Assembly: GCA_019694875.1 (NCBI GenBank)
Contig: JAIBBC010000003.1
Coordinates: 736,469 to 800,468, forward strand
Origin: Cyclobacteriaceae bacterium
GTDB lineage: Bacteria > Bacteroidota > Bacteroidia > Cytophagales > Cyclobacteriaceae
Reading direction: 5' to 3'
DNA: 64,000 bases
Below are positions 1 through 64,000 of the stretch, in pieces. The notes below the pieces were generated by a model. The model saw only the letters and a list, made by a program, of their open reading frames with translations. It searched no databases and had not been told where the DNA came from. The position numbers were made by a program, and so were the translations under genes. The first letter of the stretch is position 1, and each line of letters begins with the position of its first letter.

Positions 1-1
1 C

Positions 2-1810
2 GTGTCGGTGATGGCGCTTGATTTCATCAGCAACAAAGGTATTGCTACTGGCATCGGGCATGCACCGGGTGCAGCGCTGGTTAATCCGGCAGCGGGAAGC
101 AAGATGGCAATCGCAGAAGCATTGTTAAACATCATCTGGGCACCGTTGACATACGGATTGAAAGGTGTTTCGCTCAGTGCGAACTGGATGTGGCCGACAA
201 AAACTGCCGGTGAAAACTCACGACTCTATTCGGCTGTTGAAGCGGTTAGTGATTTCGCCTGCAAGCTGGGCATCAACGTTCCTACCGGAAAGGATTCGTT
301 GTCGATGACACAAAAGTACCCGAATGGTGAAACAGTCGATTCTCCGGGAACGGTAATCATTTCCGCTGTTGCGGAATGCAGCGACATTCGCAAAACAATT
401 TCACCTGACCTCAAACCCGTTGAAGGATCATCGCTTTTATACATCGCGTTCTCAAACGATGATTTTAAACTTGGCGGAAGCAGCTTTGCGCAGATTGTAA
501 ATCAGTTGGGAACAGACGCACCAACCGTAACAGACGAGGAATATTTTATAAAAGCCTTTGCTGCCGTTCAGGAGCTTATTAACACCGACAAAATTCTATC
601 CGGACACGATGTATCGTCAGGCGGATTAATTACCACGCTGCTGGAAATGTGTTTCCCGGTGCCGGGAGTTGGCGTAAACGCTAACGTCAGCGAGCTTGGT
701 TCCGATACTACGAAGGTACTGTTCAGCGAAAATGCTGCAATTGTTATTCAGGTGAAGGATGCTGCTGCAGTTCAGAGTGTGTTGCAAAAGACTGGTGTGA
801 AGTCGGTAGTAATCGGCACAGTCGTAAATGAAAGAAAACTCAGCTTAGAAAACAACAGCGTAAAGCCGCTCGACATTGATGCGCTCCGCGAGAAGTGGTT
901 CCGCACATCTTATTTGCTTGACAAGATTCAGCGTCCGAAAGGATATGCGGAAAAACGCAGAGACAATATTTTCAAACAGGTATTGGAGTATAAATTCCAG
1001 CCGAAATTTGATGGTAAGCTTGCAACGTACGGATTGGATCCAAAGCGCAGAAAGCCTGCAGGCATCAAAGCCGCAATCATTCGCGAAAAGGGTGTGAACA
1101 GCGATCGTGAAATGGCGTACGCGCTGTACATCGCAGGATTCGATGTAAAAGATGTTCACATGACCGATCTGATGACCGGTCGCGAAGACCTGAGCGAAGT
1201 AAATCTTATTGTTTTCGTTGGCGGATTTTCTAACTCAGATGTATTAGGCTCGGCAAAAGGCTGGGCAGGTGCTTTTCTTTATAATCCCAAAGCAAAAGCC
1301 GCGCTCGAAAACTTTTACAAGCGCAACGATACACTGAGCCTGGGCGTGTGTAACGGCTGCCAGCTCATGATGGAAATGGGCCTGCTCTATCCGGAATGGA
1401 AAGAGAAAATGCATCACAACGGGTCAGGCAAGTTCGAGTGCTCGTTTGTTAATCTCACCATTCCGCAAAACAATTCGGTGATGCTGAAGAGTTATGAAGG
1501 CGCCCAGATCGGTGTGTGGATGGCTCATGGAGAAGGGCAATTTGTATTGCCTGCCGATAAGTCGAAATACACCGTAGCTGCGAATTATACATTTGCTGAA
1601 TATCCGGGCAATCCGAACGATTCAAACTTCGCAGTAGCTGCACTTTGTTCGAAAGATGGCCGCCACCTTGCCATCATGCCGCACATCGAACGTTCATTGT
1701 TCCCGTGGAACTGGCCACATTACCCCGCCAATCGCAAAAACGATGAAGTGGGTCCGTGGTTCGAGGCGTTTTCAAATGCACGCGACTGGATCAAATCGAT
1801 AAAAGGTTAA
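2..1810 (+). CDS. purL: Phosphoribosylformylglycinamidine synthase, large type, C-terminal part (5' end outside window)
   Basis: Converts FGAR plus glutamine and ATP to FGAM, the fourth step of purine synthesis, in the cytosol. The 602 visible codons are open from the window edge, so the true start lies upstream and position 2 is not a start. They are roughly the second half of the large (about 1200-residue) single-chain PurL. The synthase part includes GHAPGAALVNPAAGSKMA near residue 20. The glutamine amidotransferase domain follows from about residue 355, with the nucleophile in GVCNGCQ (Cys450 of the fragment), AHGEGQF, and the terminal PHIERSLFPWNWPHYP block carrying the catalytic His/Glu. 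This fused form is known from proteobacteria and Bacteroidota, in contrast to the split PurL/PurQ/PurS of Bacillus. No defect is visible. Family identification is very secure. Confidence 0.97.
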   Translation: MSVMALDFISNKGIATGIGHAPGAALVNPAAGSKMAIAEALLNIIWAPLTYGLKGVSLSANWMWPTKTAGENSRLYSAVEAVSDFACKLGINVPTGKDSLSMTQKYPNGETVDSPGTVIISAVAECSDIRKTISPDLKPVEGSSLLYIAFSNDDFKLGGSSFAQIVNQLGTDAPTVTDEEYFIKAFAAVQELINTDKILSGHDVSSGGLITTLLEMCFPVPGVGVNANVSELGSDTTKVLFSENAAIVIQVKDAAAVQSVLQKTGVKSVVIGTVVNERKLSLENNSVKPLDIDALREKWFRTSYLLDKIQRPKGYAEKRRDNIFKQVLEYKFQPKFDGKLATYGLDPKRRKPAGIKAAIIREKGVNSDREMAYALYIAGFDVKDVHMTDLMTGREDLSEVNLIVFVGGFSNSDVLGSAKGWAGAFLYNPKAKAALENFYKRNDTLSLGVCNGCQLMMEMGLLYPEWKEKMHHNGSGKFECSFVNLTIPQNNSVMLKSYEGAQIGVWMAHGEGQFVLPADKSKYTVAANYTFAEYPGNPNDSNFAVAALCSKDGRHLAIMPHIERSLFPWNWPHYPANRKNDEVGPWFEAFSNARDWIKSIKG

Positions 1811-1881
1811 CTTCTTTCGTTGCACAAAGACAGCAAGTATCGGGTGGACAGGTTGCACGGCTGTTGCTACTTTGCAGTCGT

Positions 1882-2142
1882 ATGACAATGATTCGACACA
1901 TTAATTTTACAGATCGCGAAATCAGAAAATTGATCCGGAATAAGAACATTACCTATGCGGGAAATGTTAAACTGAAAATTGTCGGGACGCTGCATTGCAC
2001 TTCCGGCAAGCGAATGAAAAGAGTCAACCGCGTTTTCTTTTCTTCGTTGCAGGAAGCAGCGTCAAACACATTCCGGCCGTGCGGTCATTGCATGCGTTCA
2101 GAATATCAACAATGGAAAAATGAATCTATTCAGCAACGATAG
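1882..2142 (+). CDS. Small Ada-type metal-binding domain protein (86 aa)
   Basis: A stand-alone copy of the zinc-binding N-domain of Ada, the methyl-phosphotriester sensor. The signature is LHCTSGKRM (near residue 40), then VFFSSLQEAA, then FRPCGHCMR (near residue 70). Classic Ada uses four Cys. Here only three are present, because the second Cys of the first pair is replaced by Lys, so a nearby His (LHC or GHC) may be the fourth ligand. I chose the ATG at 1882. The frame stays open further upstream, but that part overlaps the end of purL and reads as nonsense. A TACTTTG element lies 7 nt before this start. The last 23 nt overlap the AlkB-like gene, so the two are almost surely co-translated. 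A role in alkylation repair or DNA binding is inferred from domain and neighbour, not shown. Confidence 0.8.
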   Translation: MTMIRHINFTDREIRKLIRNKNITYAGNVKLKIVGTLHCTSGKRMKRVNRVFFSSLQEAASNTFRPCGHCMRSEYQQWKNESIQQR

Positions 2143-2737
2143 CACCGTTAACCTGCTTCCATTCGATGGAACGGTTCGGTACTTCGGAAGGGTTTTCTCA
2201 CCTGCCGACTCGAACACGTACTTTGACATTCTCTGGAAGACGATTGAATGGCGAAACGATGAGGCTAATATGTTTGGAAGACATATCATTACCAGGCGTA
2301 AGGTGGCTTGGTATGGCGACTCCGGTTATCACTACACGTACTCAAACGCAACCAAGCTCGCACTGCCCTGGACCAAAGAGTTGCTGCACCTGAAAACTGT
2401 CTGCGAACAAAAAACCGGAGCCACGTACAACTCGTGCCTCCTCAATTTATACCACGATGGCAGCGAAGGAATGGCGTGGCACAGTGATGACGAAAAAATG
2501 CTTGCGAAAGACTCGAGCATCGCTTCCCTAACGTTTGGTGCGGAACGCAAATTTGCCTTTCGTCACAAGACAGAAGATCAGAAGGTTGAACTGATTCTCG
2601 AACATGGCAGCTTGCTCGAGATGGCCGGCACTACGCAGTCGCGGTGGCTGCATCGCCTGCCTCCTACCAAAAAAGTTACCCGCCCACGCATTAATCTAAC
2701 GTTCAGAAAAATGGACGTCAAGGAAAGCCTGCGATGA
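2120..2737 (+). CDS. AlkB-like 2-oxoglutarate/Fe(II)-dependent dioxygenase (DNA alkylation repair)
   Basis: Predicted to remove methyl or etheno lesions from bases by oxidative dealkylation, using Fe(II), 2-oxoglutarate and oxygen. The metal triad is visible: His121 and Asp123 in WHSDDE and the distal His178 in WLHRL. The 2-oxoglutarate arginines follow in RPRINLTFR (Arg190 and Arg196). The N.Y..G...M.WHSDDE layout resembles the ALKBH2/ALKBH3 and plant-type AlkB group more than E. coli AlkB. The length of 205 residues is normal. The start overlaps the Ada-type gene by 23 nt, pairing an alkyl-sensing zinc domain with a demethylase. This arrangement recalls E. coli, where Ada controls alkB, but here the Ada part has no methyltransferase or AraC domain. 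Confidence 0.92.
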   Translation: MNLFSNDSTVNLLPFDGTVRYFGRVFSPADSNTYFDILWKTIEWRNDEANMFGRHIITRRKVAWYGDSGYHYTYSNATKLALPWTKELLHLKTVCEQKTGATYNSCLLNLYHDGSEGMAWHSDDEKMLAKDSSIASLTFGAERKFAFRHKTEDQKVELILEHGSLLEMAGTTQSRWLHRLPPTKKVTRPRINLTFRKMDVKESLR

Positions 2738-2808
2738 ACCTCCGGGCCGCAAGAATTGTTGATAAGCAATAATTCTAACCCTTACTCGTCTCTTAAATCA
2801 AAAAACTC

Positions 2809-3573
2809 ATGACCACTTCAAAAATCGCTTTGGTTACAGGCGGCAGCCGCGGACTCGGAGAGAATACCGCCATCGCCTTGGCAAAAAAGGGACACGACAT
2901 CATCATCACGTATAATTCACAACAATCAAAAGCTGACGCAGTTGTAAAGCAGGTTGAAGCAGCCGGAAGAAAAGCTGCAGCCCTGCAGTTTGATGCTTCA
3001 AAACCAGGAGCGGTTAGTCAGTTGATCACCGACTTAAAAGAAACGTTGCGCAAAACCTGGAACCGCGACACGTTTGATTTCCTGATCAACAATGCCGGTA
3101 TCGGAGCGACAATTCCCTTTGAAAAATCAACCGAGCAGGACTTCGATAATTTTATGAACATTCACTTCAAGAGTGTTTACTTTTTATCGCAACAGGCGTT
3201 GCAGCTGATGAACGATGGTGGCCGGATCATAAACTTGTCGAGCGGCACCACACGCTTTGTGAATCCCGGATACTCCATTTATGCCTCAATGAAAGGTGCT
3301 GTTGAGGTACTCACACGATACATTGCCAAAGAAATTGGCTCGCGGAAAATAACTGTGAACGTGGTTGCTCCCGGCCCGGTTGAAACAGATTTCAACAATG
3401 CTGCAGTTCGCAACGCTCCTCCGGAACGGAAAAATATGCTTGCGGCAAATACTGCGCTGGGGCGGATCGGTCAGCCCGATGACATTGGTGGCGTTATTGC
3501 ATTTCTCTGTTCCGAAGAGGCCGGCTGGATCAACGGTCAGCGGATCGAAGCCTCGGGTGGCATCAATCTGTAG
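2809..3573 (+). CDS. Short-chain dehydrogenase/reductase (SDR), classical type
   Basis: NAD(P)-dependent oxidoreductase of the classical SDR family; the substrate is unknown. Visible motifs are the cofactor glycine motif TGGSRGLG (residues 10-17), NNAG (94-97), catalytic Ser145 and the YxxxK pair Tyr158/Lys162 in YASMK. The C-terminal PGPVETDF and GWINGQRIEASGG stretches are usual for the FabG-like subgroup. The basic residue after the first Gly pair (SR) suggests NADPH preference, an inference. The gene stands 71 nt after the AlkB gene and 75 nt before the MBL exonuclease gene on the same strand, so it may be read with either. No functional link to repair is evident. It is not fabG by context, since no acyl carrier protein gene is near. 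Confidence 0.9.
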   Translation: MTTSKIALVTGGSRGLGENTAIALAKKGHDIIITYNSQQSKADAVVKQVEAAGRKAAALQFDASKPGAVSQLITDLKETLRKTWNRDTFDFLINNAGIGATIPFEKSTEQDFDNFMNIHFKSVYFLSQQALQLMNDGGRIINLSSGTTRFVNPGYSIYASMKGAVEVLTRYIAKEIGSRKITVNVVAPGPVETDFNNAAVRNAPPERKNMLAANTALGRIGQPDDIGGVIAFLCSEEAGWINGQRIEASGGINL

Positions 3574-3648
3574 TAATTATCAGCTTTCGAACATTTCAGT
3601 GGAAAGCGTGTTAAATTAGTCTGGCACGTTTTTTCGCTGCCTGTTTGC

Positions 3649-4668
3649 ATGGCCGGTCTGTTAACTTTTACATCTTCCAGCATTTATTGCGCAACGGCTA
3701 ACGTTCACATCGATCCGTGGAAGCCGGTAGACTTCGCCATCATTACTCATGCGCACAGTGACCATGCCAAACCGGGATGCAAGCATTACCTGGCACATAA
3801 AGACTCCGCCAGCATTTTAAAGCTGCGACTGGGTAATGATATTTCTCTCCAAACGGTTGAATACGGTGAAAAATTTTCGATCAATGGGGTGCAGTTTTCA
3901 CTTCATCCGGCCGGGCACGTTATCGGTTCAGCCCAGATTCGCGTAGAGCATAAAGGTGAAGTATGGGTCGCAAGCGGTGACTACAAAGTTCAGGACGACT
4001 ATTTTTCAGCCGCGTTCGAGCCTGTTCCCTGTCACACCTTTATTACAGAGTCCACGTTCGGTTTACCGATTTATAAGTGGCGTCCGCAACAGGAGGTAAT
4101 GAACGACATCCGCGAATGGTGGAAAGAAAATCAGGTTCAGGACAAAGCCAGTGTACTGATGGGATATGCGCTCGGAAAAATGCAACGGCTCGTAAAAAAT
4201 CTTCAGCCTTTCGATCATAAAGTGTTTGCGCATGGCGCGATCTACAATGTAAATGAGCAACTCCGTAACGCAGGTTTCGATCTGCCTTACATTCCGCGGG
4301 TAACGGCCGACATCGATAAAAAAGAATACCGGGGTGCGTTGATCCTTGGAACGTCATCATCACTGAACACTCCGTGGTTGAAAAAATTCGAGCCCTACTC
4401 TACCGGCTATTGTTCCGGCTGGATGGCGGTTCGCGGTGCAAAAAACCGGAGATCAGTCGACCGAGGGTTTGTGTTATCCGATCATGCCGACTGGAATGAA
4501 CTCAACTGGGTGATTGCGGAAACAGGTGCAGAACGTGTATACGTCACGCACGGCTATACCGATACCTTTGCCCGCTGGCTGAATGAAAAAGGTATTGAAG
4601 CGCATGAAGTTAAAACCAGCTATGGCGATGAAGAAGAAGATGTGTTACCGGAAGAAGTTGTCGCATGA
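3649..4668 (+). CDS. Ligase-associated DNA exonuclease, metallo-beta-lactamase fold
   Basis: First gene of the widespread ligase-associated repair cassette. The protein has the metallo-beta-lactamase metal motif HAHSDH (His34, His36, Asp38, His39), a second His in HPAGHVIGSA, and the later SDHADW and VTHGYT motifs typical of the beta-CASP/SNM1-like nuclease branch. At 339 residues it fits the family described as putative DNA ligase-associated exonuclease. It is expected to trim DNA ends in the cytosol for the ligase. Its stop codon overlaps the ligase start by 4 nt (ATGA), showing tight co-translation. The precise nuclease activity is inferred from the family. Confidence 0.92.
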   Translation: MAGLLTFTSSSIYCATANVHIDPWKPVDFAIITHAHSDHAKPGCKHYLAHKDSASILKLRLGNDISLQTVEYGEKFSINGVQFSLHPAGHVIGSAQIRVEHKGEVWVASGDYKVQDDYFSAAFEPVPCHTFITESTFGLPIYKWRPQQEVMNDIREWWKENQVQDKASVLMGYALGKMQRLVKNLQPFDHKVFAHGAIYNVNEQLRNAGFDLPYIPRVTADIDKKEYRGALILGTSSSLNTPWLKKFEPYSTGYCSGWMAVRGAKNRRSVDRGFVLSDHADWNELNWVIAETGAERVYVTHGYTDTFARWLNEKGIEAHEVKTSYGDEEEDVLPEEVVA

Positions 4669-6257
4669 AACGGTTCACCAATCTTTTTCTTCAGCTCGAC
4701 CGCACAACCAAAACCAACGAAAAAGTTGAGTTGCTGAAAGCGTATTTCCTTTCGGCACCGGAAGAAGACAAGATTTGGGCGCTTGCATTATTCACCGGAA
4801 GACGCCCGCCCCGACCGATTAAAAGTTCACAGGTACAGGAATGGGCACTGGAACAGGCCGGCATACCTCAATGGCTCTACCGTGAGAGTTACAGCAGCGT
4901 GGGCGATATGGCCGAAACAATTTCGTTGTTACTACCTGCCTCCGAATCAACTTCCGATAAAACATTGAGCGATTGGTTTCATGATTTTATTGATCTCGCC
5001 AAAAAAACCGATGACGAAAAGAAGGCATTCCTGATCAACGCGTGGAAACAATTGTCGCCCTACGAAATTTTTGTATTCAATAAACTTATGATGGGCAGCT
5101 TTCGCATTGGCGTATCTCAAACACTTGTGATTCGCGCGGTAAGCGAAGCAACAGACCAGGAAGCTGCTGTTGTCACGCATCGCGTGATGGGGAATTGGGA
5201 TCCGCAGGTAACAACCTTTAAGGAATTAATCCATGCCGAGAACCTGGCCGACCAGCATTCGAAGCCGTATCCGTTTTATCTCGCATACGCGATTGAAGAC
5301 GAACTGGATGAACTTGGGCAACCGAACGAATGGTTTGCCGAATGGAAATGGGATGGCATTCGTGCGCAGATTATCTATCGAAACAAAGAATTGTACATCT
5401 GGTCGCGTGGCGAAGAACTTGTCACGGGAAAATTCCCGGAACTTCATGCATTCGCAGATTTTCTTCCTGACGGAACCGTGCTGGACGGAGAAATTTTATG
5501 TTTTACGGATGAGCGGCCGTTATCGTTTAATGTGCTTCAGACTCGCATCGGCAGAAAAAATGTAACAAAGAAAATATTGCAGGAAGCTCCGGTAGCGCTG
5601 ATCGCGTACGACCTGCTTGAGTTAAACGGAACAGATATTCGCAAGCAGTCACAGGAATACCGGAGACAGGCGCTTGAAGACTTATACAAAAGCACATCTG
5701 CGTTTCCTGCATTCAGGCTGTCGCGACTGCTCGACTTTCAAAAATGGGATGATCTAAAATCGTTACATAAGCAATCGCGCGAAAACATTGCCGAGGGGTT
5801 TATGATCAAGCGGAAAGCAGCAGCTTATCAGACGGGAAGAAAAAAAGGCGATTGGTGGAAATGGAAAGTCGACCCACTAAGTGTTGATGCTGTATTGATT
5901 TATGCGCAAAAAGGAAGCGGTCGCAGGGCTGAGCTTTATACGGACTACACATTTGCCGTTTGGGATCAGGGTAAACTAATTCCGTTTGCCAAGGCATATT
6001 CCGGATTAACCGATGCCGAGATAAGACGAGTCGATCATTTTGTAAAAAACAACACGGTCGAAAAATTCGGGCCTGTGCGAACAGTCAAGCCGAAACTGGT
6101 GTTTGAAATCGGGTTTGAAGGTATCAATGCCTCCACGCGACATAAATCGGGAATTGCCGTCCGCTTTCCGCGGATGCTGCGCTGGCGCGAAGACAAACCG
6201 GCCGAAGAAGCCGATACGCTCGAGAACCTTCGACAAATTCTGTCGCAATACCGGTAA
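4665..6257 (+). CDS. ATP-dependent DNA ligase of the bacterial repair cassette
   Basis: ATP-dependent ligase that joins DNA nicks, separate from the NAD-dependent replicative LigA, which is not in this window. The adenylated lysine is Lys228 in EWKWDGIRAQ. Further nucleotidyltransferase motifs are VLDGEIL, AEGFMIKRK and WWKWK, and the OB-domain motif is FPRMLRWREDK. The N-terminal 200 residues form the helical DNA-binding domain of this family (TPY or SPYE-FN-L--GSFRIGVS pattern). The length of 530 residues is normal. It overlaps the exonuclease by 4 nt, and the helicase starts 41 nt later. The cassette is commonly linked to DNA damage response in Proteobacteria and Bacteroidota; the exact pathway remains unclear. 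Confidence 0.94.
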   Translation: MKRFTNLFLQLDRTTKTNEKVELLKAYFLSAPEEDKIWALALFTGRRPPRPIKSSQVQEWALEQAGIPQWLYRESYSSVGDMAETISLLLPASESTSDKTLSDWFHDFIDLAKKTDDEKKAFLINAWKQLSPYEIFVFNKLMMGSFRIGVSQTLVIRAVSEATDQEAAVVTHRVMGNWDPQVTTFKELIHAENLADQHSKPYPFYLAYAIEDELDELGQPNEWFAEWKWDGIRAQIIYRNKELYIWSRGEELVTGKFPELHAFADFLPDGTVLDGEILCFTDERPLSFNVLQTRIGRKNVTKKILQEAPVALIAYDLLELNGTDIRKQSQEYRRQALEDLYKSTSAFPAFRLSRLLDFQKWDDLKSLHKQSRENIAEGFMIKRKAAAYQTGRKKGDWWKWKVDPLSVDAVLIYAQKGSGRRAELYTDYTFAVWDQGKLIPFAKAYSGLTDAEIRRVDHFVKNNTVEKFGPVRTVKPKLVFEIGFEGINASTRHKSGIAVRFPRMLRWREDKPAEEADTLENLRQILSQYR

Positions 6258-6298
6258 CGAATACATTATTATCTCCGGGTACTGCATATTTGTAAACT

Positions 6299-8779
6299 GT
6301 GGCGTTAACTCAAGGAGAAAAAATTATATCGGACTGGATCGCAGAAAACGGCTGGCAACTGGCCGACTTTCAACGCGATACCATGGCTGCCTACCTGGCA
6401 GGGAAGAGTGGTCTGCTCAATGCTCCCACCGGCTCCGGTAAAACATACGCACTGTTTCTTCCGATTCTTGCCGACTTCATCAATAAAAATCCGGACTACA
6501 AAAATCAAAAGAAGTCGAAACTTCGCATTTTGTGGATTACACCGCTACGTGCACTTACGAAAGACATCCAGCGTAACCTGATTAATGCCTGCACCGGGAT
6601 GAACATTCCCTGGAAGATCGGCATCCGCACGGGCGACATGAGTGCGAAAGAAAAAAACGAGCAGATCAAGGAAGCACCCGAAGTACTCTTAATCACTCCG
6701 GAAAGTTTACATCTATTCTTTGCGCAAAAAGGCCACGAAGAAATGTTCCGCAACCTCGAAGCTATTGTCGTTGACGAATGGCATGAATTGTTGAGCACAA
6801 AACGTGGTGTCGCAACCGAGCTCGGGCTGGCGCACATGCGCACCCTCAACCCGTACCTCCTTGTTTGGGGAATCTCGGCTACGATCGGTAACCTGGAGCA
6901 GGCACTGCAAACATTGATCGGGACACAATTCGATCCTGAAAAAGCGGTGATCATACGCTCTACCATTGTTAAAAAAGTTGAAGTTGAGTCCATCCTCCCC
7001 GATCACATCGAAAAGCTCCCGTGGGCAGGTTATCTCGGAATCAACCTGCTCGACAAAGTGATGCCCATCATCATGAAGAGCAAAACAACATTGCTTTTTA
7101 CAAACACACGTTCACAAACTGAAATCTGGTTTCGCTTTGTTTCCGAAAACTACCCCGAGCTCGCAGGCCAGGTTGCCTTACATCACGGTTCACTCGATCG
7201 GGAAATTCGCGCATGGGTTGAAGAGAACCTTCATCTTGGCAAGCTCAAACTCGTTATTTGCACTTCCAGCCTTGACTTAGGTGTCGACTTTCGTCCCGTG
7301 GAAACAGTTATCCAGGTCGGTAGCGCAAAAAGTATTTCCCGGTTTTTGCAGCGAGCTGGTCGCAGCGGCCACCGGCCGGGTGCAACCAGCAAAATCTATT
7401 TTGTTCCCACACACGCCATTGAACTGATCGAAGGTGTATGCCTGCGCGATGGCGTGAAGCAAAATAAAATCGAAGAACGGATTCCCATCGTTCAGGCATT
7501 TGACGTGTTGGTTCAATACATGGTGACACTGGCCGTGGGCGGTGGGTTTAAGGAAGATGAGTTATTCCACGAAATAAAATCAACTTACTCCTATCAGTTC
7601 ATCAACACCGAGGAATGGCAATGGCTTCTCGGCTTTATCACAACAGGCGGAGCAACACTCGATGCGTACGATGAATTCAGCAAAGTCGATCGTGAAGGAG
7701 ATTTATACGTGGTGAAGAACAAACGAGTTGCCATGCGTCACCGTCTGAGTATGGGTACGATTGTATCCGATGCTTCGCTGAAGGTCCAATATGTTTCCGG
7801 TAAATACATTGGCAATGTGGAAGAGAGTTTTATTGCCCGCATGAACCCGGGTGATGTTTTTTCCTTTGCAGGGATGAATCTCGAGTTCATCCGCGTACGT
7901 GAGATGACCGCCCACGTTCGAAAAGCAAGCTCGAAGAAAAAAGGAATCATTCCCCGCTGGGCCGGTGGACGAATCCCTTTGTCGTCACAGTTATCGGAAT
8001 TTATCCGTGAGCGATTGTCAGGCTCAGGTTATGACCTTCGTGAACCCGAACTGGCAACGTTACAACCTTTATTGGATTTACAGCGTGAGCGTTCTGACAT
8101 TCCGGACAAAAATCAATTGCTCATCGAACAATGCCGCACCAAAGAAGGCTATCATATTTTTATTTATCCGTTTGAAGGTCGGCTTGTGCACGAAGGAATG
8201 GCAGCATTGATCGCGTATCGCGTGAGTAAGATCAGGCCGATTACGTTTTCCATGGCGATGAACGACTACGGATTCGAACTGTTAACCGACACGGAAATTT
8301 TACTGGAAGACTTATTACAAGAGCACGCATTATTTTCTACGGAAGACTTATTACTCGACATCCAGCGAAGCGTGAATTCAACCGAAATGGCGAAGCGAAA
8401 ATTCCGCGAAGTAGCTGCGATATCCGGAATGATTTTTCAGGGATATCCCGGCCAGGGAATTAAGGCACGGCATTTACAGGCATCGTCTTCCCTGCTGTTT
8501 GACGTGATCTCCGAACACGAACCAAAAAACCTGCTTATCCGGCAGGCATACCAGGAGGCACTTGATCAGCAATTGGAGGAACGAAGACTTCGGATGGCAT
8601 TGGAACGCATCCGGACACAAGATGTCATCATTCGTTATCCAACCACACCTTCGCCTTTTGCTTTTCCGATAATGGTCGATAGATTGCGCGAACAATTGTC
8701 GTCCGAAAAACTGGAAGACCGGCTTTCAAAACTGGTACGGCAATTCGAGCAGGTGAATGGAGCTAAGGATAAAAAATAA
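6299..8779 (+). CDS. Ligase-associated DEXH-box DNA helicase (Lhr-like)
   Basis: Superfamily 2 helicase, third member of the ligase cassette, related to the Lhr core. Motifs in order are Walker A APTGSGKT (residues 42-49), the DExH box DEWH (159-162), SATIG near residue 195, and the C-terminal helicase motif QRAGRSGHRPG near residue 355. A long C-terminal region of about 400 residues follows, as in Lhr-type winged-helix/beta-barrel proteins. The start is GTG at 6299, as no ATG fits the conserved beginning. A CATATTTG box (close to TAnnTTTG) ends only 6 nt upstream, so the transcript could be nearly leaderless, or the box may be chance. The end overlaps pdeM by 23 nt. The length of 826 residues is typical of the family. 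Confidence 0.94.
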   Translation: MALTQGEKIISDWIAENGWQLADFQRDTMAAYLAGKSGLLNAPTGSGKTYALFLPILADFINKNPDYKNQKKSKLRILWITPLRALTKDIQRNLINACTGMNIPWKIGIRTGDMSAKEKNEQIKEAPEVLLITPESLHLFFAQKGHEEMFRNLEAIVVDEWHELLSTKRGVATELGLAHMRTLNPYLLVWGISATIGNLEQALQTLIGTQFDPEKAVIIRSTIVKKVEVESILPDHIEKLPWAGYLGINLLDKVMPIIMKSKTTLLFTNTRSQTEIWFRFVSENYPELAGQVALHHGSLDREIRAWVEENLHLGKLKLVICTSSLDLGVDFRPVETVIQVGSAKSISRFLQRAGRSGHRPGATSKIYFVPTHAIELIEGVCLRDGVKQNKIEERIPIVQAFDVLVQYMVTLAVGGGFKEDELFHEIKSTYSYQFINTEEWQWLLGFITTGGATLDAYDEFSKVDREGDLYVVKNKRVAMRHRLSMGTIVSDASLKVQYVSGKYIGNVEESFIARMNPGDVFSFAGMNLEFIRVREMTAHVRKASSKKKGIIPRWAGGRIPLSSQLSEFIRERLSGSGYDLREPELATLQPLLDLQRERSDIPDKNQLLIEQCRTKEGYHIFIYPFEGRLVHEGMAALIAYRVSKIRPITFSMAMNDYGFELLTDTEILLEDLLQEHALFSTEDLLLDIQRSVNSTEMAKRKFREVAAISGMIFQGYPGQGIKARHLQASSSLLFDVISEHEPKNLLIRQAYQEALDQQLEERRLRMALERIRTQDVIIRYPTTPSPFAFPIMVDRLREQLSSEKLEDRLSKLVRQFEQVNGAKDKK

Positions 8780-9431
8780 TACGTTTTTGTTGCTGCCGCA
8801 GAAGGCAATCTACTGGAAAGAAGAACAGATCGTTTTGGTAAGCGATCTTCACATCGGAAAGATTTCTCATTTTCGCAAAGCAGGTATTCCCGTCCCAAAC
8901 CATGGCGCTCACGACAATTTCAGGCGCCTCGATGAAATAATCGAATCCACCGATCCAAAGCACATTTTATTTGTTGGCGATTTATTCCACAGCGATGTAA
9001 ATCGCGAATGGGATCAATTTTGCACATGGCGTAAACAATATCCAACCATAAAAATGGATATCGTGCTTGGCAATCATGATTACCTCCCGGACGATTTTTG
9101 CACCAACTATCAGATTGACATTTACCCGACTGAGCTAATCATTGGACCATTCACATTTGCGCACCATCCGCGCGAAGAATTTGTGAACGATAACGAATAC
9201 GTGATTTCCGGGCATATTCACCCGGTTGTTTCATTGAGCGGCCTGGCAAGACAATATGTAACGGTTCCATGCTTTTACTTTGGCGTTCAGCAGGCGATTT
9301 TACCAAGCTTCGGATATTTTACAGGCGGATATGCGATTGACATTGAAGAAACAGATACCGTCATTGCTGTTGCTGAAAAGAAACTTTATCCCGTTCAGTT
9401 AAAAGCCGAGACCTCTCGATTGGGTGTGTAG
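8757..9431 (+). CDS. pdeM: Ligase-associated DNA damage response endonuclease PdeM (calcineurin-like phosphoesterase)
   Basis: Metallophosphoesterase that closes the ligase cassette. Two-metal motifs are visible: DLH (Asp30, His32), GDLFHSD (74-80), GNHD (105-108), and later SGHIHP with the metal-binding histidines. The length of 224 residues is standard for PdeM. It overlaps the helicase gene by 23 nt, so it is translated from the same message. PdeM proteins are reported as endonucleases or phosphoesterases acting on DNA; the substrate here is inferred. No terminator is seen directly after the stop codon. Instead the hairpin array begins 15 nt later, and a plausible terminator follows only at 10262-10288. 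Confidence 0.93.
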   Translation: MELRIKNNTFLLLPQKAIYWKEEQIVLVSDLHIGKISHFRKAGIPVPNHGAHDNFRRLDEIIESTDPKHILFVGDLFHSDVNREWDQFCTWRKQYPTIKMDIVLGNHDYLPDDFCTNYQIDIYPTELIIGPFTFAHHPREEFVNDNEYVISGHIHPVVSLSGLARQYVTVPCFYFGVQQAILPSFGYFTGGYAIDIEETDTVIAVAEKKLYPVQLKAETSRLGV

Positions 9432-9445
9432 ATTGATTGAACATT

Positions 9446-10235
9446 CGACCCCGTTGGGGTCGCACGACCAACTAACTTCTGTTTCTACAAACATTTGAAT
9501 CCTTCGGATTCATCTGGCATTATCCCCGAAGGGATAAGATATTTATAACAATAGATGAAACAATGAAAAGCGCGACCCTGAAGGGGTTAAACTATCCCTT
9601 ACTGCAAAATTTCACCCCGCATCAAGCAGCATTCGAAAAATAAAACACTCTATAACCAATATCATAAAATTCGACCCCATCGGGCTCGCACGACCAACTA
9701 ACTTCCGTTTCTATAAACATTTGAATCCCTCGGATTCATCTGGTTCATCCCGAAGGGATGAAATATCTATAGCAATAGATGAAAAATGAAAAGCACGACC
9801 CTGAAGGGGTCGAACCGAGATGTTTCCGAATTGGCAATGTCGGGCGTCATCATCCCAAAGGGATGAAATATTTATAGCGAAATATTTAACAAATAAGATA
9901 ACGATCCTGAAGGGATCGAATCATGGCGTTACAAAATTGACAATGTTGGGCGTCATCATCCCGAAGGGATGAAAATATTTATAACAGCACGTTAAACGAA
10001 CAATAGAACAACACCGAATCGGTCGAACCAAGGTGTTTCTGAAATCGGCAATGCCAGCCGTCATCATCCCGAAGGGATGAAATATTTATAGCAGATGTTA
10101 AACGAACAATAGAACGACCCAGAAGGGGTCGAACCAAGGTGTTTCGAAATTGGCAATATCAGCCGTCATCATCCCGAAGGGATGAAATATTTATAGCAGA
10201 TGTTAAACAACATCGTCACGACCCTGAAGGGGTCG
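9446..10235 (+). repeat. Periodic array of three kinds of short GC-rich hairpins in a gene-free region
   Basis: This explains most of the gene-free stretch 9432-10400. Type B (arms CGACCC/GGGTCG, often CGACCCTGAAGGGGTCG) occurs at 9446, 9573, 9672, 9796, 9902, a decayed copy near 10011, 10115 and 10219. Type A (CATCCCGAAGGGATG) occurs at 9521 (variant), 9746, 9851, 9957, 10065 and 10170, each but the first followed by a conserved AT-rich tail. Type C (GAATCC...GGATTC) occurs at 9497 and 9723. The first part is two copies of a larger unit 226 bp apart. After about 9746 the A and B hairpins alternate with a period of 104-109 bp, with diverged connecting sequence. Arms keep pairing even when loops or bases differ. 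No reading frame is conserved. It resembles REP/palindromic element arrays known from many bacteria; no REP-associated transposase gene is in the window. Confidence 0.93.
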
Positions 10236-10261
10236 AATGTTCGTGCCAGGAGAACAGATTC

Positions 10262-10288
10262 GGTGTGTAGACGAATCCACACCTTTTT
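10262..10288 (+). terminator. Probable rho-independent terminator after the hairpin array
   Basis: Six-base-pair stem GGTGTG/CACACC with a 10-nt loop, followed by TTTTT. It is the first terminator-like structure after pdeM, so the repair-operon transcript could carry the whole hairpin array as a 3' untranslated region of about 850 nt. Confidence 0.5.
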
Positions 10289-10400
10289 CTACACCGGTAC
10301 CCGTGAAATAATCACTTTTGGCCTGATTTGATCGATTTCCACTAAACCGATACGGCATTTTTTTTGATGCGGAGATAGAAAAATCTTTAAACCAAGCATC

Positions 10401-10712
10401 ATGAAACCACTTAAAAAATTGATTCCTGCCGTTCTCATGCTTTTCCTCGCAGTTCCTGCTTTTTCAACCGAAGCCATTCCTGCTACAAATACTTCAGCCA
10501 CTGAAACAAACGCCCGTGCGGAAGTCTTGATCAACCGGTTAGAGGAAATCAAAGCCATGGACCACAGTTCCATGACGAGAAAAGAGAAGCGTGCGCTTCG
10601 CAAGGAAGTAAAGTCAATTGAGAAGGAATTGAAGCAGATCGATGAAGGTGGCGTTTACATTTCCGTAGGCGGTATCATCATCATCCTGTTGTTGTTGATC
10701 TTATTGCTCTAA
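10401..10712 (+). CDS. Small exported protein with C-terminal hydrophobic segment (103 aa, unknown function)
   Basis: I do not recognise a named family. Residues 1-22 form a signal peptide ending near AVPAFS. Residues 30-80 are polar and highly charged (KEKRALRKEVKSIEKELKQ), probably a helical or coiled-coil stretch. The last 18 residues, after VYISVGG, are a run of Ile and Leu that would form a membrane helix reaching the very C-terminus. Small proteins of this layout are common in Bacteroidota. It lies alone between the hairpin array and a strong bidirectional terminator shared with ppc. Start codon ATG; no Shine-Dalgarno sequence. Function is unknown. Confidence 0.75.
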   Translation: MKPLKKLIPAVLMLFLAVPAFSTEAIPATNTSATETNARAEVLINRLEEIKAMDHSSMTRKEKRALRKEVKSIEKELKQIDEGGVYISVGGIIIILLLLILLL

Positions 10713-10732
10713 AATCAATCACTACAATAGAC

Positions 10733-10763
10733 AGAAAGGCGTCAGTTGACGCCTTTCTATTTT
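10733..10763. terminator. Bidirectional rho-independent terminator
   Basis: Perfect 11-bp stem AGAAAGGCGTC/GACGCCTTTCT with loop AGTT, then ATTTT. It separates the convergent small exported protein gene and ppc. The ppc stop codon lies at its edge. Confidence 0.9.
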
Positions 10764-13332
10764 ATGCCGAGTTCCGTGCTGCGTTAATAATTCCAAACAT
10801 GCACCGGATTATCAATTTGCGGTAGCGGGTTTCGTCTTCCGCGCTCAGGTTATTTGATGTTCGCAAACTCATCAGCGCATACTGCTGAATCGCAATTAGC
10901 GGAAGCACAATTCTTTCCCGCAATTTCACAGAATCTTTAATCAACGGATTGTTGCCCATCAGTTCAGTCAGACCGGAAATCTCGAGAGCTTCTTTCTTTG
11001 ACAGTTCATATTCCGAAAACATTTTTTTCCAGAAATCACCAAATTCCGGGTCCGAACCCAAATAGGTTGTCGCCTTGTAGGTAGTCTTTGTCATCGACAT
11101 CATGCTATTACTCAGCAGGGTGCGAAAGAACAACGAATTTTTATAAAGCTTTTTCAACTGATCGCCCCTGCCTTTTTCGATCAGCTTGCTGATGGCCGAT
11201 CCGACTCCGTAGAATCCGGGAATATTCTGTTTCATCTGGGCCCACGCGCCTACAAAAGGGATGGCACGAAGGTCTTCGAATTTCAATGCATTGGAACCGT
11301 TGCGTTTAACCGGTCGCGAACCAATATTACTGTCGCCAAAAAAAGAAAGCGGTGTTACCTTTTCGAGGTATGGAACAAACTTCGGATCGTGCTTGAGTTT
11401 CAGGTACGCCTGATATCCTTCTTCCGCCAGTTCATCGAGCAAGCGCTTATCTTCATCCGATAACTTGTTGTCCGCATGCTTGAACACATCTCCCATCACA
11501 CCGGCCGACAACAACTGTTCGAGATTGTATTTACTGGAAGATTCCTTTCCAAAATTAGAACTAATGGTCTGCCCCTGAATGGTAATCTGCACTTCCTCGT
11601 TTTCGATCGTATCGCCCAATGACGCATAGAAATCGTGCGTGTTGCCGCCTCCGCGTGCCGGTGGACCGCCCCGGCCATCAAAGAACAGGGCTTTGATATC
11701 ATTCTTTCGAGATACAGCCGTGAGTTCTTCCTTCGCTCGGAAGATCGACCAGTTGGCACGCAGGTATCCCCCATCCTTTGTTCCGTCAGAAAATCCAAGC
11801 ATAATGGTTTGCTTGTTCTTTCGCCTGGTCAGGTGTTCGCGATAAACCGGAATCGCGTAAAGCGACTGCATAATACCCGGAGCATGAGCCAGATCATCGA
11901 TTGTCTCAAACAGGGGCACCACATCCAGGGCGAGCGTCTCATTGTTACCGATCAAAAGTTTTCCTAAAACAAACACTTCCATCACGTGCAAGGCGTGCTG
12001 GCAATTGCTGATTACATACCGGTGACTTCCCCGCCTTCCATTTACCTGTTGAATAGCTGCGATCGCCTTCACACTATTGATAGTATCCGTAACGAGTGCA
12101 TCATCGAATTTCAAAGAACCGATATCAGCTTGAAGCGAAAGCAAATACGCAATCTTCTCCTGATCACTGAATTTGCTATACGTTTCAAATGAAATTCCTT
12201 TTTGTTCGGCATTGAGCTTTTCAATGATTGCTTTCCAGACAGCATCGTGTTTTCTACTGTCCTGCCGGATATCAAGACTGGCAAAATGAAATCCAAAAAT
12301 CCGAACTTTCAGAATGAAGCCGTCAAGCAGGTCGGCAAACAAACCATCGTGTTCTTCCAGCAGTATTTTGCGGATAGCCCTGAGTTCGTTCAGGAGCTCG
12401 TCTGAGTCAGCGTAAGCGGTTGATCGCCCCGCCACCATATCACCAAGTTTTTGCTCGATGTCAATCATCGGCTTATCAACCCCGCGGAAAGTCAATCTCC
12501 TCCGCAGGTAGCGCGCATCGCGGGCATAACATTTCAAAATGCCTTCGCGTAACCGCGCAGCAACCTTCAGGGTGATGTCGCTGGTTACAAACGGGTTTCC
12601 GTCACGATCGCCACCCGGCCAGAAGCCAATCACAATCAGCCGGTCGTTCTTCCATTCCGATACAGGCAGTTGCAATCCCTCCAGCAATGCTGAAACAATT
12701 TTTGGAATAGAGTGATAGAATACATTTTCAAGATACCAGCTCAGGCTCACTGCTTCATCGTAAGGTGTTGGCTTTTCCTTATTGATGAACCCGGTTTTTC
12801 CAAGTTGCTGTAGTAACAAGTTAATCTGATCCAGATCGTTTTCGCGAATGGATCGTTCAAGGTCGGTTAAGATTCCAAGTACGTGACCCGGATAAAATTG
12901 TGTCGGGTGAGCCGTGAGCACGATGCGCAGACTGAACTGCTGAAGACGTGCCTTTAGTTGCTCCATCTTGTCTTCCAACTTAGCCTGAAGCACCAATGAA
13001 GAAACGCTTCCCTTTCCACGCACATCGTTGATTTGCAAAAACTCGGAGTCTTCAATAGAATCGAATAAAGCAACCTGTCGCTCTACATATTGTATGAAGT
13101 TGAACAGCAAATCGAACTGATCTTTTTGCGATGCATGCGGTACGAGGTCAGTAAAAAATTGTTGAATAATGTCGCGGGCAGAATCACCACGTTCAAAACC
13201 TGCTTCACAATACTGCTGCATCAACGGCAACAAGGTACCGGTCCGTAAGATGTTATCGAACGGGAGATTCAGGAACAGGCTGTTATAAATGTGATACCGG
13301 GCCCCTACAATCTGGTCGTATTTTGCTGACAT
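10762..13332 (-). CDS. ppc: Phosphoenolpyruvate carboxylase
   Basis: Carboxylates phosphoenolpyruvate with bicarbonate to oxaloacetate, refilling the TCA cycle. Catalytic His142 sits in VLTAHPTQ. The glycine-rich loop GRGGPPARGGG appears near residue 545, and GFSDGTKDGGYLRANW just before it holds conserved active-site residues. The length of 856 residues is slightly shorter than E. coli PEPC (883) and normal for the Bacteroidota form. It stands alone on the minus strand, ending in the shared terminator. The upstream 108 bp hold no clear TAnnTTTG box with correct spacing. Allosteric control is expected from the family but cannot be read from the sequence. Confidence 0.96.
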   Translation of the reverse strand: MSAKYDQIVGARYHIYNSLFLNLPFDNILRTGTLLPLMQQYCEAGFERGDSARDIIQQFFTDLVPHASQKDQFDLLFNFIQYVERQVALFDSIEDSEFLQINDVRGKGSVSSLVLQAKLEDKMEQLKARLQQFSLRIVLTAHPTQFYPGHVLGILTDLERSIRENDLDQINLLLQQLGKTGFINKEKPTPYDEAVSLSWYLENVFYHSIPKIVSALLEGLQLPVSEWKNDRLIVIGFWPGGDRDGNPFVTSDITLKVAARLREGILKCYARDARYLRRRLTFRGVDKPMIDIEQKLGDMVAGRSTAYADSDELLNELRAIRKILLEEHDGLFADLLDGFILKVRIFGFHFASLDIRQDSRKHDAVWKAIIEKLNAEQKGISFETYSKFSDQEKIAYLLSLQADIGSLKFDDALVTDTINSVKAIAAIQQVNGRRGSHRYVISNCQHALHVMEVFVLGKLLIGNNETLALDVVPLFETIDDLAHAPGIMQSLYAIPVYREHLTRRKNKQTIMLGFSDGTKDGGYLRANWSIFRAKEELTAVSRKNDIKALFFDGRGGPPARGGGNTHDFYASLGDTIENEEVQITIQGQTISSNFGKESSSKYNLEQLLSAGVMGDVFKHADNKLSDEDKRLLDELAEEGYQAYLKLKHDPKFVPYLEKVTPLSFFGDSNIGSRPVKRNGSNALKFEDLRAIPFVGAWAQMKQNIPGFYGVGSAISKLIEKGRGDQLKKLYKNSLFFRTLLSNSMMSMTKTTYKATTYLGSDPEFGDFWKKMFSEYELSKKEALEISGLTELMGNNPLIKDSVKLRERIVLPLIAIQQYALMSLRTSNNLSAEDETRYRKLIIRCMFGIINAARNSA

Positions 13333-13440
13333 AGTGATCTAAAAAACTGCTGAATTTACTGCTGTGGCGGCAAATAATACGGTTCACAGGCGATTTAAAA
13401 ATCAACCGCTTGTTACTGGCCTTCAGGAATTGTACCTTCC

Positions 13441-14037
13441 ATGTGGGTTAAACTTCTGCGTATGGTGAAGTATTACGTTTATGCAATCGTTTTAGTGGTG
13501 TGCACTTCGTGTTTAGGCTACAAGGAAATGCCGGTTGAGTATGACTATAGCTACAAGGGCAACTTCAAAAAATATAAAACCTTTGATATCATGAAACCGG
13601 CCGGAACAGGCGACTCAAGCATGATCAACGTGACAATCGAACGGTCGATCCTCTCGAGGATGAAGTTCCTGGGATACAAGCAAACCGACAGTAAGCCTCA
13701 TTTGCTGGTGAGCTTCAAGATGTTTGAAGACAGCATGCGTTTTAACGGCTATAATCAGCCTGAAATCGAGCAATGGGTGACGGGTGGAAAAGAAGATGCC
13801 GAATACGACCCTAAAAAACTTCAGTTAAAATCCGGCACGTTACTGATTCAGCTTTACGACCGTAAGCAAAACCGCTCGATCTGGCAGGGATATTCAACCG
13901 ATTTGTATGGCGCGATAGACTTTCACGACAGTCGCACACTTCGCAATGCGGTGATTTCCATCCTCGACAAATACCGGTTCTGGGCCGAGGGATTTATCGA
14001 AAAAGGAAATCAGGAACAGGCAGCCATTGCCAACTGA
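13441..14037 (+). CDS. DUF4136-type lipoprotein
   Basis: Predicted lipoprotein of the DUF4136 family; function unknown. A short basic N-terminus and hydrophobic stretch lead to CTSC, with Cys24 as the likely lipidated residue. The pattern is imperfect, because Cys stands where Leu is usual. The mature part has the DUF4136 features: a tyrosine-rich start (YDYSYKGNFKKYKTFDI), I...I...L...G segments, LLVSFKM, LLIQLYD, SIWQGYSTDLYG, and a C-terminal RNAVISILDKY. ATG at 13441 is the longest start. ATG at 13462 would give a shorter, equally good signal peptide. It is not clearly in an operon; the tRNA-Gln promoter follows. Confidence 0.85.
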   Translation: MWVKLLRMVKYYVYAIVLVVCTSCLGYKEMPVEYDYSYKGNFKKYKTFDIMKPAGTGDSSMINVTIERSILSRMKFLGYKQTDSKPHLLVSFKMFEDSMRFNGYNQPEIEQWVTGGKEDAEYDPKKLQLKSGTLLIQLYDRKQNRSIWQGYSTDLYGAIDFHDSRTLRNAVISILDKYRFWAEGFIEKGNQEQAAIAN

Positions 14038-14122
14038 AACTAAACTCCATAGAAACCAGTTATTTAGGCCGGATTTGGCCAGATTTTTAAGATTCGGAGG
14101 ACGGTTTTTCTGAAAAATATCC

Positions 14123-14130
14123 TACTTTTG
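14123..14130 (+). promoter_or_regulatory. Bacteroidota -7 box for tRNA-Gln
   Basis: TACTTTTG matches TAnnTTTG exactly and ends 39 nt before the tRNA. No good TTTG -33 element is present at 19-20 nt upstream, so only the -7 half is supported. Confidence 0.55.
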
Positions 14131-14133
14131 CAG

Positions 14134-14164
14134 ACCCAAAAATTGGGTTTCCGGGAAACCGGAA
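14134..14164 (+). other. Two back-to-back hairpins in the tRNA-Gln leader
   Basis: ACCCAA-AAA-TTGGGT (14134-14148) is directly followed by TTCCGG-GAAA-CCGGAA (14149-14164), the second capped by a GNRA tetraloop. They end 5 nt before the mature tRNA. Possible roles are a processing signal for RNase P or endonucleases, or chance; this is inference. Confidence 0.6.
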
Positions 14165-14169
14165 CGGAT

Positions 14170-14240
14170 TGTCCGATGGTGTAATGGTAACACTGCAGAT
14201 TTTGGTTCTGCCTTTCAAGGTTCGAATCCTTGTCGGACAA
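14170..14240 (+). tRNA. tRNA-Gln (anticodon TTG)
   Basis: The cloverleaf is complete. The acceptor stem TGTCCGA pairs with TCGGACA, with discriminator A at 14240. The anticodon stem GCAGA/TCTGC encloses loop TTTTGGT, giving anticodon TTG (reads CAA/CAG). The T arm AAGG-TTCGAAT-CCTT is canonical. Length is 71 nt and CCA is not encoded. A single tRNA, not a cluster. Confidence 0.97.
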
Positions 14241-14254
14241 CTGAAAAACCTAAG

Positions 14255-14280
14255 ATCCCGTCTAATTTGACGGGATTTTA
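14255..14280 (+). terminator. Rho-independent terminator after tRNA-Gln
   Basis: Stem ATCCCGTC/GACGGGAT (8 bp), loop TAATTT, then TTTTA. It lies between the tRNA and prs, so prs may depend on read-through or on a promoter not clearly visible. Confidence 0.8.
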
Positions 14281-14296
14281 GTTAAATCTTGAACCT

Positions 14297-15226
14297 ATGG
14301 CTGTTAAGATTTTCAGCGGACGCGCAACGACTTACCTGGCAGAGAAAATTGCTCATGCATATGGCGAATCGCTGGGCGAAGTGAACTACCAGCAATTCAG
14401 CGATGGCGAAATGTCGCCCTTTCTGATGAGCTCAGTTCGCGGCCACGAGGTTTTCATCATCCAGTCAACCATCCCTCCTTCTGATAACCTGATGGAGCTG
14501 TTGCTGATGGTAGACGCGGCAAAACGCGCAAGCGCTTCGAGCGTGAACGTGGTGATCCCGTACTTCGGATATGCCCGTCAGGATAGAAAAGACAAGCCCC
14601 GAGTTGCTATAGCAGCCAAGCTGATCGCCAATTTGCTTTCAGCTGCCGGAACCGATCGGATTATGACCTGTGATTTACATGCAGATCAGATTCAGGGGTT
14701 CTTCGACTTCCCGGTAGATCACCTCGATGGAGCCTACATCTTTGTTCCGTACCTGAAGTCACTCGGGTTACAGAACATTATGTTCGCTTCGCCTGATGTG
14801 GGCGGCATTAAACGCGCCCGCAGCTTTGCGAAATTCTTCGATGCTGAACTGGCAGTGTGTGATAAGTATCGTAAAGAAGCCAACAAGATCGAATCGATGC
14901 GCTTGATTGGTGATGTGGAAGGAAAAGACGTGATCCTGGTGGATGACCTGGTGGACACAGCCGGCACGATTTGCAAGGCTGCAGCTTTATTGAAAGAAAA
15001 GGGCGCCAATTCGGTGAGGGCAGTGTGTACGCACCCTGTGCTTTCAGGAAAGGCATATGAAAACATTGATTCTTCAGTTTTAGAGGAGATTGCTGTTACC
15101 GACACAATCCCTTTGAAGCAGAAGAGTTCGAAGATTAAAGTGCTGACCGTCTCTGACCTGTTTGCGAAAGCAATCCGGAAGATTCACGATCACGAGTCGA
15201 TCAGTTCACTTTTTATTAAACTGTAA
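14297..15226 (+). CDS. prs: Ribose-phosphate pyrophosphokinase (PRPP synthetase)
   Basis: Makes PRPP from ribose 5-phosphate and ATP, supplying purine, pyrimidine, His, Trp and NAD synthesis. Seen are the flexible catalytic segment VVIPYFGYARQDRKD near residue 90, DLHADQIQGFFD near 127, and the PRPP-binding loop VDDLVDTAGT near 215. The length of 309 residues matches the class I enzyme. rplY begins 24 nt after its stop, forming the prs-rplY pair common in many bacteria. A terminator between tRNA-Gln and this start may limit read-through. Confidence 0.97.
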   Translation: MAVKIFSGRATTYLAEKIAHAYGESLGEVNYQQFSDGEMSPFLMSSVRGHEVFIIQSTIPPSDNLMELLLMVDAAKRASASSVNVVIPYFGYARQDRKDKPRVAIAAKLIANLLSAAGTDRIMTCDLHADQIQGFFDFPVDHLDGAYIFVPYLKSLGLQNIMFASPDVGGIKRARSFAKFFDAELAVCDKYRKEANKIESMRLIGDVEGKDVILVDDLVDTAGTICKAAALLKEKGANSVRAVCTHPVLSGKAYENIDSSVLEEIAVTDTIPLKQKSSKIKVLTVSDLFAKAIRKIHDHESISSLFIKL

Positions 15227-15250
15227 TTTTTAACTAAAACCATAAATACA

Positions 15251-15937
15251 ATGAAAACAATCGAGATTGTAGGGTATAAAAGAGCGAATCTCGGCAAGTC
15301 TGAATCTCAGCGTTTGAGAAATGAAGGCTATGTTCCCTGCGTAGTGTATGGCGGAAATGAGCAAGTGCATTTTTATGCACCGATGATCCTGTTCCGCGAA
15401 TTGGTGTATACCAATGAAGCTCACTTTGTTCACCTGAATGTTGAAGGTGAGGAAAGCAAAGCAATCTTACAGGAGGTTCAATTCCACCCGGTAAGTGAAA
15501 TCATTCTTCATGCTGATTTTTTGAAAATCGCTGAAGACCGCAAGATCAAGATGAGCATCCCGGTTCGTCTGGTAGGTAAAGCTAAAGGTGTTGACAAAGG
15601 TGGTGCTTTGGTAAGAAAGAGAGCTGCGTTAAAAGTAGCTGGCTTCGCGAAAGACATGCCCGATCACATCGATGTAGATGTTACTGAGCTTGACTTCCAC
15701 CACGCTGTTAAAGTTGGTGATATGAAAATGAACGGACTCGATTTCCTGGATCCTAAGCAATCAGCAATCGCTGCCGTTGAAGTTCCTCGTGCTGCTAAAC
15801 TTGCTGCTGAAGATGCCGCTGCTGCTGCCGCTACAACGCCTGCCGAAGGTGCTGCTCCTGCTGCCGGTGCTGCTGCTCCTGCCGCTGGTGCAGATGCGAA
15901 AAAAGAAGCTCCTAAGAAGGAAGAAGGCAAGAAGTAA
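15251..15937 (+). CDS. rplY: 50S ribosomal protein bL25, long (Ctc/TL5) form
   Basis: Binds 5S rRNA in the large subunit. The N-terminal domain begins ETI-IVGYKRANLGKSESQRLRNEG, and the second beta domain (near residue 95 on) marks the long Ctc form. The last 45 residues are an Ala/Pro/Lys-rich tail (PAEGAAPAAGAAAPAAG then lysines), likely disordered and commonly seen in Bacteroidota. Total 228 residues. It is co-transcribed with prs and ends before a hairpin terminator. Confidence 0.95.
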   Translation: MKTIEIVGYKRANLGKSESQRLRNEGYVPCVVYGGNEQVHFYAPMILFRELVYTNEAHFVHLNVEGEESKAILQEVQFHPVSEIILHADFLKIAEDRKIKMSIPVRLVGKAKGVDKGGALVRKRAALKVAGFAKDMPDHIDVDVTELDFHHAVKVGDMKMNGLDFLDPKQSAIAAVEVPRAAKLAAEDAAAAAATTPAEGAAPAAGAAAPAAGADAKKEAPKKEEGKK

Positions 15938-15988
15938 TTTCAAAATGCTTCAATTTGAAGATTCGAAAATTGAAGCTGGATATAAAAA

Positions 15989-16017
15989 GACCTTCCTCAT
16001 TGAGGAGGGTTTTTTTA
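15989..16017 (+). terminator. Rho-independent terminator after rplY
   Basis: CCTTCCTC/GAGGAGGG stem (one wobble or mismatch) with a 3-nt loop, followed by TTTTTTT. It ends the prs-rplY transcript. Confidence 0.8.
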
Positions 16018-16067
16018 TGTCTTAGTAGGTATTAATTTTCAAATTGTTAAATTTTCAAATTTCAGAA

Positions 16068-16628
16068 ATGAAATACCTGATTGCCGGACTCGGAAACGTT
16101 GGCCCTGAATACGAACTCACACGCCACAATGCGGGTTTCCTCGTGCTGGATCGTTTAGCAGACGTGCATAAAGTAACGTTCGAGCTTCAGCGACATGCCG
16201 AAAAGGCTGAACTCAAATATAAAGGCAAGCAGCTTCACCTGATTAAGCCCACTACGTACATGAACCTGAGTGGCAAAGCAATCGCCTACTGGCTGCAGGA
16301 GCTCGGTATCCCGAAAGAAAACCTGCTGGTTGTTGTAGATGAAATTGCACTTCCCTTTGGAACGCTGCGTATGCGCGCGAAAGGAAGTTCAGCCGGACAC
16401 AATGGCTTGAAAAACATCGAATTATTATTGAATGGCCAAGACTACAGCCGGTTACGCTTTGGCGTTGGCGATGATTTCCATAAAGGACAACAGGCGAATT
16501 TTGTACTGAGCAATTTCTCCAAACAGGAGTTTGGCGAACTCCCGCTAATCATGGATAAAGCATGCGACATGATTCTATCGTTCTGCACGATCGGAGTCGA
16601 CCGCACGATGAGTCTTTTTAACAGTTAG
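16068..16628 (+). CDS. pth: Peptidyl-tRNA hydrolase
   Basis: Releases tRNA from peptidyl-tRNAs dropped by ribosomes. Counting from ATG 16068 the protein begins MKYLIAGLGNVGPEYELTRHNAGF, which puts Asn10 and catalytic His20 at exactly the family positions. This decides the start over the earlier in-frame ATG at 16044. Further motifs are KPTTYMNLSG, VVVDEIALPFG (catalytic Asp) and GSSAGHNGLKNI. 186 residues, normal size. It converges with metG; a bulged hairpin at about 16631-16671 between them may serve as a weak terminator. Confidence 0.96.
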   Translation: MKYLIAGLGNVGPEYELTRHNAGFLVLDRLADVHKVTFELQRHAEKAELKYKGKQLHLIKPTTYMNLSGKAIAYWLQELGIPKENLLVVVDEIALPFGTLRMRAKGSSAGHNGLKNIELLLNGQDYSRLRFGVGDDFHKGQQANFVLSNFSKQEFGELPLIMDKACDMILSFCTIGVDRTMSLFNS

Positions 16629-16672
16629 AGATCAGGCATCAGCCTAAAAACTCCAATGCCTAATCCCTGATT

Positions 16673-18763
16673 TTAACTAACAGTCGAACCCGGATTCACC
16701 ACCTCATTCGGTTGAAGCAACCGCAGTTTTCCATCAGCATCTTCTGCCATCAAAATCATTCCCTGCGATTCGATACCCATCATCTTGCGCGGGGCCAGGT
16801 TAGCAATTAATGTTACTTGCTTTCCGACCATTTCTTCCGGACTATAATGTTTTGCGATGCCACTCAGCACGGTCCGTTGGTCAACGCCAGTATCGACAGT
16901 CAGCTTCAGCAATTTGTCTGACTTCTCCATCTTCTCAGCTGCGAGCACCTTCCCTACCCGAATGTCGAGCTTGGAGAAATCATCAATCGTTACCTGCGCT
17001 TTCAACGGCTTAACAGCCGATTCACTTTTTTGTTCTTCCACAACTTTCGGTTTTTTCAGTTTGGCGACTTGCTTGTCGATTTCTTCATCCTCAATATTTT
17101 TAAACAACAGTTCCGCTTTTCCTAGTTGATGGTTTTGCGGAACAGGGTCAATCAGTTGCTGTTTCTTCCAGAATTCTTTCCATGAAGCATCAATTGCAGA
17201 ACTATTCAACTGCGACTTGATATTCTTAGCTGTGTCCGGCAGGAATGGCTCACACGCAATCGCTATGTTGCCAACAACCGTTAACGCATAATTCAGGATA
17301 CTGCCAACAGCCTCCATGTCGTCTTTCGCGAGTTTCCAGGGCTCGGTGTCAGCCAGAAATTTATTGCCGATGCGGCACAGGTTCATCATATGAAACTGCG
17401 ACTCGCGGAACCTGAAATCATCCAGTGCAGCAATCATGTCCTTAACGGAAGTATTCAGGTCGGTATGCGCCTGATTGTATTTATTCAAAATCTTCTTTCT
17501 GCGATCGTCCGTGGCAGGCAGTTCATGTGCTGAGGGCACTTTACCGTCAAAATATTTCCACGTAAGCACCATCACCCGGTTTACAAAGTTTCCGAGTATC
17601 GCGACAAGCTCGCTATTCACTTTGCTTTGATAATCCTTCCAGGTGAAGTCAGCATCTTTTGTTTCCGGGGAAATAGACGTTAACATGTAACGGAGTTCGT
17701 CCCTCCTTCCGGGAAAATCCTGCAGGTATTCATGAAGCCATACCGCATGATTTCGGGAGGTCGAAATCTTATCGCCTTCCAGATTCAGAAACTCATTGGC
17801 AGGTACGTTATCCGGCAGAACATACCCACCGGCAGCCTTGAGGATTGACGGAAAGATTACGCAATGAAATACAATATTGTCTTTACCGATAAAATGAATT
17901 AATCGCGACTCAGGGTCCTGCCAGTATTTCTTCCAGTCGTTTGGCTTAAGTTCTTTTGTTGCCGAGATGTAGCCAATCGGTGCATCGAACCAAACGTATA
18001 GCACCTTGCCCTTTCCATCTTTCAACGGAACAGGTACTCCCCAATCCAGATCGCGCGTGATTGAGCGTGGTTGCAATCCCTGATCGATCCACGACTTGCA
18101 CTGACCGTACACATTGGTCTTCCAGTCATCTTTGTGACCTTCAACGATCCATTCTTTAAGCCAGCTTTCGTATTTATCGAGTGGAAAATACCAGTGCTTC
18201 GTTGGTTTTAATACCGGAGTCTTTCCGGAAACTGTTGAACGGGGATTTATCAGTTCCCTCGGGCTCAAACTCGTGCCGCATTTTTCGCATTGATCGCCAT
18301 ACGCATTTGGGTTGCCGCACTTCGGGCATGTTCCAATGATATACCGGTCTGCCAGAAAAATTCCCTCCTGTTCATCGTAATACTGATCAGAGGTTTCTTC
18401 GAGAAATATTCCCTTGTCGTAAATGTTTTTAAAAAACTCCTGTGCCGTTTCGTAATGCACCGGGTTAGATGTACGTGAATAAATATCGAATGAGATTCCA
18501 AAATCCCCGAACGCCTTCTTCATCAGGCTGTGATACTTATCAACAAAAGCTTTAGGTGTAACGCCTTCTTTTTTGGCACCAAGTGTAATAGCGACACCAT
18601 GCTCATCTGATCCGCAGATAAAGACTACATCTTCGCCTTTCAATCTAAGATACCTGACATACGTATCGGCCGGCAGGTACGCCCCCGCTATATGCCCGAT
18701 GTGTAATGGGCCGTTGGCGTAAGGCAACGCAGCCGTAATGGTATGGCGTTTAAAATTCTTCAT
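16673..18763 (-). CDS. metG: Methionyl-tRNA synthetase with C-terminal tRNA-binding domain
   Basis: Charges tRNA-Met. Class I signature HIGH occurs at residues 21-24. The zinc knuckle follows at about 145-165 with four Cys (CPKCG...CEKCG). The KMSKS loop appears as KISTS near residue 335. The C-terminal region from about 585 ([18 protein letters not shown]...) is the dimerising EMAP-II/Trbp111-like domain. At 696 residues it is the long form. It lies 58 nt downstream of the sensor kinase gene on the same strand. No T-box or other riboswitch is visible upstream. Confidence 0.97.
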
Positions 18764-18821
18764 AGAAAAAATCAGGGTGTAAAGATGGTAATTGAATGGG
18801 AGGTAAAAAAGTTCAGGCCAC

Positions 18822-20945
18822 TTAAGAAGCCTGCATTTTTAGCGGGAAAGAAACGTAGAATTCGGTGTATCCCTCGGCTGTGCTGCGAAGGTTGATTTGT
18901 CCGCCCAGTTTTTCGGTCGCGAGTTTAGAAAGGTATAGCCCGATGCCGCCCGTGCCGGAGCGTTCGGAAGCCCGCGAAAACATTTGAAATATCTTATCGG
19001 GTTTTGCTTCAGCGATCCCGATTCCGTTATCAATAACGCTTACGATCACATCGTTTTCATCCTGCAGCGCAATGCGGATGTGTACAAAAGGCTGGATGCG
19101 TTCAGAATCGTTATAGAACTTGATCGAGTTGTCGATCAGGTTTTCGAGAATTATACGGACCAGGTCTTTGTCCGACTGGAAGTTTATATTCTTATCAATG
19201 TCCCTGCGGATCTCCAGACGCTCCGGAAGACCTTTTTTGCGTTCCAACAGCAACACATCATCAACAATGCCATTAAAGTCGATATGCTCCCGACCTACGA
19301 TGGCATGATTGATTTGGTTCACGATCAGCAAACGTGTTAAAATAACATTCAATCGACCTGAAGAAACATCAAGTTTGGTAAGGTAATCAAGCGCCAGCGG
19401 GTCTTTAACATCCATGAGTGCCACGCTGCAGATACCCTTTAAGCTTGCCAGCGGCCCCCGAATATCGTGCGATGTTTTGTAGATAAAGTTGTCGAGTTCA
19501 TCGTTTACCCGAACAAGTGCTTTGTTGGCCTTGTCCAGGTCTTCATTAGCCTTCTGCAAGTCAGCTGTTTTCTCTTTTACTTTGGCATCAAGTTCACGGT
19601 TGATATTTTGCAGCCGGTGATTTTGCGTTTCAATAACTCCTTTAGCATCCGACAGAGCACTATTAACTCTGCGGGTAATTGAGTTGCTTCGATAAAGCAC
19701 AAATACAAGCAATCCTGCCAACACGGCAATAAGACCGATAGCGATATTGAGGTTCCGTTGACGGGCGAGATCTTCTTCCTTGAGTTTTATTATATTTAGA
19801 TTATCCCGCTCTTCGTAATTGGTTTGAATTCTGGAAACATTTTTAACAAGCTCCTCACCGATCAGACTATCTTTTAACGTAATATATTTGTTCTGATAAA
19901 TTGAACCGTTTTCGAAATCACGAATCTGATTGTATAACAGGTAAAACTGTTTATATGTATCCATTAAAAGTTGATTATATCCACCTTGGTGCGCTATATC
20001 CTCTGACATAAGAAGATACTTCTTTGCGTTCAAACTATCGTTCTCTTTTATGGCAATTCGTCCCAGGTATACATAGTTCTCTGCCTGAAACCGCTTGTTA
20101 CCAGACTTGATAGCAACTTTTAATGATTCACCGAAACGCCCTTTCGCTGAATCATATTTAATCTCGTTATAGCATGCAACACCAAGCCCGAATTGCCCTT
20201 CAATAATGATTTGATCATCGCAATTTTTCCCGCATTGAGCCAGACCCTTTCTGATATATTCGTTTGCCTTTTTGAAATTATGGAGGTGGACGTTGGACAG
20301 ACCGATGTTAATCAGCAATCGATCAAGATCATACGAATCATTAGTTTCATTTTTTAGCTGTAGCGACCGGTAATAATAGTCGAGCGCTTTTTCGTAATTC
20401 TTCATTCTAAAGTAGACAAAACCAATGTTATTAAGCGAAATGCTTATCTGCGATTTGTCTCCATCTTCTTCCCGTAAAATCAAAGATTGCAAATGAATAT
20501 CAAGCGCCTTGTCATACTCCGCTTGTATGGTATAGGCTAAAGCAAGGCCGTTCAAAATAATCTTGTAATCACTTCTCAAATTATTTCTTTTGGCAATTGG
20601 CGCCAGGCTCTTTAGAACATCAATTGCATCCCTATTTTCCATTCGGTTGAACAGCTGACCGATCAAGCGCCCGGATTTAACAATTTTTGAAGTATCTCCC
20701 ATCTGGTAAGCTACCTCGTTTGCACGCTTAGCAAACTTTAAAGCTTCAGAATTATTTTGCTCCTGCCCGTATTGAATTACAAGGCCAATTAGTGAGTTAT
20801 ATTTTATTGAATCAACCTCACTTTCAAGGGATGCTTTTAATGAATCAATTTTTGCATTCTGCGCAAACGAAATATTTAAGCCCAAAAGAAATACAAGCAG
20901 GACAACCTGTGCTGATTTTATGAGGAGCGTAGATATTTCGTACAC
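18822..20945 (-). CDS. Tetratricopeptide-repeat membrane sensor histidine kinase
   Basis: Orphan two-component kinase. A signal peptide or N-terminal anchor covers residues 1-29. Residues 30-390 hold about eight TPR-like repeats (for example [29 protein letters not shown]), probably periplasmic. A transmembrane helix follows at about 400-420 ([16 protein letters not shown]), then a coiled coil to about 480. The dimerisation/phosphoacceptor box has His near 493 in [11 protein letters not shown]. The ATPase domain has the N box [10 protein letters not shown] and G boxes DNGIGIAE and GTGGIGLYL. The start is GTG; no ATG exists nearby. There is no linked response regulator. Divergent to it are two tiny secreted-peptide genes. 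GC in the sensor half is visibly lower than in the kinase half. Confidence 0.9.
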
Positions 20946-21047
20946 AGGTAATTAAAACAAAATGTTCACAAAAAATAAAACTAAGGGAGCCTTCATCTTT
21001 GTGCTACAATTTAAAACTAAAACATCAAAAATCTAATCCATCCAAAA

Positions 21048-21188
21048 ATGAAAAAGCTATTCTACATCGTCCTTTTTGCTCTTGTATGTGCAGGTTCTTT
21101 CACAGCTTGTACCGAAGAAGAAGTTACTCCAACAACCGAACTTGACAACGGTGGCGGTGGTGGAAGTGTTGACCCGCTTAAGCCTTAA
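21048..21188 (+). CDS. Tiny predicted lipoprotein (46 aa)
   Basis: Reads MKKLFYIVLFALVCAGSFTA, then Cys21 and an acidic tail with TEEEVTPTTE, a run of five Gly and ending SVDPLKP. The first 20 residues form a signal peptide, and Cys21 in FTAC is a plausible lipidation site, although Phe at -3 is not canonical. A CATCTTTG box (one mismatch to TAnnTTTG) lies at 20994-21001, 46 nt upstream. It is followed 25 nt later by a second tiny exported peptide gene. Below common gene-finder length limits, so easily missed. Function unknown. Confidence 0.6.
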   Translation: MKKLFYIVLFALVCAGSFTACTEEEVTPTTELDNGGGGGSVDPLKP

Positions 21189-21213
21189 TTTACAACATTA
21201 AAATATACAGTTT

Positions 21214-21372
21214 ATGAAAACTAAACTAATCGTCTTAGTGGCGCTCTGCGCTGCAGTAACATTGTCGTTCACATTTGTGTCAGCAAAAAAAGCTGAAACA
21301 AAAGAATCGCATCAAACTTCGTCAACAGGAAGTGAACCCGCGGGCGGTTTCACGTCTGAAGACAAATTCTAG
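21214..21372 (+). CDS. Tiny secreted peptide (52 aa)
   Basis: The first 24 residues (ending SFTFVSA) form a clear signal peptide. The remaining 28 or so are hydrophilic, beginning KKAETKESHQ and ending SEPAGGFTSEDKF. There is no Cys in the mature part and no known domain. It lies 25 nt after the tiny lipoprotein gene in the same orientation, so the two likely form one transcript, and both are divergent from the TPR sensor kinase. A dyad follows the stop (arms AGCATCAA/TTGATGCT, 21401-21432). A secreted signal or a stress-related peptide are both possible; neither is shown. Confidence 0.6.
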   Translation: MKTKLIVLVALCAAVTLSFTFVSAKKAETKESHQTSSTGSEPAGGFTSEDKF

Positions 21373-21922
21373 TCAAAACGACTGAATTTCAAAGCATTTA
21401 AGCATCAATCTGTCCATCAACGGGTTGATGCTATTGCGCTTTTGTACCTAGTTGTACGTTGCTTACTTATTCATGTGATCCTTTGTAGGATAACAGTGTA
21501 TTCAACCGTCTCATCACTCGTATCCAGCGGCCGATCCGTCTAACGCGGCTCAATGAACGAAGATGCACAAGAGCGCACTTACAGCTTATCTAATTCAACT
21601 CCGGAAGTTACCTCACGGCATCCGGAGCTAATAAAGTCATAAATACAGTTCACCAAACTTAACGATCGAGGCGATATGATGAACAAATGGCGGGATTGCC
21701 GGGCAGCAGAAAGCACAAGTTGTTGTGCCTGAACACCTGGGAACCGCGGACGACAAGACGATATTGAAATTTGGTAACCATCTAAAGGTTACTGCCCCTT
21801 GATAGCCAGTGTAATGCCACTACCTAAAGTGCGCATAATGGATTCTTTTTTTCAAAATTTTGCATAAATCTTACATCACTTTTTCATCCGGCCTTAAATT
21901 TTTTTCGGACCAAAAGTGACAA
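21373..21922. other. 550-bp stretch without a convincing gene, containing several small hairpins
   Basis: No reading frame with family features was found on either strand. Hairpins seen: 21415-21430 (CATCAA-CGGG-TTGATG, competing with AGCATCAA 21401-21408 for the same right arm); 21599-21627 (CTCCGGA...TCCGGAG); 21713-21728 (GCACAA-GTTG-TTGTGC); 21774-21792 (GTAACC...GGTTAC). The density suggests a possible structured RNA or degenerate sequence; nothing identifies a known RNA class. Confidence 0.5.
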
Positions 21923-21946
21923 TAAAAAAGGCGGTTTTACCCGCCT
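21923..21946 (-). terminator. Rho-independent terminator of bioB (minus strand)
   Basis: Read on the minus strand: AGGCGG/CCGCCT stem with a 6-nt loop, followed by a run of six T. It lies 33 nt after the bioB stop. Confidence 0.85.
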
Positions 21947-21979
21947 GTTAATACCGTTATACCAGAGGCAAAACCGTCT

Positions 21980-22945
21980 CTAAACCAATTGCTCCTTATG
22001 TGCTTTGCGCGGCTTCAACTGAAGCAGTTGAAACATCTCCTGATCCTGAACAACTCCCGGGTTCGGGGTTGTTAAAAGCTTATCACCAGCGAAAATACTG
22101 TTCGCGCCAGCCATAAAACATAATGCCTGCTCTTCCAATGGCATTCGAACGCGACCTGCACTGAGGCGAACCATCGCCCTGGGCATAATAATGCGCGCAG
22201 TCGCGATCATCCTTACCATTTCCCAAACCGATACTTTCTCCTGATCTTCCAGCGGGGTTCCTTCAACCGGTACCAGTGCATTTACCGGAACAGATTCCGG
22301 ATGTTCAGGTAAAGTAGCCAGCGTGTGAAGCATACCGATACGATCCTCCTCGTTCTCCCCCATACCAATGATTCCACCTGCACACACAGAAATCTTTGCC
22401 TTACGGACATTTTCTATTGTATTGAGGCGATCCTGATAATTGCGGGTTGTAATAATGTCGCTGTAGAACTCTTCGCTGGTATCGAGGTTGTGATTGTACG
22501 CATACAATCCGGCAGCCTTAAGTTTTTCCGCCTGCTCGGGTGTTAGCATCCCGAGCGTACAGCAAACTTCCATATCCAGGGCATTCACACCCTTCACCAT
22601 CTCAATTACTTTATCGAAGTCGCGATTGTCGCGCACTTCCCGCCATGCAGCGCCCATACAGAAACGTGTACTCCCGGATTCTTTCGCTTCATGCGCCTTA
22701 GCGAGCACTTCGTCAACCTCCATCAGCTTGTGGACTTTCACGTTAGTATGATAGCGGGCTGCCTGTGGACAATACGCGCAGTCTTCCGGACAACCTCCGG
22801 TTTTAACGGAAAGCAAGGTGCACACCTGCACTTCCTGTGGATCGTGATGCTCACGGTGTACGGTAGCAGCACGGTAGATAAGATCAAGCACAGGTGAATT
22901 AAAGATTTCTGAAATCTCTTCGCGGGTCCAATTATTTCTGATCAT
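21980..22945 (-). CDS. bioB: Biotin synthase
   Basis: Radical-SAM enzyme that inserts sulfur into dethiobiotin. The [4Fe-4S] motif CxxxCxxC is Cys52-Cys56-Cys59 in [12 protein letters not shown]. Other family segments are [11 protein letters not shown] (second cluster Cys), [22 protein letters not shown] and SAGRVRM (second-cluster Arg). The length of 321 residues is normal. It stands 15 nt after sppA on the same strand, an operon that is not functionally obvious. No BirA-like operator was recognised in the short gap, and no other bio genes are in the window. The biotin made is needed by AccB, encoded at 40977. Confidence 0.97.
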
Positions 22946-22960
22946 ACGCTTTCAGAGAAA

Positions 22961-24730
22961 TTATTGAATAACTAATTCGAATGGCATCCGTGCCTGAACA
23001 CCATTGCAGGTTTTCACTTCCTGCCAGTATTGATAGTAGATGTAGTTGCTGCCCAGTTCTTCTTTCATGGCCGACACCCGCGCATTTTCTTCGATACCCT
23101 CCATGAACTCCTGGAAGAAAGGCTTCTGTCTCGGATAAAGCCGAACCTTGTAATCATCAATGCCGGCAGCCTTCGCAGCAATTTCAATTGCATCGTTATA
23201 ACCGCCTAACACATCCACCAGTTTCTTTTCCTTTGCCTGAGTTCCCGTCCAGACACGGCCTGAGGCAACCTGCTTGATATCATCCTGCGTCATGTGTCTG
23301 CCTTCTGCCGCTTTGCGCGTAAAGGTTTCATAGATCTCTTCGGTGCGGGTTTGCCAAACATTCTTCTCGGCATCGGTAAGCGGGCGGCTTATTGTAACCA
23401 TATCTCCGTATTCACCTGTTTTCACATCATCGAATGTGATACCAAGTTTGTTATTCAACAACCCGCTTGCGTCAAACAGCACGCTGAAGATACCAATAGA
23501 ACCCGTGATCGTATGGGGCTGAGCGACAATGGTATCGCACGCCATGGCCAGGTAGTAGCCTCCTGACGCAGCATAGTCGGACATGGAAGCAATGACAGGC
23601 TTTTCCTGAGAAGCGAGGTTCACTTCGCGCCACATCATATCGGACGCAACAAAGCTTCCGCCCGGAGAATTGATTCGGATCACGATCGCTTTCACCTTAT
23701 CGTTTTCACGCGCCCTGCGGATTTCTGAAGCAAATGCCTCGCCCCCAATCACGCCTTGATCTCCCGTTCCCATCATGATTGTTCCATCAGCAACGATAAC
23801 GGCAACTTCGTTAGAGGTAACTCCCGTTGATTCGGCATAGCTTTTCCGGTATTTGTTATACTTGATAAACTTAACTTTTGCATCGTCCTTCAAGCCAAGT
23901 CTTCCTCGTAATTCATCCAAAACCTGGTCATAGTATAAAAGTGAATCAACAAGACCATGCTCAACGCTTAGCTTCGCATTGCGAACCAGCATTTTGTCTG
24001 AAATTTCTTTCAGTTTCGATTTATCCATCCCGCGCGCTTCAGAAACCCGCGTCAGCACATGATCATAAATTGAGTTAATCATTTCGGTGAGCTGGAGCTT
24101 GTTTTCGGGACTCATTTTTTCCAGCATGAATGGTTCAACGGCACTCTTAAACTGACCCACCCGGAAGATTTCAGGCTTGATCTCCAGTTTATCGAACATT
24201 TTTTTGAAGAAGGTAACTTCCACGGCCAAACCGTTGAACTCAACATCACCTTCAGGATTGAGATAAACTTTATCTGCCGCTGAAGCAAGGTAATAGGCTC
24301 CCTCTGACATCGCATCTGCATAAGCAACAACCCATTTACCGCTTTCACGGAAATCAAGTATCGATTGACGAATTTCTTCGAGTGTTGCAAAGCCCGTCAT
24401 CGGATAGGTTACGTTTAAGTAAATGCCTTCAATCTTTGGATCGCTCTTCGCATTTTTGATCGCCTGCTTCAATGGCAGTAAGCCAACATTCGCGGGTTCA
24501 GCTCCCGGAAACGGAAGACCGGCAAAAGGATTTTCAGCTTGTTGTTCTGTGATCTGCACATCCAAATCCAGGTGTAGAACCGATTTTTCGCTTACAATAA
24601 CCTGTTCTTCACTTCCACCCATGATGCCGGCAACAACCCCGGCCATAAGCATAATCAATATGAAGAAAAGCGCAATCAGCGCAACCAATGAACCCAGGCA
24701 GGAAGCCAGGAATGTTTTGAAAAAATTCAT
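22961..24730 (-). CDS. sppA: Signal peptide peptidase SppA, long (67K) type
   Basis: Membrane-bound serine protease that degrades cleaved signal peptides. The N-terminal anchor is at residues 10-35 (LASCLGSLVALIALFFILIM). The tandem ClpP-like domains are visible. The N-terminal half carries the catalytic Lys in VGQFKSAVEPF. The C-terminal half carries the nucleophilic Ser in SDYAASGGYYLAMACD, followed by GSIGIFSVLFD. The length of 589 residues matches the long SppA of E. coli (618), not the short Bacillus form. It probably heads an sppA-bioB transcript. Confidence 0.95.
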   Translation of the reverse strand: MNFFKTFLASCLGSLVALIALFFILIMLMAGVVAGIMGGSEEQVIVSEKSVLHLDLDVQITEQQAENPFAGLPFPGAEPANVGLLPLKQAIKNAKSDPKIEGIYLNVTYPMTGFATLEEIRQSILDFRESGKWVVAYADAMSEGAYYLASAADKVYLNPEGDVEFNGLAVEVTFFKKMFDKLEIKPEIFRVGQFKSAVEPFMLEKMSPENKLQLTEMINSIYDHVLTRVSEARGMDKSKLKEISDKMLVRNAKLSVEHGLVDSLLYYDQVLDELRGRLGLKDDAKVKFIKYNKYRKSYAESTGVTSNEVAVIVADGTIMMGTGDQGVIGGEAFASEIRRARENDKVKAIVIRINSPGGSFVASDMMWREVNLASQEKPVIASMSDYAASGGYYLAMACDTIVAQPHTITGSIGIFSVLFDASGLLNNKLGITFDDVKTGEYGDMVTISRPLTDAEKNVWQTRTEEIYETFTRKAAEGRHMTQDDIKQVASGRVWTGTQAKEKKLVDVLGGYNDAIEIAAKAAGIDDYKVRLYPRQKPFFQEFMEGIEENARVSAMKEELGSNYIYYQYWQEVKTCNGVQARMPFELVIQ

Positions 24731-24784
24731 ATCTAAAAAACTATTAAGCTTTAAAATTACAGAATACTAACGCGGCAAAAAACA

Positions 24785-24792
24785 TAAATTTG
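24785..24792 (+). promoter_or_regulatory. TAnnTTTG box directly before folK
   Basis: TAAATTTG is a perfect -7 consensus and ends 5 nt before the folK ATG, so initiation here would give an essentially leaderless message. No TTTG is found at the -33 position. Confidence 0.35.
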
Positions 24793-24797
24793 AGTCC

Positions 24798-25283
24798 ATG
24801 AGCCGGGTGTTTTTATTGTTGGGCAGTAACCTGGGTGACAGACTTTCGGCCCTTGAAAAAGCCCGGCACCACATCAGTCGTGATGCAGATAAAATCATTA
24901 CAGCCTCATCAATCTTTCAGACCGCTGCATGGGGCGATATACCCCAACCCGATTTTTACAACCAGGCGATTGAAATTCAACCAGTTACAGAACCTGCCGA
25001 AACGCTCCAAATTATTCTGAATATTGAGAAAAGCTTGGGCCGTGAGCGGCTCGAAAAATGGGGCAGCCGGCTGATCGATATTGACATTTTGTTGTGGGGA
25101 AACCAGCAAATCCAACAACCTGGCCTGATCGTGCCACATCCTTACCTCCACATGAGGCGATTTGCGTTGACTCCATTAGTTGAAATCGCACCAGACGTTG
25201 TACATCCGATGCTTAATAAAACAATGACTCAACTTCTTGATGAATGTGTTGATCAATTACCTGTTAAACAGGTGAACCTATAA
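24798..25283 (+). CDS. folK: 2-amino-4-hydroxy-6-hydroxymethyldihydropteridine pyrophosphokinase
   Basis: Transfers pyrophosphate from ATP to the pterin in folate synthesis. Motifs: LLLGSNLGDRL at the N-terminus, F...A...Q...NQAIEI, and the magnesium/ATP loop GRERLEKWGSRLIDIDILLWG near residue 80-100, then PHPYLHMRRFAL. 161 residues, normal. It is divergent from sppA and its end overlaps convergent fabD by 6 nt. No other folate gene is adjacent. Confidence 0.95.
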   Translation: MSRVFLLLGSNLGDRLSALEKARHHISRDADKIITASSIFQTAAWGDIPQPDFYNQAIEIQPVTEPAETLQIILNIEKSLGRERLEKWGSRLIDIDILLWGNQQIQQPGLIVPHPYLHMRRFALTPLVEIAPDVVHPMLNKTMTQLLDECVDQLPVKQVNL

Positions 25284-26150
25284 ACTCATCGCCTCTGCTT
25301 CGGGAGCAATCTTCTTGACAAGTCCTTGCAACACCTTTCCGGGACCGCATTCAACAAAAGTTTTTGCTCCGTCTTTAACCATGTTTTGTACAGATTGGGT
25401 CCAACGCACCGGTGCAGTAAGTTGAGCAATGAGATTTGTCTTGATTGTATTCACATCGGTTGACGGTAATGCATTTACATTCTGATAAACGGGGCAAACC
25501 GGTTGACCAAATTTCGTGCTCTCAATTGCGGCAGCCAGCTCTTCACGCGCAGGCTCCATCAATGGTGAATGGAACGCACCTCCCACCGGCAGCGGTAAAG
25601 CACGCTTCGCTCCCGCAGCTTTCAATTTTTCACACGCAATCTCGATTCCTTTGTTTGAACCTGAAATAACGAGTTGACCGGGGCAATTGTAGTTGGCGGC
25701 AACAACCACCTCATCGATGGAAGCACAAATATCCTCCACGACTTTATCATCCAGGCCAAGAATTGCCGCCATCGTTGACGGATTGATTTCGCAGGCGCGT
25801 TGCATCGCCAGGGCGCGCTTGTAAACCAGCTTCAGCGCATCAGCATATGCCAATGTTTTATTCGCGACCAAAGCAGAAAATTCTCCGAGCGAATGTCCGG
25901 CAACCATGTCGGGCTTAAATGTATCGTTTGATAATGCCAACGCCACGGAATGGATGAAGATAGCCGGTTGCGTAACTTTGGTTTGTTTGAGTTCATCGGC
26001 AGTACCGGTGAACATGATATCGGTTATGCGAAAGCCCAGGATGTCGTTCGCCTGATCGAGCAGCGCCTTGGCCTTCGGGTTAGATTCGTAGATATCCTTT
26101 GCCATGCCTGTGAACTGAGAGCCCTGGCCGGGAAATACATATGCCTTCAT
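25278..26150 (-). CDS. fabD: Malonyl-CoA:acyl carrier protein transacylase
   Basis: Loads malonate onto acyl carrier protein for fatty-acid chain extension. GQGSQ (residues 8-12) is the oxyanion-hole motif. The nucleophile is Ser87 in GHSLGEFSAL, the partner His sits in GGAFHSPLM near residue 190, and Gln/Arg residues are in PSTMAAILGL and the surrounding helix. The length of 290 residues is normal. Downstream of a DCC protein by 37 nt on the same strand, apart from the main fab/acc block at 39353-42958. Confidence 0.97.
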   Translation of the reverse strand: MKAYVFPGQGSQFTGMAKDIYESNPKAKALLDQANDILGFRITDIMFTGTADELKQTKVTQPAIFIHSVALALSNDTFKPDMVAGHSLGEFSALVANKTLAYADALKLVYKRALAMQRACEINPSTMAAILGLDDKVVEDICASIDEVVVAANYNCPGQLVISGSNKGIEIACEKLKAAGAKRALPLPVGGAFHSPLMEPAREELAAAIESTKFGQPVCPVYQNVNALPSTDVNTIKTNLIAQLTAPVRWTQSVQNMVKDGAKTFVECGPGKVLQGLVKKIAPEAEAMSL

Positions 26151-26187
26151 AGGTTGAGTTTTATGGGCACCAAGTTAAAAGAAAGAA

Positions 26188-26610
26188 TCAATCTTTAAAC
26201 CTTGATTTTAACTCTGGGGTCGGGATCCAGCAGGTGTCCTTTTTTCCAAAAAGTTTATAGCGATTGCGGCCGATGAGGTTATAGACACCATCACGAATAA
26301 AGCGTGGCACAATTTTGAAACCGTATAGCAGTGGCCACGCTCCTCTCAGTCCGCGTGTTATTTCAAGTGCGGCATCGCTGCGTTCAAAAAATTGGTCGCC
26401 CTGAATTAAAATGATGCTGTGAAAGGAAGACTTATCAAGGCCAAAACGTTCGAGCTGCTGCTGGCCATACCCGGATTGGAGTGAAGCAAACTTGAATTTT
26501 GCTGCAGGGTCGCGTTTAATTACAAACTGCACAGCCCCGCTGCACAAATTACATACTCCGTCAAACAAGATTACCGATTCAGGTTTGGTCAGCGTACCAG
26601 ATGTACCCAT
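26188..26610 (-). CDS. Thiol-disulfide oxidoreductase-like DCC family protein
   Basis: Small DCC-family (DUF393) protein named for the DxxCxxC motif, here DGVCNLC (Asp17, Cys20, Cys23). The hallmark FDGVCNLCSGAVQFVIKRD is followed by F.FASLQSG and the C-terminal R(Y/F)KLFGK. A thioredoxin-like redox role is proposed for the family but not established. 140 residues. Its start overlaps the end of the 973-aa T9SS cargo gene by 22 nt, so translation is probably coupled to that large gene, which is odd for a cytosolic redox protein. Confidence 0.9.
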   Translation of the reverse strand: MGTSGTLTKPESVILFDGVCNLCSGAVQFVIKRDPAAKFKFASLQSGYGQQQLERFGLDKSSFHSIILIQGDQFFERSDAALEITRGLRGAWPLLYGFKIVPRFIRDGVYNLIGRNRYKLFGKKDTCWIPTPELKSRFKD

Positions 26611-29510
26611 CCTTTAAAGGTCTTAACGGTTTTTCCCCCGGGAGCTGTTGAACTGAACGTCACATCTGCGGAATAAAAGTAAATTCCGGTTGCAAGTTCC
26701 TTTCCGGACTTATCGCGGCCATCCCAATTGATATAGATCGAGTTCTCGTTGCCGCGTTGTCCCACATAATCATAAACTTCCCTGCCCCAGCGGTTGAATA
26801 CCTTAAAATCTACACGATCAACAAACCGCGCACATTTTTGAACGTAATCGGGCGTAGACGGCACTGCGCAATCGCCTGCTGCACCGTCCGGATCTTCAGG
26901 CGAATCAAACTCAACTCCAAACGCACTGAAATAGTCATTACACTTGTCGCCATTTGGTGTAAACACGTTGGGAAGTTCGTAATACGGACAGTTTTCACTA
27001 CACACCCTTTCGCTAAAGGTACTTGCATTGCCTGATCTGTCAATTGCCTTTATGCGATAGCAGTATGCCAACGACGCCAGGTTGCCGACAACGGCAAAAG
27101 TATCCGGAGCTTGTACAACGGCAACCAGATCATAATCGTCCGATGCTACATTGCTCGTTGACGCCTGCCAGACTTCAAAACGACTTATGCTGCTGGCGCA
27201 ATTCTTCGGCATCGACCAACGAACAACCGTGCTGAACACAGATGCGCTGCAACTATACAACGTGAAATAATCTTTACATGGATCGGCAAACGCAGCGATA
27301 ACCGGAGCACACGGAGGTTCAACAATGGTTGGTGTTGCACAGTTAATCTGCGACGCGTTTTCCAAAGGTTCTTCAGCAAGTACAAGCGGATCGTCATTTC
27401 CATAACTTCCACGCGTGACGACTGCGTAACAATATGTTTTGGTTGAATCAAGACCCGTGTCGGAATATTTTAATCCATCTGTTGTAACATCGATTTCAAT
27501 TGGCGGTTTTAAGTCGAGGTCAGCGAGTGTTGTTGCTCCCTCTTCGCCAAAATAAACAAGATGTTTGAACGCTGCGCCCTGAATCTGGTTCGACCATGGC
27601 ACGGTTGCACGCCAGCTCAGATTAATAACCTTGTTAGCTGTGGTAAGGTTGAGCCATACCGATGATGCAATAGCAGAGCTGTCAACCGGATCAGGATTAC
27701 CATTTACATAAAGCATTACGCGGTACGAGTATTGGGTACTAAACGTATTCAACCCGTTATCCACAAAGGATAGCGCACTGCCCGACATATCCAGTTTCGG
27801 GCTAACATTAAGAAAATCAGAACCTTGAACCCTTTGCAACTGATATTGATAGTCTGCCAGTGGAAATTGAGGATTCAGTGGCGGAATCCAGCGAACAGTA
27901 ATCTCACCATCATTCTCCCCGGTTTTATCTACGGTTACGCGCGTGATCAAAGGTGCTGCAATATCGATCGGATCAATACAAACTTCGTTTGATACCGGGC
28001 TTTCGGCACCCCGATCAGGGAACACCGCTACCAAACGATAACAGTATTTAACCCCGCGCTCCAACCCCGCTCCACCGTTTGTATCGGTATATTCAATATC
28101 CGTTAACGGAACCGTTGCGATCAACGTAAACCCGAGCGACTGTGGCATGCCGGTATCGCACACGCCCGGCATGTAACTGGTGTCGTCAACTCTGCGCCAG
28201 ATTTGCATTTTTGTATTCACGTTGGCCACCGATGAACAATCGTAATTCGTCCAATCCAGTCTAACATACCGTTGCGGAACCTGAACCACAGCCGTGCTTA
28301 ATACCGGAGGTGGTGCAACGACTTTAATTTTCCAGGTTTTAAACGTTACAAGTGACGGACCAGTACCACGGAAGTCCGAAATCTTAAAGACAACATCATA
28401 CGGTTGTCCTCGAATGTGATCGCAGGTGGTATTCCAATCAAATTCGATGGAAGCTGGCGAAGGCTGAAAGTCGACATTACCATCGCGCAAAACCGGTGTA
28501 CGCGTAGCAGGAGATTTTGATGGCGGGAATTCAAAAATTTGCGAGAATGCCTGAATCTTAATTGGATCAGGAGGATTGCCGCCTGCCGCCTGATCTTCTC
28601 CGCGTATTGTTTTATGAATGTTTGACCCTGCCACAACACACGTGTCTGCAGGAGTTTCAAGTATAGGTCGTTTGTTCTCGCAATCACCATTCACGATGAT
28701 TTGCATGTCTCTGCGTACATATCCGATTCGTTTCCATGTGCCTCCGGTGTTACGCCACTCCACTACATTGAAGGCAACGTTATATTCTCCGGGCCTGCTT
28801 GGAGCATCCCACACCATCGTTCCGTCAATCGCATTTATCGTAAACGTGGGTGCTCCCCCAAGTTCACTTTCATCGCTCATGTTTTCAGGTGAGATATAGC
28901 CATTAACAGGAGTTCCGCGATCGCGAAAAGGAACAACAAGTTCATAAGAAAGGCTGTCGGCTGCACCTACCGGGTTAATGTCGAACGCACCGGGGTTGTG
29001 GTAGAAAGCAACGCCTGTACATGCCTGGTCGATAGGAGGAATTCTAAGTTGCGGGCTGTTGTTGCAACCTAATGCAGCAAGGTCAAATAATGTTTCAAGA
29101 TAAAATGTTGTAAAGAATGAATCACTCATGTTCAACACGCCACCGTTACGGTTCGGTTCAACGTAACTGATCAAATAGCTGCCTGCCCCGGCATAGATAT
29201 GCCGAACGGTAAAGGTTGCAATACCGATGTTTGCGCCAAGCTGCGTTTGCGGCACGTTCTCCACGCGGGGAACCACCATGTTTGTGCCATCGCCAAAGTC
29301 GAGAATACCGTCTTCGCCAAACTTAACTTCAGAAGCGGTATTGGTATACACTGTAATCGTAATCAATACTTCGCGTGAGGTACAGGAATTACGTACAATG
29401 GTTATTTGTCCTGCACGGAGGTGCGAGGCTTGTGCACAGGTTATGGCAAAAAAGAAAAGAATAAAGCTCGCCAGCAACTTCACCTTGTTCAGGCTAAAAT
29501 TTTCAATCAT
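26589..29510 (-). CDS. Type IX secretion cargo with CHU_C (type B) sorting domain, 973 aa
   Basis: Large secreted or surface protein. A signal peptide covers residues 1-28 (LASFILFFFAITCAQA). The N-terminal third resembles cadherin/PKD-type beta domains (SHLRAGQITI, DFGDGTNMVV). The middle has several fibronectin-III-like modules with repeated (K/Y)YCYR(L/V) segments near residues 500, 690 and 800. From about 845 the CHU_C domain starts with LPNVFTPNGDKCNDYF and continues through VFNRWGREVYDY, INWDGRDKSGKELATGIYFY and ends WVHLVR, the signature for T9SS type B sorting in gliding Bacteroidota. A role in adhesion or gliding is inferred. It may form an operon with the DCC gene. The second CHU_C protein in the window is at 59009. 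Confidence 0.9.
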   Translation of the reverse strand: MIENFSLNKVKLLASFILFFFAITCAQASHLRAGQITIVRNSCTSREVLITITVYTNTASEVKFGEDGILDFGDGTNMVVPRVENVPQTQLGANIGIATFTVRHIYAGAGSYLISYVEPNRNGGVLNMSDSFFTTFYLETLFDLAALGCNNSPQLRIPPIDQACTGVAFYHNPGAFDINPVGAADSLSYELVVPFRDRGTPVNGYISPENMSDESELGGAPTFTINAIDGTMVWDAPSRPGEYNVAFNVVEWRNTGGTWKRIGYVRRDMQIIVNGDCENKRPILETPADTCVVAGSNIHKTIRGEDQAAGGNPPDPIKIQAFSQIFEFPPSKSPATRTPVLRDGNVDFQPSPASIEFDWNTTCDHIRGQPYDVVFKISDFRGTGPSLVTFKTWKIKVVAPPPVLSTAVVQVPQRYVRLDWTNYDCSSVANVNTKMQIWRRVDDTSYMPGVCDTGMPQSLGFTLIATVPLTDIEYTDTNGGAGLERGVKYCYRLVAVFPDRGAESPVSNEVCIDPIDIAAPLITRVTVDKTGENDGEITVRWIPPLNPQFPLADYQYQLQRVQGSDFLNVSPKLDMSGSALSFVDNGLNTFSTQYSYRVMLYVNGNPDPVDSSAIASSVWLNLTTANKVINLSWRATVPWSNQIQGAAFKHLVYFGEEGATTLADLDLKPPIEIDVTTDGLKYSDTGLDSTKTYCYAVVTRGSYGNDDPLVLAEEPLENASQINCATPTIVEPPCAPVIAAFADPCKDYFTLYSCSASVFSTVVRWSMPKNCASSISRFEVWQASTSNVASDDYDLVAVVQAPDTFAVVGNLASLAYCYRIKAIDRSGNASTFSERVCSENCPYYELPNVFTPNGDKCNDYFSAFGVEFDSPEDPDGAAGDCAVPSTPDYVQKCARFVDRVDFKVFNRWGREVYDYVGQRGNENSIYINWDGRDKSGKELATGIYFYSADVTFSSTAPGGKTVKTFKGWVHLVR

Positions 29511-29645
29511 ACACTCAGGACTATCGGCTTACAATATAGAGTTCAAACAAGAACCCCGGAAAATTCACTTTAAAGTAACGGAAAAAATAGCTTTTTAGTC
29601 TGTTTTTAAAAGTTTTACCCCGGATTTAATACCTTTCGCGCCCAT

Positions 29646-29885
29646 ATGCGGATTATTGGAGAAATACCTCACCCAGATTGCAGGATAACACTATTCGCCT
29701 GGAACAACCGGTACATCATTAAGCTGGAGAAAGGATACCTTGAACAGACGTTTAAAATCGATCAATTCGACCTTTCATCAGAAAAAGACCTGAATGTGAT
29801 TGTGAACGAAGGTTTTATGCGGGAGGCCATGATCCGGTTCGAAGCCATGCAGGAGTCGTTGCGCAACACGTTGGAGAATCTTTGA
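29646..29885 (+). CDS. Conserved-looking small protein of unknown function (79 aa)
   Basis: I do not recognise a named domain. The sequence begins MRIIGEIPHPDCRITLFAWNNRYIIKLE, suggesting two or three beta strands, and ends in a helix (FMREAMIRFEAMQESLRNTLENL). No signal peptide or membrane segment. A TACCTTTC element is 8 nt before the ATG. It lies 48 nt before the acyltransferase gene, same strand, so it may be the first gene of the glycerolipid operon. It is likely real because of its normal codon use, the strand agreement and the lack of an alternative frame. Confidence 0.7.
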   Translation: MRIIGEIPHPDCRITLFAWNNRYIIKLEKGYLEQTFKIDQFDLSSEKDLNVIVNEGFMREAMIRFEAMQESLRNTLENL

Positions 29886-29933
29886 GAATCAGCCCGTTCA
29901 GCAGAAAACACAGAATTATAGTATTTTGTAGCC

Positions 29934-31634
29934 GTGGAAGTCATCGAAAAAAAGAATAAGAACAAGCGTTACAAACCCATACTTGATAAAATCCCGGATT
30001 GGCCGGTTTATCAGTTGAGTAAAAACCGCAAAGAGTTCATTGAGGACGTAGCCGAACATGCCTTCAAGCGGATCAAGGAAATGCGGCCCACGCGGAAACA
30101 GCTTGTGGATGAACTGGAAGCCACAGTTTACCGCGAGCAACAGCGGATGAAACGCAACCGGTGGCGTGTAGACCCGCCCGATGAGTCAAAATTCTGGGCC
30201 AAAGTAAAGGAAGATCTGATTGAACTTACTGCCCGGCCGCTTGACGACAATGCCACCGAGCGGAAAGAAGACGAGATATTAAAGCGAATCGTTCAGCGAT
30301 ATGCCGGAGAGATTGCCGGTAATTTTAAGCCCAGCTCTTATCGCTTTGCACGCGAAATTATTCAGTTTTGGTTTGCACGCCTGCTCAACGCAACCCGTGT
30401 AAAAAAATTCGGGGCGATTTTCCGAAACCAGTACACCCTCCGCGACAAGATTCAGATCGTAGGTAAGGTTAAGCAGCTTCGTAATCTGGCCAAGAAGGGA
30501 ACCATCGTAATGGTGCCTACGCATTCCAGTAACCTCGATTCGATTCTGATTGGCTGGGTAATTCATGCGTTAGGCTTACCTGCATTCATCTATGGTGCAG
30601 GGTTAAACCTGTTTAACATCAAGATCATTGCGTACTTCATGAATAGTTTGGGTGCGTATAAAGTTGACCGCAGAAAAAAGAATCTGCCTTACCTTGAAAC
30701 GCTGAAAATGTATTCGGGTCTGGCAATTGAAAAAGGCGCGCACAGTCTATTCTTTCCTGGCGGAACCCGCTCGCGCTCCGGTAACATTGAGAAAATGTTA
30801 AAGCTTGGATTGCTTTCAACCGCCACCGAAGCTCAGCGAAACATTTATCTGAAAACTCCTGAAGGTCAGGAACCCCGTAAGATATTTGTGGTGCCGGTTA
30901 CACTCAACTACCATTTCGTGCTGGAAGCGCCCGAGCTGATTGATGATTATCTCTCCATCAAAGGCCAGGACCGCTATCTGCCGGAAGATGACAAGTATGG
31001 CAGTGTGCAGTTGATTCAGTTCCTCTTTAAGTTTTTCACAAAGGGTTCCAACATTTCGGTATCGATCGGCCGTGGGCTTGATATCATGGGCAACTATGTT
31101 GACGAGGAAGGCAACAGTCTTGATGCCCAGGGTCGCATCATTGACACGCGCGATTATTTCCTCTCAAACGGCCAGATCACGATTGACAAGCAGCGCGAAG
31201 ATGAATACACGCGCATGCTCAGCCAACGCATTGTTGCAGAGTACCACAAAATACATCGCACGTTTGCCAGTCATCTGGTTGCATTCGTAGCTTTTGAGAT
31301 GTGGCAGAAGCAACATCCGAAACTCGACTTGTTCGGCCTGCTGCGCTTACCGGAAGAAGAACTGTCTCTTGATTACCCGGAATTCAGAAAAACATGTAAG
31401 CGCGTGCGAAAACAAATCTATAACCTCAAAAAAGAGGGAAAGGCTAATCACGCCACCCACTTAAAAGGTAAGATTGATTTGGTGATCAAACACGGTCTCG
31501 AGAACGTGGGTAATTTCCACCTGAAGCGCCCGTTGTTGATGGATAAGAAGGGTAATATCATTACAAAAGATCTGAACACATTATATTTTTATCACAACCG
31601 GTTGGTAGGTTATGACCTCGAGAAGTTTATCTGA
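29934..31634 (+). CDS. PlsB/PlsC-type glycerolipid acyltransferase, 566 aa
   Basis: Predicted to acylate glycerol 3-phosphate or lysophosphatidate at the inner membrane. Acyltransferase block I is THSSNLDSI (HxxxxD, near residue 200). Block III is FFPGGTRSRSGN (near 280), and block IV is VPVTLNYHFVLEAPEL (near 325). A 190-residue N-terminal charged helical region and a C-terminal extension resemble PlsB more than the 240-residue PlsC. The start is GTG at 29934, the only initiation codon fitting the frame. It overlaps gpsA by 23 nt, which supports a glycerol-3-phosphate substrate since GpsA makes that compound. Whether it acts at sn-1 or sn-2 cannot be decided here. Confidence 0.88.
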   Translation: MEVIEKKNKNKRYKPILDKIPDWPVYQLSKNRKEFIEDVAEHAFKRIKEMRPTRKQLVDELEATVYREQQRMKRNRWRVDPPDESKFWAKVKEDLIELTARPLDDNATERKEDEILKRIVQRYAGEIAGNFKPSSYRFAREIIQFWFARLLNATRVKKFGAIFRNQYTLRDKIQIVGKVKQLRNLAKKGTIVMVPTHSSNLDSILIGWVIHALGLPAFIYGAGLNLFNIKIIAYFMNSLGAYKVDRRKKNLPYLETLKMYSGLAIEKGAHSLFFPGGTRSRSGNIEKMLKLGLLSTATEAQRNIYLKTPEGQEPRKIFVVPVTLNYHFVLEAPELIDDYLSIKGQDRYLPEDDKYGSVQLIQFLFKFFTKGSNISVSIGRGLDIMGNYVDEEGNSLDAQGRIIDTRDYFLSNGQITIDKQREDEYTRMLSQRIVAEYHKIHRTFASHLVAFVAFEMWQKQHPKLDLFGLLRLPEEELSLDYPEFRKTCKRVRKQIYNLKKEGKANHATHLKGKIDLVIKHGLENVGNFHLKRPLLMDKKGNIITKDLNTLYFYHNRLVGYDLEKFI

Positions 31635-32673
31635 TCTTCCTCCCGTTGGTGTTATTGGGTCAGGTAATTTTGGCACCACAGTCGCGAATCTGCTGGCCAG
31701 ACATCGCAACGTATTTCTTTACGTGCGCGATGAAAAAACCATCGATCATATCTTACAAAAGCGAGAAATCAGAGGGCATAAGCTGAACAAGCATATCACT
31801 CCGATTAACGATCTGGCGGAACTTGCGCGCCAGTGCGACATTATTTTCCCGATTGTTCCTTCTGCGCACTTTCGTGCGATGATGAAAAAGCTCTCGCCTT
31901 ACCTCCACCCTTACCATGTTCTCATTCATGGTTCAAAGGGCCTCGACATCACCTTGCCAAAAGGTCAGACACTCGAGACCGTGACCAAGCTTAGCCGCAC
32001 ACAGGTTAAAACGATGAGTGAGGTAATTCGCGAAGAAAGCGTGGTGGTACGTGTCGGCTGTTTGGCCGGACCTAATCTTTCGAAAGAGCTTTCAGCACGA
32101 CAGCCCGCAGCAACAGTAATTGCAAGTCCGTTTAACGAAGTGATCAGCATTGGCAAGAGATTGTTGCGAAGCGACCGTTTCCAGGTCTATGGAAATAACG
32201 AATTGATTGGCGTTGAACTGGCCGGGGTTCTGAAAAACATTATCGCGATCGCGGCTGGTGCACTGAATGGCATGGGTTATGGCGAAAATGCACGCGGATT
32301 GCTAATCAGCCGTGGCGTGGTTGAGATCATTCACCTTGGTCGGGCGCTGGGTGGAAAAACAAAAGCATTCTTAGGGGTTGCCGGCATTGGCGATCTTGTG
32401 GCAACGTGCAACAGCCCGTTGAGCCGGAACTTTCAGGTAGGCTACAAACTCGCGCAGGGCATGAAGCCGCAGGAAGTTTTTGAGAGCATGGATGAAGTTG
32501 CTGAAGGTGTAAATACCGTAAGGATTATGAAAAAGTGTGCCGACTTCTACAAAGTTCGTGCACCCATCACCAGCACATTATACAAAGTGCTGTTCGAGGA
32601 TGTTACCGTAAAAGAAGCGCTTGATTACCTGATGCGGTATCCGCTTAACATCGACATTGATTTTATAGATTGA
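31612..32673 (+). CDS. gpsA: Glycerol-3-phosphate dehydrogenase [NAD(P)+]
   Basis: Reduces dihydroxyacetone phosphate to sn-glycerol 3-phosphate for phospholipid synthesis. Rossmann motif GVIGSGNFGTTVA is at residues 13-25. Further conserved parts are GSKGLD, GPNLSKEL, the catalytic Lys in LAGVLKNIIAIAAG, and GIGDLVATC...SRNFQVG. 353 residues, slightly longer than usual at the N-terminus. ATG 31612 overlaps the acyltransferase by 23 nt, and the Rossmann strand begins only 12 residues in, so the start is credible. Convergent with and directly abutting the HIT gene. Confidence 0.96.
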   Translation: MTSRSLSDLPPVGVIGSGNFGTTVANLLARHRNVFLYVRDEKTIDHILQKREIRGHKLNKHITPINDLAELARQCDIIFPIVPSAHFRAMMKKLSPYLHPYHVLIHGSKGLDITLPKGQTLETVTKLSRTQVKTMSEVIREESVVVRVGCLAGPNLSKELSARQPAATVIASPFNEVISIGKRLLRSDRFQVYGNNELIGVELAGVLKNIIAIAAGALNGMGYGENARGLLISRGVVEIIHLGRALGGKTKAFLGVAGIGDLVATCNSPLSRNFQVGYKLAQGMKPQEVFESMDEVAEGVNTVRIMKKCADFYKVRAPITSTLYKVLFEDVTVKEALDYLMRYPLNIDIDFID

Positions 32674-33066
32674 TCAGAAAGCCTTTCTGATCTTGTCGGC
32701 CACGGTGGTCAATTCCTCCAGGCTCGGCTTCAATTTGGGTTGAGTAAAGTTGATATCGCCCACCGAGTTCATCGGCACGAGGTGAACATGCGCATGCGGA
32801 ACTTCAAGTCCGATTACGGCAATACCAATACGTTTACACGGAATGGCTTTCTTTTGTGCTGCGGCCACTCTTTTGGCAAAGACATACAATCCGGAAAGTG
32901 TTTCATCATCCAGGTCGAAGATGTAATCCGTTTCCTGCTTCGGAACTACCAGCACATGACCGTGAACCAGCGGCATTACGTCCAGGAAAGCAATGAACTT
33001 ATCATTCTCAGCCACGATGTGTCCCGGAATGTCGCGGTTAATAATTCGTGTGAATATAGAAGCCAT
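32674..33066 (-). CDS. HIT-family nucleotide-binding protein
   Basis: Histidine-triad hydrolase, acting on nucleoside phosphoramidates or AMP conjugates. The triad HAHVHLVP near residue 95 and the N-terminal FTRIINRDIPGHIVAEND...LDVMPLVHGHVLVVPK are typical of the HinT-like branch. 130 residues. It begins 2 nt after greA on the same strand and so is co-transcribed with it, a pair I believe recurs in Bacteroidota. The substrate is not predictable. Confidence 0.94.
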   Translation of the reverse strand: MASIFTRIINRDIPGHIVAENDKFIAFLDVMPLVHGHVLVVPKQETDYIFDLDDETLSGLYVFAKRVAAAQKKAIPCKRIGIAVIGLEVPHAHVHLVPMNSVGDINFTQPKLKPSLEELTTVADKIRKAF

Positions 33067-33068
33067 CG

Positions 33069-33545
33069 TTAAACGCCAATGCTTACAATTTCAAACTCCA
33101 TCTCTCCGGCTGGTGTCTTGATTTTCGCAACCTCTCCTTTCGATTTACCCAAGAGGCCTTTACCGATTGGTGACATGGTAGAAATTTTGCCTGCTTTCAG
33201 ATCAGCCTCTTCTTCCGACACCAGCATATACGTTACTGAAGCACCGTTCTTTTTATTCTTGATTGTAACTTTTGAAAGAATCGAAACCTTCGATGTGTCT
33301 ACATTCGATTCATCCAGCAAACGTGCATTTGCTACAAGATCTTCAAGCTGAGCGATTTTAGCTTCAAGATGCCCTTGTGCATCTTTCGCAGCATCATATT
33401 CCGCATTCTCGCTCAAGTCGCCTTTATCACGCGCTTCCGCGATCTGCTTCGCGATGTCGGCACGCCCCTTCGACTTCAACGTGGCGAGTTCACTCTTTAA
33501 CTTCTCGAGTCCGTCTTTTGTATAGTACGAAACTTTCTTACCCAT
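33069..33545 (-). CDS. greA: Transcription elongation factor GreA
   Basis: Binds the RNA polymerase secondary channel and stimulates cleavage of backtracked RNA. Starting at ATG 33545 (MGKKVSYYTKDGLEKL) gives 158 residues, the standard length. The frame extends 25 codons upstream, but that part covers the leader hairpin and lies at or before the predicted transcription start, so it is rejected. The N-terminal coiled coil carries the acidic tip (DKGDLSENAEYDAAKDAQ). The C-terminal domain has SPIGKGLLGKSKGEVAKI. Upstream are a good promoter and a terminator-like hairpin. Translation of the HIT protein follows 2 nt later. Confidence 0.97.
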   Translation of the reverse strand: MGKKVSYYTKDGLEKLKSELATLKSKGRADIAKQIAEARDKGDLSENAEYDAAKDAQGHLEAKIAQLEDLVANARLLDESNVDTSKVSILSKVTIKNKKNGASVTYMLVSEEEADLKAGKISTMSPIGKGLLGKSKGEVAKIKTPAGEMEFEIVSIGV

Positions 33546-33579
33546 ATATGCGCAATGTTTTGTATCAACCTTAAAAATA

Positions 33580-33611
33580 AAACAACGGCCTCGGAGGTGA
33601 GACCGTTGTTT
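33580..33611 (-). terminator. Terminator-like hairpin in the greA leader (and after the pentapeptide gene)
   Basis: On the minus strand AAACAACGG pairs with CCGTTGTTT (9 bp), extended by 3 more pairs after a mismatch, then TTTTATTTTT. It lies 61 nt after the pentapeptide gene stop, a normal terminator place. It also lies just downstream of the greA promoter, at the expected 5' end of the greA RNA. Confidence 0.75.
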
Positions 33612-33619
33612 CAGTAGCA

Positions 33620-33650
33620 CAAAGTTAATGGTTTAAACTATCCGCACAAA
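33620..33650 (-). promoter_or_regulatory. Consensus Bacteroidota promoter for greA
   Basis: On the minus strand TTTG, a 19-nt spacer, then TAACTTTG: a full match to TTTG-N19-TAnnTTTG. The predicted start is about 7 nt downstream, near 33612, some 67 nt before the greA ATG. Confidence 0.75.
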
Positions 33651-33672
33651 TCGGCACTTGATGCAGCACGCA

Positions 33673-34515
33673 TTATGCACCCACAAGCTCCGGAATGCTG
33701 GTTTTCACCTGCTCCAGAATGTCATCGTCAAATTTAGCCAGGTAAAGTGTTTTCGCACGCGAAAGCTGTTCTACGGTAAGACCTTTGGCTCCGCGCAAGT
33801 CGGCTTTGTAAAGGCTGGCGTTCTCAAAATCAGCACCCATCAGGTAACAGTTTTGCAGGTTAGCTTCCATCAGGTAGGCATTGTTGAAATTCGCTTTAAT
33901 CAGGAAAGCTCCATCGAATTGCGCTTTGATTAAAAATGCGTCCTTAAAATTTGCACCACTTGCATATGCGCCCTTCAGGTTGATTTGATTCAGGTTCGAG
34001 TTTTCGAGATTGGTTTGGTTGAGCCGGGTATTCTCCAGGTTTGCTTCTATCAGCGATGCCTGCGAAAGGTTGGCTGAATTTAAATTCGATCCTTTGAGGT
34101 TCACGTAGTTTAAATTGGTGCGCGTAAGGAAACAATTAACGAGGTTGATTTCATAAATGCGGTGACGGTTGAGCCTTTTGATGTTACCGACTGTACGGAA
34201 GGCCGCTTCTTCCGACTCCCATAAACGGAAGTCATCTATTTCATCCCGATAGGTTCGAATACGTTGTCTGATTTCACCGTTTTGATTAAGCCAAAAAATC
34301 AGAATACCGATCACGGCAATGTCGAAGATCATACCGTGAGCTTCGGCCAGAATCTGGGGAATAAAATTATCGAAGTCAGAAATGTAGTACCGGAGGCTCA
34401 ATCCAATGACGATTACCGCCACCAGGATAAGCACAAGTGTTGACGTGAGCAGCGGCTTTTCAATAATGTTATTGAAAACCTCTTTTAGTTTATCGATTCT
34501 ATTCTTTAAGGCCAT
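33673..34515 (-). CDS. Membrane-anchored pentapeptide-repeat protein
   Basis: Two hydrophobic helices near residues 18-45 (TSTLVLILVAVIVIGLSL) and 60-80 (MIFDIAVIGILIFWL) anchor the protein. From about residue 120 to 250 there are some 24 pentapeptide repeats of the A(N/D)LxX type (for example NLNSANLSQASLIEANLENT), which fold as a right-handed quadrilateral beta helix. A short tail, LSRAKTLYLAKFDDDILEQV, ends the protein. Family function is diverse (some mimic DNA, most unknown); with membrane anchors, gyrase protection is unlikely. It stands alone upstream of the greA promoter. Confidence 0.88.
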   Translation of the reverse strand: MALKNRIDKLKEVFNNIIEKPLLTSTLVLILVAVIVIGLSLRYYISDFDNFIPQILAEAHGMIFDIAVIGILIFWLNQNGEIRQRIRTYRDEIDDFRLWESEEAAFRTVGNIKRLNRHRIYEINLVNCFLTRTNLNYVNLKGSNLNSANLSQASLIEANLENTRLNQTNLENSNLNQINLKGAYASGANFKDAFLIKAQFDGAFLIKANFNNAYLMEANLQNCYLMGADFENASLYKADLRGAKGLTVEQLSRAKTLYLAKFDDDILEQVKTSIPELVGA

Positions 34516-34672
34516 GAGATCGGTCTGCCTATCCCAAATCTAAAGGTTTTTTGATATGAAGATCAACTATCCGACAGGATGATGTAATAAAAAAGGCATA
34601 TATGTTAATACCGATAAACTGAAGCAAATCTGAAAGATCGAATCAGGCACTTAGAATTGAGCAAGAGTACGC

Positions 34673-36031
34673 TTACAGCAGGAGATGTACCGTAAGGAAA
34701 TAGATGGTAAGGCCCAACAGGTCGTTGGTGGTGGTAATAAACGGCCCGGAGGCGAGCGCAGGATTAAAGCCAAACCGATTCAAAATCAAGGGTGTTACCG
34801 TGCCGATAAACGATGCAAATACAACCACGCTAAATAGGGCAATTGAAACGATAAATGATAACGCCTGGTGATCGAACAAAAACAGATTCGCACCCAGAAC
34901 AATGACCGAAAGGAAAAGCCCGTTGGCCAGAGCTACCACAAAAACTTTTGTAAGGCGTTGCCACAACCCCTCTTCTACAAAGCCCGGGTTCGCAAGACTT
35001 TGCACAATCAGTGAAGAAGATTGAATACCTACGTTTCCACCGGTAGCCTGAATAAGCGGAGTGAAAAACGCTATTGCAGCAATCTGCACAATTTCGTCTT
35101 TAAACAAGCCCATGAACTTGGCGTTCAGCAGACCGCCAACAATGCCAATCAGAAGCCACGGTAAGCGTGCGCGGGTGTTCTTCCAAACACTGTCGTCTTC
35201 TTCCAGGTCTTCCGAGATACCCGACATCAACTGACGGTCTTCTTCGGCCTGCTCGGTGATCACATCCACCACGTCATCGATCGTGATACGGCCTACCAGC
35301 TGTCCCTGCACGTTTACAACCGGAACGGATTCCAAGTCATACTTCCGCATGATGTCGGCCACCTCAGTATCATCGAGGTACGTTTCCACCGAAACAATTT
35401 CCTCCTCTTCTATAATCTCCGAAACAATTTTGCGTGCATCGGAGATAACAAGGTCCTTAAGTGAAACTCTTCCCAGAAGCTTATCGTGATCATCCACTAC
35501 ATACACCGCATAGAACTTATCAACGTTCTCGGCTTGTTTTCGGATTTCATCAATGCATTGAACCACCGTCCAGTGATCCCGGACCTTGATAAGTTCTTTC
35601 GCCATCAAACCACCGGCTACATTTTCTTCGTAGCGAAGCAGATCAATAACCTGTATGCGTAAATCAGGATCCAACCCATGAAGCACTTCCTCGCGGATCT
35701 TGATCGGGAGTTCATTTAAAATATCGGCAGCATCATCCGAGTTGAGTAAGTTCACCAGCGTGATGATCTGGGCGGACTCATAAACCTTCAAAAAATTCAC
35801 CCGCGTTACCGGATCAAGGTCGCGCACGATTTCCGCCTGAATCTCAAGCGGAAGCATGTCCATCACGTACTTCGATTCCTCGGAATTGAATTCGTAGAGC
35901 AGTGCCGAGATATCCGCGGGATTTACATCTTCCAGAACCTGAAGAATAAAAGTCTGGTCGCGTTCATCCAGCGCACGCTGAAAACGTTCAACGAACTCTT
36001 TGGAAAGCTCAAACTGGATCAATTCCTCCAC
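34673..36031 (-). CDS. mgtE: Magnesium transporter MgtE
   Basis: Magnesium channel of the inner membrane. Residues 1-125 are the cytosolic superhelical N-domain (DVNPADISALLYE, LLNSDDAADILNELP). Residues 130-255 form a CBS pair acting as magnesium sensor (LKDLVI, SVPVVNVQGQLVGRITIDDVVDVI). From about 285 there are five membrane helices with the pore motif near FIGTVTPLILNR and the final helix after PALASGPFITTTNDLLG. The length of 452 residues is normal. The start is GTG (36031), overlapping ksgA by 23 nt, so coupled translation is likely. Confidence 0.95.
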   Translation of the reverse strand: MEELIQFELSKEFVERFQRALDERDQTFILQVLEDVNPADISALLYEFNSEESKYVMDMLPLEIQAEIVRDLDPVTRVNFLKVYESAQIITLVNLLNSDDAADILNELPIKIREEVLHGLDPDLRIQVIDLLRYEENVAGGLMAKELIKVRDHWTVVQCIDEIRKQAENVDKFYAVYVVDDHDKLLGRVSLKDLVISDARKIVSEIIEEEEIVSVETYLDDTEVADIMRKYDLESVPVVNVQGQLVGRITIDDVVDVITEQAEEDRQLMSGISEDLEEDDSVWKNTRARLPWLLIGIVGGLLNAKFMGLFKDEIVQIAAIAFFTPLIQATGGNVGIQSSSLIVQSLANPGFVEEGLWQRLTKVFVVALANGLFLSVIVLGANLFLFDHQALSFIVSIALFSVVVFASFIGTVTPLILNRFGFNPALASGPFITTTNDLLGLTIYFLTVHLLL

Positions 36032-36803
36032 GACTCTTCTCCGTTAATTGCGTGATGTAAACAAATTCATCAACCGACAATCTTTCTGCACGCAGGTCGA
36101 ATATCGGATCGGATAAAAATTCGGCCGCTAAATTCAGGTTTTTTAATGCGTTACGCAAAGTTTTCCTCCGATTATTGAATGCTTGCTTCACTACCTGAAA
36201 AAATAACGCTTCATCACACGCAAGCTTATCGCGTTTGTTACGGGTAAGTCTGATCACTGCCGACATCACTTTCGGTGGAGGAGTAAAAACTCCCGGTGGA
36301 ACTTTGAAGAGATACTCGATATCGTAAAATGCCTGAAGTAAAACACTGAGAATGCCATACGTTTTACTGCCGGGCGGCTCGGCAATGCGATCGGCCACTT
36401 CTTTCTGCAACATACACACCACCTGGTCGACCAGATTCCGTTGCGCAAGCACCCGGAAAAATATCTGCGATGAAATGTTGTACGGAAAGTTGCCAATCAC
36501 CGAAAACGGTTTGCCAAAAACCTGCTGAAGATCAAGCTCCAGAAAATCACCTTCCATTATTGACAGCGTTGGGTAGTGTTTTTTAAGGTGAGCGACTGAA
36601 TCCCAGTCGATTTCGATCACTTTCAGATTAATGTTTTCATCCTGCACCAGAAACTTCGTGAGCACGCCCATGCCGGGTCCTATCTCCAGCACATTACGTG
36701 TTCCGTTTTTCACCAGACCATCGACAATCCGCTTGGCGATGCCCTGATCGTTGAGAAAATGCTGTCCTAAAAATTTCTTGGGCCGAACCCCGCGCTGTGT
36801 CAT
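36009..36803 (-). CDS. rsmA: 16S rRNA dimethyladenosine transferase (KsgA/RsmA)
   Basis: Dimethylates the two adjacent adenosines near the 3' end of 16S rRNA, late in small-subunit assembly. Begins with KKFLGQHFLND. SAM motif I is VLEIGPGMGVLTKFL. The catalytic motif IV is NFPYN (usual NLPY with Phe in place of Leu), and the C-terminal helical domain has FNNRRKTLRNAL. 264 residues. It overlaps mgtE by 23 nt on the same strand and is divergent from pdxA. In many bacteria pdxA and ksgA are neighbours, which supports both calls. Confidence 0.96.
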   Translation of the reverse strand: MTQRGVRPKKFLGQHFLNDQGIAKRIVDGLVKNGTRNVLEIGPGMGVLTKFLVQDENINLKVIEIDWDSVAHLKKHYPTLSIMEGDFLELDLQQVFGKPFSVIGNFPYNISSQIFFRVLAQRNLVDQVVCMLQKEVADRIAEPPGSKTYGILSVLLQAFYDIEYLFKVPPGVFTPPPKVMSAVIRLTRNKRDKLACDEALFFQVVKQAFNNRRKTLRNALKNLNLAAEFLSDPIFDLRAERLSVDEFVYITQLTEKSRGGIDPV

Positions 36804-36877
36804 TGATCACGAAAGTAGGTTACAAAATTTTTAAAGCCGACAAATTCCGTAAAATTGTACTCCTCAAACCGATATTC

Positions 36878-37915
36878 ATGACACATCATCATAAAGCAGA
36901 AAGACCTCGGATCGGCATCACGCTTGGCGACATTAACGGTGTTGGGCCCGAAGTTGTGATCAAATCACTCTGCGACAGCCGCATGCTGAACATGATCACC
37001 CCGGTTGTTTACGGATCATCGAAAGTTCTGTCGTTTTACAAGAAGCAGTTAAATATTGAAGACTTCAATTACAGTCAGGTAAGAAACCGCGGCCAGTACG
37101 CGCCCAAACAAGTGAACGTGGTGAACACGTGGGATGAAAGTCTGGAAGCCCACCCCGGCAAGCCTTCTAAAGAAGCGGGCCGTGCTGCATTGCAGGCACT
37201 GCAACAGGCGGCAACCGATTTGAAAGACGGATTGTTGGATGCGCTGGTCACCGCTCCGATTGACAAGAGCACGATCCACAGCACCGAGTTCCCTTTTAAA
37301 GGTCACACCGAGTTTCTTGCCGAGTTCTTCAGTACGAAAGATCATCTAATGTTATTGGCGAGCGAAGGGTTACGCGTGGGGTTGGTAACCGAACATGTTC
37401 CGATCAGTCAGGTTGCATCACTGATTACACGTGAGCGTGTTGAATCCAAGTACAAAGCGCTGGAGTCATCACTCCGAAAAGACTTTGGAATTCAAAAACC
37501 GAAGATTGCCATTCTCGGACTAAACCCGCATGCTGGCGATAACGGACTGATCGGTGAAGAAGACGAAAAAATCCTGAAGCCATTAATCAACGATCTTAAG
37601 AATCAGGGAAAGATAGTATCCGGCCCGTTGCCGGCTGATGGCTTCTTCGCCACGGGTGGATATTCAAAATACGATGGCATCCTCGCCATGTATCACGATC
37701 AGGGCCTCGCTCCTTTCAAAACAATCGCGTTTAACTCCGGTGTCAACTATACAGCCGGACTTCCGGTTATCCGAACCTCGCCCGACCACGGCACCGCGTA
37801 TGCCATCTCTGGTAAAAACCAGGCCGATGAGAAATCGATGCGGCAGGCGATCTATACAGCCGTTGACATCTTCAAGTTGCGACACGAACCATCGGCAGAG
37901 AATAAATTAGCTTAA
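36878..37915 (+). CDS. pdxA: 4-Hydroxythreonine-4-phosphate dehydrogenase
   Basis: Oxidises 4-phosphohydroxy-threonine in the DXP-dependent pyridoxal phosphate pathway. From ATG 36878 the protein begins MTHHHKAERPRIGITLGDINGVGPEVV, the conserved start. The 27 codons before it reach into the ksgA promoter region and are rejected. Metal-binding histidines sit in FKGHTEFLAEFF, NPHAGDNG and YHDQGLAPFK. The end has SPDHGTAYAISGKNQAD. 345 residues, normal. Divergent from ksgA. Confidence 0.96.
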   Translation: MTHHHKAERPRIGITLGDINGVGPEVVIKSLCDSRMLNMITPVVYGSSKVLSFYKKQLNIEDFNYSQVRNRGQYAPKQVNVVNTWDESLEAHPGKPSKEAGRAALQALQQAATDLKDGLLDALVTAPIDKSTIHSTEFPFKGHTEFLAEFFSTKDHLMLLASEGLRVGLVTEHVPISQVASLITRERVESKYKALESSLRKDFGIQKPKIAILGLNPHAGDNGLIGEEDEKILKPLINDLKNQGKIVSGPLPADGFFATGGYSKYDGILAMYHDQGLAPFKTIAFNSGVNYTAGLPVIRTSPDHGTAYAISGKNQADEKSMRQAIYTAVDIFKLRHEPSAENKLA

Positions 37916-37996
37916 TTGTCTGATTTCTTACATTAGGCTTTAAAACGTGTACAGCCTGTTACCAGAAGCGTATATTTAGCATTTACGATTGTACAC

Positions 37997-38383
37997 ATGG
38001 ACATTGTAACCCGGAAAAAGCTAAACCTTCTTATTCAACTGGCGGAAGCTGACAAGCATTTTGCCCGGAGTGAACGCGAAATGATCTACCGGATCGCGAA
38101 AGACCGCAATTTCTCAGAAGACGATGTGAATGAGCTTATTAAGAACCCGGAGCCAATCGGGTCGCTGGGCGCCCTTTCAATCGATCAGAAGCTTGATTAC
38201 CTGCTAACCAGTATCCAGTTGATGTTTGCCGACCAGAAGATTTTCGACAGCGAGCTCACGTTTTGCCGTAACGTGGCGATCAAATTGGGGTTCAAAAAAG
38301 GGATAATCGACTATTTCGTTGAGAATTACGAGAAAAAAAGCCGGGAAGAGCTCCGGCTAACCGCGATGGAGGAATACCTCTAA
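37997..38383 (+). CDS. TerB-like alpha-helical protein (128 aa)
   Basis: All-helical cytosolic protein of the TerB/tellurite-resistance-like superfamily. It has the repeated LIQLAEADKHFARSERE / LTSIQLMFADQKIFDSEL pattern, in which acidic residues (AEAD, FADQ) follow a hydrophobic helix as in TerB metal sites. No signal peptide. Its start is preceded by TACGATTG, close to TAnnTTTG, ending 6 nt upstream. It lies alone between pdxA and the DUF177-rpmF promoter. No other ter genes are present, so a tellurite role is not implied. Confidence 0.75.
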   Translation: MDIVTRKKLNLLIQLAEADKHFARSEREMIYRIAKDRNFSEDDVNELIKNPEPIGSLGALSIDQKLDYLLTSIQLMFADQKIFDSELTFCRNVAIKLGFKKGIIDYFVENYEKKSREELRLTAMEEYL

Positions 38384-38396
38384 AACCTTCCTTTCT

Positions 38397-38427
38397 TTTC
38401 GATTCCTCATATTTTTTCCTACATTTG
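38397..38427 (+). promoter_or_regulatory. Promoter of the DUF177-rpmF transcript
   Basis: TACATTTG at 38420-38427 is a perfect -7 box. TTTC at 38397-38400 (one mismatch to TTTG) stands at the correct 19-nt spacing. The predicted start near 38434 gives a leader of about 27 nt. Confidence 0.65.
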
Positions 38428-38446
38428 CCGACCATTTTCAGTACCC

Positions 38447-38452
38447 AGGAGG
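38447..38452 (+). promoter_or_regulatory. Complete Shine-Dalgarno sequence before the DUF177 gene
   Basis: AGGAGG followed by GGGG, with 8 nt between AGGAGG and the ATG at 38461. This is the ideal arrangement in other phyla but rare in Bacteroidota, where the anti-Shine-Dalgarno tail is sequestered in the ribosome. Confidence 0.7.
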
Positions 38453-38460
38453 GGGGTTGT

Positions 38461-38970
38461 ATGGAGTCGTATCGCATTAATATTCTGGGCCTGAGCCTCA
38501 ATATCCACCACTTTCACTATGAATTTGGGGATGAGTTCTTCCGGAAATACGATAAAGGACTGGTTTCGGAGGGCAAGTTTACGGTTGACGTAGCGCTGGA
38601 TAAGCGGGAAACTTTCCTGGAAGCCGAGTTTAAAATAAAGGGTTCGGTGAAGCTGATTTGTGACCGCAGTCTGGATGATTTTGATTATCCGGTTAACCTG
38701 AGTCGCAAGATCATCTTCAAGTATGGCGACCAGGATATGGAAGTCAGCGAAGATGTGATGATGATTCATCACGGAACCGAAAGTCTGGAAATCGGGCAGT
38801 ACATTTACGAGTTTATCGCCCTGGCGATACCGATGAAGAAGCTGCACCCGAGGTTCAAGGATGAATCAGAAGAAGATACAATGATCTACACTTCCGGTTC
38901 AACCGAAGAAAAGAAAGCTGACGAGATTGACCCTCGTTGGGAAATGTTAAAGAAGTTGAATAAAAATTAA
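38461..38970 (+). CDS. DUF177 (YceD) family protein
   Basis: YceD/DUF177 proteins precede rpmF across bacteria. In plants and E. coli they are linked to 23S rRNA accumulation. ATG 38461 follows a full Shine-Dalgarno at the right distance and is preferred over the open frame from 38425. The family core is visible as GKFTVDVALDKRETFLEAEFKIKGSVKLICDRSLDDF and LPLYEFIALAIPMKK-like text (YIYEFIALAIPMKKLHP). Only one Cys of the usual CxRCL motif remains (LICDRSLDDF). The acidic C-terminal tail ends with DPRWEMLKKL. 169 residues; rpmF follows after 10 nt. Confidence 0.9.
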   Translation: MESYRINILGLSLNIHHFHYEFGDEFFRKYDKGLVSEGKFTVDVALDKRETFLEAEFKIKGSVKLICDRSLDDFDYPVNLSRKIIFKYGDQDMEVSEDVMMIHHGTESLEIGQYIYEFIALAIPMKKLHPRFKDESEEDTMIYTSGSTEEKKADEIDPRWEMLKKLNKN

Positions 38971-38980
38971 TAGTTGAGTT

Positions 38981-39172
38981 ATGCCGAATCCAAAGAGAAA
39001 AACCTCGAAGACCCGCAGAGATAAAAGAAGAACACACTACAAAGCTACAGCTAAGCAAATGGCGGTTTGCCCGACAACTGGCGAGCACCACCTGCCGCAC
39101 CGCGCTTTCTGGGTAGAAGGCAAGTTGTATTACAACGGCCGCGTGGTGATGGAAAAAGAAGTGTTAGCATAA
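38981..39172 (+). CDS. rpmF: 50S ribosomal protein bL32
   Basis: Small basic ribosomal protein beginning [21 protein letters not shown]. The usual four zinc Cys are reduced to one ([13 protein letters not shown]), so this is the zinc-independent form. 63 residues. Follows DUF177 by 10 nt as in most bacteria. In many genomes plsX and fabH come next; here fabH follows directly, after a terminator and a dyad. Confidence 0.97.
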
Positions 39173-39274
39173 GATATGAAGGTTAGATTTTCGGTTATCG
39201 GCCATCTGCTTCAGCAAAAGCGGATTTTAGCCAAATCGGAAATACTAAATAGCTAATAATCAATTAATTAAAAC

Positions 39275-39306
39275 GCTCGATTGAAAAATCGGGCTTTTTG
39301 CTTTTT
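39275..39306 (+). terminator. Rho-independent terminator between rpmF and fabH
   Basis: GCTCGATT/AATCGGGC stem (one wobble pair) with GAAA loop, then TTTTTGCTTTTT. It should end the DUF177-rpmF message, so fabH needs its own promoter or read-through. Confidence 0.85.
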
Positions 39307-39311
39307 ATAGG

Positions 39312-39329
39312 TTTACCGAAAACGGTAAA
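39312..39329. promoter_or_regulatory. Perfect dyad just before fabH (candidate operator)
   Basis: TTTACCG-AAAA-CGGTAAA, 7-bp arms, ending 23 nt before the fabH ATG and overlapping a weak -7-like TAGGTTTA. It could bind a dimeric regulator of fatty-acid synthesis, or be an RNA hairpin. The regulator is unknown. Confidence 0.45.
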
Positions 39330-39352
39330 TCGGATCAGCGTAAAAACAAATT

Positions 39353-40351
39353 ATGACCAAAATCCGGGCAGCAATTACAGGTGTGGGCGGATATGTTCCC
39401 GACTACATTCTTACCAACCAGGAACTCGAAACTATGGTGGACACCAACGATGAGTGGATCACCAGCCGAACCGGTATCAAAGAAAGACGAATCCTTAAGG
39501 GCGAGGGAAAAGGAACTTCTCACATGGCCGCAGAGGCTGTAAAAGAACTTCTTAAAAAAACCAAGACCGATCCGAAAGAAGTTGATCTTCTGATCGTAGC
39601 TACTGTAACGCCCGACATGCCCTTCCCTTCTACCGCCAACCTGGTGGCAGACATGGTAGGTGCAACAAATTCGTTCAGCTACGATATTTCTGCTGCCTGT
39701 TCAGGTTTCCTGTATGCCTTAACTACAGGGGCAAAATTCATTGAATCAGGAACGCATAAAAAAGTTATTATCGTGGGTGGCGACAAGATGTCGTCTATCA
39801 TTAACTATAAAGACCGCGCGACCTGCATCATTTTTGGCGATGGCTGCGGAGCAGTAATGCTCGAGCCAACTACTGAACCTGTTGGTGTCATGGATTCGGT
39901 GTTGAAGAGCGATGGCTCAGGTGCACAATACCTCAGCATGCCTGCCGGTGGAAGCCGCATTCCGGCTACGCACGCATCAGTGGAAGCTAACCTCCACTAC
40001 GCGCAGCAGGAAGGTGCAACAGTTTTTAAATTCGCGGTGACCAACATGGCCGAAATTTCTGCCGAAGTAATGCAACGCAACAACCTTACCAGCAACGATG
40101 TTACCTGGCTGGTTCCCCATCAGGCAAACAAACGCATCATTGATGCTACCGCGAGCCGCATGGGCATAACCGATGATAAGGTGATGATGAACATCGCCAA
40201 ATACGGCAACACAACTGCAGGCACTCTGCCGCTCCTGTTGTGGGATTATGAAAAACAGCTTAAAAAGGGAGATAATCTTATATTAGCAGCCTTTGGCGGA
40301 GGCTTTACATGGGGCGCGATCTACCTGAAATGGGCGTATGACGGCAAATAA
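39353..40351 (+). CDS. fabH: Beta-ketoacyl-ACP synthase III
   Basis: Condenses acetyl- or branched acyl-CoA with malonyl-ACP to start fatty-acid synthesis. The triad is visible: Cys116 in DISAACSGFLYAL, His in VPHQANKRII, Asn in YGNTTAGTLPL. The C-terminus FGGGFTWGAIYLKW is canonical. 332 residues. It heads the fabH-efp-accB-accC block. plsX, commonly between rpmF and fabH, is absent at this place. Branched-chain primer preference is common in the phylum, but I cannot read it from the sequence. Confidence 0.96.
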   Translation: MTKIRAAITGVGGYVPDYILTNQELETMVDTNDEWITSRTGIKERRILKGEGKGTSHMAAEAVKELLKKTKTDPKEVDLLIVATVTPDMPFPSTANLVADMVGATNSFSYDISAACSGFLYALTTGAKFIESGTHKKVIIVGGDKMSSIINYKDRATCIIFGDGCGAVMLEPTTEPVGVMDSVLKSDGSGAQYLSMPAGGSRIPATHASVEANLHYAQQEGATVFKFAVTNMAEISAEVMQRNNLTSNDVTWLVPHQANKRIIDATASRMGITDDKVMMNIAKYGNTTAGTLPLLLWDYEKQLKKGDNLILAAFGGGFTWGAIYLKWAYDGK

Positions 40352-40406
40352 GCCTCCCAAAAGCACTTTTTGAATTTGATTTGTAAATTAAGACGTTTAA
40401 AATTTT

Positions 40407-40970
40407 ATGGCATCTATCTCTGATCTCAGCAAAGGAAACTACATGCGTTACAACGGTGAAGTAATGCAGGTTGAAGAACTACAGCACCGCACACCCGGTA
40501 ACTTGCGCGCATTCTACCAGATTAAAATGCGCAACGTACGAAATGGCCGGTTGGTTGAGAACCGTTTCCGTCCCGGAGATGCCGCTGAAATTCTTCGTGT
40601 AGAAACAAAAGAATATAACTACCTGTATCAGGATGGAGACAGCCTGGTGTGCATGGATAATGAAACCTTCGAACAAATCTACCTCGATAAAAACCTGTTG
40701 GGTGATTCACTGGCTTACATCAAAGAAGGTGTAACGTTGTTGATCGCATTCGAAGACGGTAAAGATCCGATTACCGCTCAGGCGCCTCCACACGTTGTGC
40801 TGGAAGTTCAATATACCGAACCGGGCCTTGCCGGAGATACCGCAACCCGTACATTAAAGCCTGCTAAAATGGAAAATGGCGTAGAAATTAAAGTTCCGTT
40901 GTTTGTTAACACCGGTGACAAGATAAAAGTCGACACCAGCAATGGTGCGTATGTTGAACGCGTAAAATAA
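40407..40970 (+). CDS. efp: Translation elongation factor P
   Basis: Relieves ribosome stalling at polyproline. KOW-like N-domain with the tip loop RTPGNLRAFYQ, then two OB domains (VENRFRPGDAAEI, PHVVLEVQYTEPGLAGDTATR, LFVNTGDKIKVDT). 187 residues. The residue aligned with the modified Lys34 of E. coli is Asn32 here, so lysylation cannot occur. Arg34 is two positions further. No EpmA/EpmB genes are near. Lies between fabH and accB; accB starts 6 nt after its stop, an efp-accB-accC order also seen in other bacteria. Confidence 0.96.
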   Translation: MASISDLSKGNYMRYNGEVMQVEELQHRTPGNLRAFYQIKMRNVRNGRLVENRFRPGDAAEILRVETKEYNYLYQDGDSLVCMDNETFEQIYLDKNLLGDSLAYIKEGVTLLIAFEDGKDPITAQAPPHVVLEVQYTEPGLAGDTATRTLKPAKMENGVEIKVPLFVNTGDKIKVDTSNGAYVERVK

Positions 40971-40976
40971 ACTACC

Positions 40977-41516
40977 ATGGCTAAAACACGCAGCACCAAA
41001 TCCGAACCTAAAACCAATTCAGCTGATATGAAGACCACCGAAATCCGAGACCTTATCGATTTCATTTCCAAAACCGGATTGAATGAGGTAAACGTTGAGA
41101 CCAAGGAGCTTAAGCTTCACGTAAAGCGTGAACCTGATCAAAAAGTATTCAAGTCCGTTTCTGCAGCACCGGTTCAAACGGTATCAGCACCGGTTCAGCA
41201 AACTACACCACAGGTGGCCGCTCAGCCCCAGGCAACGAAGCAGGCAGCCGAAACACCCGTGGCATCCGGCAAGAAGACAGTCGATATCAAGTCACCGATG
41301 ATCGGAACCTTCTACCGCACGGCTAACCCTGAGTCAGCACCGTTTGTTTCTGTAGGCGATAAAGTTTCAAAAGGCCAGACCGTTTGTATCATTGAGGCAA
41401 TGAAGCTTTTCAATGAAATCGAATCAGAGGTTTCAGGTACAATCGTAAAAGTAATGGTGGAAAACGCCTCACCTGTTGAATACGATCAGGTGTTGTTTGT
41501 TGTTGAACCGGATTAG
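40977..41516 (+). CDS. accB: Biotin carboxyl carrier protein of acetyl-CoA carboxylase
   Basis: Carries biotin between carboxylase and transcarboxylase. The N-terminal helix ([18 protein letters not shown]) is followed by an Ala/Pro/Gln linker (residues 62-98) and the biotinyl domain with Lys143 in EAMKLF. ATG 40977 is used; an in-frame ATG at 41028 (Met18) would remove a basic 17-residue extension and cannot be excluded. 179 residues. Translationally close to efp (6 nt). accC follows after 92 nt that hold a nested hairpin. Confidence 0.96.
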
Positions 41517-41522
41517 TTAGGC

Positions 41523-41581
41523 GTTAATAGTTAATCGTTATCCGTACTTGTTACGATTAACGACTTCAATCCACTATTAAC
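41523..41581 (+). other. Nested inverted repeats between accB and accC
   Basis: Inner arms GTTAATCGT (41530-41538) and ACGATTAAC (41553-41561) are perfect over 9 bp. Outer arms GTTAATAG (41523-41530) and CTATTAAC (41574-41581) pair over 8. No T-run follows immediately, so it is not a clean terminator. It may set the ratio or stability of the accB and accC messages. Confidence 0.65.
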
Positions 41582-41608
41582 TTTTAACTTTTTAACTGAT
41601 AACGACCT

Positions 41609-42958
41609 ATGTTTAAGAAAATATTAATCGCGAACCGCGGAGAGATTGCGCTACGGATTATCCGAACCTGCCGCGAAATGGGAATTAAAACCGTTGCAGT
41701 TTATTCAACGGCCGATCGCGAAAGTTTGCATGTGCGCTTTGCCGATGAAGCTGTTTGTATCGGTGACGCCCCCAGCAAAGATTCTTATCTCAACATTCCA
41801 AGAATTATCTCAGCTGCCGAAATCACGGGAGCGGATGCCATTCACCCGGGCTATGGATTTCTGTCTGAGCGCGCGGAATTCTCTGCCATCTGCCACGAGT
41901 ACGGTATCAAGTTTATCGGGCCCTCTCCTGCCATGATCAATGCGATGGGTGATAAAGCTACGGCAAAAGACACCATGAAAAAGGCTGGTGTTCCGGTTAT
42001 CCCGGGATCAGACGGTTTGCTCGATTCTATGGAGCAAGGGATAAAGCTTGCAAAAGAAATTAAGTACCCGGTTATCGTGAAGGCAACGGCCGGAGGCGGT
42101 GGAAAGGGGATGCGTATCATCAACAACGAAAGCGAATTCAAAAAAGCGTGGGACGATGCCAAGCGTGAAGCAGGTGCAGCGTTCGGTAACGATGGCCTGT
42201 ATCTTGAAAAGTTTGTTGAAGAGCCGCGCCACATTGAAATTCAGCTGGTGGGTGACCAATACGGAAAAGCCTGTCACCTGTCGGAGCGTGATTGCTCAAT
42301 CCAGCGCAGACATCAGAAACTGGTGGAAGAAACACCTTCTCCGATTGTTACGCAGGAGCTCCGCGAAAAGATGGGTGCCGCTGCAATTAAAGGTGCGATG
42401 GCTATCAACTACGAAGGTGTTGGTACAATCGAATTCCTGGTAGACAAGCATGGCGACTTCTATTTCATGGAGATGAACACCCGTATCCAGGTAGAACACC
42501 CGATTACGGAAGAAGTAACTGACTACGATTTGATCAAAGAACAAATCAAGGTTGCAGCAGGCGTTCCGATTTCCGGAAAAAACTATTTCCCGAATTTGTA
42601 TTCAATGGAATGCCGCATCAACGCAGAAGATCCGGCGAACGGATTCAGACCATCACCCGGAAAGATTACGCATCTTCATATGCCAGGCGGACATGGAGTT
42701 CGTATCGATAGCCACGTCTATGCGGGCTACACCATTCCTCCGAACTACGATTCGATGATCGCTAAGCTGATTGTTAGCGGACAGTCACGCGAAGAAGTGA
42801 TTACCCGTATGAAGCGTGCTCTTCAGGAGTTTGTGATTGAAGGTATCAAGACTACGATCCCGTTCCACATTAAGTTGATGGACAACCCAACATTCCGTTC
42901 AGGAAAGTTCACAACGAAGTTTTTGGAGACAAGCTTTGACTTCTCTGATTTGAAATAG
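41609..42958 (+). CDS. accC: Biotin carboxylase subunit of acetyl-CoA carboxylase
   Basis: ATP-grasp enzyme carboxylating the biotin on AccB. Begins [17 protein letters not shown]. The ATP loop is [12 protein letters not shown] near residue 162. [14 protein letters not shown] (about 288-301) holds metal and catalytic residues. C-terminal biotin carboxylase domain with GFRPSPGKI and the final KFTTKFLE. 449 residues, normal. A strong terminator follows at 42981, closing the fabH-accC block. Confidence 0.97.
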
Positions 42959-42980
42959 GATTCATCTAACAATAAGTAGA

Positions 42981-43009
42981 AAGCGAGGTCAAACACCTCG
43001 CTTTTTTAT
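42981..43009. terminator. Terminator after accC
   Basis: AAGCGAGGT/ACCTCGCTT perfect 9-bp stem, loop CAAAC, followed by TTTTATT. Lies between convergent accC and the TIM-barrel gene; strongest for the plus strand. Confidence 0.88.
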
Positions 43010-43030
43010 TACCTGATAGTTTAAAGTCAA

Positions 43031-43924
43031 TTACACATCACAAATCGTGACGCCCTGCTTTAACGAAGCGATTTTATCCGGGCGCCTTGGAATGAACTCC
43101 TGCCCTACGTAACCTTTGAATCCGGTTTCCACAATGGCACGCATAATCGCAGGATAGTTAAGTTCCTGAGTATCATCTATTTCAGCGCGGCCGGGCACAC
43201 CTCCTGTGTGGTAATGCGAAATGTATTTCGAGTTTTTCTGAATGGTGGCTATCACATCGCCTTCCATGATTTGCATGTGATAGATGTCGTACAACAATTT
43301 AAATCTGTCGGAGCCAATCTTTTCACAAAGCGCTACACCCCATGTCGTGTGATCGCATTGGTAATCGTGGTGGTCGACTTTGCTGTTCAACAACTCCATT
43401 GACAAAGTGATCTTGTACTTTTCTGCTACGGACATCAAACGTTTTAACCCAACCGCGCAGTTCTCAAGTCCTTTTTCATCGTCCAGACCTCGCCTGTTTC
43501 CTGAAAAACAAATAAGCTGCTGAATGCCTGCTGCTGCTGCTTTGGGAATCAGCTCGGTATACCGCGTTACCAATTCGTCATGCAGGGCAGGGTTGTTAAA
43601 TCCTTCCGTGATGCCTTTTTCAGCGCTCCATCCCATCGCAGCGGTTAGGCCGTAACGCTTCAGGATTGGCCATTCGTCAGGCCCCGTTAATTCAATGGAG
43701 GCGAGACCAATCGTATTCGCAGCCTTGCATAAATCTTCGAACGGTATGTCGTTGTAGCACCATCGGCACACCGAATGATTGATTTTACCTTTCAGCTTTT
43801 CGTCTAGCGCATGTTCTGCTGCCGATACGCGATGTGAAAGTGACATGCCGGCTAACGCAACCGCAGCTGAGCCGGCCATTTTCTTCAGTGCACTTCTGCG
43901 GGAATCATTAAATGTGTTGCCCAT
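43031..43924 (-). CDS. Tat-exported TIM-barrel isomerase/epimerase (hydroxypyruvate isomerase-like)
   Basis: Sugar isomerase or epimerase of the AP-endonuclease-2-like TIM-barrel superfamily, closest in look to hydroxypyruvate isomerase-like proteins. A twin-arginine signal (SRRSALKKMAG, residues 8-18, then hydrophobic AAVALAGMSL) points to folded export. Metal-site residues occur in LSMELLNSK (Glu), YDIYHMQIMEGD (Asp, His), ISHYHTGGVPGR (His) and GYVGQEFIP (Glu). 297 residues. It starts 19 nt after the stop of the large ThuA/quinoprotein lipoprotein gene on the same strand, suggesting joint work on periplasmic sugars. The substrate is unknown. Confidence 0.85.
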   Translation of the reverse strand: MGNTFNDSRRSALKKMAGSAAVALAGMSLSHRVSAAEHALDEKLKGKINHSVCRWCYNDIPFEDLCKAANTIGLASIELTGPDEWPILKRYGLTAAMGWSAEKGITEGFNNPALHDELVTRYTELIPKAAAAGIQQLICFSGNRRGLDDEKGLENCAVGLKRLMSVAEKYKITLSMELLNSKVDHHDYQCDHTTWGVALCEKIGSDRFKLLYDIYHMQIMEGDVIATIQKNSKYISHYHTGGVPGRAEIDDTQELNYPAIMRAIVETGFKGYVGQEFIPRRPDKIASLKQGVTICDV

Positions 43925-43943
43925 ATCCGTTAGGTTAAACTCA

Positions 43944-46900
43944 TTATTGCTTAAATTCTATCCAATCCAGATCGAGCATGTGATCATTCGGCTCTTCGCT
44001 TCTGACGATCACGAAGTACAGATCATTTTTTCCACCGGGATCTTTAATTGTAGCATTCAACTGTCTGAATTTTTCCCAATCACCTGTAGCCTTGTAAGAA
44101 GCGGTGCTGATCAACTCGCCCTCGGGTGATCCCACGTGCACTTCAATTGCTGCATCGCGATTCAGAGACGCATAATTATAAGTCAGTTGCCGGATACCCT
44201 TCAGGTCGATATTCTTCAGAACAAAATACGATTTATGGTACACACTTCCGATGGTTGCCTCGCCCAGTTTAATGTTATGAAGCACATCTGCCTCCTCAGC
44301 CTGAACGCGTGCAGGGCGAAGCACAGCCGATGCCTGACCAGTGAGCGGAACGGCCTCACCGCCTTTGTCGGTATAACTGGCCTGCAGCACATACCGGCCG
44401 TTACCTCCCGCCTTCTGGTGTTGCTTAAATGTAACTGATCCGCTTTGCGGTAAACTTTTCGGTTTATCCGCAGAAAGCGAAAGAATGTACGTAACGATTT
44501 TGCGAACGTCTTCACGTGCCAGTTGGGGATGCGCGCTCATGGCAGGTTCGCCCCAAACCCCGCCTCCGCCTTGTATAATCTTGGTGATGAGGCGTTCCGG
44601 TGCTGCCTGATCATTCTTATAGCGTTTAGAAATCTCCATGAAAGCCGGCCCGATGGATTTGCCAGTCAACTGATGACAGGTTTTGCAATCACTTTTCTCA
44701 ATCATTTCCTGACCGGCATCAAATGTCGCAGCCTGATGCCCAATTGCCTTACTCAGTTTTTCTGCATACTTCAATTCGATCATTACATTATTAACATCAA
44801 TCTGCTTGTCCTCTTTATCGGTGATAGTTACCTGATATGAAAACGGTTTATTGTCAAAGAAAAACGTGCTGTTATCATTGGTAGTGATTGCAATAGACGG
44901 TATTGTGTTGCCCACTTTTACTTCGATTGTCTCTGATCCCCGGGCTTTGGCAGGATCGGAAACATATAGCGCTATCTTGTACACACCGTTGTTTGTGAAT
45001 GTGTAGTCAAGTTCGGGGGTATTAAATTTCTCGCCGTTTACTGACCACTCAAAGGTCAGCTTATCATCATCAAAATCAGAACTTTGTTTACCACTTAGCC
45101 TGACTTTCATTGGCGCGATACCGATTGTATCGGAGATAGAAATTTTCGCAACAGGAGTTCGGTTTCCATCGTTGTAATCAATTCGCACAAGGCGCGCGTC
45201 AATGTTGTCAATCCCATAAACAGAGCCATATTCCAGCATATAGAAAGAGCCTTCCGGGCCGACTTCCAAGTCGATAGGTCGTCTGAAATCACCGGTCACT
45301 GACATAAAAGGCTCCATCCGGACATAATCATGGTTTTTATCAAGCCGCACGGCAAACACCCAGTTTCGCATCCAGTCATAAATAAACAAGCTCTTATCGA
45401 AGTACTCGGGAAACTTGGTGTTTGACTTAAGATTTTTATTGAAATGATACACCGGCCCGGCCAGCGCACTACGGCCACCCGTTCCGACATCCGGAAACTC
45501 ATCTGACTTGGCATATGGATACCAAATCATAGCTTTTTGAGCGGGCGGAAGTTCTTTCAGCCCCGTGTTGTTTACCGAGTTGTTAACAGGTGCTTTCGGG
45601 TCGTATACTCCCCCCAGCGTTTTTGCAACAAAGTCATATTCAGGATAGGCTTTGTTGTCGCCAACAAAGTAAGGCCATCCGAAGTTGCCCGATTTCTTCG
45701 CCTGGTTTATTTCATCATAACCGCGCGGGCCGTGCGTTCCGTCATTGCCGGCATCGGGCCCGATTTCACCCCAATACACGATTGATGTCTCCTGGTCGAC
45801 CGACATCCGGTATGGATTGCGACAACCCATGGCATAAATTTCGGGACGCGTTGACGCTGTTCCTTTCGGGAATAAATTTCCTTCGGGAATGGTGTAGCTG
45901 CCATCGGGTTCAGGATGAATTCTTAAAATCTTGCCCCGGAGGTCATTGGTGTTGCCAGCAGATCGTTGCGCATCATAAATTATCCTGCCCGGAATTTCAT
46001 CGAGCGGTGCATACCCATCCGAAGCAAACGGAACCGTGTTATCGCCCGTTGACATGTAGAGATTTTTATCCTTATCCCACGCAAGTGAACCGCCCGCATG
46101 CGCTCCGATTTCGGCTTCCAACGGAATCTTAATAAGGATTTGCTCTGACTTAAGATCGATCACATTATCATTGCTCACTTTGAATCGTGAAATATTCTGA
46201 TGGATGGGTGATTCATTGGGAGTATAAAAAAGGTAGAGATAATTGTTCTTGTCAAAATCAGGGTCGAGCGTTAACCCCAGAATACCGCTTCCGAAGTTTT
46301 CTTTCGAATCCGGCATCACATCAAACTTGTGGAGCAACTTATGTGTCTTCTCAGAAGGCACGTAAACGAACAGACTACCAGAGCGTTCCGCGAAAAATAC
46401 CCGGCCATCAGGCGCAACACCCAGCTCCATCGGTTCATTGAGATCGTTCACAAGAATTGTTTTGGTAAACCGGTTTTCTTCAGGCGTTTTAACAGCGTAC
46501 GACTTGCCGTAATCAAGCGAAGTGTTCTCACCCATCGCATAACGGATACCTCCCAGCACGTGCTTCAGGAACAAAGGCTCGGAGTATGCTTCTTTAGTAT
46601 GACCTCCACCCGTATAAAACGAGCGGCCGCCATCAAATTCGTGATACCATGCTATTGGGTGATTGGCTCCATTCTCACCTCCTTCATACGTTTTTTCATC
46701 CAGTTCTGCCAGTACATGAATGCCGGTATAGACGTTCCTGTAGTTGTACCACTCATCGGTACGCTCCCATCGGACAGGCAATCCTTTCGTTGAAATCTGG
46801 GTTGAATCTTTAACCGTTACAACAGCTGGCTGGATGGCGGGATGACTTAAAAAATAAGCGCCCACCAGTCGGTTATACCACGGCCATTCGTATTCGGTAT

Positions 46901-47258
46901 CGGCAGCGGCATGAATACCCACAAACCCACCGCCTGCCTGGATGTAGCGCTCGAACGCAACCTGTTGGTCGGCATTGAGTACATTTTTGGTTGTGCTCAG
47001 AAAAACAACGGCCTTATATTTTTTTAGTTTGCTCTCGGTGAAGAATGATGCATCCTTGGTAGTGTCCACCTTGAAACCATTTTCGGCACCCAGTTTTTGA
47101 AGCGCTTCGATTCCCGTGGGTATTGATTCATGATAAAAACCAGCCGTCTTTGTGAAGACCAAAATCCGGGGTGTATCATCGGTGCAAGATGTTAACACGA
47201 TCGATACAGAAAAAATGATTACAGAAAGTATGAACGAACGGCCAGGCTTGATCATCAT
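43944..47258 (-). CDS. Mosaic lipoprotein: ThuA, quinoprotein sugar dehydrogenase-like, PKD, cytochrome c and C-terminal beta domain
   Basis: Starting at ATG 47258 (MMIKPGRSF...) gives a proper lipoprotein signal ending VLTSC and 1104 residues; the longer frame from 47315 would bury it. Domain order: ThuA-like (about 30-255, ILVFTKTAGFYHES, GGFVGIHAAADTEY); glucose/sorbosone dehydrogenase-like beta propeller (about 265-690, LGVAPDGRVFFAERSG, GDNTVPF, GENTLRGKILR-like NDLRGKILRIHPEPDG); PKD (about 703-790, ISDTIGIAPMKVRLSG, FEWSVNG); cytochrome c (heme site CKTCH near 856, with the distal Met probably in PAFMEISKRY); and a carbohydrate-binding-like beta domain from about 980. Similar mosaics are common in Bacteroidota. 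A periplasmic or surface sugar oxidation role is inferred. Operon with the TIM-barrel gene. Confidence 0.9.
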   Translation of the reverse strand: MMIKPGRSFILSVIIFSVSIVLTSCTDDTPRILVFTKTAGFYHESIPTGIEALQKLGAENGFKVDTTKDASFFTESKLKKYKAVVFLSTTKNVLNADQQVAFERYIQAGGGFVGIHAAADTEYEWPWYNRLVGAYFLSHPAIQPAVVTVKDSTQISTKGLPVRWERTDEWYNYRNVYTGIHVLAELDEKTYEGGENGANHPIAWYHEFDGGRSFYTGGGHTKEAYSEPLFLKHVLGGIRYAMGENTSLDYGKSYAVKTPEENRFTKTILVNDLNEPMELGVAPDGRVFFAERSGSLFVYVPSEKTHKLLHKFDVMPDSKENFGSGILGLTLDPDFDKNNYLYLFYTPNESPIHQNISRFKVSNDNVIDLKSEQILIKIPLEAEIGAHAGGSLAWDKDKNLYMSTGDNTVPFASDGYAPLDEIPGRIIYDAQRSAGNTNDLRGKILRIHPEPDGSYTIPEGNLFPKGTASTRPEIYAMGCRNPYRMSVDQETSIVYWGEIGPDAGNDGTHGPRGYDEINQAKKSGNFGWPYFVGDNKAYPEYDFVAKTLGGVYDPKAPVNNSVNNTGLKELPPAQKAMIWYPYAKSDEFPDVGTGGRSALAGPVYHFNKNLKSNTKFPEYFDKSLFIYDWMRNWVFAVRLDKNHDYVRMEPFMSVTGDFRRPIDLEVGPEGSFYMLEYGSVYGIDNIDARLVRIDYNDGNRTPVAKISISDTIGIAPMKVRLSGKQSSDFDDDKLTFEWSVNGEKFNTPELDYTFTNNGVYKIALYVSDPAKARGSETIEVKVGNTIPSIAITTNDNSTFFFDNKPFSYQVTITDKEDKQIDVNNVMIELKYAEKLSKAIGHQAATFDAGQEMIEKSDCKTCHQLTGKSIGPAFMEISKRYKNDQAAPERLITKIIQGGGGVWGEPAMSAHPQLAREDVRKIVTYILSLSADKPKSLPQSGSVTFKQHQKAGGNGRYVLQASYTDKGGEAVPLTGQASAVLRPARVQAEEADVLHNIKLGEATIGSVYHKSYFVLKNIDLKGIRQLTYNYASLNRDAAIEVHVGSPEGELISTASYKATGDWEKFRQLNATIKDPGGKNDLYFVIVRSEEPNDHMLDLDWIEFKQ

Positions 47259-47317
47259 GGTTGAATAAGATTCATTTGGGTTCAAGTAAAGCCTTGAAAC
47301 TAAATATTTTGCCAATA

Positions 47318-47342
47318 AAAAAACCCTTCGTCAGGGTTTTTT
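47318..47342. terminator. Bidirectional terminator overlapping the DUF3109 stop codon
   Basis: AAAAAACCCT/AGGGTTTTTT 10-bp stem with loop TCGTC and flanking A/T runs. The right arm encodes the last lysine and proline codons of DUF3109, so coding sequence and terminator share bases. Confidence 0.8.
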
Positions 47343-47909
47343 CTTTTGATATTCTTCAATGATCGCAGTCAGCTCATCATACCACGCTTTACCATATTTG
47401 CGGATAAGCGGTTCCTTCAGAAACTTATACACAGGCACCTGCAGCTCCTTGCCCAATGCACATGCCGGTGAGCAAATGCTCCACTTGTGATAATTCAACG
47501 CCTCGAAGTGTTTCTTCTTCGTTATCCGAATCGGATAAAGATGACATGATATCGGCTTTTTCCATTTGATCTTGCCATCAAGATAAGCCTGCTCAATACC
47601 GCACTTCAATACATTTTTATCGTCATAAATCGCGTATGCACATTCGCGGCCTTTAATGGTTGGAGTAGACAAATCGCCATCCTCATCGAGTACATGTGTT
47701 CCCTGCTTCTCAATGGCTTTAATACCGGCTTCCGACAAGTAAGGCTTTACTTCCGGATAAATTTCTTTCAGGATTTCCAGTTCGTCTTCATCAAGCGGCG
47801 CACCGTAATCTCCTTCCACACAACATGCGCCTTTGCACTTGTCAAGGTTGCAGACAAACTCTTTTTCGATTACATCATCCGAGATTAGTATCTCTCCTAC
47901 TTGCAGCAT
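47331..47909 (-). CDS. DUF3109 family Cys-rich protein
   Basis: Family of unknown function typical of Bacteroidota and related to YkgJ-like Fe/Zn-cluster-binding proteins. Conserved Cys: [11 protein letters not shown] near residues 20-30, GRECAYAI near 87, LKCGIEQ near 100, SCHLYPIR near 120 and [10 protein letters not shown] near 145. Together they could hold a metal or Fe-S centre. 192 residues, no signal peptide, ending KKKP inside a terminator. Lies 51 nt downstream of the TcmP-like gene on the same strand. Confidence 0.9.
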
Positions 47910-47960
47910 ATATCAATGTGTAAAGCCTAACGTGCCTCCGGTGGCGATCGTTCCCAAGCG

Positions 47961-48812
47961 CTAAAATAACTGAAATTGTGTTGTGGCCTGCCGCTGGATG
48001 TCGGTCGAGACCGTTTTGGCAGAAAGCTGCTTCGAATAAAAGCCCATATAATAGAACGGAAGCTCCATCAATCCCGAACTGAGTTTGTGCACTGAAACAG
48101 TTGTGTTCAACCCCAGCATGAGCATATTGTTCTGCTGTATTTTCACCAGCTTTCGGTAAAATTCAACGTTGCTATTAACTTCATCGAGCTTTTCAATGTC
48201 TTTGAAACCACCCAGGTATCGCGTGAGGCGTTCGCGCTGATCGCGGAGGTAAAACCGATAATTAAGCCTCCCGGTAAGACTGAAAGTATAGGGAATCAAA
48301 AATGTAAAGCCCAAATCGTTGAGCTTGTCGAGTGTGGTAAACGGAATATCAAACGAAAATGGATCAACCACACAAAATACCGCCACTTTATAACTGCCTT
48401 TGGATTGAGGAACGTACGAACGAAACTTCTCAAGCAGTTGTTCAGGCTTCGATTCAAAGATGACCACGTTCTTTCCGCGGAAATATTTATTCACCCTGAT
48501 TTTCAAGGCTTTGGCATTCTCGGAAGATTGCTCGCAAAAAATCCACTTCGAAACAGGCAAATTATCCTGAAGCGAGGTTAGTGCGACAGACGGGAAGAGT
48601 TGTTTTTGATGACCGATGGAATAGAGACCGGAGCCGGAATAGAGATCGACAAACACAATGTCGTTAACCTTTCCGGAAACATTGGTGATAAAAGATTCGA
48701 AATACTGCTGAATGAGTTGAACCTTTACTTTAAACCAAGGCTCGGCAGCCGTTGTCACAAAACCATCATCCTGAAAAGAATTAAAAAATGCAGGCGAAGT
48801 TGACAGGCTCAA
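47961..48812 (-). CDS. TcmP-like (three-Cys-motif partner) protein, methyltransferase-type fold
   Basis: Matches from memory the general layout of three-Cys-motif partner proteins: an N-terminal helix (EPWFKVKVQLIQQYFESFI), then a Rossmann-like glycine segment FVDLYSGSGLYS with PSVAL after it, WIFCEQSSENAKAL (acidic strand end), and VVDPFSFDIPFTTLDKL. This resembles a SAM-methyltransferase-like fold whose activity is unknown. The start is TTG (48812), as no ATG occurs near the beginning. A consensus promoter stands 17 nt upstream. In other genomes TcmP is usually beside a protein with a three-Cys motif; none is recognised here, though Cys-rich DUF3109 follows. The identification is moderately sure. 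Confidence 0.6.
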   Translation of the reverse strand: MSLSTSPAFFNSFQDDGFVTTAAEPWFKVKVQLIQQYFESFITNVSGKVNDIVFVDLYSGSGLYSIGHQKQLFPSVALTSLQDNLPVSKWIFCEQSSENAKALKIRVNKYFRGKNVVIFESKPEQLLEKFRSYVPQSKGSYKVAVFCVVDPFSFDIPFTTLDKLNDLGFTFLIPYTFSLTGRLNYRFYLRDQRERLTRYLGGFKDIEKLDEVNSNVEFYRKLVKIQQNNMLMLGLNTTVSVHKLSSGLMELPFYYMGFYSKQLSAKTVSTDIQRQATTQFQLF

Positions 48813-48828
48813 GGATAAACTGGTTTAA

Positions 48829-48859
48829 CAAAAGTAATTTTCACAGCCCAACGGTGCAA
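48829..48859 (-). promoter_or_regulatory. Promoter of the TcmP-like gene
   Basis: Minus strand TTG, 20-nt spacer, TACTTTTG: exact -7 box with good -33 spacing. The predicted start lies about 10 nt before the TTG start codon, so the leader is very short. Confidence 0.65.
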
Positions 48860-48932
48860 CATTCCGGTGAATAAAGTGCACTCCGAAATAATTTATGAAG
48901 GATAGAAAGGATCAATTACCTTGCGGGGTCGT

Positions 48933-51194
48933 ATGGATTATTTAGAGCAGCTGAACCCTTCGCAATACGAAGGTGTAGTGAACACGGAGGGCCCCACCAT
49001 GCTGATTGCCGGGGCCGGATCAGGAAAGACCCGCGTATTAACCTTTCGCATTGCCCACCTGATTAAAGCAAAAGATGTTGATCCCTTCAGCATTATGGCA
49101 CTCACCTTTACCAACAAGGCTGCTAAAGAAATGCGCGAACGTGTTGAGCACGTGGTCGGCTCGGATGCACGCAATATCTGGATGGGTACTTTTCACTCGG
49201 TATTTGCCCGGTTGCTTCGCGGCCGCGACAAGGGCACACGCCTCGGCTATACGTCAAACTTTACCATTTATGATGTGGACGATTCCAAAACCATCATCAG
49301 GCAAGTGGTAAAGGAAATGGGCCTTGACGAAACCGTTTACAAGCCAAACGTAGTTTACAATCGCATCTCGGCTGCTAAAAACCAGCTCATCAGCTGGCAA
49401 GCGTATCTTGCCAATGGCGAACTTATGGCTGATGATGCCTCAAATCTGCGCCCCGAGATGGGCAGGATTTACAAGACGTACCAGGAACGTTGTTTCAAGG
49501 CAGATGCCATGGATTTTGACGATATCCTGTTCAATACAGATAAGCTGCTCAAAGACCACCTTGACGTTTTAAATGAATTACAGCAACGCTTCAAGTATTT
49601 GCTGATTGACGAGTTCCAGGATACAAACCTGTGTCAGTACAGCATTGTAAGGAAAATTGCTTCCGCTTACCGCAACATTTGCGTTGTCGGTGATGATGCA
49701 CAGAGTATCTACGGTTTCCGCGGAGCGGACATTACCAACATCCTCAACTTCGAACGTGATTATCCGGATTTGAAAATGTTCAAGCTTGAGCAAAATTATC
49801 GCTCCACGCAGAACATTGTTAACGCGGCAAACTCTGTTATCAAAAGGAACCGGGCGCAGATTCCGAAGAACGTATGGACTGCCAACGAACAAGGCAGCCA
49901 GATTGAATTGATCAAAGCGCTTTCTGATAATGAAGAGGGTCGGCTGGTTGCGTCTTCCATCTTTGAAGAGAAGATGCAACACCAGTTGAAGTTCAGCGAC
50001 TTTGTAATTCTGTACCGAACAAACAGTCAGTCGCGCGCGATGGAAGAATCACTTCGCAGGCTGAACATCAAGTACAAAATCATCGGTGGTCTTTCGTTTT
50101 ATCAACGGAAGGAGATCAAGGACGTGCTGGCGTATATGCGTTTTGTGCTGAATCACAACGATGAAGCTTCCTTCAGACGAATCATCAATCTCCCAAAACG
50201 AGGCATCGGTGATACCACGGTTGATAAAATCATTCTCGGGGCAAACGATCAGGGCGTATCGATCTGGGATGTGATTCAGAACCCCGCCCCGTTTGTTGGT
50301 GGCCGCTCGGCAGGGGCCATTGACGAATTCGTTACCATGATCAAACGGTTTGTGCTGGAAGTTGAACGGAAGGATGCTTACGATGCAGCATTTGAGATCG
50401 CCAAAGGTTCCGGGCTGATGCGGGAGTTGTATGAAGATAAAACCGTTGAAGGCCTGAGCCGCTACGAAAACCTGCAGGAACTTCTCAACGCGATCAAAGA
50501 GTTTGTTGAAGATCCCGAAAAGGAAGATAAATCGTTAGGTGCTTTTCTGCAGGAAGTTTCATTGGTGACCGGCCAGGACGAAGACAAAGATCGTGACCCG
50601 GACAAGGTAACGCTCATGACCATCCACATGGCGAAAGGTCTTGAGTTCAAATACGTCTATATTGTTGGACTGGAAGAAGATCTTTTCCCTTCGCAAATGA
50701 TGCTCAGCAGTCGTGCGGACCTGGAAGAAGAACGAAGATTGTTCTACGTAGCGATCACGCGTGCACAGAAAAAACTCTACCTCTCCTACGCGATTACGCG
50801 GTATCGTTTCGGTCGGTTAAAGAACTGCGAAAAAAGCCGGTTCATTGACGACATTGATCCGGGCTACATCAAAATGAGCACAAAATACTCGAGTATGGAG
50901 TCGTCACCTGTGAGCAGTGGTTATGCGCGCACGCTGGTTCAGGGAATTAAGAAAACCGTTTCGTCACAGCCATTAAAACCCAAAGCCACAGCATACAAGC
51001 CACCGGTTGACTTCAAGCCCAGCGACAATGCGTTGCTTCGCGAAGGCATGAAGGTTGAGCATCCGAAATTCGGCTTCGGCAAGGTCGAAAAAATGGATTT
51101 CAGCGGTCCGGATAAGAAAGCCAAAATAATATTTGACGATTTTGGCGAGAAGACCTTATTACTTAGCTTTGCCAAACTGAAAATACACGAATAG
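48933..51194 (+). CDS. UvrD/PcrA-type superfamily 1 DNA helicase
   Basis: 3'-5' helicase for excision repair, mismatch repair and removal of proteins from DNA. Walker A AGAGSGKT near residue 26; TFTNKAAKEMRERV; Walker B DEFQDTN near 220; GDDAQSIYGFRGAD; QNYRST; late motifs HMAKGLEF and YVAITRAQKKLYLSYA. The C-terminal Tudor-like domain (VEHPKFGFGKV...IIFDDFGEKTLLL) binds RNA polymerase in PcrA/UvrD. ATG 48933 is chosen over TTG 48921. 753 residues. Divergent from the TcmP-like gene. A long inverted repeat follows the stop. Confidence 0.95.
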   Translation: MDYLEQLNPSQYEGVVNTEGPTMLIAGAGSGKTRVLTFRIAHLIKAKDVDPFSIMALTFTNKAAKEMRERVEHVVGSDARNIWMGTFHSVFARLLRGRDKGTRLGYTSNFTIYDVDDSKTIIRQVVKEMGLDETVYKPNVVYNRISAAKNQLISWQAYLANGELMADDASNLRPEMGRIYKTYQERCFKADAMDFDDILFNTDKLLKDHLDVLNELQQRFKYLLIDEFQDTNLCQYSIVRKIASAYRNICVVGDDAQSIYGFRGADITNILNFERDYPDLKMFKLEQNYRSTQNIVNAANSVIKRNRAQIPKNVWTANEQGSQIELIKALSDNEEGRLVASSIFEEKMQHQLKFSDFVILYRTNSQSRAMEESLRRLNIKYKIIGGLSFYQRKEIKDVLAYMRFVLNHNDEASFRRIINLPKRGIGDTTVDKIILGANDQGVSIWDVIQNPAPFVGGRSAGAIDEFVTMIKRFVLEVERKDAYDAAFEIAKGSGLMRELYEDKTVEGLSRYENLQELLNAIKEFVEDPEKEDKSLGAFLQEVSLVTGQDEDKDRDPDKVTLMTIHMAKGLEFKYVYIVGLEEDLFPSQMMLSSRADLEEERRLFYVAITRAQKKLYLSYAITRYRFGRLKNCEKSRFIDDIDPGYIKMSTKYSSMESSPVSSGYARTLVQGIKKTVSSQPLKPKATAYKPPVDFKPSDNALLREGMKVEHPKFGFGKVEKMDFSGPDKKAKIIFDDFGEKTLLLSFAKLKIHE

Positions 51195-51197
51195 AGA

Positions 51198-51269
51198 AGT
51201 ATTAAGTTAAAAGTCTTTAGTCCATAGCTGATTTCCAGCGCGTAGCCTGACTCGGAAAGACTTAATACT
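51198..51269. repeat. Long-range inverted repeat after the uvrD-like gene
   Basis: Perfect 10-bp arms AGTATTAAGT (51198-51207) and ACTTAATACT (51260-51269), spacer 52 nt, with further partial pairing inside (AAGTCTTT with AAAGACTT). No T-run, so termination is uncertain. Similar AT-rich inverted pairs stand between accB and accC. Confidence 0.6.
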
Positions 51270-51307
51270 CAAGGCTGATAATCAACACGAAGATTTACTA
51301 CGATTAC

Positions 51308-51994
51308 ATGATTGGAGAATACAACACCTCGCGGCCTGACATTATTTTGAAAGAATACGGCCGCAATGTTCAGAAGCTGGTAGAATACATCCGCAGCATT
51401 CCGGATAAAGAAAAACGGACTGAAATGGCCTACACGCTCATCGAACTGATGACGCAACTAACGCCCAGCGTAAAAGACGCAACGCCTGAAAATCCGCAGC
51501 GCATGTGGGATGATCTGTACGTGATTGCTGATTTTAACCTGGATTTGAATAATCCTTTCCCGGTTCCTGATCGCGAAACGTTATTCAAAAGACCTAAGCA
51601 CATCGGCTATCCGCAAAGCAATATTCGCTTCAAGCATTACGGCAAGAACATCGAACGACTTATTAAAGAAGCTATGAAGCTCGAAAACGAGCAGGAGCGC
51701 AACGATGCCGTAATCTATCTCGGCAAACTGATGAAGACGTTTTACGGTGCGTGGAATAAAGAAACCCTCGATGATTCCGTGATTGTAAACGACATCCGCA
51801 CCATGTCGCAAGGCAAGCTTTCGCTGGATTTAGGAAAAGTACGCGAAGACAACTTGTTTGAGCAATTGTACAAGGGCGAGAAACGCAAGCCGGTTCAGGA
51901 ATCCGGTCAGGGTGGCGGACAACATCGTAACAATGGTCATCGTAACAAGAACCGCAACCGGTTCAAGAACAAGAACAAAAGAAGGGATCAATAA
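51308..51994 (+). CDS. DUF4290 family protein
   Basis: Bacteroidota-specific family of unknown function, nearly always upstream of murA. The conserved N-terminus EYNTSRPDIILKEYGRNVQKLVEYI is followed by mainly helical text (IRFKHYGKNIERLIKEAMKLENEQERNDAVIYLGKLMKTFYGAWN). After about residue 195 a Gly/Asn/Arg/Lys-rich basic tail (about 30 residues) may bind nucleic acid. 228 residues, no signal peptide. murA begins 114 nt later. The tail composition is suggestive only. Confidence 0.92.
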   Translation: MIGEYNTSRPDIILKEYGRNVQKLVEYIRSIPDKEKRTEMAYTLIELMTQLTPSVKDATPENPQRMWDDLYVIADFNLDLNNPFPVPDRETLFKRPKHIGYPQSNIRFKHYGKNIERLIKEAMKLENEQERNDAVIYLGKLMKTFYGAWNKETLDDSVIVNDIRTMSQGKLSLDLGKVREDNLFEQLYKGEKRKPVQESGQGGGQHRNNGHRNKNRNRFKNKNKRRDQ

Positions 51995-52108
51995 TTCCCT
52001 CAGAATAAGCAATAGGCAATTTTTAAGTAGGCAACGCTCGCGAATTAAAGCGATTGCACATTGCATACTGCCGATTGTCAACTTGAAAATTTTTTGATTT
52101 CTTACGGC

Positions 52109-53413
52109 ATGAGCATTTTCAGAATCAAAGGCGGCAATAAGTTAAAAGGTGAAATCATTCCGCAGGGCGCGAAGAACGAGGCGTTACAAATCATCAGCGC
52201 AGTATTGCTGACTGATCAGCCGATGACCATTCACAACATCCCTGACATCCGCGATGTAAACAAGCTGATCGAACTTGTTGGTGATTTAGGAGCAAAAGTT
52301 GAAAAGCTTGGAAAAGATTCTTACCGGTTTACAGCGGCAAAAGTCAATACAAAATTCCTCGAGAGCGATGAGTACCGTGCCAAAGCTGCCGCGCTCCGTG
52401 GATCGGTAATGTTGCTCGGACCCATTCTCGCCCGCTTCGGAAAAGCGAGTCTGCCAAAACCTGGCGGTGACAAGATTGGAAGAAGGCGACTGGACACGCA
52501 CTTCATCGGCTTTCAAAAACTTGGCGCAAAATTCAACTTCGATTCAAACAACCAATATTTTGAGATTGATGCCTCCAGGCTCGAGGGCACGTACATGTTG
52601 CTTGATGAAGCATCGGTTACCGGAACAGCGAACATTGTAATGGCCGCTGTGCTGGCTAAAGGCAAAACAACGATCTACAACGCAGCCTGTGAGCCATACT
52701 TACAGCAACTCTGCAGCATGCTCAACCGCATGGGTGCAAAAATCAGTGGCGTAGGTTCTAACCTGCTGACGATTGAGGGAGTTGAAAAACTTGGCGGAAC
52801 GGAACATACACTACTGCCCGACATGATCGAAATCGGAAGTTTCATCGGCCTGGCAGCCATGACGCAATCCGAGATCACGATCAAGAATTGTCGGATCGAC
52901 ATGCTGGGCATCATCCCGGAGATCTTCAGACGACTCGGAATTAAGATGGAATTCCGTGGAGATGATATTCACATTCCCGCACAGGAAAAATATGAGATTG
53001 AATCGTTCATTGATGGTTCAATCTTAACAATTGCTGATGCTCCGTGGCCGGGATTCACTCCGGATTTGATCAGCATTGTGCTGGTGGTAGCAACCCAGGC
53101 GAAAGGCTCAGTGCTCATACATCAAAAAATGTTTGAGAGCCGGTTGTTCTTTGTCGACAAGCTCATCGACATGGGTGCACAGATTATTCTTTGCGATCCT
53201 CACCGGGCAAACGTGATTGGTCTTGACCGCAAACAGGCATTACGCGGCATCAAGATGGCTTCCCCCGACATCCGCGCAGGCGTGGCCTTATTGATTGCTG
53301 CGTTGTCGGCTAATGGCGTGAGTGAAATTTCAAGCATCGATCAAATTGATCGCGGCTATCAGAACATTGATACGCGATTGAGGGCGTTAGGTGCTGATAT
53401 CGAACGCCTGTGA
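52109..53413 (+). CDS. murA: UDP-N-acetylglucosamine 1-carboxyvinyltransferase with Asp in the active-site loop
   Basis: First committed step of peptidoglycan synthesis, transferring enolpyruvate from PEP to UDP-GlcNAc. ATG 52109 (MSIFRIKGGNKLKGEI) is chosen because the 16 codons upstream are unlike the family. Conserved parts: PQGAKNEALQII (Lys22/Asn23), AALRGSV, TGTANIVMAA, GSILTIADAPWPGFTPDL and the closing RGYQNIDTRLRALGADI. The catalytic loop reads PGGDKIGRR, so residue 121 is Asp where E. coli has the fosfomycin-binding Cys115. 434 residues. The stop overlaps the next start (TGATG). Confidence 0.97.
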   Translation: MSIFRIKGGNKLKGEIIPQGAKNEALQIISAVLLTDQPMTIHNIPDIRDVNKLIELVGDLGAKVEKLGKDSYRFTAAKVNTKFLESDEYRAKAAALRGSVMLLGPILARFGKASLPKPGGDKIGRRRLDTHFIGFQKLGAKFNFDSNNQYFEIDASRLEGTYMLLDEASVTGTANIVMAAVLAKGKTTIYNAACEPYLQQLCSMLNRMGAKISGVGSNLLTIEGVEKLGGTEHTLLPDMIEIGSFIGLAAMTQSEITIKNCRIDMLGIIPEIFRRLGIKMEFRGDDIHIPAQEKYEIESFIDGSILTIADAPWPGFTPDLISIVLVVATQAKGSVLIHQKMFESRLFFVDKLIDMGAQIILCDPHRANVIGLDRKQALRGIKMASPDIRAGVALLIAALSANGVSEISSIDQIDRGYQNIDTRLRALGADIERL

Positions 53414-54639
53414 TGAAGAACCTGGTCATTCTTTTTGCATTAACACTTATATCTCGAAGTGCGTTTTCTCAGGCAGATTTTCGTCCTGGTTATGTAATTA
53501 ATTTAAATAAGGACACCGTTCAGGGTTTCATTTTCTACTCAGAGGGGAATCAGAAGTTCACGCGGTGTTATTTTAAAACCACCCTTCAGCAGCCGGAGGT
53601 TAAATATACCCCTGCCGATATCATGGGGTATCGACTTGAAGGAGATAGTTATTTTTCTGTACGATCAGTTAAAATGAATCTCGCGACAAAGGAGCAATTC
53701 TTTGCAGAAATCCTGGTTCAAGGCAGAGCAACATTATTCAAAATTCTTGATCGATTTTACCTGGAGGATAGTCAGCAAAATATCTTCCACCTGGAACAAA
53801 CTTCACGAGAGGTTGTGCAGGATAACAAAAGATTTTTAAGAACCGATCGTAAATATTTAGGGATTCTGAGTTGGAAATTTTCGGATTGTGAGAAGATGAA
53901 GCGACAAATTAATGACATTAAGCTTCATGAGCAGGAGCTTACCGTAGCCTTCGAAAAATATAATTCATGCTTTAGCCAGCAAACTACTTCCTTCAAAGAT
54001 CAAAAGCCCTGGACACGTCATGCTGTTGGCATAGCAAGTGGAGTCATGTTCACCACACTGGATATTGATGGTCTGGCGTCCTTCATTGACAGCGAACAGT
54101 TCAAGCATGACACTGGCATGTTGATTGGATTGCGTTACACACTTTCTTCACCGCGCATTTCTGAAAAAGTTAGTATGAATCTTGGCTTTACGTTTCAAAA
54201 AGTTAGTCATAAGTCAGATATGCGTACGTCCGGCACACGAGATGTTGTTTCGATGCAATACAATGCATTACGAATCCCCGTGTCAGTAGTTTATAATTTT
54301 TCCGGGCTAAACAGAAGGTTAACACCATTTTTAGAGGGAGGAATGGCCTTCCTGTTCTACCTTAATCTAAAAAGTTATTGGCAACGTGAACAGGTGATTA
54401 ATAATGCTTTTATAGTTAATCGAGTGGATAATTTTTTCTATTATCAGAAGAATAATGCTCGCGCATTTCTTGGCCTGGGGGCAACCTATAAATGGAATGA
54501 TCAATTTGATGTATCATTTAGAGGTCAATACTACTACGGCTCTTCACACATATTAGCGGGCGTTCCCCAAATGATAGAACAGAACATTACTGTAGAGGGA
54601 GCCATCTACTACAAGTTGGGAAATAAGAAGAACCGATAA
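53413..54639 (+). CDS. Predicted outer-membrane beta-barrel protein (408 aa), function unknown
   Basis: Signal peptide at residues 1-20 (ending RSAFSQ). Residues 21-170 form an N-terminal globular part (GYVINLNKDTVQGFIFYSEG, opening with a pattern common in Bacteroidota secreted proteins of unknown role). A short helix of charged residues follows, then from about 200 alternating amphipathic strands with Gly and aromatic ends (IGLRYTLSS, MNLGFTFQKVSH, LRIPVSVVYNFS, RAFLGLGATYKW) and C-terminal VEGAIYYKLG, as in small porin-like barrels. ATG 53413 overlaps the murA stop by one base. GC is lower than in the neighbours in the lines counted (27-42%). No named family assigned. Confidence 0.8.
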   Translation: MKNLVILFALTLISRSAFSQADFRPGYVINLNKDTVQGFIFYSEGNQKFTRCYFKTTLQQPEVKYTPADIMGYRLEGDSYFSVRSVKMNLATKEQFFAEILVQGRATLFKILDRFYLEDSQQNIFHLEQTSREVVQDNKRFLRTDRKYLGILSWKFSDCEKMKRQINDIKLHEQELTVAFEKYNSCFSQQTTSFKDQKPWTRHAVGIASGVMFTTLDIDGLASFIDSEQFKHDTGMLIGLRYTLSSPRISEKVSMNLGFTFQKVSHKSDMRTSGTRDVVSMQYNALRIPVSVVYNFSGLNRRLTPFLEGGMAFLFYLNLKSYWQREQVINNAFIVNRVDNFFYYQKNNARAFLGLGATYKWNDQFDVSFRGQYYYGSSHILAGVPQMIEQNITVEGAIYYKLGNKKNR

Positions 54640-54645
54640 AGATTA

Positions 54646-55422
54646 CTAAAACTCAACTGTAAGCGCAATCGGGCAATGGTCGGAGCCCATGTACTGGTTG
54701 TAGATTTCTGCGTTCTTAACTTTTGAGATCATGTTTTCCGGAACAAGGAAATAATCGATCCGCCACCCCACATTCCGCGCACGGGAGTTGAATAAGTTGT
54801 TCCAGTAGGTGTATTTCACTTCCGTTGGATTAAAATGCCGGAACGTGTCCACAAATCCTTCATCCAGAAGTTTCTGAAAGCCATCAATTTCCCGCTGGGT
54901 ATACCCCGCTGCTTTATTGTAGTTTTCTTTCGGCCGGGCAATATCAATCTCTTTATGAGCAACGTTTAAATCGCCACACACAATCACCGGCTTCCTGCGC
55001 TTCAGCGACACAATGTGCTCGCGAAAAGCTTCGTCCCACGTTTCACGGTAATCCAAACGCTTTAGTCCATCACCCGAATTCGGGGTATAAACCGTTACCA
55101 GGAAGTATGTTAAAAATTCAGCCGTAATGACGCGGCCTTCCATGTCGTGATCTTCAAATCCAAGGTCGTAGGTAACATTCAACGGCTCATCTTTCGAAAG
55201 TATCGCGGTGCCGGAATACCCTTTACGGGCTTTCGATGAATTGGCAAAACCGTGATAACCCGGTATCAACTGCAATACGTCCTTCACATCTTCAGCCGAT
55301 GCTTTAGTCTCCTGGAAACAGAGCACATCGGCATTCATAGTTTTGAGATCTTTCAGGAAATCTTTCTTAATCATGGCACGAATGCCATTCACGTTCCAGC
55401 AAACAAAGTGAGTCTGAGCCAT
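54646..55422 (-). CDS. xth: Exodeoxyribonuclease III
   Basis: AP endonuclease and 3'-5' exonuclease of base excision repair. Motifs: WNVNGIRA (Asn metal ligand), QETKA (Glu), YSGTAIL, VCGDLNVAHKEIDI (Asp/Asn catalytic), RNVGWRIDYFLV and GSDHCPI (Asp-His) at the C-terminus. 258 residues, normal. Convergent with the outer-membrane protein gene (6-nt gap). It follows the DUF4295 gene on the same strand but is separated from it by a terminator. Confidence 0.96.
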   Translation of the reverse strand: MAQTHFVCWNVNGIRAMIKKDFLKDLKTMNADVLCFQETKASAEDVKDVLQLIPGYHGFANSSKARKGYSGTAILSKDEPLNVTYDLGFEDHDMEGRVITAEFLTYFLVTVYTPNSGDGLKRLDYRETWDEAFREHIVSLKRRKPVIVCGDLNVAHKEIDIARPKENYNKAAGYTQREIDGFQKLLDEGFVDTFRHFNPTEVKYTYWNNLFNSRARNVGWRIDYFLVPENMISKVKNAEIYNQYMGSDHCPIALTVEF

Positions 55423-55432
55423 TGTTATTCAA

Positions 55433-55461
55433 TAAAAAAACCCTGATGATACCATCAGGGT
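55433..55461 (-). terminator. Terminator of the DUF4295 gene
   Basis: ACCCTGATG/CATCAGGGT perfect 9-bp stem with 4-nt loop. The A-run on the plus strand (55434-55440) becomes the T-run for minus-strand transcripts. It ends 11 nt before the xth start codon. Confidence 0.88.
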
Positions 55462-55489
55462 CAAAGTAACTAAAATATCAGTAAAGCAA

Positions 55490-55651
55490 TTAAGCCTTCT
55501 TGCCGGCTTTTGCCTTGAATTCTTCTTTGATTTTTTCAACATCAACCGACTTAATTACCGGCTGAAAGTTCTGGATTTTCAACGACTGGCGTCTAACGGC
55601 TGACTTTGACTTATCCTTACGATTCTTTCTTTTCAATCTTGTAACGGCCAT
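55490..55651 (-). CDS. DUF4295 small basic protein, probable Bacteroidota-specific ribosomal protein
   Basis: 53 residues, beginning MAVTRLKRKNRKDKSKSAVRR and ending in a Lys/Ala-rich stretch (KEEFKAKAGKKA). ATG 55651 fits the family; the 8 codons before it are not conserved. As I recall, structural work on a Flavobacterium ribosome identified such a protein as a large-subunit component (bL38); this is from memory. In many Bacteroidota it sits in an rpmB-rpmG-DUF4295 cluster. Here it is alone with its own promoter and terminator. Confidence 0.85.
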   Translation of the reverse strand: MAVTRLKRKNRKDKSKSAVRRQSLKIQNFQPVIKSVDVEKIKEEFKAKAGKKA

Positions 55652-55672
55652 GACTCTGCTATTTTGAGGGCG

Positions 55673-55703
55673 CAAAAATGCGGAAGTTTTGTCGATTTTA
55701 CAA
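55673..55703 (-). promoter_or_regulatory. Promoter of the DUF4295 gene
   Basis: Minus strand TTG, 20-nt spacer, CATTTTTG (one mismatch to TAnnTTTG). Predicted start about 15 nt before the ATG. Confidence 0.5.
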
Positions 55704-55821
55704 CGGGAACCCGCGCTATTTCCCGATAAAGATTAACGGGAACCTCAAAACGCCCTAATACCCATCAAAAAAGCACTCCGAAAATCCCAAAATCCTTAAA
55801 TCCTGATCATATTGCGATGTT

Positions 55822-57522
55822 ATGGAGAAACCGACTTTACCGAAGGGAACACGCGATTTTGGGCCGGCTGTGATGGCGAAACGCCAGTTTATTCTGGATG
55901 CCATCCGGAGAGTGTTTCAAAAGTTCGGCTTTCAGCCTCTGGAAACTCCCGCGATGGAGAATCTCTCCACCCTCACAGGCAAATATGGTGAAGAAGGCGA
56001 TCAGCTGTTGTTTAAGATTCTGGACTCAGGTGATTTTTATAAGAAAATATTTAGTCCACTAACAAATCGAAGCATTGAGAATAAATTAAAAGACTTATTC
56101 AGCAGGGTTTCCCTGAGAATCGAAAAGGTTGCTGATTTGAAGAACTTAATAAATGATATTTTAAAAGAACTGGAATTTGAAGCGAAAGAGTATGATGATA
56201 GACAATCTTTAATAATAATCAAAGACTATGTAAAAGCGGATACCGAATTCGTACAACATGAAATTGTCAAGTTTTTAACATCAAGAGAGAAAACGGGTGA
56301 CTCTAAAAAGGATGTTCAAAGCCTGCTTCTCCAAATTCCTAATCTTGTAGAGACAATTTTCTATAATTTAAATGGTTTTGAAACTCAAAGATTAAAACCA
56401 AGAAGTAGTAAACAACTGCAAGCGTATATCTCCGAAAAAGGACTTCGCTACGACCTCACCGTACCCTTTGCGCGCTACGTGGTGATGAACAAACATGACA
56501 TCCCAACGCCATTCAAACGGTACCAGATCCAGCCTGTATGGCGTGCCGACCGACCTCAGAAAGGTCGCTACCGTGAATTCTACCAGTGCGATGCGGACGT
56601 TGTGGGAACCGATTCATTAACCTGTGAAGCCGAGATCATACTGATGATCCGTGAAGTGTTCCAATCACTGAAGATTGAAGATTACACAATCAAGATTAAT
56701 CACCGCGGTGTACTAACCGGTTTGGCTGAGTTGGCGGGTGCTAAAGAAAATCAAACCTCGCTGTTTGTGGCGATTGATAAGCTTGATAAGATCGGTGAAG
56801 AAAAAGTAAAAGAAGAGTTGCTCGGCAAAGGATTCACGGAAAAGAGTATCAAAACCGTTTTCGACATCCTGAACTTCCAGGGAACAACTTCGCAAAAGGT
56901 AGTTTTCCTCAACGATAAGTTTACAAAATCGGAAGCTGGCGATCGCGGGGTAAGTCAGCTGAGCGCTGTGCTGCGTTTGCTACGCGACTATAACAGCGAT
57001 GACAAGCACGTGGAGTTTGACATTGCATTGGCCAGGGGCCTGAGTTATTATACCGGTTGCATCTTTGAGGTAAAAATTAATAATGTTTCTATCGGCAGCG
57101 TAAGCGGTGGTGGACGGTATGATAATCTGACGGCCGCTTTTGGGGATAAAGAAAATCTCTCGGGCGTTGGTTTTTCGTTTGGAGTCGACAGACTTTACGA
57201 TGCAATGGAGGAACTCAATCTCTTCCCAAAAGAAGCGCAGGCCTCCACCAAAATTCTGATCTGTCATTTCGATGAAGAAACACAACGCTTCGGATTGAAA
57301 GAGTTGAGCGCCTTACGCGCAGCTGGCATCGCGGCCGAAGTCTACCCCGATCAGGCCAAAATGAAGAAGCAACTCGATTACGCAAATAAAAAAATGATTC
57401 CGTATGCGATCGTGATCGGGTCAGAAGAAACGAAAAACGGTTTCCTGACTTTCAAGAATATGGAAACGGGCGACCAGGAAAAACTTACTGTTCAGCAGAT
57501 CATTCAGAAACTGAAAGCTTAA
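55822..57522 (+). CDS. hisS: Histidyl-tRNA synthetase with an extra inserted domain
   Basis: Class II synthetase charging tRNA-His. Motif 1 region LPKGTRDFGP...PLETPAMENLSTL; motif 2 YQIQPVWRADRPQKGRYREFYQCDADVVG; histidine-binding loops LARGLSYYTGCIFE and SGGGRYDNL; motif 3 GVGFSFGVDRLYDAM; C-terminal anticodon domain from about 470. Total 566 residues against about 455 usual in the phylum. The excess lies between GDQLLFKILDSGDF and LQAYISEKGLRYDLTVPFARYV, where ordinary enzymes have only about 20 residues. The flanks are intact and in frame, so the enzyme is probably active. Stop and hutH start share a base (TAATG). Confidence 0.95.
   Translation: MEKPTLPKGTRDFGPAVMAKRQFILDAIRRVFQKFGFQPLETPAMENLSTLTGKYGEEGDQLLFKILDSGDFYKKIFSPLTNRSIENKLKDLFSRVSLRIEKVADLKNLINDILKELEFEAKEYDDRQSLIIIKDYVKADTEFVQHEIVKFLTSREKTGDSKKDVQSLLLQIPNLVETIFYNLNGFETQRLKPRSSKQLQAYISEKGLRYDLTVPFARYVVMNKHDIPTPFKRYQIQPVWRADRPQKGRYREFYQCDADVVGTDSLTCEAEIILMIREVFQSLKIEDYTIKINHRGVLTGLAELAGAKENQTSLFVAIDKLDKIGEEKVKEELLGKGFTEKSIKTVFDILNFQGTTSQKVVFLNDKFTKSEAGDRGVSQLSAVLRLLRDYNSDDKHVEFDIALARGLSYYTGCIFEVKINNVSIGSVSGGGRYDNLTAAFGDKENLSGVGFSFGVDRLYDAMEELNLFPKEAQASTKILICHFDEETQRFGLKELSALRAAGIAAEVYPDQAKMKKQLDYANKKMIPYAIVIGSEETKNGFLTFKNMETGDQEKLTVQQIIQKLKA
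56038..56406 (+). other. AT-rich in-frame insertion within hisS (about residues 73-195)
   Basis: By direct count the 360 bases 56041-56400 contain 110 G or C (31%), while 60-base blocks on either side (55921-55980 and 56461-56520) have 57% and 52%. The encoded segment is rich in Lys, Glu, Leu and Ile, predicted mostly helical (IENKLKDLFSRVSLRIEK; LKNLINDILKELEFEAKEY), with no domain I recognise. No intein splice motifs, no stop codon, and no clear terminal repeats or target duplication are seen. Confidence 0.85.
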
Positions 57523-59012
57523 TGACAACGCATTTTATTTCAGAGAAAATGCTGACGTTGAAAGATTTGTCAGCGATTCTTCATGATTCAATTAAGCTTG
57601 AACTTTCCGACAGCGCTAAAGAAAAAATTCAACGGTGCCGCAGCTACCTGGACGATAAGGCAAAGCATGCAACACAGCCAATCTATGGAATCAACACCGG
57701 CTTTGGCTCGTTGTACAATAAACACATATCGCCAAATGATCTTGAGAAGTTGCAGGAAAATCTGGTAAAGTCGCATGCCTGCGGAACGGGTCCCGAAATC
57801 CCTGACGAAATAGTGCGCCTGATGCTGTTTTTAAAAGTACAATCATTAGCGTACGGATATTCAGGCGTTCAGGTTGAAACTGTTCAACGCCTGACGGACT
57901 ATTTCAATAACAATGTCTTCCCGGTTGTATTCGAAATGGGATCGCTTGGAGCTTCCGGTGATCTTGCACCGCTTGCCCATCTTTCACTTCCACTGATTGG
58001 ATTAGGCGAAGTAAGAATCGACAATCAAATAACAACGGGTTCGCAGGTAAACAAGAAGTACGGTTGGGAGACCATTCACCTTAAATCGAAAGAAGGTCTT
58101 GCGTTACTGAATGGCACACAGTTCATGAATGCGTACGCAGTCTGGTGTATGGTACATGCCCACCGCATTCTTAAACTGGCGAACATGATCGGGGCGCTTT
58201 CGCTGGACGCATTTGATGGTCGTATAGAGCCCTTTCTGAAATACGTTCATTTGATCAGGCCGCAAAAAGGTCAGGTAGCGGTGGCGCAGGAAATAGAAAA
58301 TTTGCTTGCCGGAAGCCAGCTGATCAAGCAGAATAAAAAACACGTTCAGGACCCGTATTCCTTCCGGTGTATCCCGCAAGTACACGGTGCAAGCTTAGAT
58401 GCAATTGAACATGTAACCCAGGTTGTTCTCACGGAAGTGAACAGCGTTACCGACAATCCGAATGTTTTCCCGGAGGATGATTTGATTATCTCTGGAGGAA
58501 ACTTCCACGGCCAACCGCTTGCTTTGTCACTCGACTTCCTGTCGATAGCTCTTGCCGAACTTGGCAACATCTCGGAAAGAAGAACATATCAACTAATCAG
58601 CGGCTCACGCGACCTCCCGAATTACCTCGTGGCCAATCCGGGCATTAACTCGGGCATGATGATCCCGCAATACACTGCCGCTTCGATGGTAAGTCAGAAT
58701 AAACAGCTTTGCACGCCTGCATCTGTGGATTCGATCGTATCCTCCAATGGCCAGGAAGATCACGTAAGTATGGGCTCCAATGCAGCTACCAAGGCTTACC
58801 GGGTAGTGAACAATGTGTATAGTATTCTGGCAATTGAACTGCTGACCGCAACCCAGGCAATGGCATTCCGGAAGCCTTTAAAAACTTCGCCTGCGCTGGA
58901 AAAACTTGTGAATACTTTCCGGGAACATGTTCCGTTTATAGAAGAAGATCGCGTGCTTCACGATGATATTAAAAAAGCAGAGAAATTTATCCGCGAATTT
59001 GCGTTAGCATGA
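57522..59012 (+). CDS. hutH: Histidine ammonia-lyase (MIO enzyme)
   Basis: Deaminates histidine to urocanate. The MIO cofactor forms from Ala144-Ser145-Gly146 in GSLGASGDLAPLAHL. Catalytic Tyr55 lies in PIYGINTGFG. The substrate-selectivity pair reads Ser-His (LVKSHACGTG, residues 84-85), as in histidine rather than tyrosine or phenylalanine lyases, and NGQEDHVSMG carries the conserved Glu. 496 residues. hutU, hutI and hutG are not in the window. It starts on the last base of the hisS stop and overlaps the T9SS cargo by 4 nt, an unusual operon joining charging, breakdown and secretion. Confidence 0.9.
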   Translation: MTTHFISEKMLTLKDLSAILHDSIKLELSDSAKEKIQRCRSYLDDKAKHATQPIYGINTGFGSLYNKHISPNDLEKLQENLVKSHACGTGPEIPDEIVRLMLFLKVQSLAYGYSGVQVETVQRLTDYFNNNVFPVVFEMGSLGASGDLAPLAHLSLPLIGLGEVRIDNQITTGSQVNKKYGWETIHLKSKEGLALLNGTQFMNAYAVWCMVHAHRILKLANMIGALSLDAFDGRIEPFLKYVHLIRPQKGQVAVAQEIENLLAGSQLIKQNKKHVQDPYSFRCIPQVHGASLDAIEHVTQVVLTEVNSVTDNPNVFPEDDLIISGGNFHGQPLALSLDFLSIALAELGNISERRTYQLISGSRDLPNYLVANPGINSGMMIPQYTAASMVSQNKQLCTPASVDSIVSSNGQEDHVSMGSNAATKAYRVVNNVYSILAIELLTATQAMAFRKPLKTSPALEKLVNTFREHVPFIEEDRVLHDDIKKAEKFIREFALA

Positions 59013-60904
59013 ATGTCAGGCACATTCTTTTTATAATTCTTCTCATCCCGGTTGTCGCGGCAGCACAATACACAAGCGATGCCGGACGATTCCAGGTTAA
59101 TGAGAGACGCGGATGTGCCCCCTTTACACTGACGATCACAAACACCGATCTGCTTACACCCTGCAATAATAACTGTTTGATCTCGTGGGGAGATGGGACA
59201 CCCAATAACCAGGCGGACGGCATATTTACTCATACCTACACTACTGCGGGGACTTTCACACTCAGTGTAAACTACGATGGCGGCCGGGGTCCTGATCAGA
59301 TGCAGATAACGGTATATCCAAATGTTCAACCGGTGTTTGAAATTTACCGGTGCAGCGGCAATGAAATTCAGGTAAAAGTTACCGACACGAACTACGATTC
59401 CTATATCATCAATTACAACGATGCTTCCCCGGAAGTTACCGTTCCGAAGGGATCACTCGCGGTCAATCACACCTTTGCCTCTTCCGGAAATAAAACTGTT
59501 TCCGTTCGCGGCATTAACAATGCTTCGGCAGACAATTGTACGCCAGCTGCAAACAAGGTTGTCGTAGTTTCAGCTGCAGCACCGCCTGCGCCAACGATCG
59601 ATCAACTGGTAATTACCAGCAGCACCGTCATTGATCTGCAATTCACAACGCAGCAAAACGTGCTTTACCGGCTGGAGATTGGTGTAAACGGTGGAGCATT
59701 TGTTAACCTCGGAAACCTGATTGACGTAAGCACCGCAACGGTTCCTAACCTGGATACCGATAATAACTTTTATTGCTTCCGCCTGGGTACGGTCGATCCC
59801 TGTAATGGAGGCGTAAACTACTCCCCGACTATTTGCAGTGCAGACCTGGCCGCAACCGCACAAAACAATGCCAACGATTTAACCTGGACGACCTCAGCAA
59901 CAGGTGTGATAAATTTTACAATCCAGCGCGATGGTGTTGTCCTGACGACTGTCACGGGCACAACTTTTACAGACACCGATGTGATTTGCGGTACGCAATA
60001 CTGCTATCAAATCATATCCAACTATGCGGGTAGTGCGGAAAGTTTTTCAACTGTGAGATGCGTAACGGCTATTTCCACAGATGTGCCTGCCGCGATTGCA
60101 GATGTAAGCAGTGTAGTTAACGGTGGAAGTGTTGAACTGACGTGGGAACCTGATGCCGTGTTCACGGCAGATTCATATTCCATTTTTCGAAGAACCAACG
60201 GAGGCTTGTTCAAACGATTACAAGCCGGAGTTACTTTTCCGTCTTTCACGGATGACAATTATTTGATCTCCGATCAAGCGTGCTATCGCGTTGATTACAT
60301 CAACAGCTGCGGAAACACAAGCGATCCGGGCATACAAGCGTGCCCGATCATTCTGAGTTACATTACCAACAGTGATAACCAGATCATTTTGAACTGGACA
60401 GCTTACAACGGCTGGACAGGGGGAGTTGATCATTACGAGATCGACAAGTACGATTTGAATCGCAGTTCGCTCGGCACAATTACGCTCGGAAACGTTACCA
60501 CGTATTCCGATCCGGATCTGGGTGACCAGGGATATTTTTATGTGGTGCGTGCCATACCTAACACCGCCACAACAGGTGAATCGGTGTCGAACGAAATCAA
60601 GGCACTTCGGAAGCTGATATTTGCGTATCCGAAAGCCTTCACACCCGACAAACAGGGTCCTCAGGAAAATGAGACTTTTAAAGTGTTTGTTACGGAAGAA
60701 TTCATCGACACGTTTGAAATGAAAATATTCAATCGCTGGGGCGAAATGATTTTTTCCACCACCGATTTACTCAAAGGCTGGGATGGAAAATTCAACGGTC
60801 AGCCACAACCGGAAGGAACCTATACGTTTACCGCAACCCTTCGTGATAAAACGGGCAGAATTTTTAAGCGCGATGGCTCTGTAATGTTACTTCGTAAAAA
60901 GTAA
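59009..60904 (+). CDS. Type IX secretion cargo with PKD and CHU_C (type B) domain, 631 aa
   Basis: Signal peptide residues 1-19 (ending VVAAAQ). PKD-like domain at about 30-110 (GCAPFTLTITNTDL, ISWGDGTPNN, HTYTTAGTFTLSV). Then beta-sandwich or fibronectin-III-like repeats with CYRVDYIN, YCYQIIS and NFYCFRLG segments. From about 535 the sorting domain: YPKAFTPDKQGPQENE, MKIFNRWGEMIFS, GWDGKFNGQPQPEGTYTFTA, ending VMLLRKK. Secreted or surface-bound; adhesion or gliding role inferred. ATG overlaps the hutH stop by 4 nt. Confidence 0.9.
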   Translation: MNVRHILFIILLIPVVAAAQYTSDAGRFQVNERRGCAPFTLTITNTDLLTPCNNNCLISWGDGTPNNQADGIFTHTYTTAGTFTLSVNYDGGRGPDQMQITVYPNVQPVFEIYRCSGNEIQVKVTDTNYDSYIINYNDASPEVTVPKGSLAVNHTFASSGNKTVSVRGINNASADNCTPAANKVVVVSAAAPPAPTIDQLVITSSTVIDLQFTTQQNVLYRLEIGVNGGAFVNLGNLIDVSTATVPNLDTDNNFYCFRLGTVDPCNGGVNYSPTICSADLAATAQNNANDLTWTTSATGVINFTIQRDGVVLTTVTGTTFTDTDVICGTQYCYQIISNYAGSAESFSTVRCVTAISTDVPAAIADVSSVVNGGSVELTWEPDAVFTADSYSIFRRTNGGLFKRLQAGVTFPSFTDDNYLISDQACYRVDYINSCGNTSDPGIQACPIILSYITNSDNQIILNWTAYNGWTGGVDHYEIDKYDLNRSSLGTITLGNVTTYSDPDLGDQGYFYVVRAIPNTATTGESVSNEIKALRKLIFAYPKAFTPDKQGPQENETFKVFVTEEFIDTFEMKIFNRWGEMIFSTTDLLKGWDGKFNGQPQPEGTYTFTATLRDKTGRIFKRDGSVMLLRKK

Positions 60905-60950
60905 CGAAACCGTTAGATTGCGACCTCTTTCAAACAATAATTAGCTGCGT

Positions 60951-61286
60951 ATGTTCGATATGATGAAAATGATGGGCAAGATGAAAGAAGTTCAGGCCCG
61001 CATTAAACAAGCTCAGGATAACCTGGTAAACGTTTCAGCCAGCGGTGAATCGGGAGGCGGGATGGTAAAAGCTACCGTGAACGGTAAAAAACAATTGGTT
61101 GCGCTCGATATTGATGCAGCAATTCTGAAAGCTGACGACAAGATTCTTGTTCAGGACCTCGTTGTTGCTGCCGTAAATAAAGCATCGGATGAGGCTGAAA
61201 TCCTGGCAAAGGAAGAGATGCGAAAAGCAACCGATGGCCTGCTCCCGAATATTCCGGGAATGGACCTCAGCGGGTTGATGGGATAA
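60951..61286 (+). CDS. ybaB: YbaB/EbfC nucleoid-associated protein
   Basis: Small dimeric DNA-binding protein. Begins MFDMMKMMGKMKEVQARIKQAQ (helix 1). The middle beta sheet is VKATVNGKKQLVALDID, the second helix is DLVVAAVNKASDEAEILAKEEM, and the Gly/Met/Pro-rich end is GLLPNIPGMDLSGLMG. 111 residues. Lies between the T9SS cargo (46 nt) and a glycosyltransferase (24 nt). In other bacteria it sits in a dnaX-recR context, not seen here. Confidence 0.94.
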   Translation: MFDMMKMMGKMKEVQARIKQAQDNLVNVSASGESGGGMVKATVNGKKQLVALDIDAAILKADDKILVQDLVVAAVNKASDEAEILAKEEMRKATDGLLPNIPGMDLSGLMG

Positions 61287-61310
61287 TTACAAACTTCTAA
61301 CGCATCACGC

Positions 61311-62315
61311 TTGGTTAAAACCGCAGTTGTTATTCTGAACTACAATGGCGAAAAATTTCTTCGTGAGTTTCTGCCGTTTGTGATTCAGCATACAGCAGGC
61401 GCAAAGATTATCGTGGCCGATAACGGCTCCACCGATTTATCAGCCGATGTAGTCAAACAAAAATTCCCGACTGTCGAGTTAATTCAACTTAACAACAACT
61501 ATGGTTTCTGCGGTGGTTACAATCGCGCCCTGCGACAGGTTGAAGCTGAATACTACGTGCTGTTAAACTCCGATGTGGAGGTAACTCCGGGCTGGCTGAC
61601 ACCTTTGACAAACTTGCTCGATCAAAATCCGCATATCGCAGCGGTTCAGCCCAAGATTCTCGCCTATAACGAAAAAGATAAATTTGAATATGCCGGTGCG
61701 GCAGGCGGCTTCATCGATTCGATGGGTTATCCTTTTTGCCGCGGACGTGTGTTCGATGAAACAGAAAAAGATTCCGGTCAATATAACGATACACGCGAAG
61801 TGTTCTGGGCAACCGGTGCATGCCTGGTTATTCGCTCCAACGTTTATCACGACCTGAAAGGCCTTGACGAGGATTTCTTTGCGCACATGGAAGAGATCGA
61901 CTTATGCTGGAAAATTCAGCGGGCCGGGCACAAGGTTTTTTATTGCGGGGAAAGCTCCGTTTACCATGTGGGAGCAGGAACACTTTCAAAATCCAATCCG
62001 CGTAAGACTTATTACAATTTCCGGAATGGTCTCAGCCTTGTGTACAAGCATTGGGGCTCCGGACAACTGTTCTGGAAATTACCATTCAGGTTTTTTCTGG
62101 ACTATGTGGCCGCTGGCAAATTTCTACTCTCGGGAAAAGGGGGCGATGCGCGTGCTGTGTTGCGCGCTCACTATCACTTCATTAAAAAATTCGGAAAAAA
62201 TCGCGCCAAGCGAAACGCGTTAAAACAATTCCCCTTCACAACGAAAAACATTTACCCCCGATTAATCATTTGGGATCATTTTGTTCTGAAGAAGAACCGG
62301 ATAACGGTAGATTAA
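61311..62315 (+). CDS. Family 2 glycosyltransferase
   Basis: GT-A fold transferase using a nucleotide sugar. VVILNYNGEKFLREFL at the N-terminus, DNGSTDLSADVV (first Asp motif), LLNSDVEVTPGWL (DxD-like NSDVE), then FWATGACLVIRSNVY and EDFFAHMEEIDLCWKIQRAGH, typical of the rhamnosyltransferase-like branch that adds sugars to surface polymers. A C-terminal amphipathic region (LFWKLPFRFFLDYVAAGKF) may touch the membrane. TTG at 61311 is the only possible start for the conserved VKTAVVIL. 334 residues. Acceptor unknown. Confidence 0.92.
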   Translation: MVKTAVVILNYNGEKFLREFLPFVIQHTAGAKIIVADNGSTDLSADVVKQKFPTVELIQLNNNYGFCGGYNRALRQVEAEYYVLLNSDVEVTPGWLTPLTNLLDQNPHIAAVQPKILAYNEKDKFEYAGAAGGFIDSMGYPFCRGRVFDETEKDSGQYNDTREVFWATGACLVIRSNVYHDLKGLDEDFFAHMEEIDLCWKIQRAGHKVFYCGESSVYHVGAGTLSKSNPRKTYYNFRNGLSLVYKHWGSGQLFWKLPFRFFLDYVAAGKFLLSGKGGDARAVLRAHYHFIKKFGKNRAKRNALKQFPFTTKNIYPRLIIWDHFVLKKNRITVD

Positions 62316-62536
62316 TAATCCCAGATCGGGTTACGCTTACGCAAGTACTTGCGGATGTTCATGATGAACGCAAGCGCAAGGTAAATCAACACCGGTGACC
62401 CCAGCGTTAGAAAGGAAGCGTAAATAAAAAACAGCCGGATCTTTGAAGTGGCAATGCCCATCATCTCACCAAGCCGGTTGCAAACGCCAAACGCATAGCG
62501 CTCAAAGAAAAACTGGATTTTATCTATCATTTTCAC
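62312..62536 (-). CDS. PspC-like small membrane protein
   Basis: 74 residues with the PspC-type pattern FGVCNRLGEMMGIATSKIRLFFIYASFLTLGSPVLIYLALAFIM: a short amphipathic segment, then one hydrophobic hairpin or two helices, and a basic end (KYLRKRNP). In other bacteria PspC proteins modulate envelope stress responses; here no pspA or pspB neighbour is present, so the role is open. Overlaps convergently with the glycosyltransferase end by 4 nt. Confidence 0.82.
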   Translation of the reverse strand: MKMIDKIQFFFERYAFGVCNRLGEMMGIATSKIRLFFIYASFLTLGSPVLIYLALAFIMNIRKYLRKRNPIWDY

Positions 62537-62600
62537 ACAATTTACGCCCTCTCATCTTAAAATACGGTAGTTCAACGACCTAAACGTTCATTTACAAATA

Positions 62601-62620
62601 TAAGGTTCGTCTAAACCTTA
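62601..62620. promoter_or_regulatory. Inverted repeat upstream of the OmpA-type lipoprotein gene
   Basis: TAAGGTT-CGTCTA-AACCTTA, 7-bp arms, in the 183-bp gap between two divergent genes. A TATAATTG (7 of 8 to TAnnTTTG) follows at 62650-62657, 63 nt before the ATG. Operator or weak terminator; not decided. Confidence 0.4.
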
Positions 62621-62719
62621 ACCTCGGGTCAAAATCTTTATTTTTTGACTATAATTGCAAAAAAAACGATATAAACGTAGTTTTACTACCCGATTTAGAA
62701 TTAACCAAATTAAAATCCA

Positions 62720-64000
62720 ATGAGAAAATTAGTTCACGTATTTCTGGTCGCTGGAGCCCTCGTAATGGCCGGTTGTACCTTGCCTAAGATGGTTAAAATG
62801 GCCAAAGACCAAAACCTCACGGTTACGCCAAACCCTCTTGAACTCCATAACGATACAGTAGCATACGAAATGTCGGCTACCCTCCCTGTTAAGATGCTGA
62901 AGAAAGGTACTGTTTACACGGTAAACTCTTTCTACAAGTATGGCGAGCAGGAAAAAGCACTCGATCCGGTTGCATTTAAGGCAGAAGATTATCCGAATGC
63001 TGCTACGGAACAGCCTACATTGACTAAAAAATTCTCATTCCCTTACGAAAACGCCATGAAAGTAGGTGTTTTGGAAGTTGAGGGTGTAGCTACAAAAGGC
63101 ACAAAATCAAAAGTAACCCCTCGCTTGCAGGTGGCAACCGGTATCATCACAACATCACGTTTGGTGAAGCCCGTAGCTTACGCTGCTTATGCAGGACACG
63201 GCTATAACAACCAGGAAGAACTTGTTCCGGTTGTAATTCCTGATTTCATTTTCGAACAAGGAAGATCAGTACTCAGAACAACTGAAATTAAGAGCGCAAA
63301 AGGTAAGCAACTTGATGCTTTTATCGCAGCTAAGAACGTAACCCGCACAGTAACCATCACCGGTACACACTCACCTGAAGGTGCTGAGCGTATCAACGCA
63401 AAACTTTCTCCGGATCGCGCTGCCGCAATCGAAAAGTACTACCGTCAGCAAATGAAGAAATACGACTACAAAGGAAAAGCTGATTCAATTCAGTTTATCC
63501 TGAAGCCTGTAGTAGAAGACTGGACTGGTTTCAAGAATGCTTTGGCATCTTACGATGGTATCTCTTTTGAGCAGAAGTCTGAATACATGAACATCATCAA
63601 CGGTGGTGGCTCATTCGAAGATCAGGAAAAGCAAATGAAGAAGCTTTCTACGTACAAGAAAGTATTCAAAGATGTATACCCTAAACTGAGAACAGCTAAG
63701 ACTGAAATCCTTACGCTGAAAGACAAGAAGACAGATGCTGAAATCGCAGTATTGTCGAAGCAGGTTGCTTCAGGCTCACTGTCAGCTGATACCCTGTCTC
63801 TCGAAGAATTGCTGTACTCTGCAACATTGACTCCTTCATTGGATGAGAAAGCTGCTATCTACACAGCCGCAACCAAGAAAGGAACTAACAGCTGGGTTGC
63901 ATATAACAACTTAGGCGCTGTGTACATCGCACAGGCTATCGAAAATCCTTCTAATGCGGCTTCTTTGGCTGACAAAGCCAAAGCTCAGCTTGACCTTGCA
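62720..64000 (+). CDS. OmpA-type lipoprotein, 3' end outside window
   Basis: Open for 427 codons to the window edge. The signal peptide ends VMAGC, with Cys19 as lipidation site. Residues 35-150 are beta-rich. Near 170-290 an OmpA-like peptidoglycan-binding region is visible: PDFIFEQGRSVLR, then VTRTVTITGTHSPEGAERINAKLSPDRAAAIEKYY (the repeating turn-helix of OmpA_C). After about 350 the text becomes helical and TPR-like (SWVAYNNLGAVYIAQAIENP). Codon use is strongly biased to common codons, suggesting high expression. Similar lipoproteins are abundant outer-membrane components of Bacteroidota. Confidence 0.85.
   Translation, partial: MRKLVHVFLVAGALVMAGCTLPKMVKMAKDQNLTVTPNPLELHNDTVAYEMSATLPVKMLKKGTVYTVNSFYKYGEQEKALDPVAFKAEDYPNAATEQPTLTKKFSFPYENAMKVGVLEVEGVATKGTKSKVTPRLQVATGIITTSRLVKPVAYAAYAGHGYNNQEELVPVVIPDFIFEQGRSVLRTTEIKSAKGKQLDAFIAAKNVTRTVTITGTHSPEGAERINAKLSPDRAAAIEKYYRQQMKKYDYKGKADSIQFILKPVVEDWTGFKNALASYDGISFEQKSEYMNIINGGGSFEDQEKQMKKLSTYKKVFKDVYPKLRTAKTEILTLKDKKTDAEIAVLSKQVASGSLSADTLSLEELLYSATLTPSLDEKAAIYTAATKKGTNSWVAYNNLGAVYIAQAIENPSNAASLADKAKAQLDLA

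Follow-up and report, generated by a model that had tools for sequence, protein, structure and literature searches.

A hypervariable, exchangeable loop cassette in histidyl-tRNA synthetases of two Bacteroidota families, possibly a shield against an antagonist

The histidyl-tRNA synthetase (HisRS) gene, hisS, of a Cyclobacteriaceae bacterium carries a long segment in a loop of its catalytic domain, and long alleles are found in a patchy pattern at this same loop in the Cyclobacteriaceae and the Flavobacteriaceae. In these two Bacteroidota families the segment is a recurrent, hypervariable and exchangeable cassette, which an initial annotation of this DNA had not anticipated. The best reading of the data is that the cassette is exchanged, functional and fast-diverging. 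We tentatively propose, as a reading that falls slightly on the low side of even, that Bacteroidota HisRS has a hypervariable cassette in the hairpin joining motifs 1 and 2, of which this segment represents a single allele, and that the cassette would shield the enzyme against an antagonist. The gene was analysed in a 64,000-nucleotide stretch of contig JAIBBC010000003.1 (the window), and its features are collected in Table 1.

The assignment of the protein as HisRS follows from its Pfam matches to the catalytic (PF13393, E 9e-39) and anticodon-binding (PF03129, E 8.6e-15) domains, and from its closest solved structure, 6nhi (E 8.2e-131), which is a HisRS without the insert. The two closest relatives have proteins of 456 residues, compared with 566 in the window, and alignment with them places the entire 110-residue excess between QLLFKI(L)(N/D)SGDF and ISEKGLRYDLT, which bears out the initial claim of about 110 extra residues, all between motifs 1 and 2. 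In class II enzymes this loop comes after motif 1, and the next strand runs into the amino-acid site; the cassette is probably tolerated because its exit from the loop leaves motifs 1 to 3 undisturbed. The region RADRPQKGRYREFYQCD, which we take to be motif 2 from general knowledge of class II synthetases, is intact in the alignment, in line with the flanking motifs having been described as intact. The reading frame through the insert is unbroken, and a search of the genome found hisS at one place. Judging from the conserved motifs and the single genomic place, the enzyme most likely charges tRNA-His.

Table 1 Features of hisS and its loop cassette in the window
Feature	Position	Strand	Basis
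hisS, histidyl-tRNA synthetase, 566 aa, long allele	55822..57522	+	ORF; Pfam PF13393 and PF03129; best solved relative 6nhi
Left junction QLLFKILDSGDF, conserved edge of exchanged segment	56002..56037	+	Alignment with L002/L003 and A1
Hypervariable cassette, residues 73-195	56038..56406	+	Loop of 147 residues here, 37 in sister genomes
Cassette helix 1 (residues 69-97, break at 82), predicted	56026..56112	+	AlphaFold2, block pLDDT 55-68
Cassette helix 2 (residues 104-122), predicted	56131..56187	+	AlphaFold2, block pLDDT 54-68
Cassette helix 3 (residues 127-153), predicted	56200..56280	+	AlphaFold2, block pLDDT 54-69
Cassette helices 4 and 5 (residues 162-170, 172-190), predicted	56305..56391	+	AlphaFold2, block pLDDT 57-71
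Right junction ISEKGLRYDLT, conserved edge	56428..56460	+	Alignments; L089/L091 exchange border
Motif 2 region RADRPQKGRYREFYQCD, intact	56542..56592	+	Alignment

The AlphaFold2 model of the window insert is all-helical with block pLDDT values of 52-71, and that of the insert of another long locus, L049, is also all-helical, with pLDDT 59-92 and 9 of 12 ten-residue blocks at 79 or above. Judged by secondary structure, the predicted layouts of these two dissimilar inserts look alike, both showing four long helices that follow one another in much the same way. In both models pLDDT falls below 50 at the left edge and at the root of the loop (45-70 in the window's, 43-71 in that of L049), so that where the cassette sits on the enzyme is not reliably predicted. 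Fold searches with the whole L049 model placed HisRS and other synthetases on top among the best 50 matches of each search.

Within the genus of the window, the long allele is present in 3 of the 17 genomes (the window's own, G001 and G016). The initial annotation had considered that all close relatives might carry the segment, as an old lineage trait; this is not so, since in the two closest relatives, G004 and G005, the loop has its ordinary 37 residues. The identity of the window HisRS with those of G004 and G005 is 95-96% from motif 2 on and 90-93% ahead of the loop, and at the DNA level the figures are 88% and 85%, respectively, for the 1.4 kb or so that precede the insert, and 81% and 79% for the 3-4 kb that follow it. 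The insert was apparently gained, or retained, by one of three close lineages, and a recent gain seems favoured because GC3 is 0.27 in the insert vs 0.53 in the core. As for the horizontal acquisition proposed initially, movement is seen in relatives (L089/L091, below), but no donor was found for the window's own copy, which we infer to be a recombination-exchanged cassette as well. When 14-kb stretches were compared with the short-allele sisters, the roughly 6 kb to either side of hisS contained no additional gene.

The neighbourhood shows some variation of its own. The slot upstream of hisS between murA-like and exoA-like genes varies among relatives: the window has an AT-richer ORF of 409 aa at 53410-54636 (GC3 0.396), with 50% identity to an ORF of G005 and no match in the G004 stretch, and G005 carries an additional ORF of 837 aa in this slot. 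Two genes downstream of hisS, a 631-aa ORF (59009-60901) has 45-88% identity in five genomes, its neighbours being better conserved. Among L082-L098, a 32-row tree, from which L128 was left out, separates the hisS core of G000, G004 and G005 from the rest of the genus with weak support (73/98), perhaps by an older whole-gene replacement. The long label requires 9 changes on this tree, 7 of them forced, with 9.2 for shuffled labels. Another allele type is seen in L093 (G002), whose hisS has an unusual loop of 39 residues with altered edges (KLIYKIRSNKSLRARL...SELG).

The movement of the cassette without the rest of the gene is well shown by two loci of this genus, L089 (G001) and L091 (G016). 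Their common insert has diverged by dN 0.034 and dS 0.12, vs dN 0.197 and dS 1.68 for their cores. The identity between them climbs near nucleotide 170 of hisS and drops near 700, giving sharp borders near the two conserved edges, of which one falls close to the position matching the left junction of the window. L091 is the sister of the short-allele locus L090 (G009), with support of 100/98, and L089 groups with the short-allele locus L085 (G006), with 95/75. This pair was taken as decisive for exchange, and L063/L169, with a weaker contrast (insert dS 0.62 vs core 1.55), as supportive. A wider codon-identity test flagged many pairs and was set aside, as it is confounded by AT-biased codons and few sites. 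Specially conserved DNA edges acting as recombination anchors were not supported, with the left edge ranking 32 of 340 windows (above average) and the right edge 330 of 361 (below).

Repeated changes of allele are also found in the genus of Winogradskyella eximia, for which 68 genomes gave 65 matches in 64 of them, and 64 loci were analysed after leaving out a cut-off match in G834. These loci comprise 15 long loops, 46 of 37 residues and three intermediate loops of 50-55 residues. One genome, G831, gives one short and one long locus and may be a mixed bin. On the core tree, which is weakly resolved (19 of the 61 inner branches starred as well supported, 27 of 61 open), 11 long/short changes are needed (11-13 in bootstraps), at least 8 of them forced by starred branches, and a single long clade is rejected (p-AU 2.7e-5). 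Shuffled labels require 13.7 changes on average, so that the long alleles are slightly clustered; with the insert clusters described below as states, the number of changes is 17. The loci L168/L169 and L185/L195 are well-supported sister pairs with dissimilar inserts, between flanks that are 92-96% identical in nucleotides. One type of 55-residue loop occurs in L176 and L184, which lie in two separate clades of this genus, and the intermediate alleles may therefore move too.

The wider occurrence of long alleles was estimated from several samples. Genome contigs were scanned for HisRS, and the best 80 of the 267 loci include 26 long ones, a proportion that overstates long alleles since the query itself contained the insert. 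In the family, 390 genomes were sampled and 379 gave a match; at least 12 of them have frames of 552 aa or more, whose inserts were read. In a phylum sample of 158 genomes, frames above 570 aa occur in 3 of the 39 genomes of the window's class, which are the window's own and, counted by frame length alone, G460 and G520; a few frames above 500 aa lie beyond this class (e.g., G541 and G419), again by frame length alone. The inserts that were read all occupy the same loop, which was delimited by its conserved edges, so that genes with altered edges may be missed. Pairwise search sorts the 44 distinct inserts into 25 clusters, and iteration with profiles reduces these to 23, with one cluster of 11 members, one of 8, four pairs and 17 singles, including the window insert. 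No similarity is detectable between the 23 clusters beyond weak E values of about 0.002-0.006, because of which all the inserts could possibly be one very diverged fold.

The inserts have dN/dS values of 0.28 (L089/L091) and 0.22 (L063/L169), which suggests purifying selection on them in these two usable pairs; most of the remaining ones are near synonymous saturation. There is no sign of positive selection on point changes, with dN/dS below 1 in both usable pairs. In alignments of 8 and 9 members from the two largest clusters, the insert ends are more conserved than the middles (0.40/0.28/0.33 and 0.38/0.23/0.32). Outside the loop, hisS keeps a length of 418-424 aa in 63 of the 64 loci of the Winogradskyella genus. 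In the same 68 genomes, SerRS frames are 424-463 aa in 67 and GlyRS frames 521-538 aa in 66, with a single GlyRS frame of 430 aa in G830, where the match lies close to the start of a contig, and with no GlyRS match over the cut-off in one further genome; these two enzymes were compared by open-frame length, a measure by which short-allele HisRS frames reach 529 aa via upstream extension. Since the SerRS and GlyRS frames and the rest of hisS keep their length, large length changes are peculiar to this HisRS loop among the three class II enzymes compared.

The insert contains 112 G+C in 369 nucleotides, or 30.4%, close to the 31% (110 of 360) counted initially. Blocks of 120 bases fully within it have 28-35% GC and the blocks immediately flanking it 50-54%, so the contrast originally noted with adjacent DNA stands; against the whole gene it is smaller (core 47% overall), because hisS has just 42-44% GC farther along (56600-56960). 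Among 2735 windows of 115 codons across 45 ORFs, the lowest GC3 (0.278) is that of this insert, and the next ORF has 0.296. The insert GC is below the core GC in all 34 long rows compared (30 distinct) and follows it (r 0.80, n = 30). Four more long loci fell outside the script's pattern; the comparison left out L040, L042, L058, L062, L071, L095 and L131 by the pattern, and L010 and L130, which have intact frames and short loops, by the start rule. Short ordinary loops are AT-richer than the core too, in 73 of 81 rows. As the low GC is class-wide, tracks that of the core and is shared by short loops, a foreign origin is unproven by composition alone.

None of the 44 inserts belongs convincingly to a known family in Pfam, PADLOC or PHROGs, and the initial picture, in which a helical domain outside the recognised families interrupts a catalytic-domain loop in frame, is supported, also when the window insert is searched alone with profile tools, as had been suggested. 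The inserts matched 23 Pfam families and 10 PADLOC families, with one member each, and 28 PHROGs families, one of which, among the 25 listed, has two members. The best PADLOC match of the 44 inserts, to AbiEi (E 0.0018), was taken as chance, and the window insert has no PADLOC match, so that a known anti-phage defence protein was rejected on this library. In PHROGs, the best match of the 44 is that of the window insert to phrog_11787, a phage DNA methyltransferase (E 0.00075), which is probably chance too, given the number of inserts scanned. Viral contigs contain no relative of the insert, and 18 phage records have HisRS matches, all below 60% identity and known by the match alone, so that some may carry inserts. 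In addition, hisS-like genes are found on 77 plasmid records, which include Paraclostridium, Planococcus, Lysinibacillus and some Bacteroidales.

A selfish element of intein, intron or transposon type, inserted in frame, would agree with an AT-rich segment that has moved horizontally in relatives, but we consider it very improbable. The window insert is present at one place in its own genome and, in 395 genomes of the phylum, only six weak matches lie outside hisS (E 0.0007-0.0076). Judging from locus layout and translations, L140 and L144 share a hit region, a helical part of an AddB-like protein, whereas L141 is hit in an RlmN-like protein; all six were judged to be chance rather than relatives, which for the AddB-like pair is a matter of judgement. 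The proposed search for the same segment in other proteins or at other sites thus gave no convincing copy outside hisS. There are no direct repeats in 55950-56500, and of two weak inverted pairs around the insert one, of 11 nt, links both edges; a transposable or palindromic element was discarded on the single genomic place and the lack of direct repeats. The region 55700-57600 has no Rfam match up to E 1, and hence no recognised catalytic RNA structure of a self-splicing intron, and the right edge (QAYISEKG) lacks the His-Asn followed by Cys, Ser or Thr of an intein, with no intein family in the Pfam scan. The clusters also lack a detectable common sequence, and the exchange borders fall within flanking hisS, as expected from homologous recombination. 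The single tolerated selfish insertion that was once an option is unlikely because the clusters show no detectable similarity in sequence, no convincing copy was found outside hisS and two recent pairs look purifying.

Three other explanations deserve weighing. The cassette may be tolerated cargo, in a loop that takes many foldable inserts which frequent recombination at hisS moves almost without cost or benefit to the host. In its favour, the insertion point is a loop, most alleles are short, the short loops themselves vary, no partner was found and the separate core of G000, G004 and G005 hints at further replacements at hisS. Against it stand the purifying-looking dN/dS values and the frequent switching of alleles within a genus whose SerRS and GlyRS, and whose hisS outside the loop, hold their lengths, and useless folded helices making up about a fifth of a protein are hard to explain; we regard this explanation as unlikely, yet a serious candidate. 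Modification of the target against a small-molecule inhibitor of HisRS, with bulky inserts changing access to the active site, appears improbable. The partial mosaic replacement of an essential target resembles mosaic resistance alleles such as penA of Neisseria, and the hisS-like genes on plasmids would fit; resistance of this kind usually converges on few changes, however, and a large set of unlike folded inserts is more than it requires. The literature searched revealed no HisRS inhibitor or resistance allele for Bacteroidota, which is weak evidence, some of the results having no bearing on HisRS. Distinctly unlikely, in our view, is an accessory function, close to the regulation of charging or binding of a partner considered initially, in which a sensor, regulatory or partner-binding domain alters charging upon a signal, perhaps as an immune guard that detects phage and halts translation. 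It is favoured by the similar predicted helical layout of two dissimilar inserts, the purifying signature in two recent pairs, the location within the catalytic domain and a precedent from plants, whose AsnRS has a domain between motifs 1 and 2 (PMC7564348, accessible part). A conserved role predicts a conserved sequence, yet 44 inserts form 23 clusters; moreover, close relatives survive without an insert, and no effector gene is linked to hisS in the 14-kb stretches compared.

In related genomes, cassettes pass from one species to another as a unit bounded by two conserved edges, without the remainder of hisS. In the shielding explanation that we prefer, an altered loop would protect HisRS from an antagonist that recognises the loop surface, which would most likely be a protein made by a phage or a competitor, and rare loop alleles would gain an advantage, by which cassettes and alternative short loops would stay diverse. 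The cassette would then be an exchangeable shielding on an essential target. Selection for difference at the loop surface fits the data because of the many dissimilar modules, the repeated allele changes within a genus and the constrained recent modules, and a loop domain that is patchy, variable and mobile is a pattern more typical of attacked proteins than of housekeeping enzymes. It counts against shielding that long alleles are in the minority and slightly clustered on the weakly resolved Winogradskyella tree, and that the dN/dS values give no sign of positive selection on point changes. We infer the antagonist; none was found in hisS neighbourhoods, in defence and phage libraries, or among HipA and VipB. 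HipA shows no link, as it passes the cut-off in 3 of the 15 genomes with a long allele vs 9 of the 53 others, and VipB has no match in 68 genomes, with a control positive in E. coli only, so that a Bacteroidota type may be missed. The more specific proposal, that the motif 1-2 loop of HisRS is attacked by proteins of a so far undescribed class, from phages or competitors, and that hosts trade folded shield domains by homologous recombination, is doubtful, though not far-fetched.

Lineage-specific domains inside the class II catalytic domain include insertion 1 of human GlyRS, which is stable in its lineage, and the editing domain of ProRS, which lies at a different position from the hisS insert. 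In penA of Neisseria and in the target-recognition domains of hsdS, an inner gene segment is replaced by homologous recombination between conserved edges. The exchange in hisS is alike in this respect, but the selective agent of penA and hsdS is known, whereas hisS encodes an essential synthetase and its agent is only proposed. No hypervariable or exchanged HisRS domain in Bacteroidota was found in the open-access literature searched, subscription papers being mostly outside it. Of the published concepts that we found, segmentally variable genes come closest (Zheng, Roberts and Kasif 2004, PMC387263). They are defined in the accessible part of that paper by conserved genes, some of them housekeeping, with a strongly variable inner segment; ProRS is discussed there, as is an insert in GyrB, some 160 residues long, and recognition of substrates or other molecules is suggested. 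With its conserved flanks and variable inner segment in a well conserved gene, hisS is of this kind, but the variation described in that part of the paper is between lineages, whereas in hisS even sister species gain, lose and swap the segment, which travels by itself. The editing insertion domain of bacterial ProRS is, like the hisS insert, lineage-specific within the class II catalytic domain (PMC387263, same part). Unlike the cassette, it is stable in its lineages and has an editing function. The WHEP domain that plant cytosolic AsnRS carries between its motifs 1 and 2 differs from the cassette in that, as far as the accessible part of PMC7564348 describes it, it is of a known family, conserved among plants and not exchanged.

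Synthetases are expected to change slowly, and the repeated swap of about a fifth of an essential enzyme, whose gene was found once in the window's genome, points to strong local selection or to unusual tolerance. The cassettes also offer natural examples of many dissimilar folds accepted at a single site of an enzyme. If an antagonist exists, it would be a new weapon against HisRS, and if the loop is indeed a battleground, an essential enzyme of translation would be polymorphic in these bacteria in the manner of a surface antigen.
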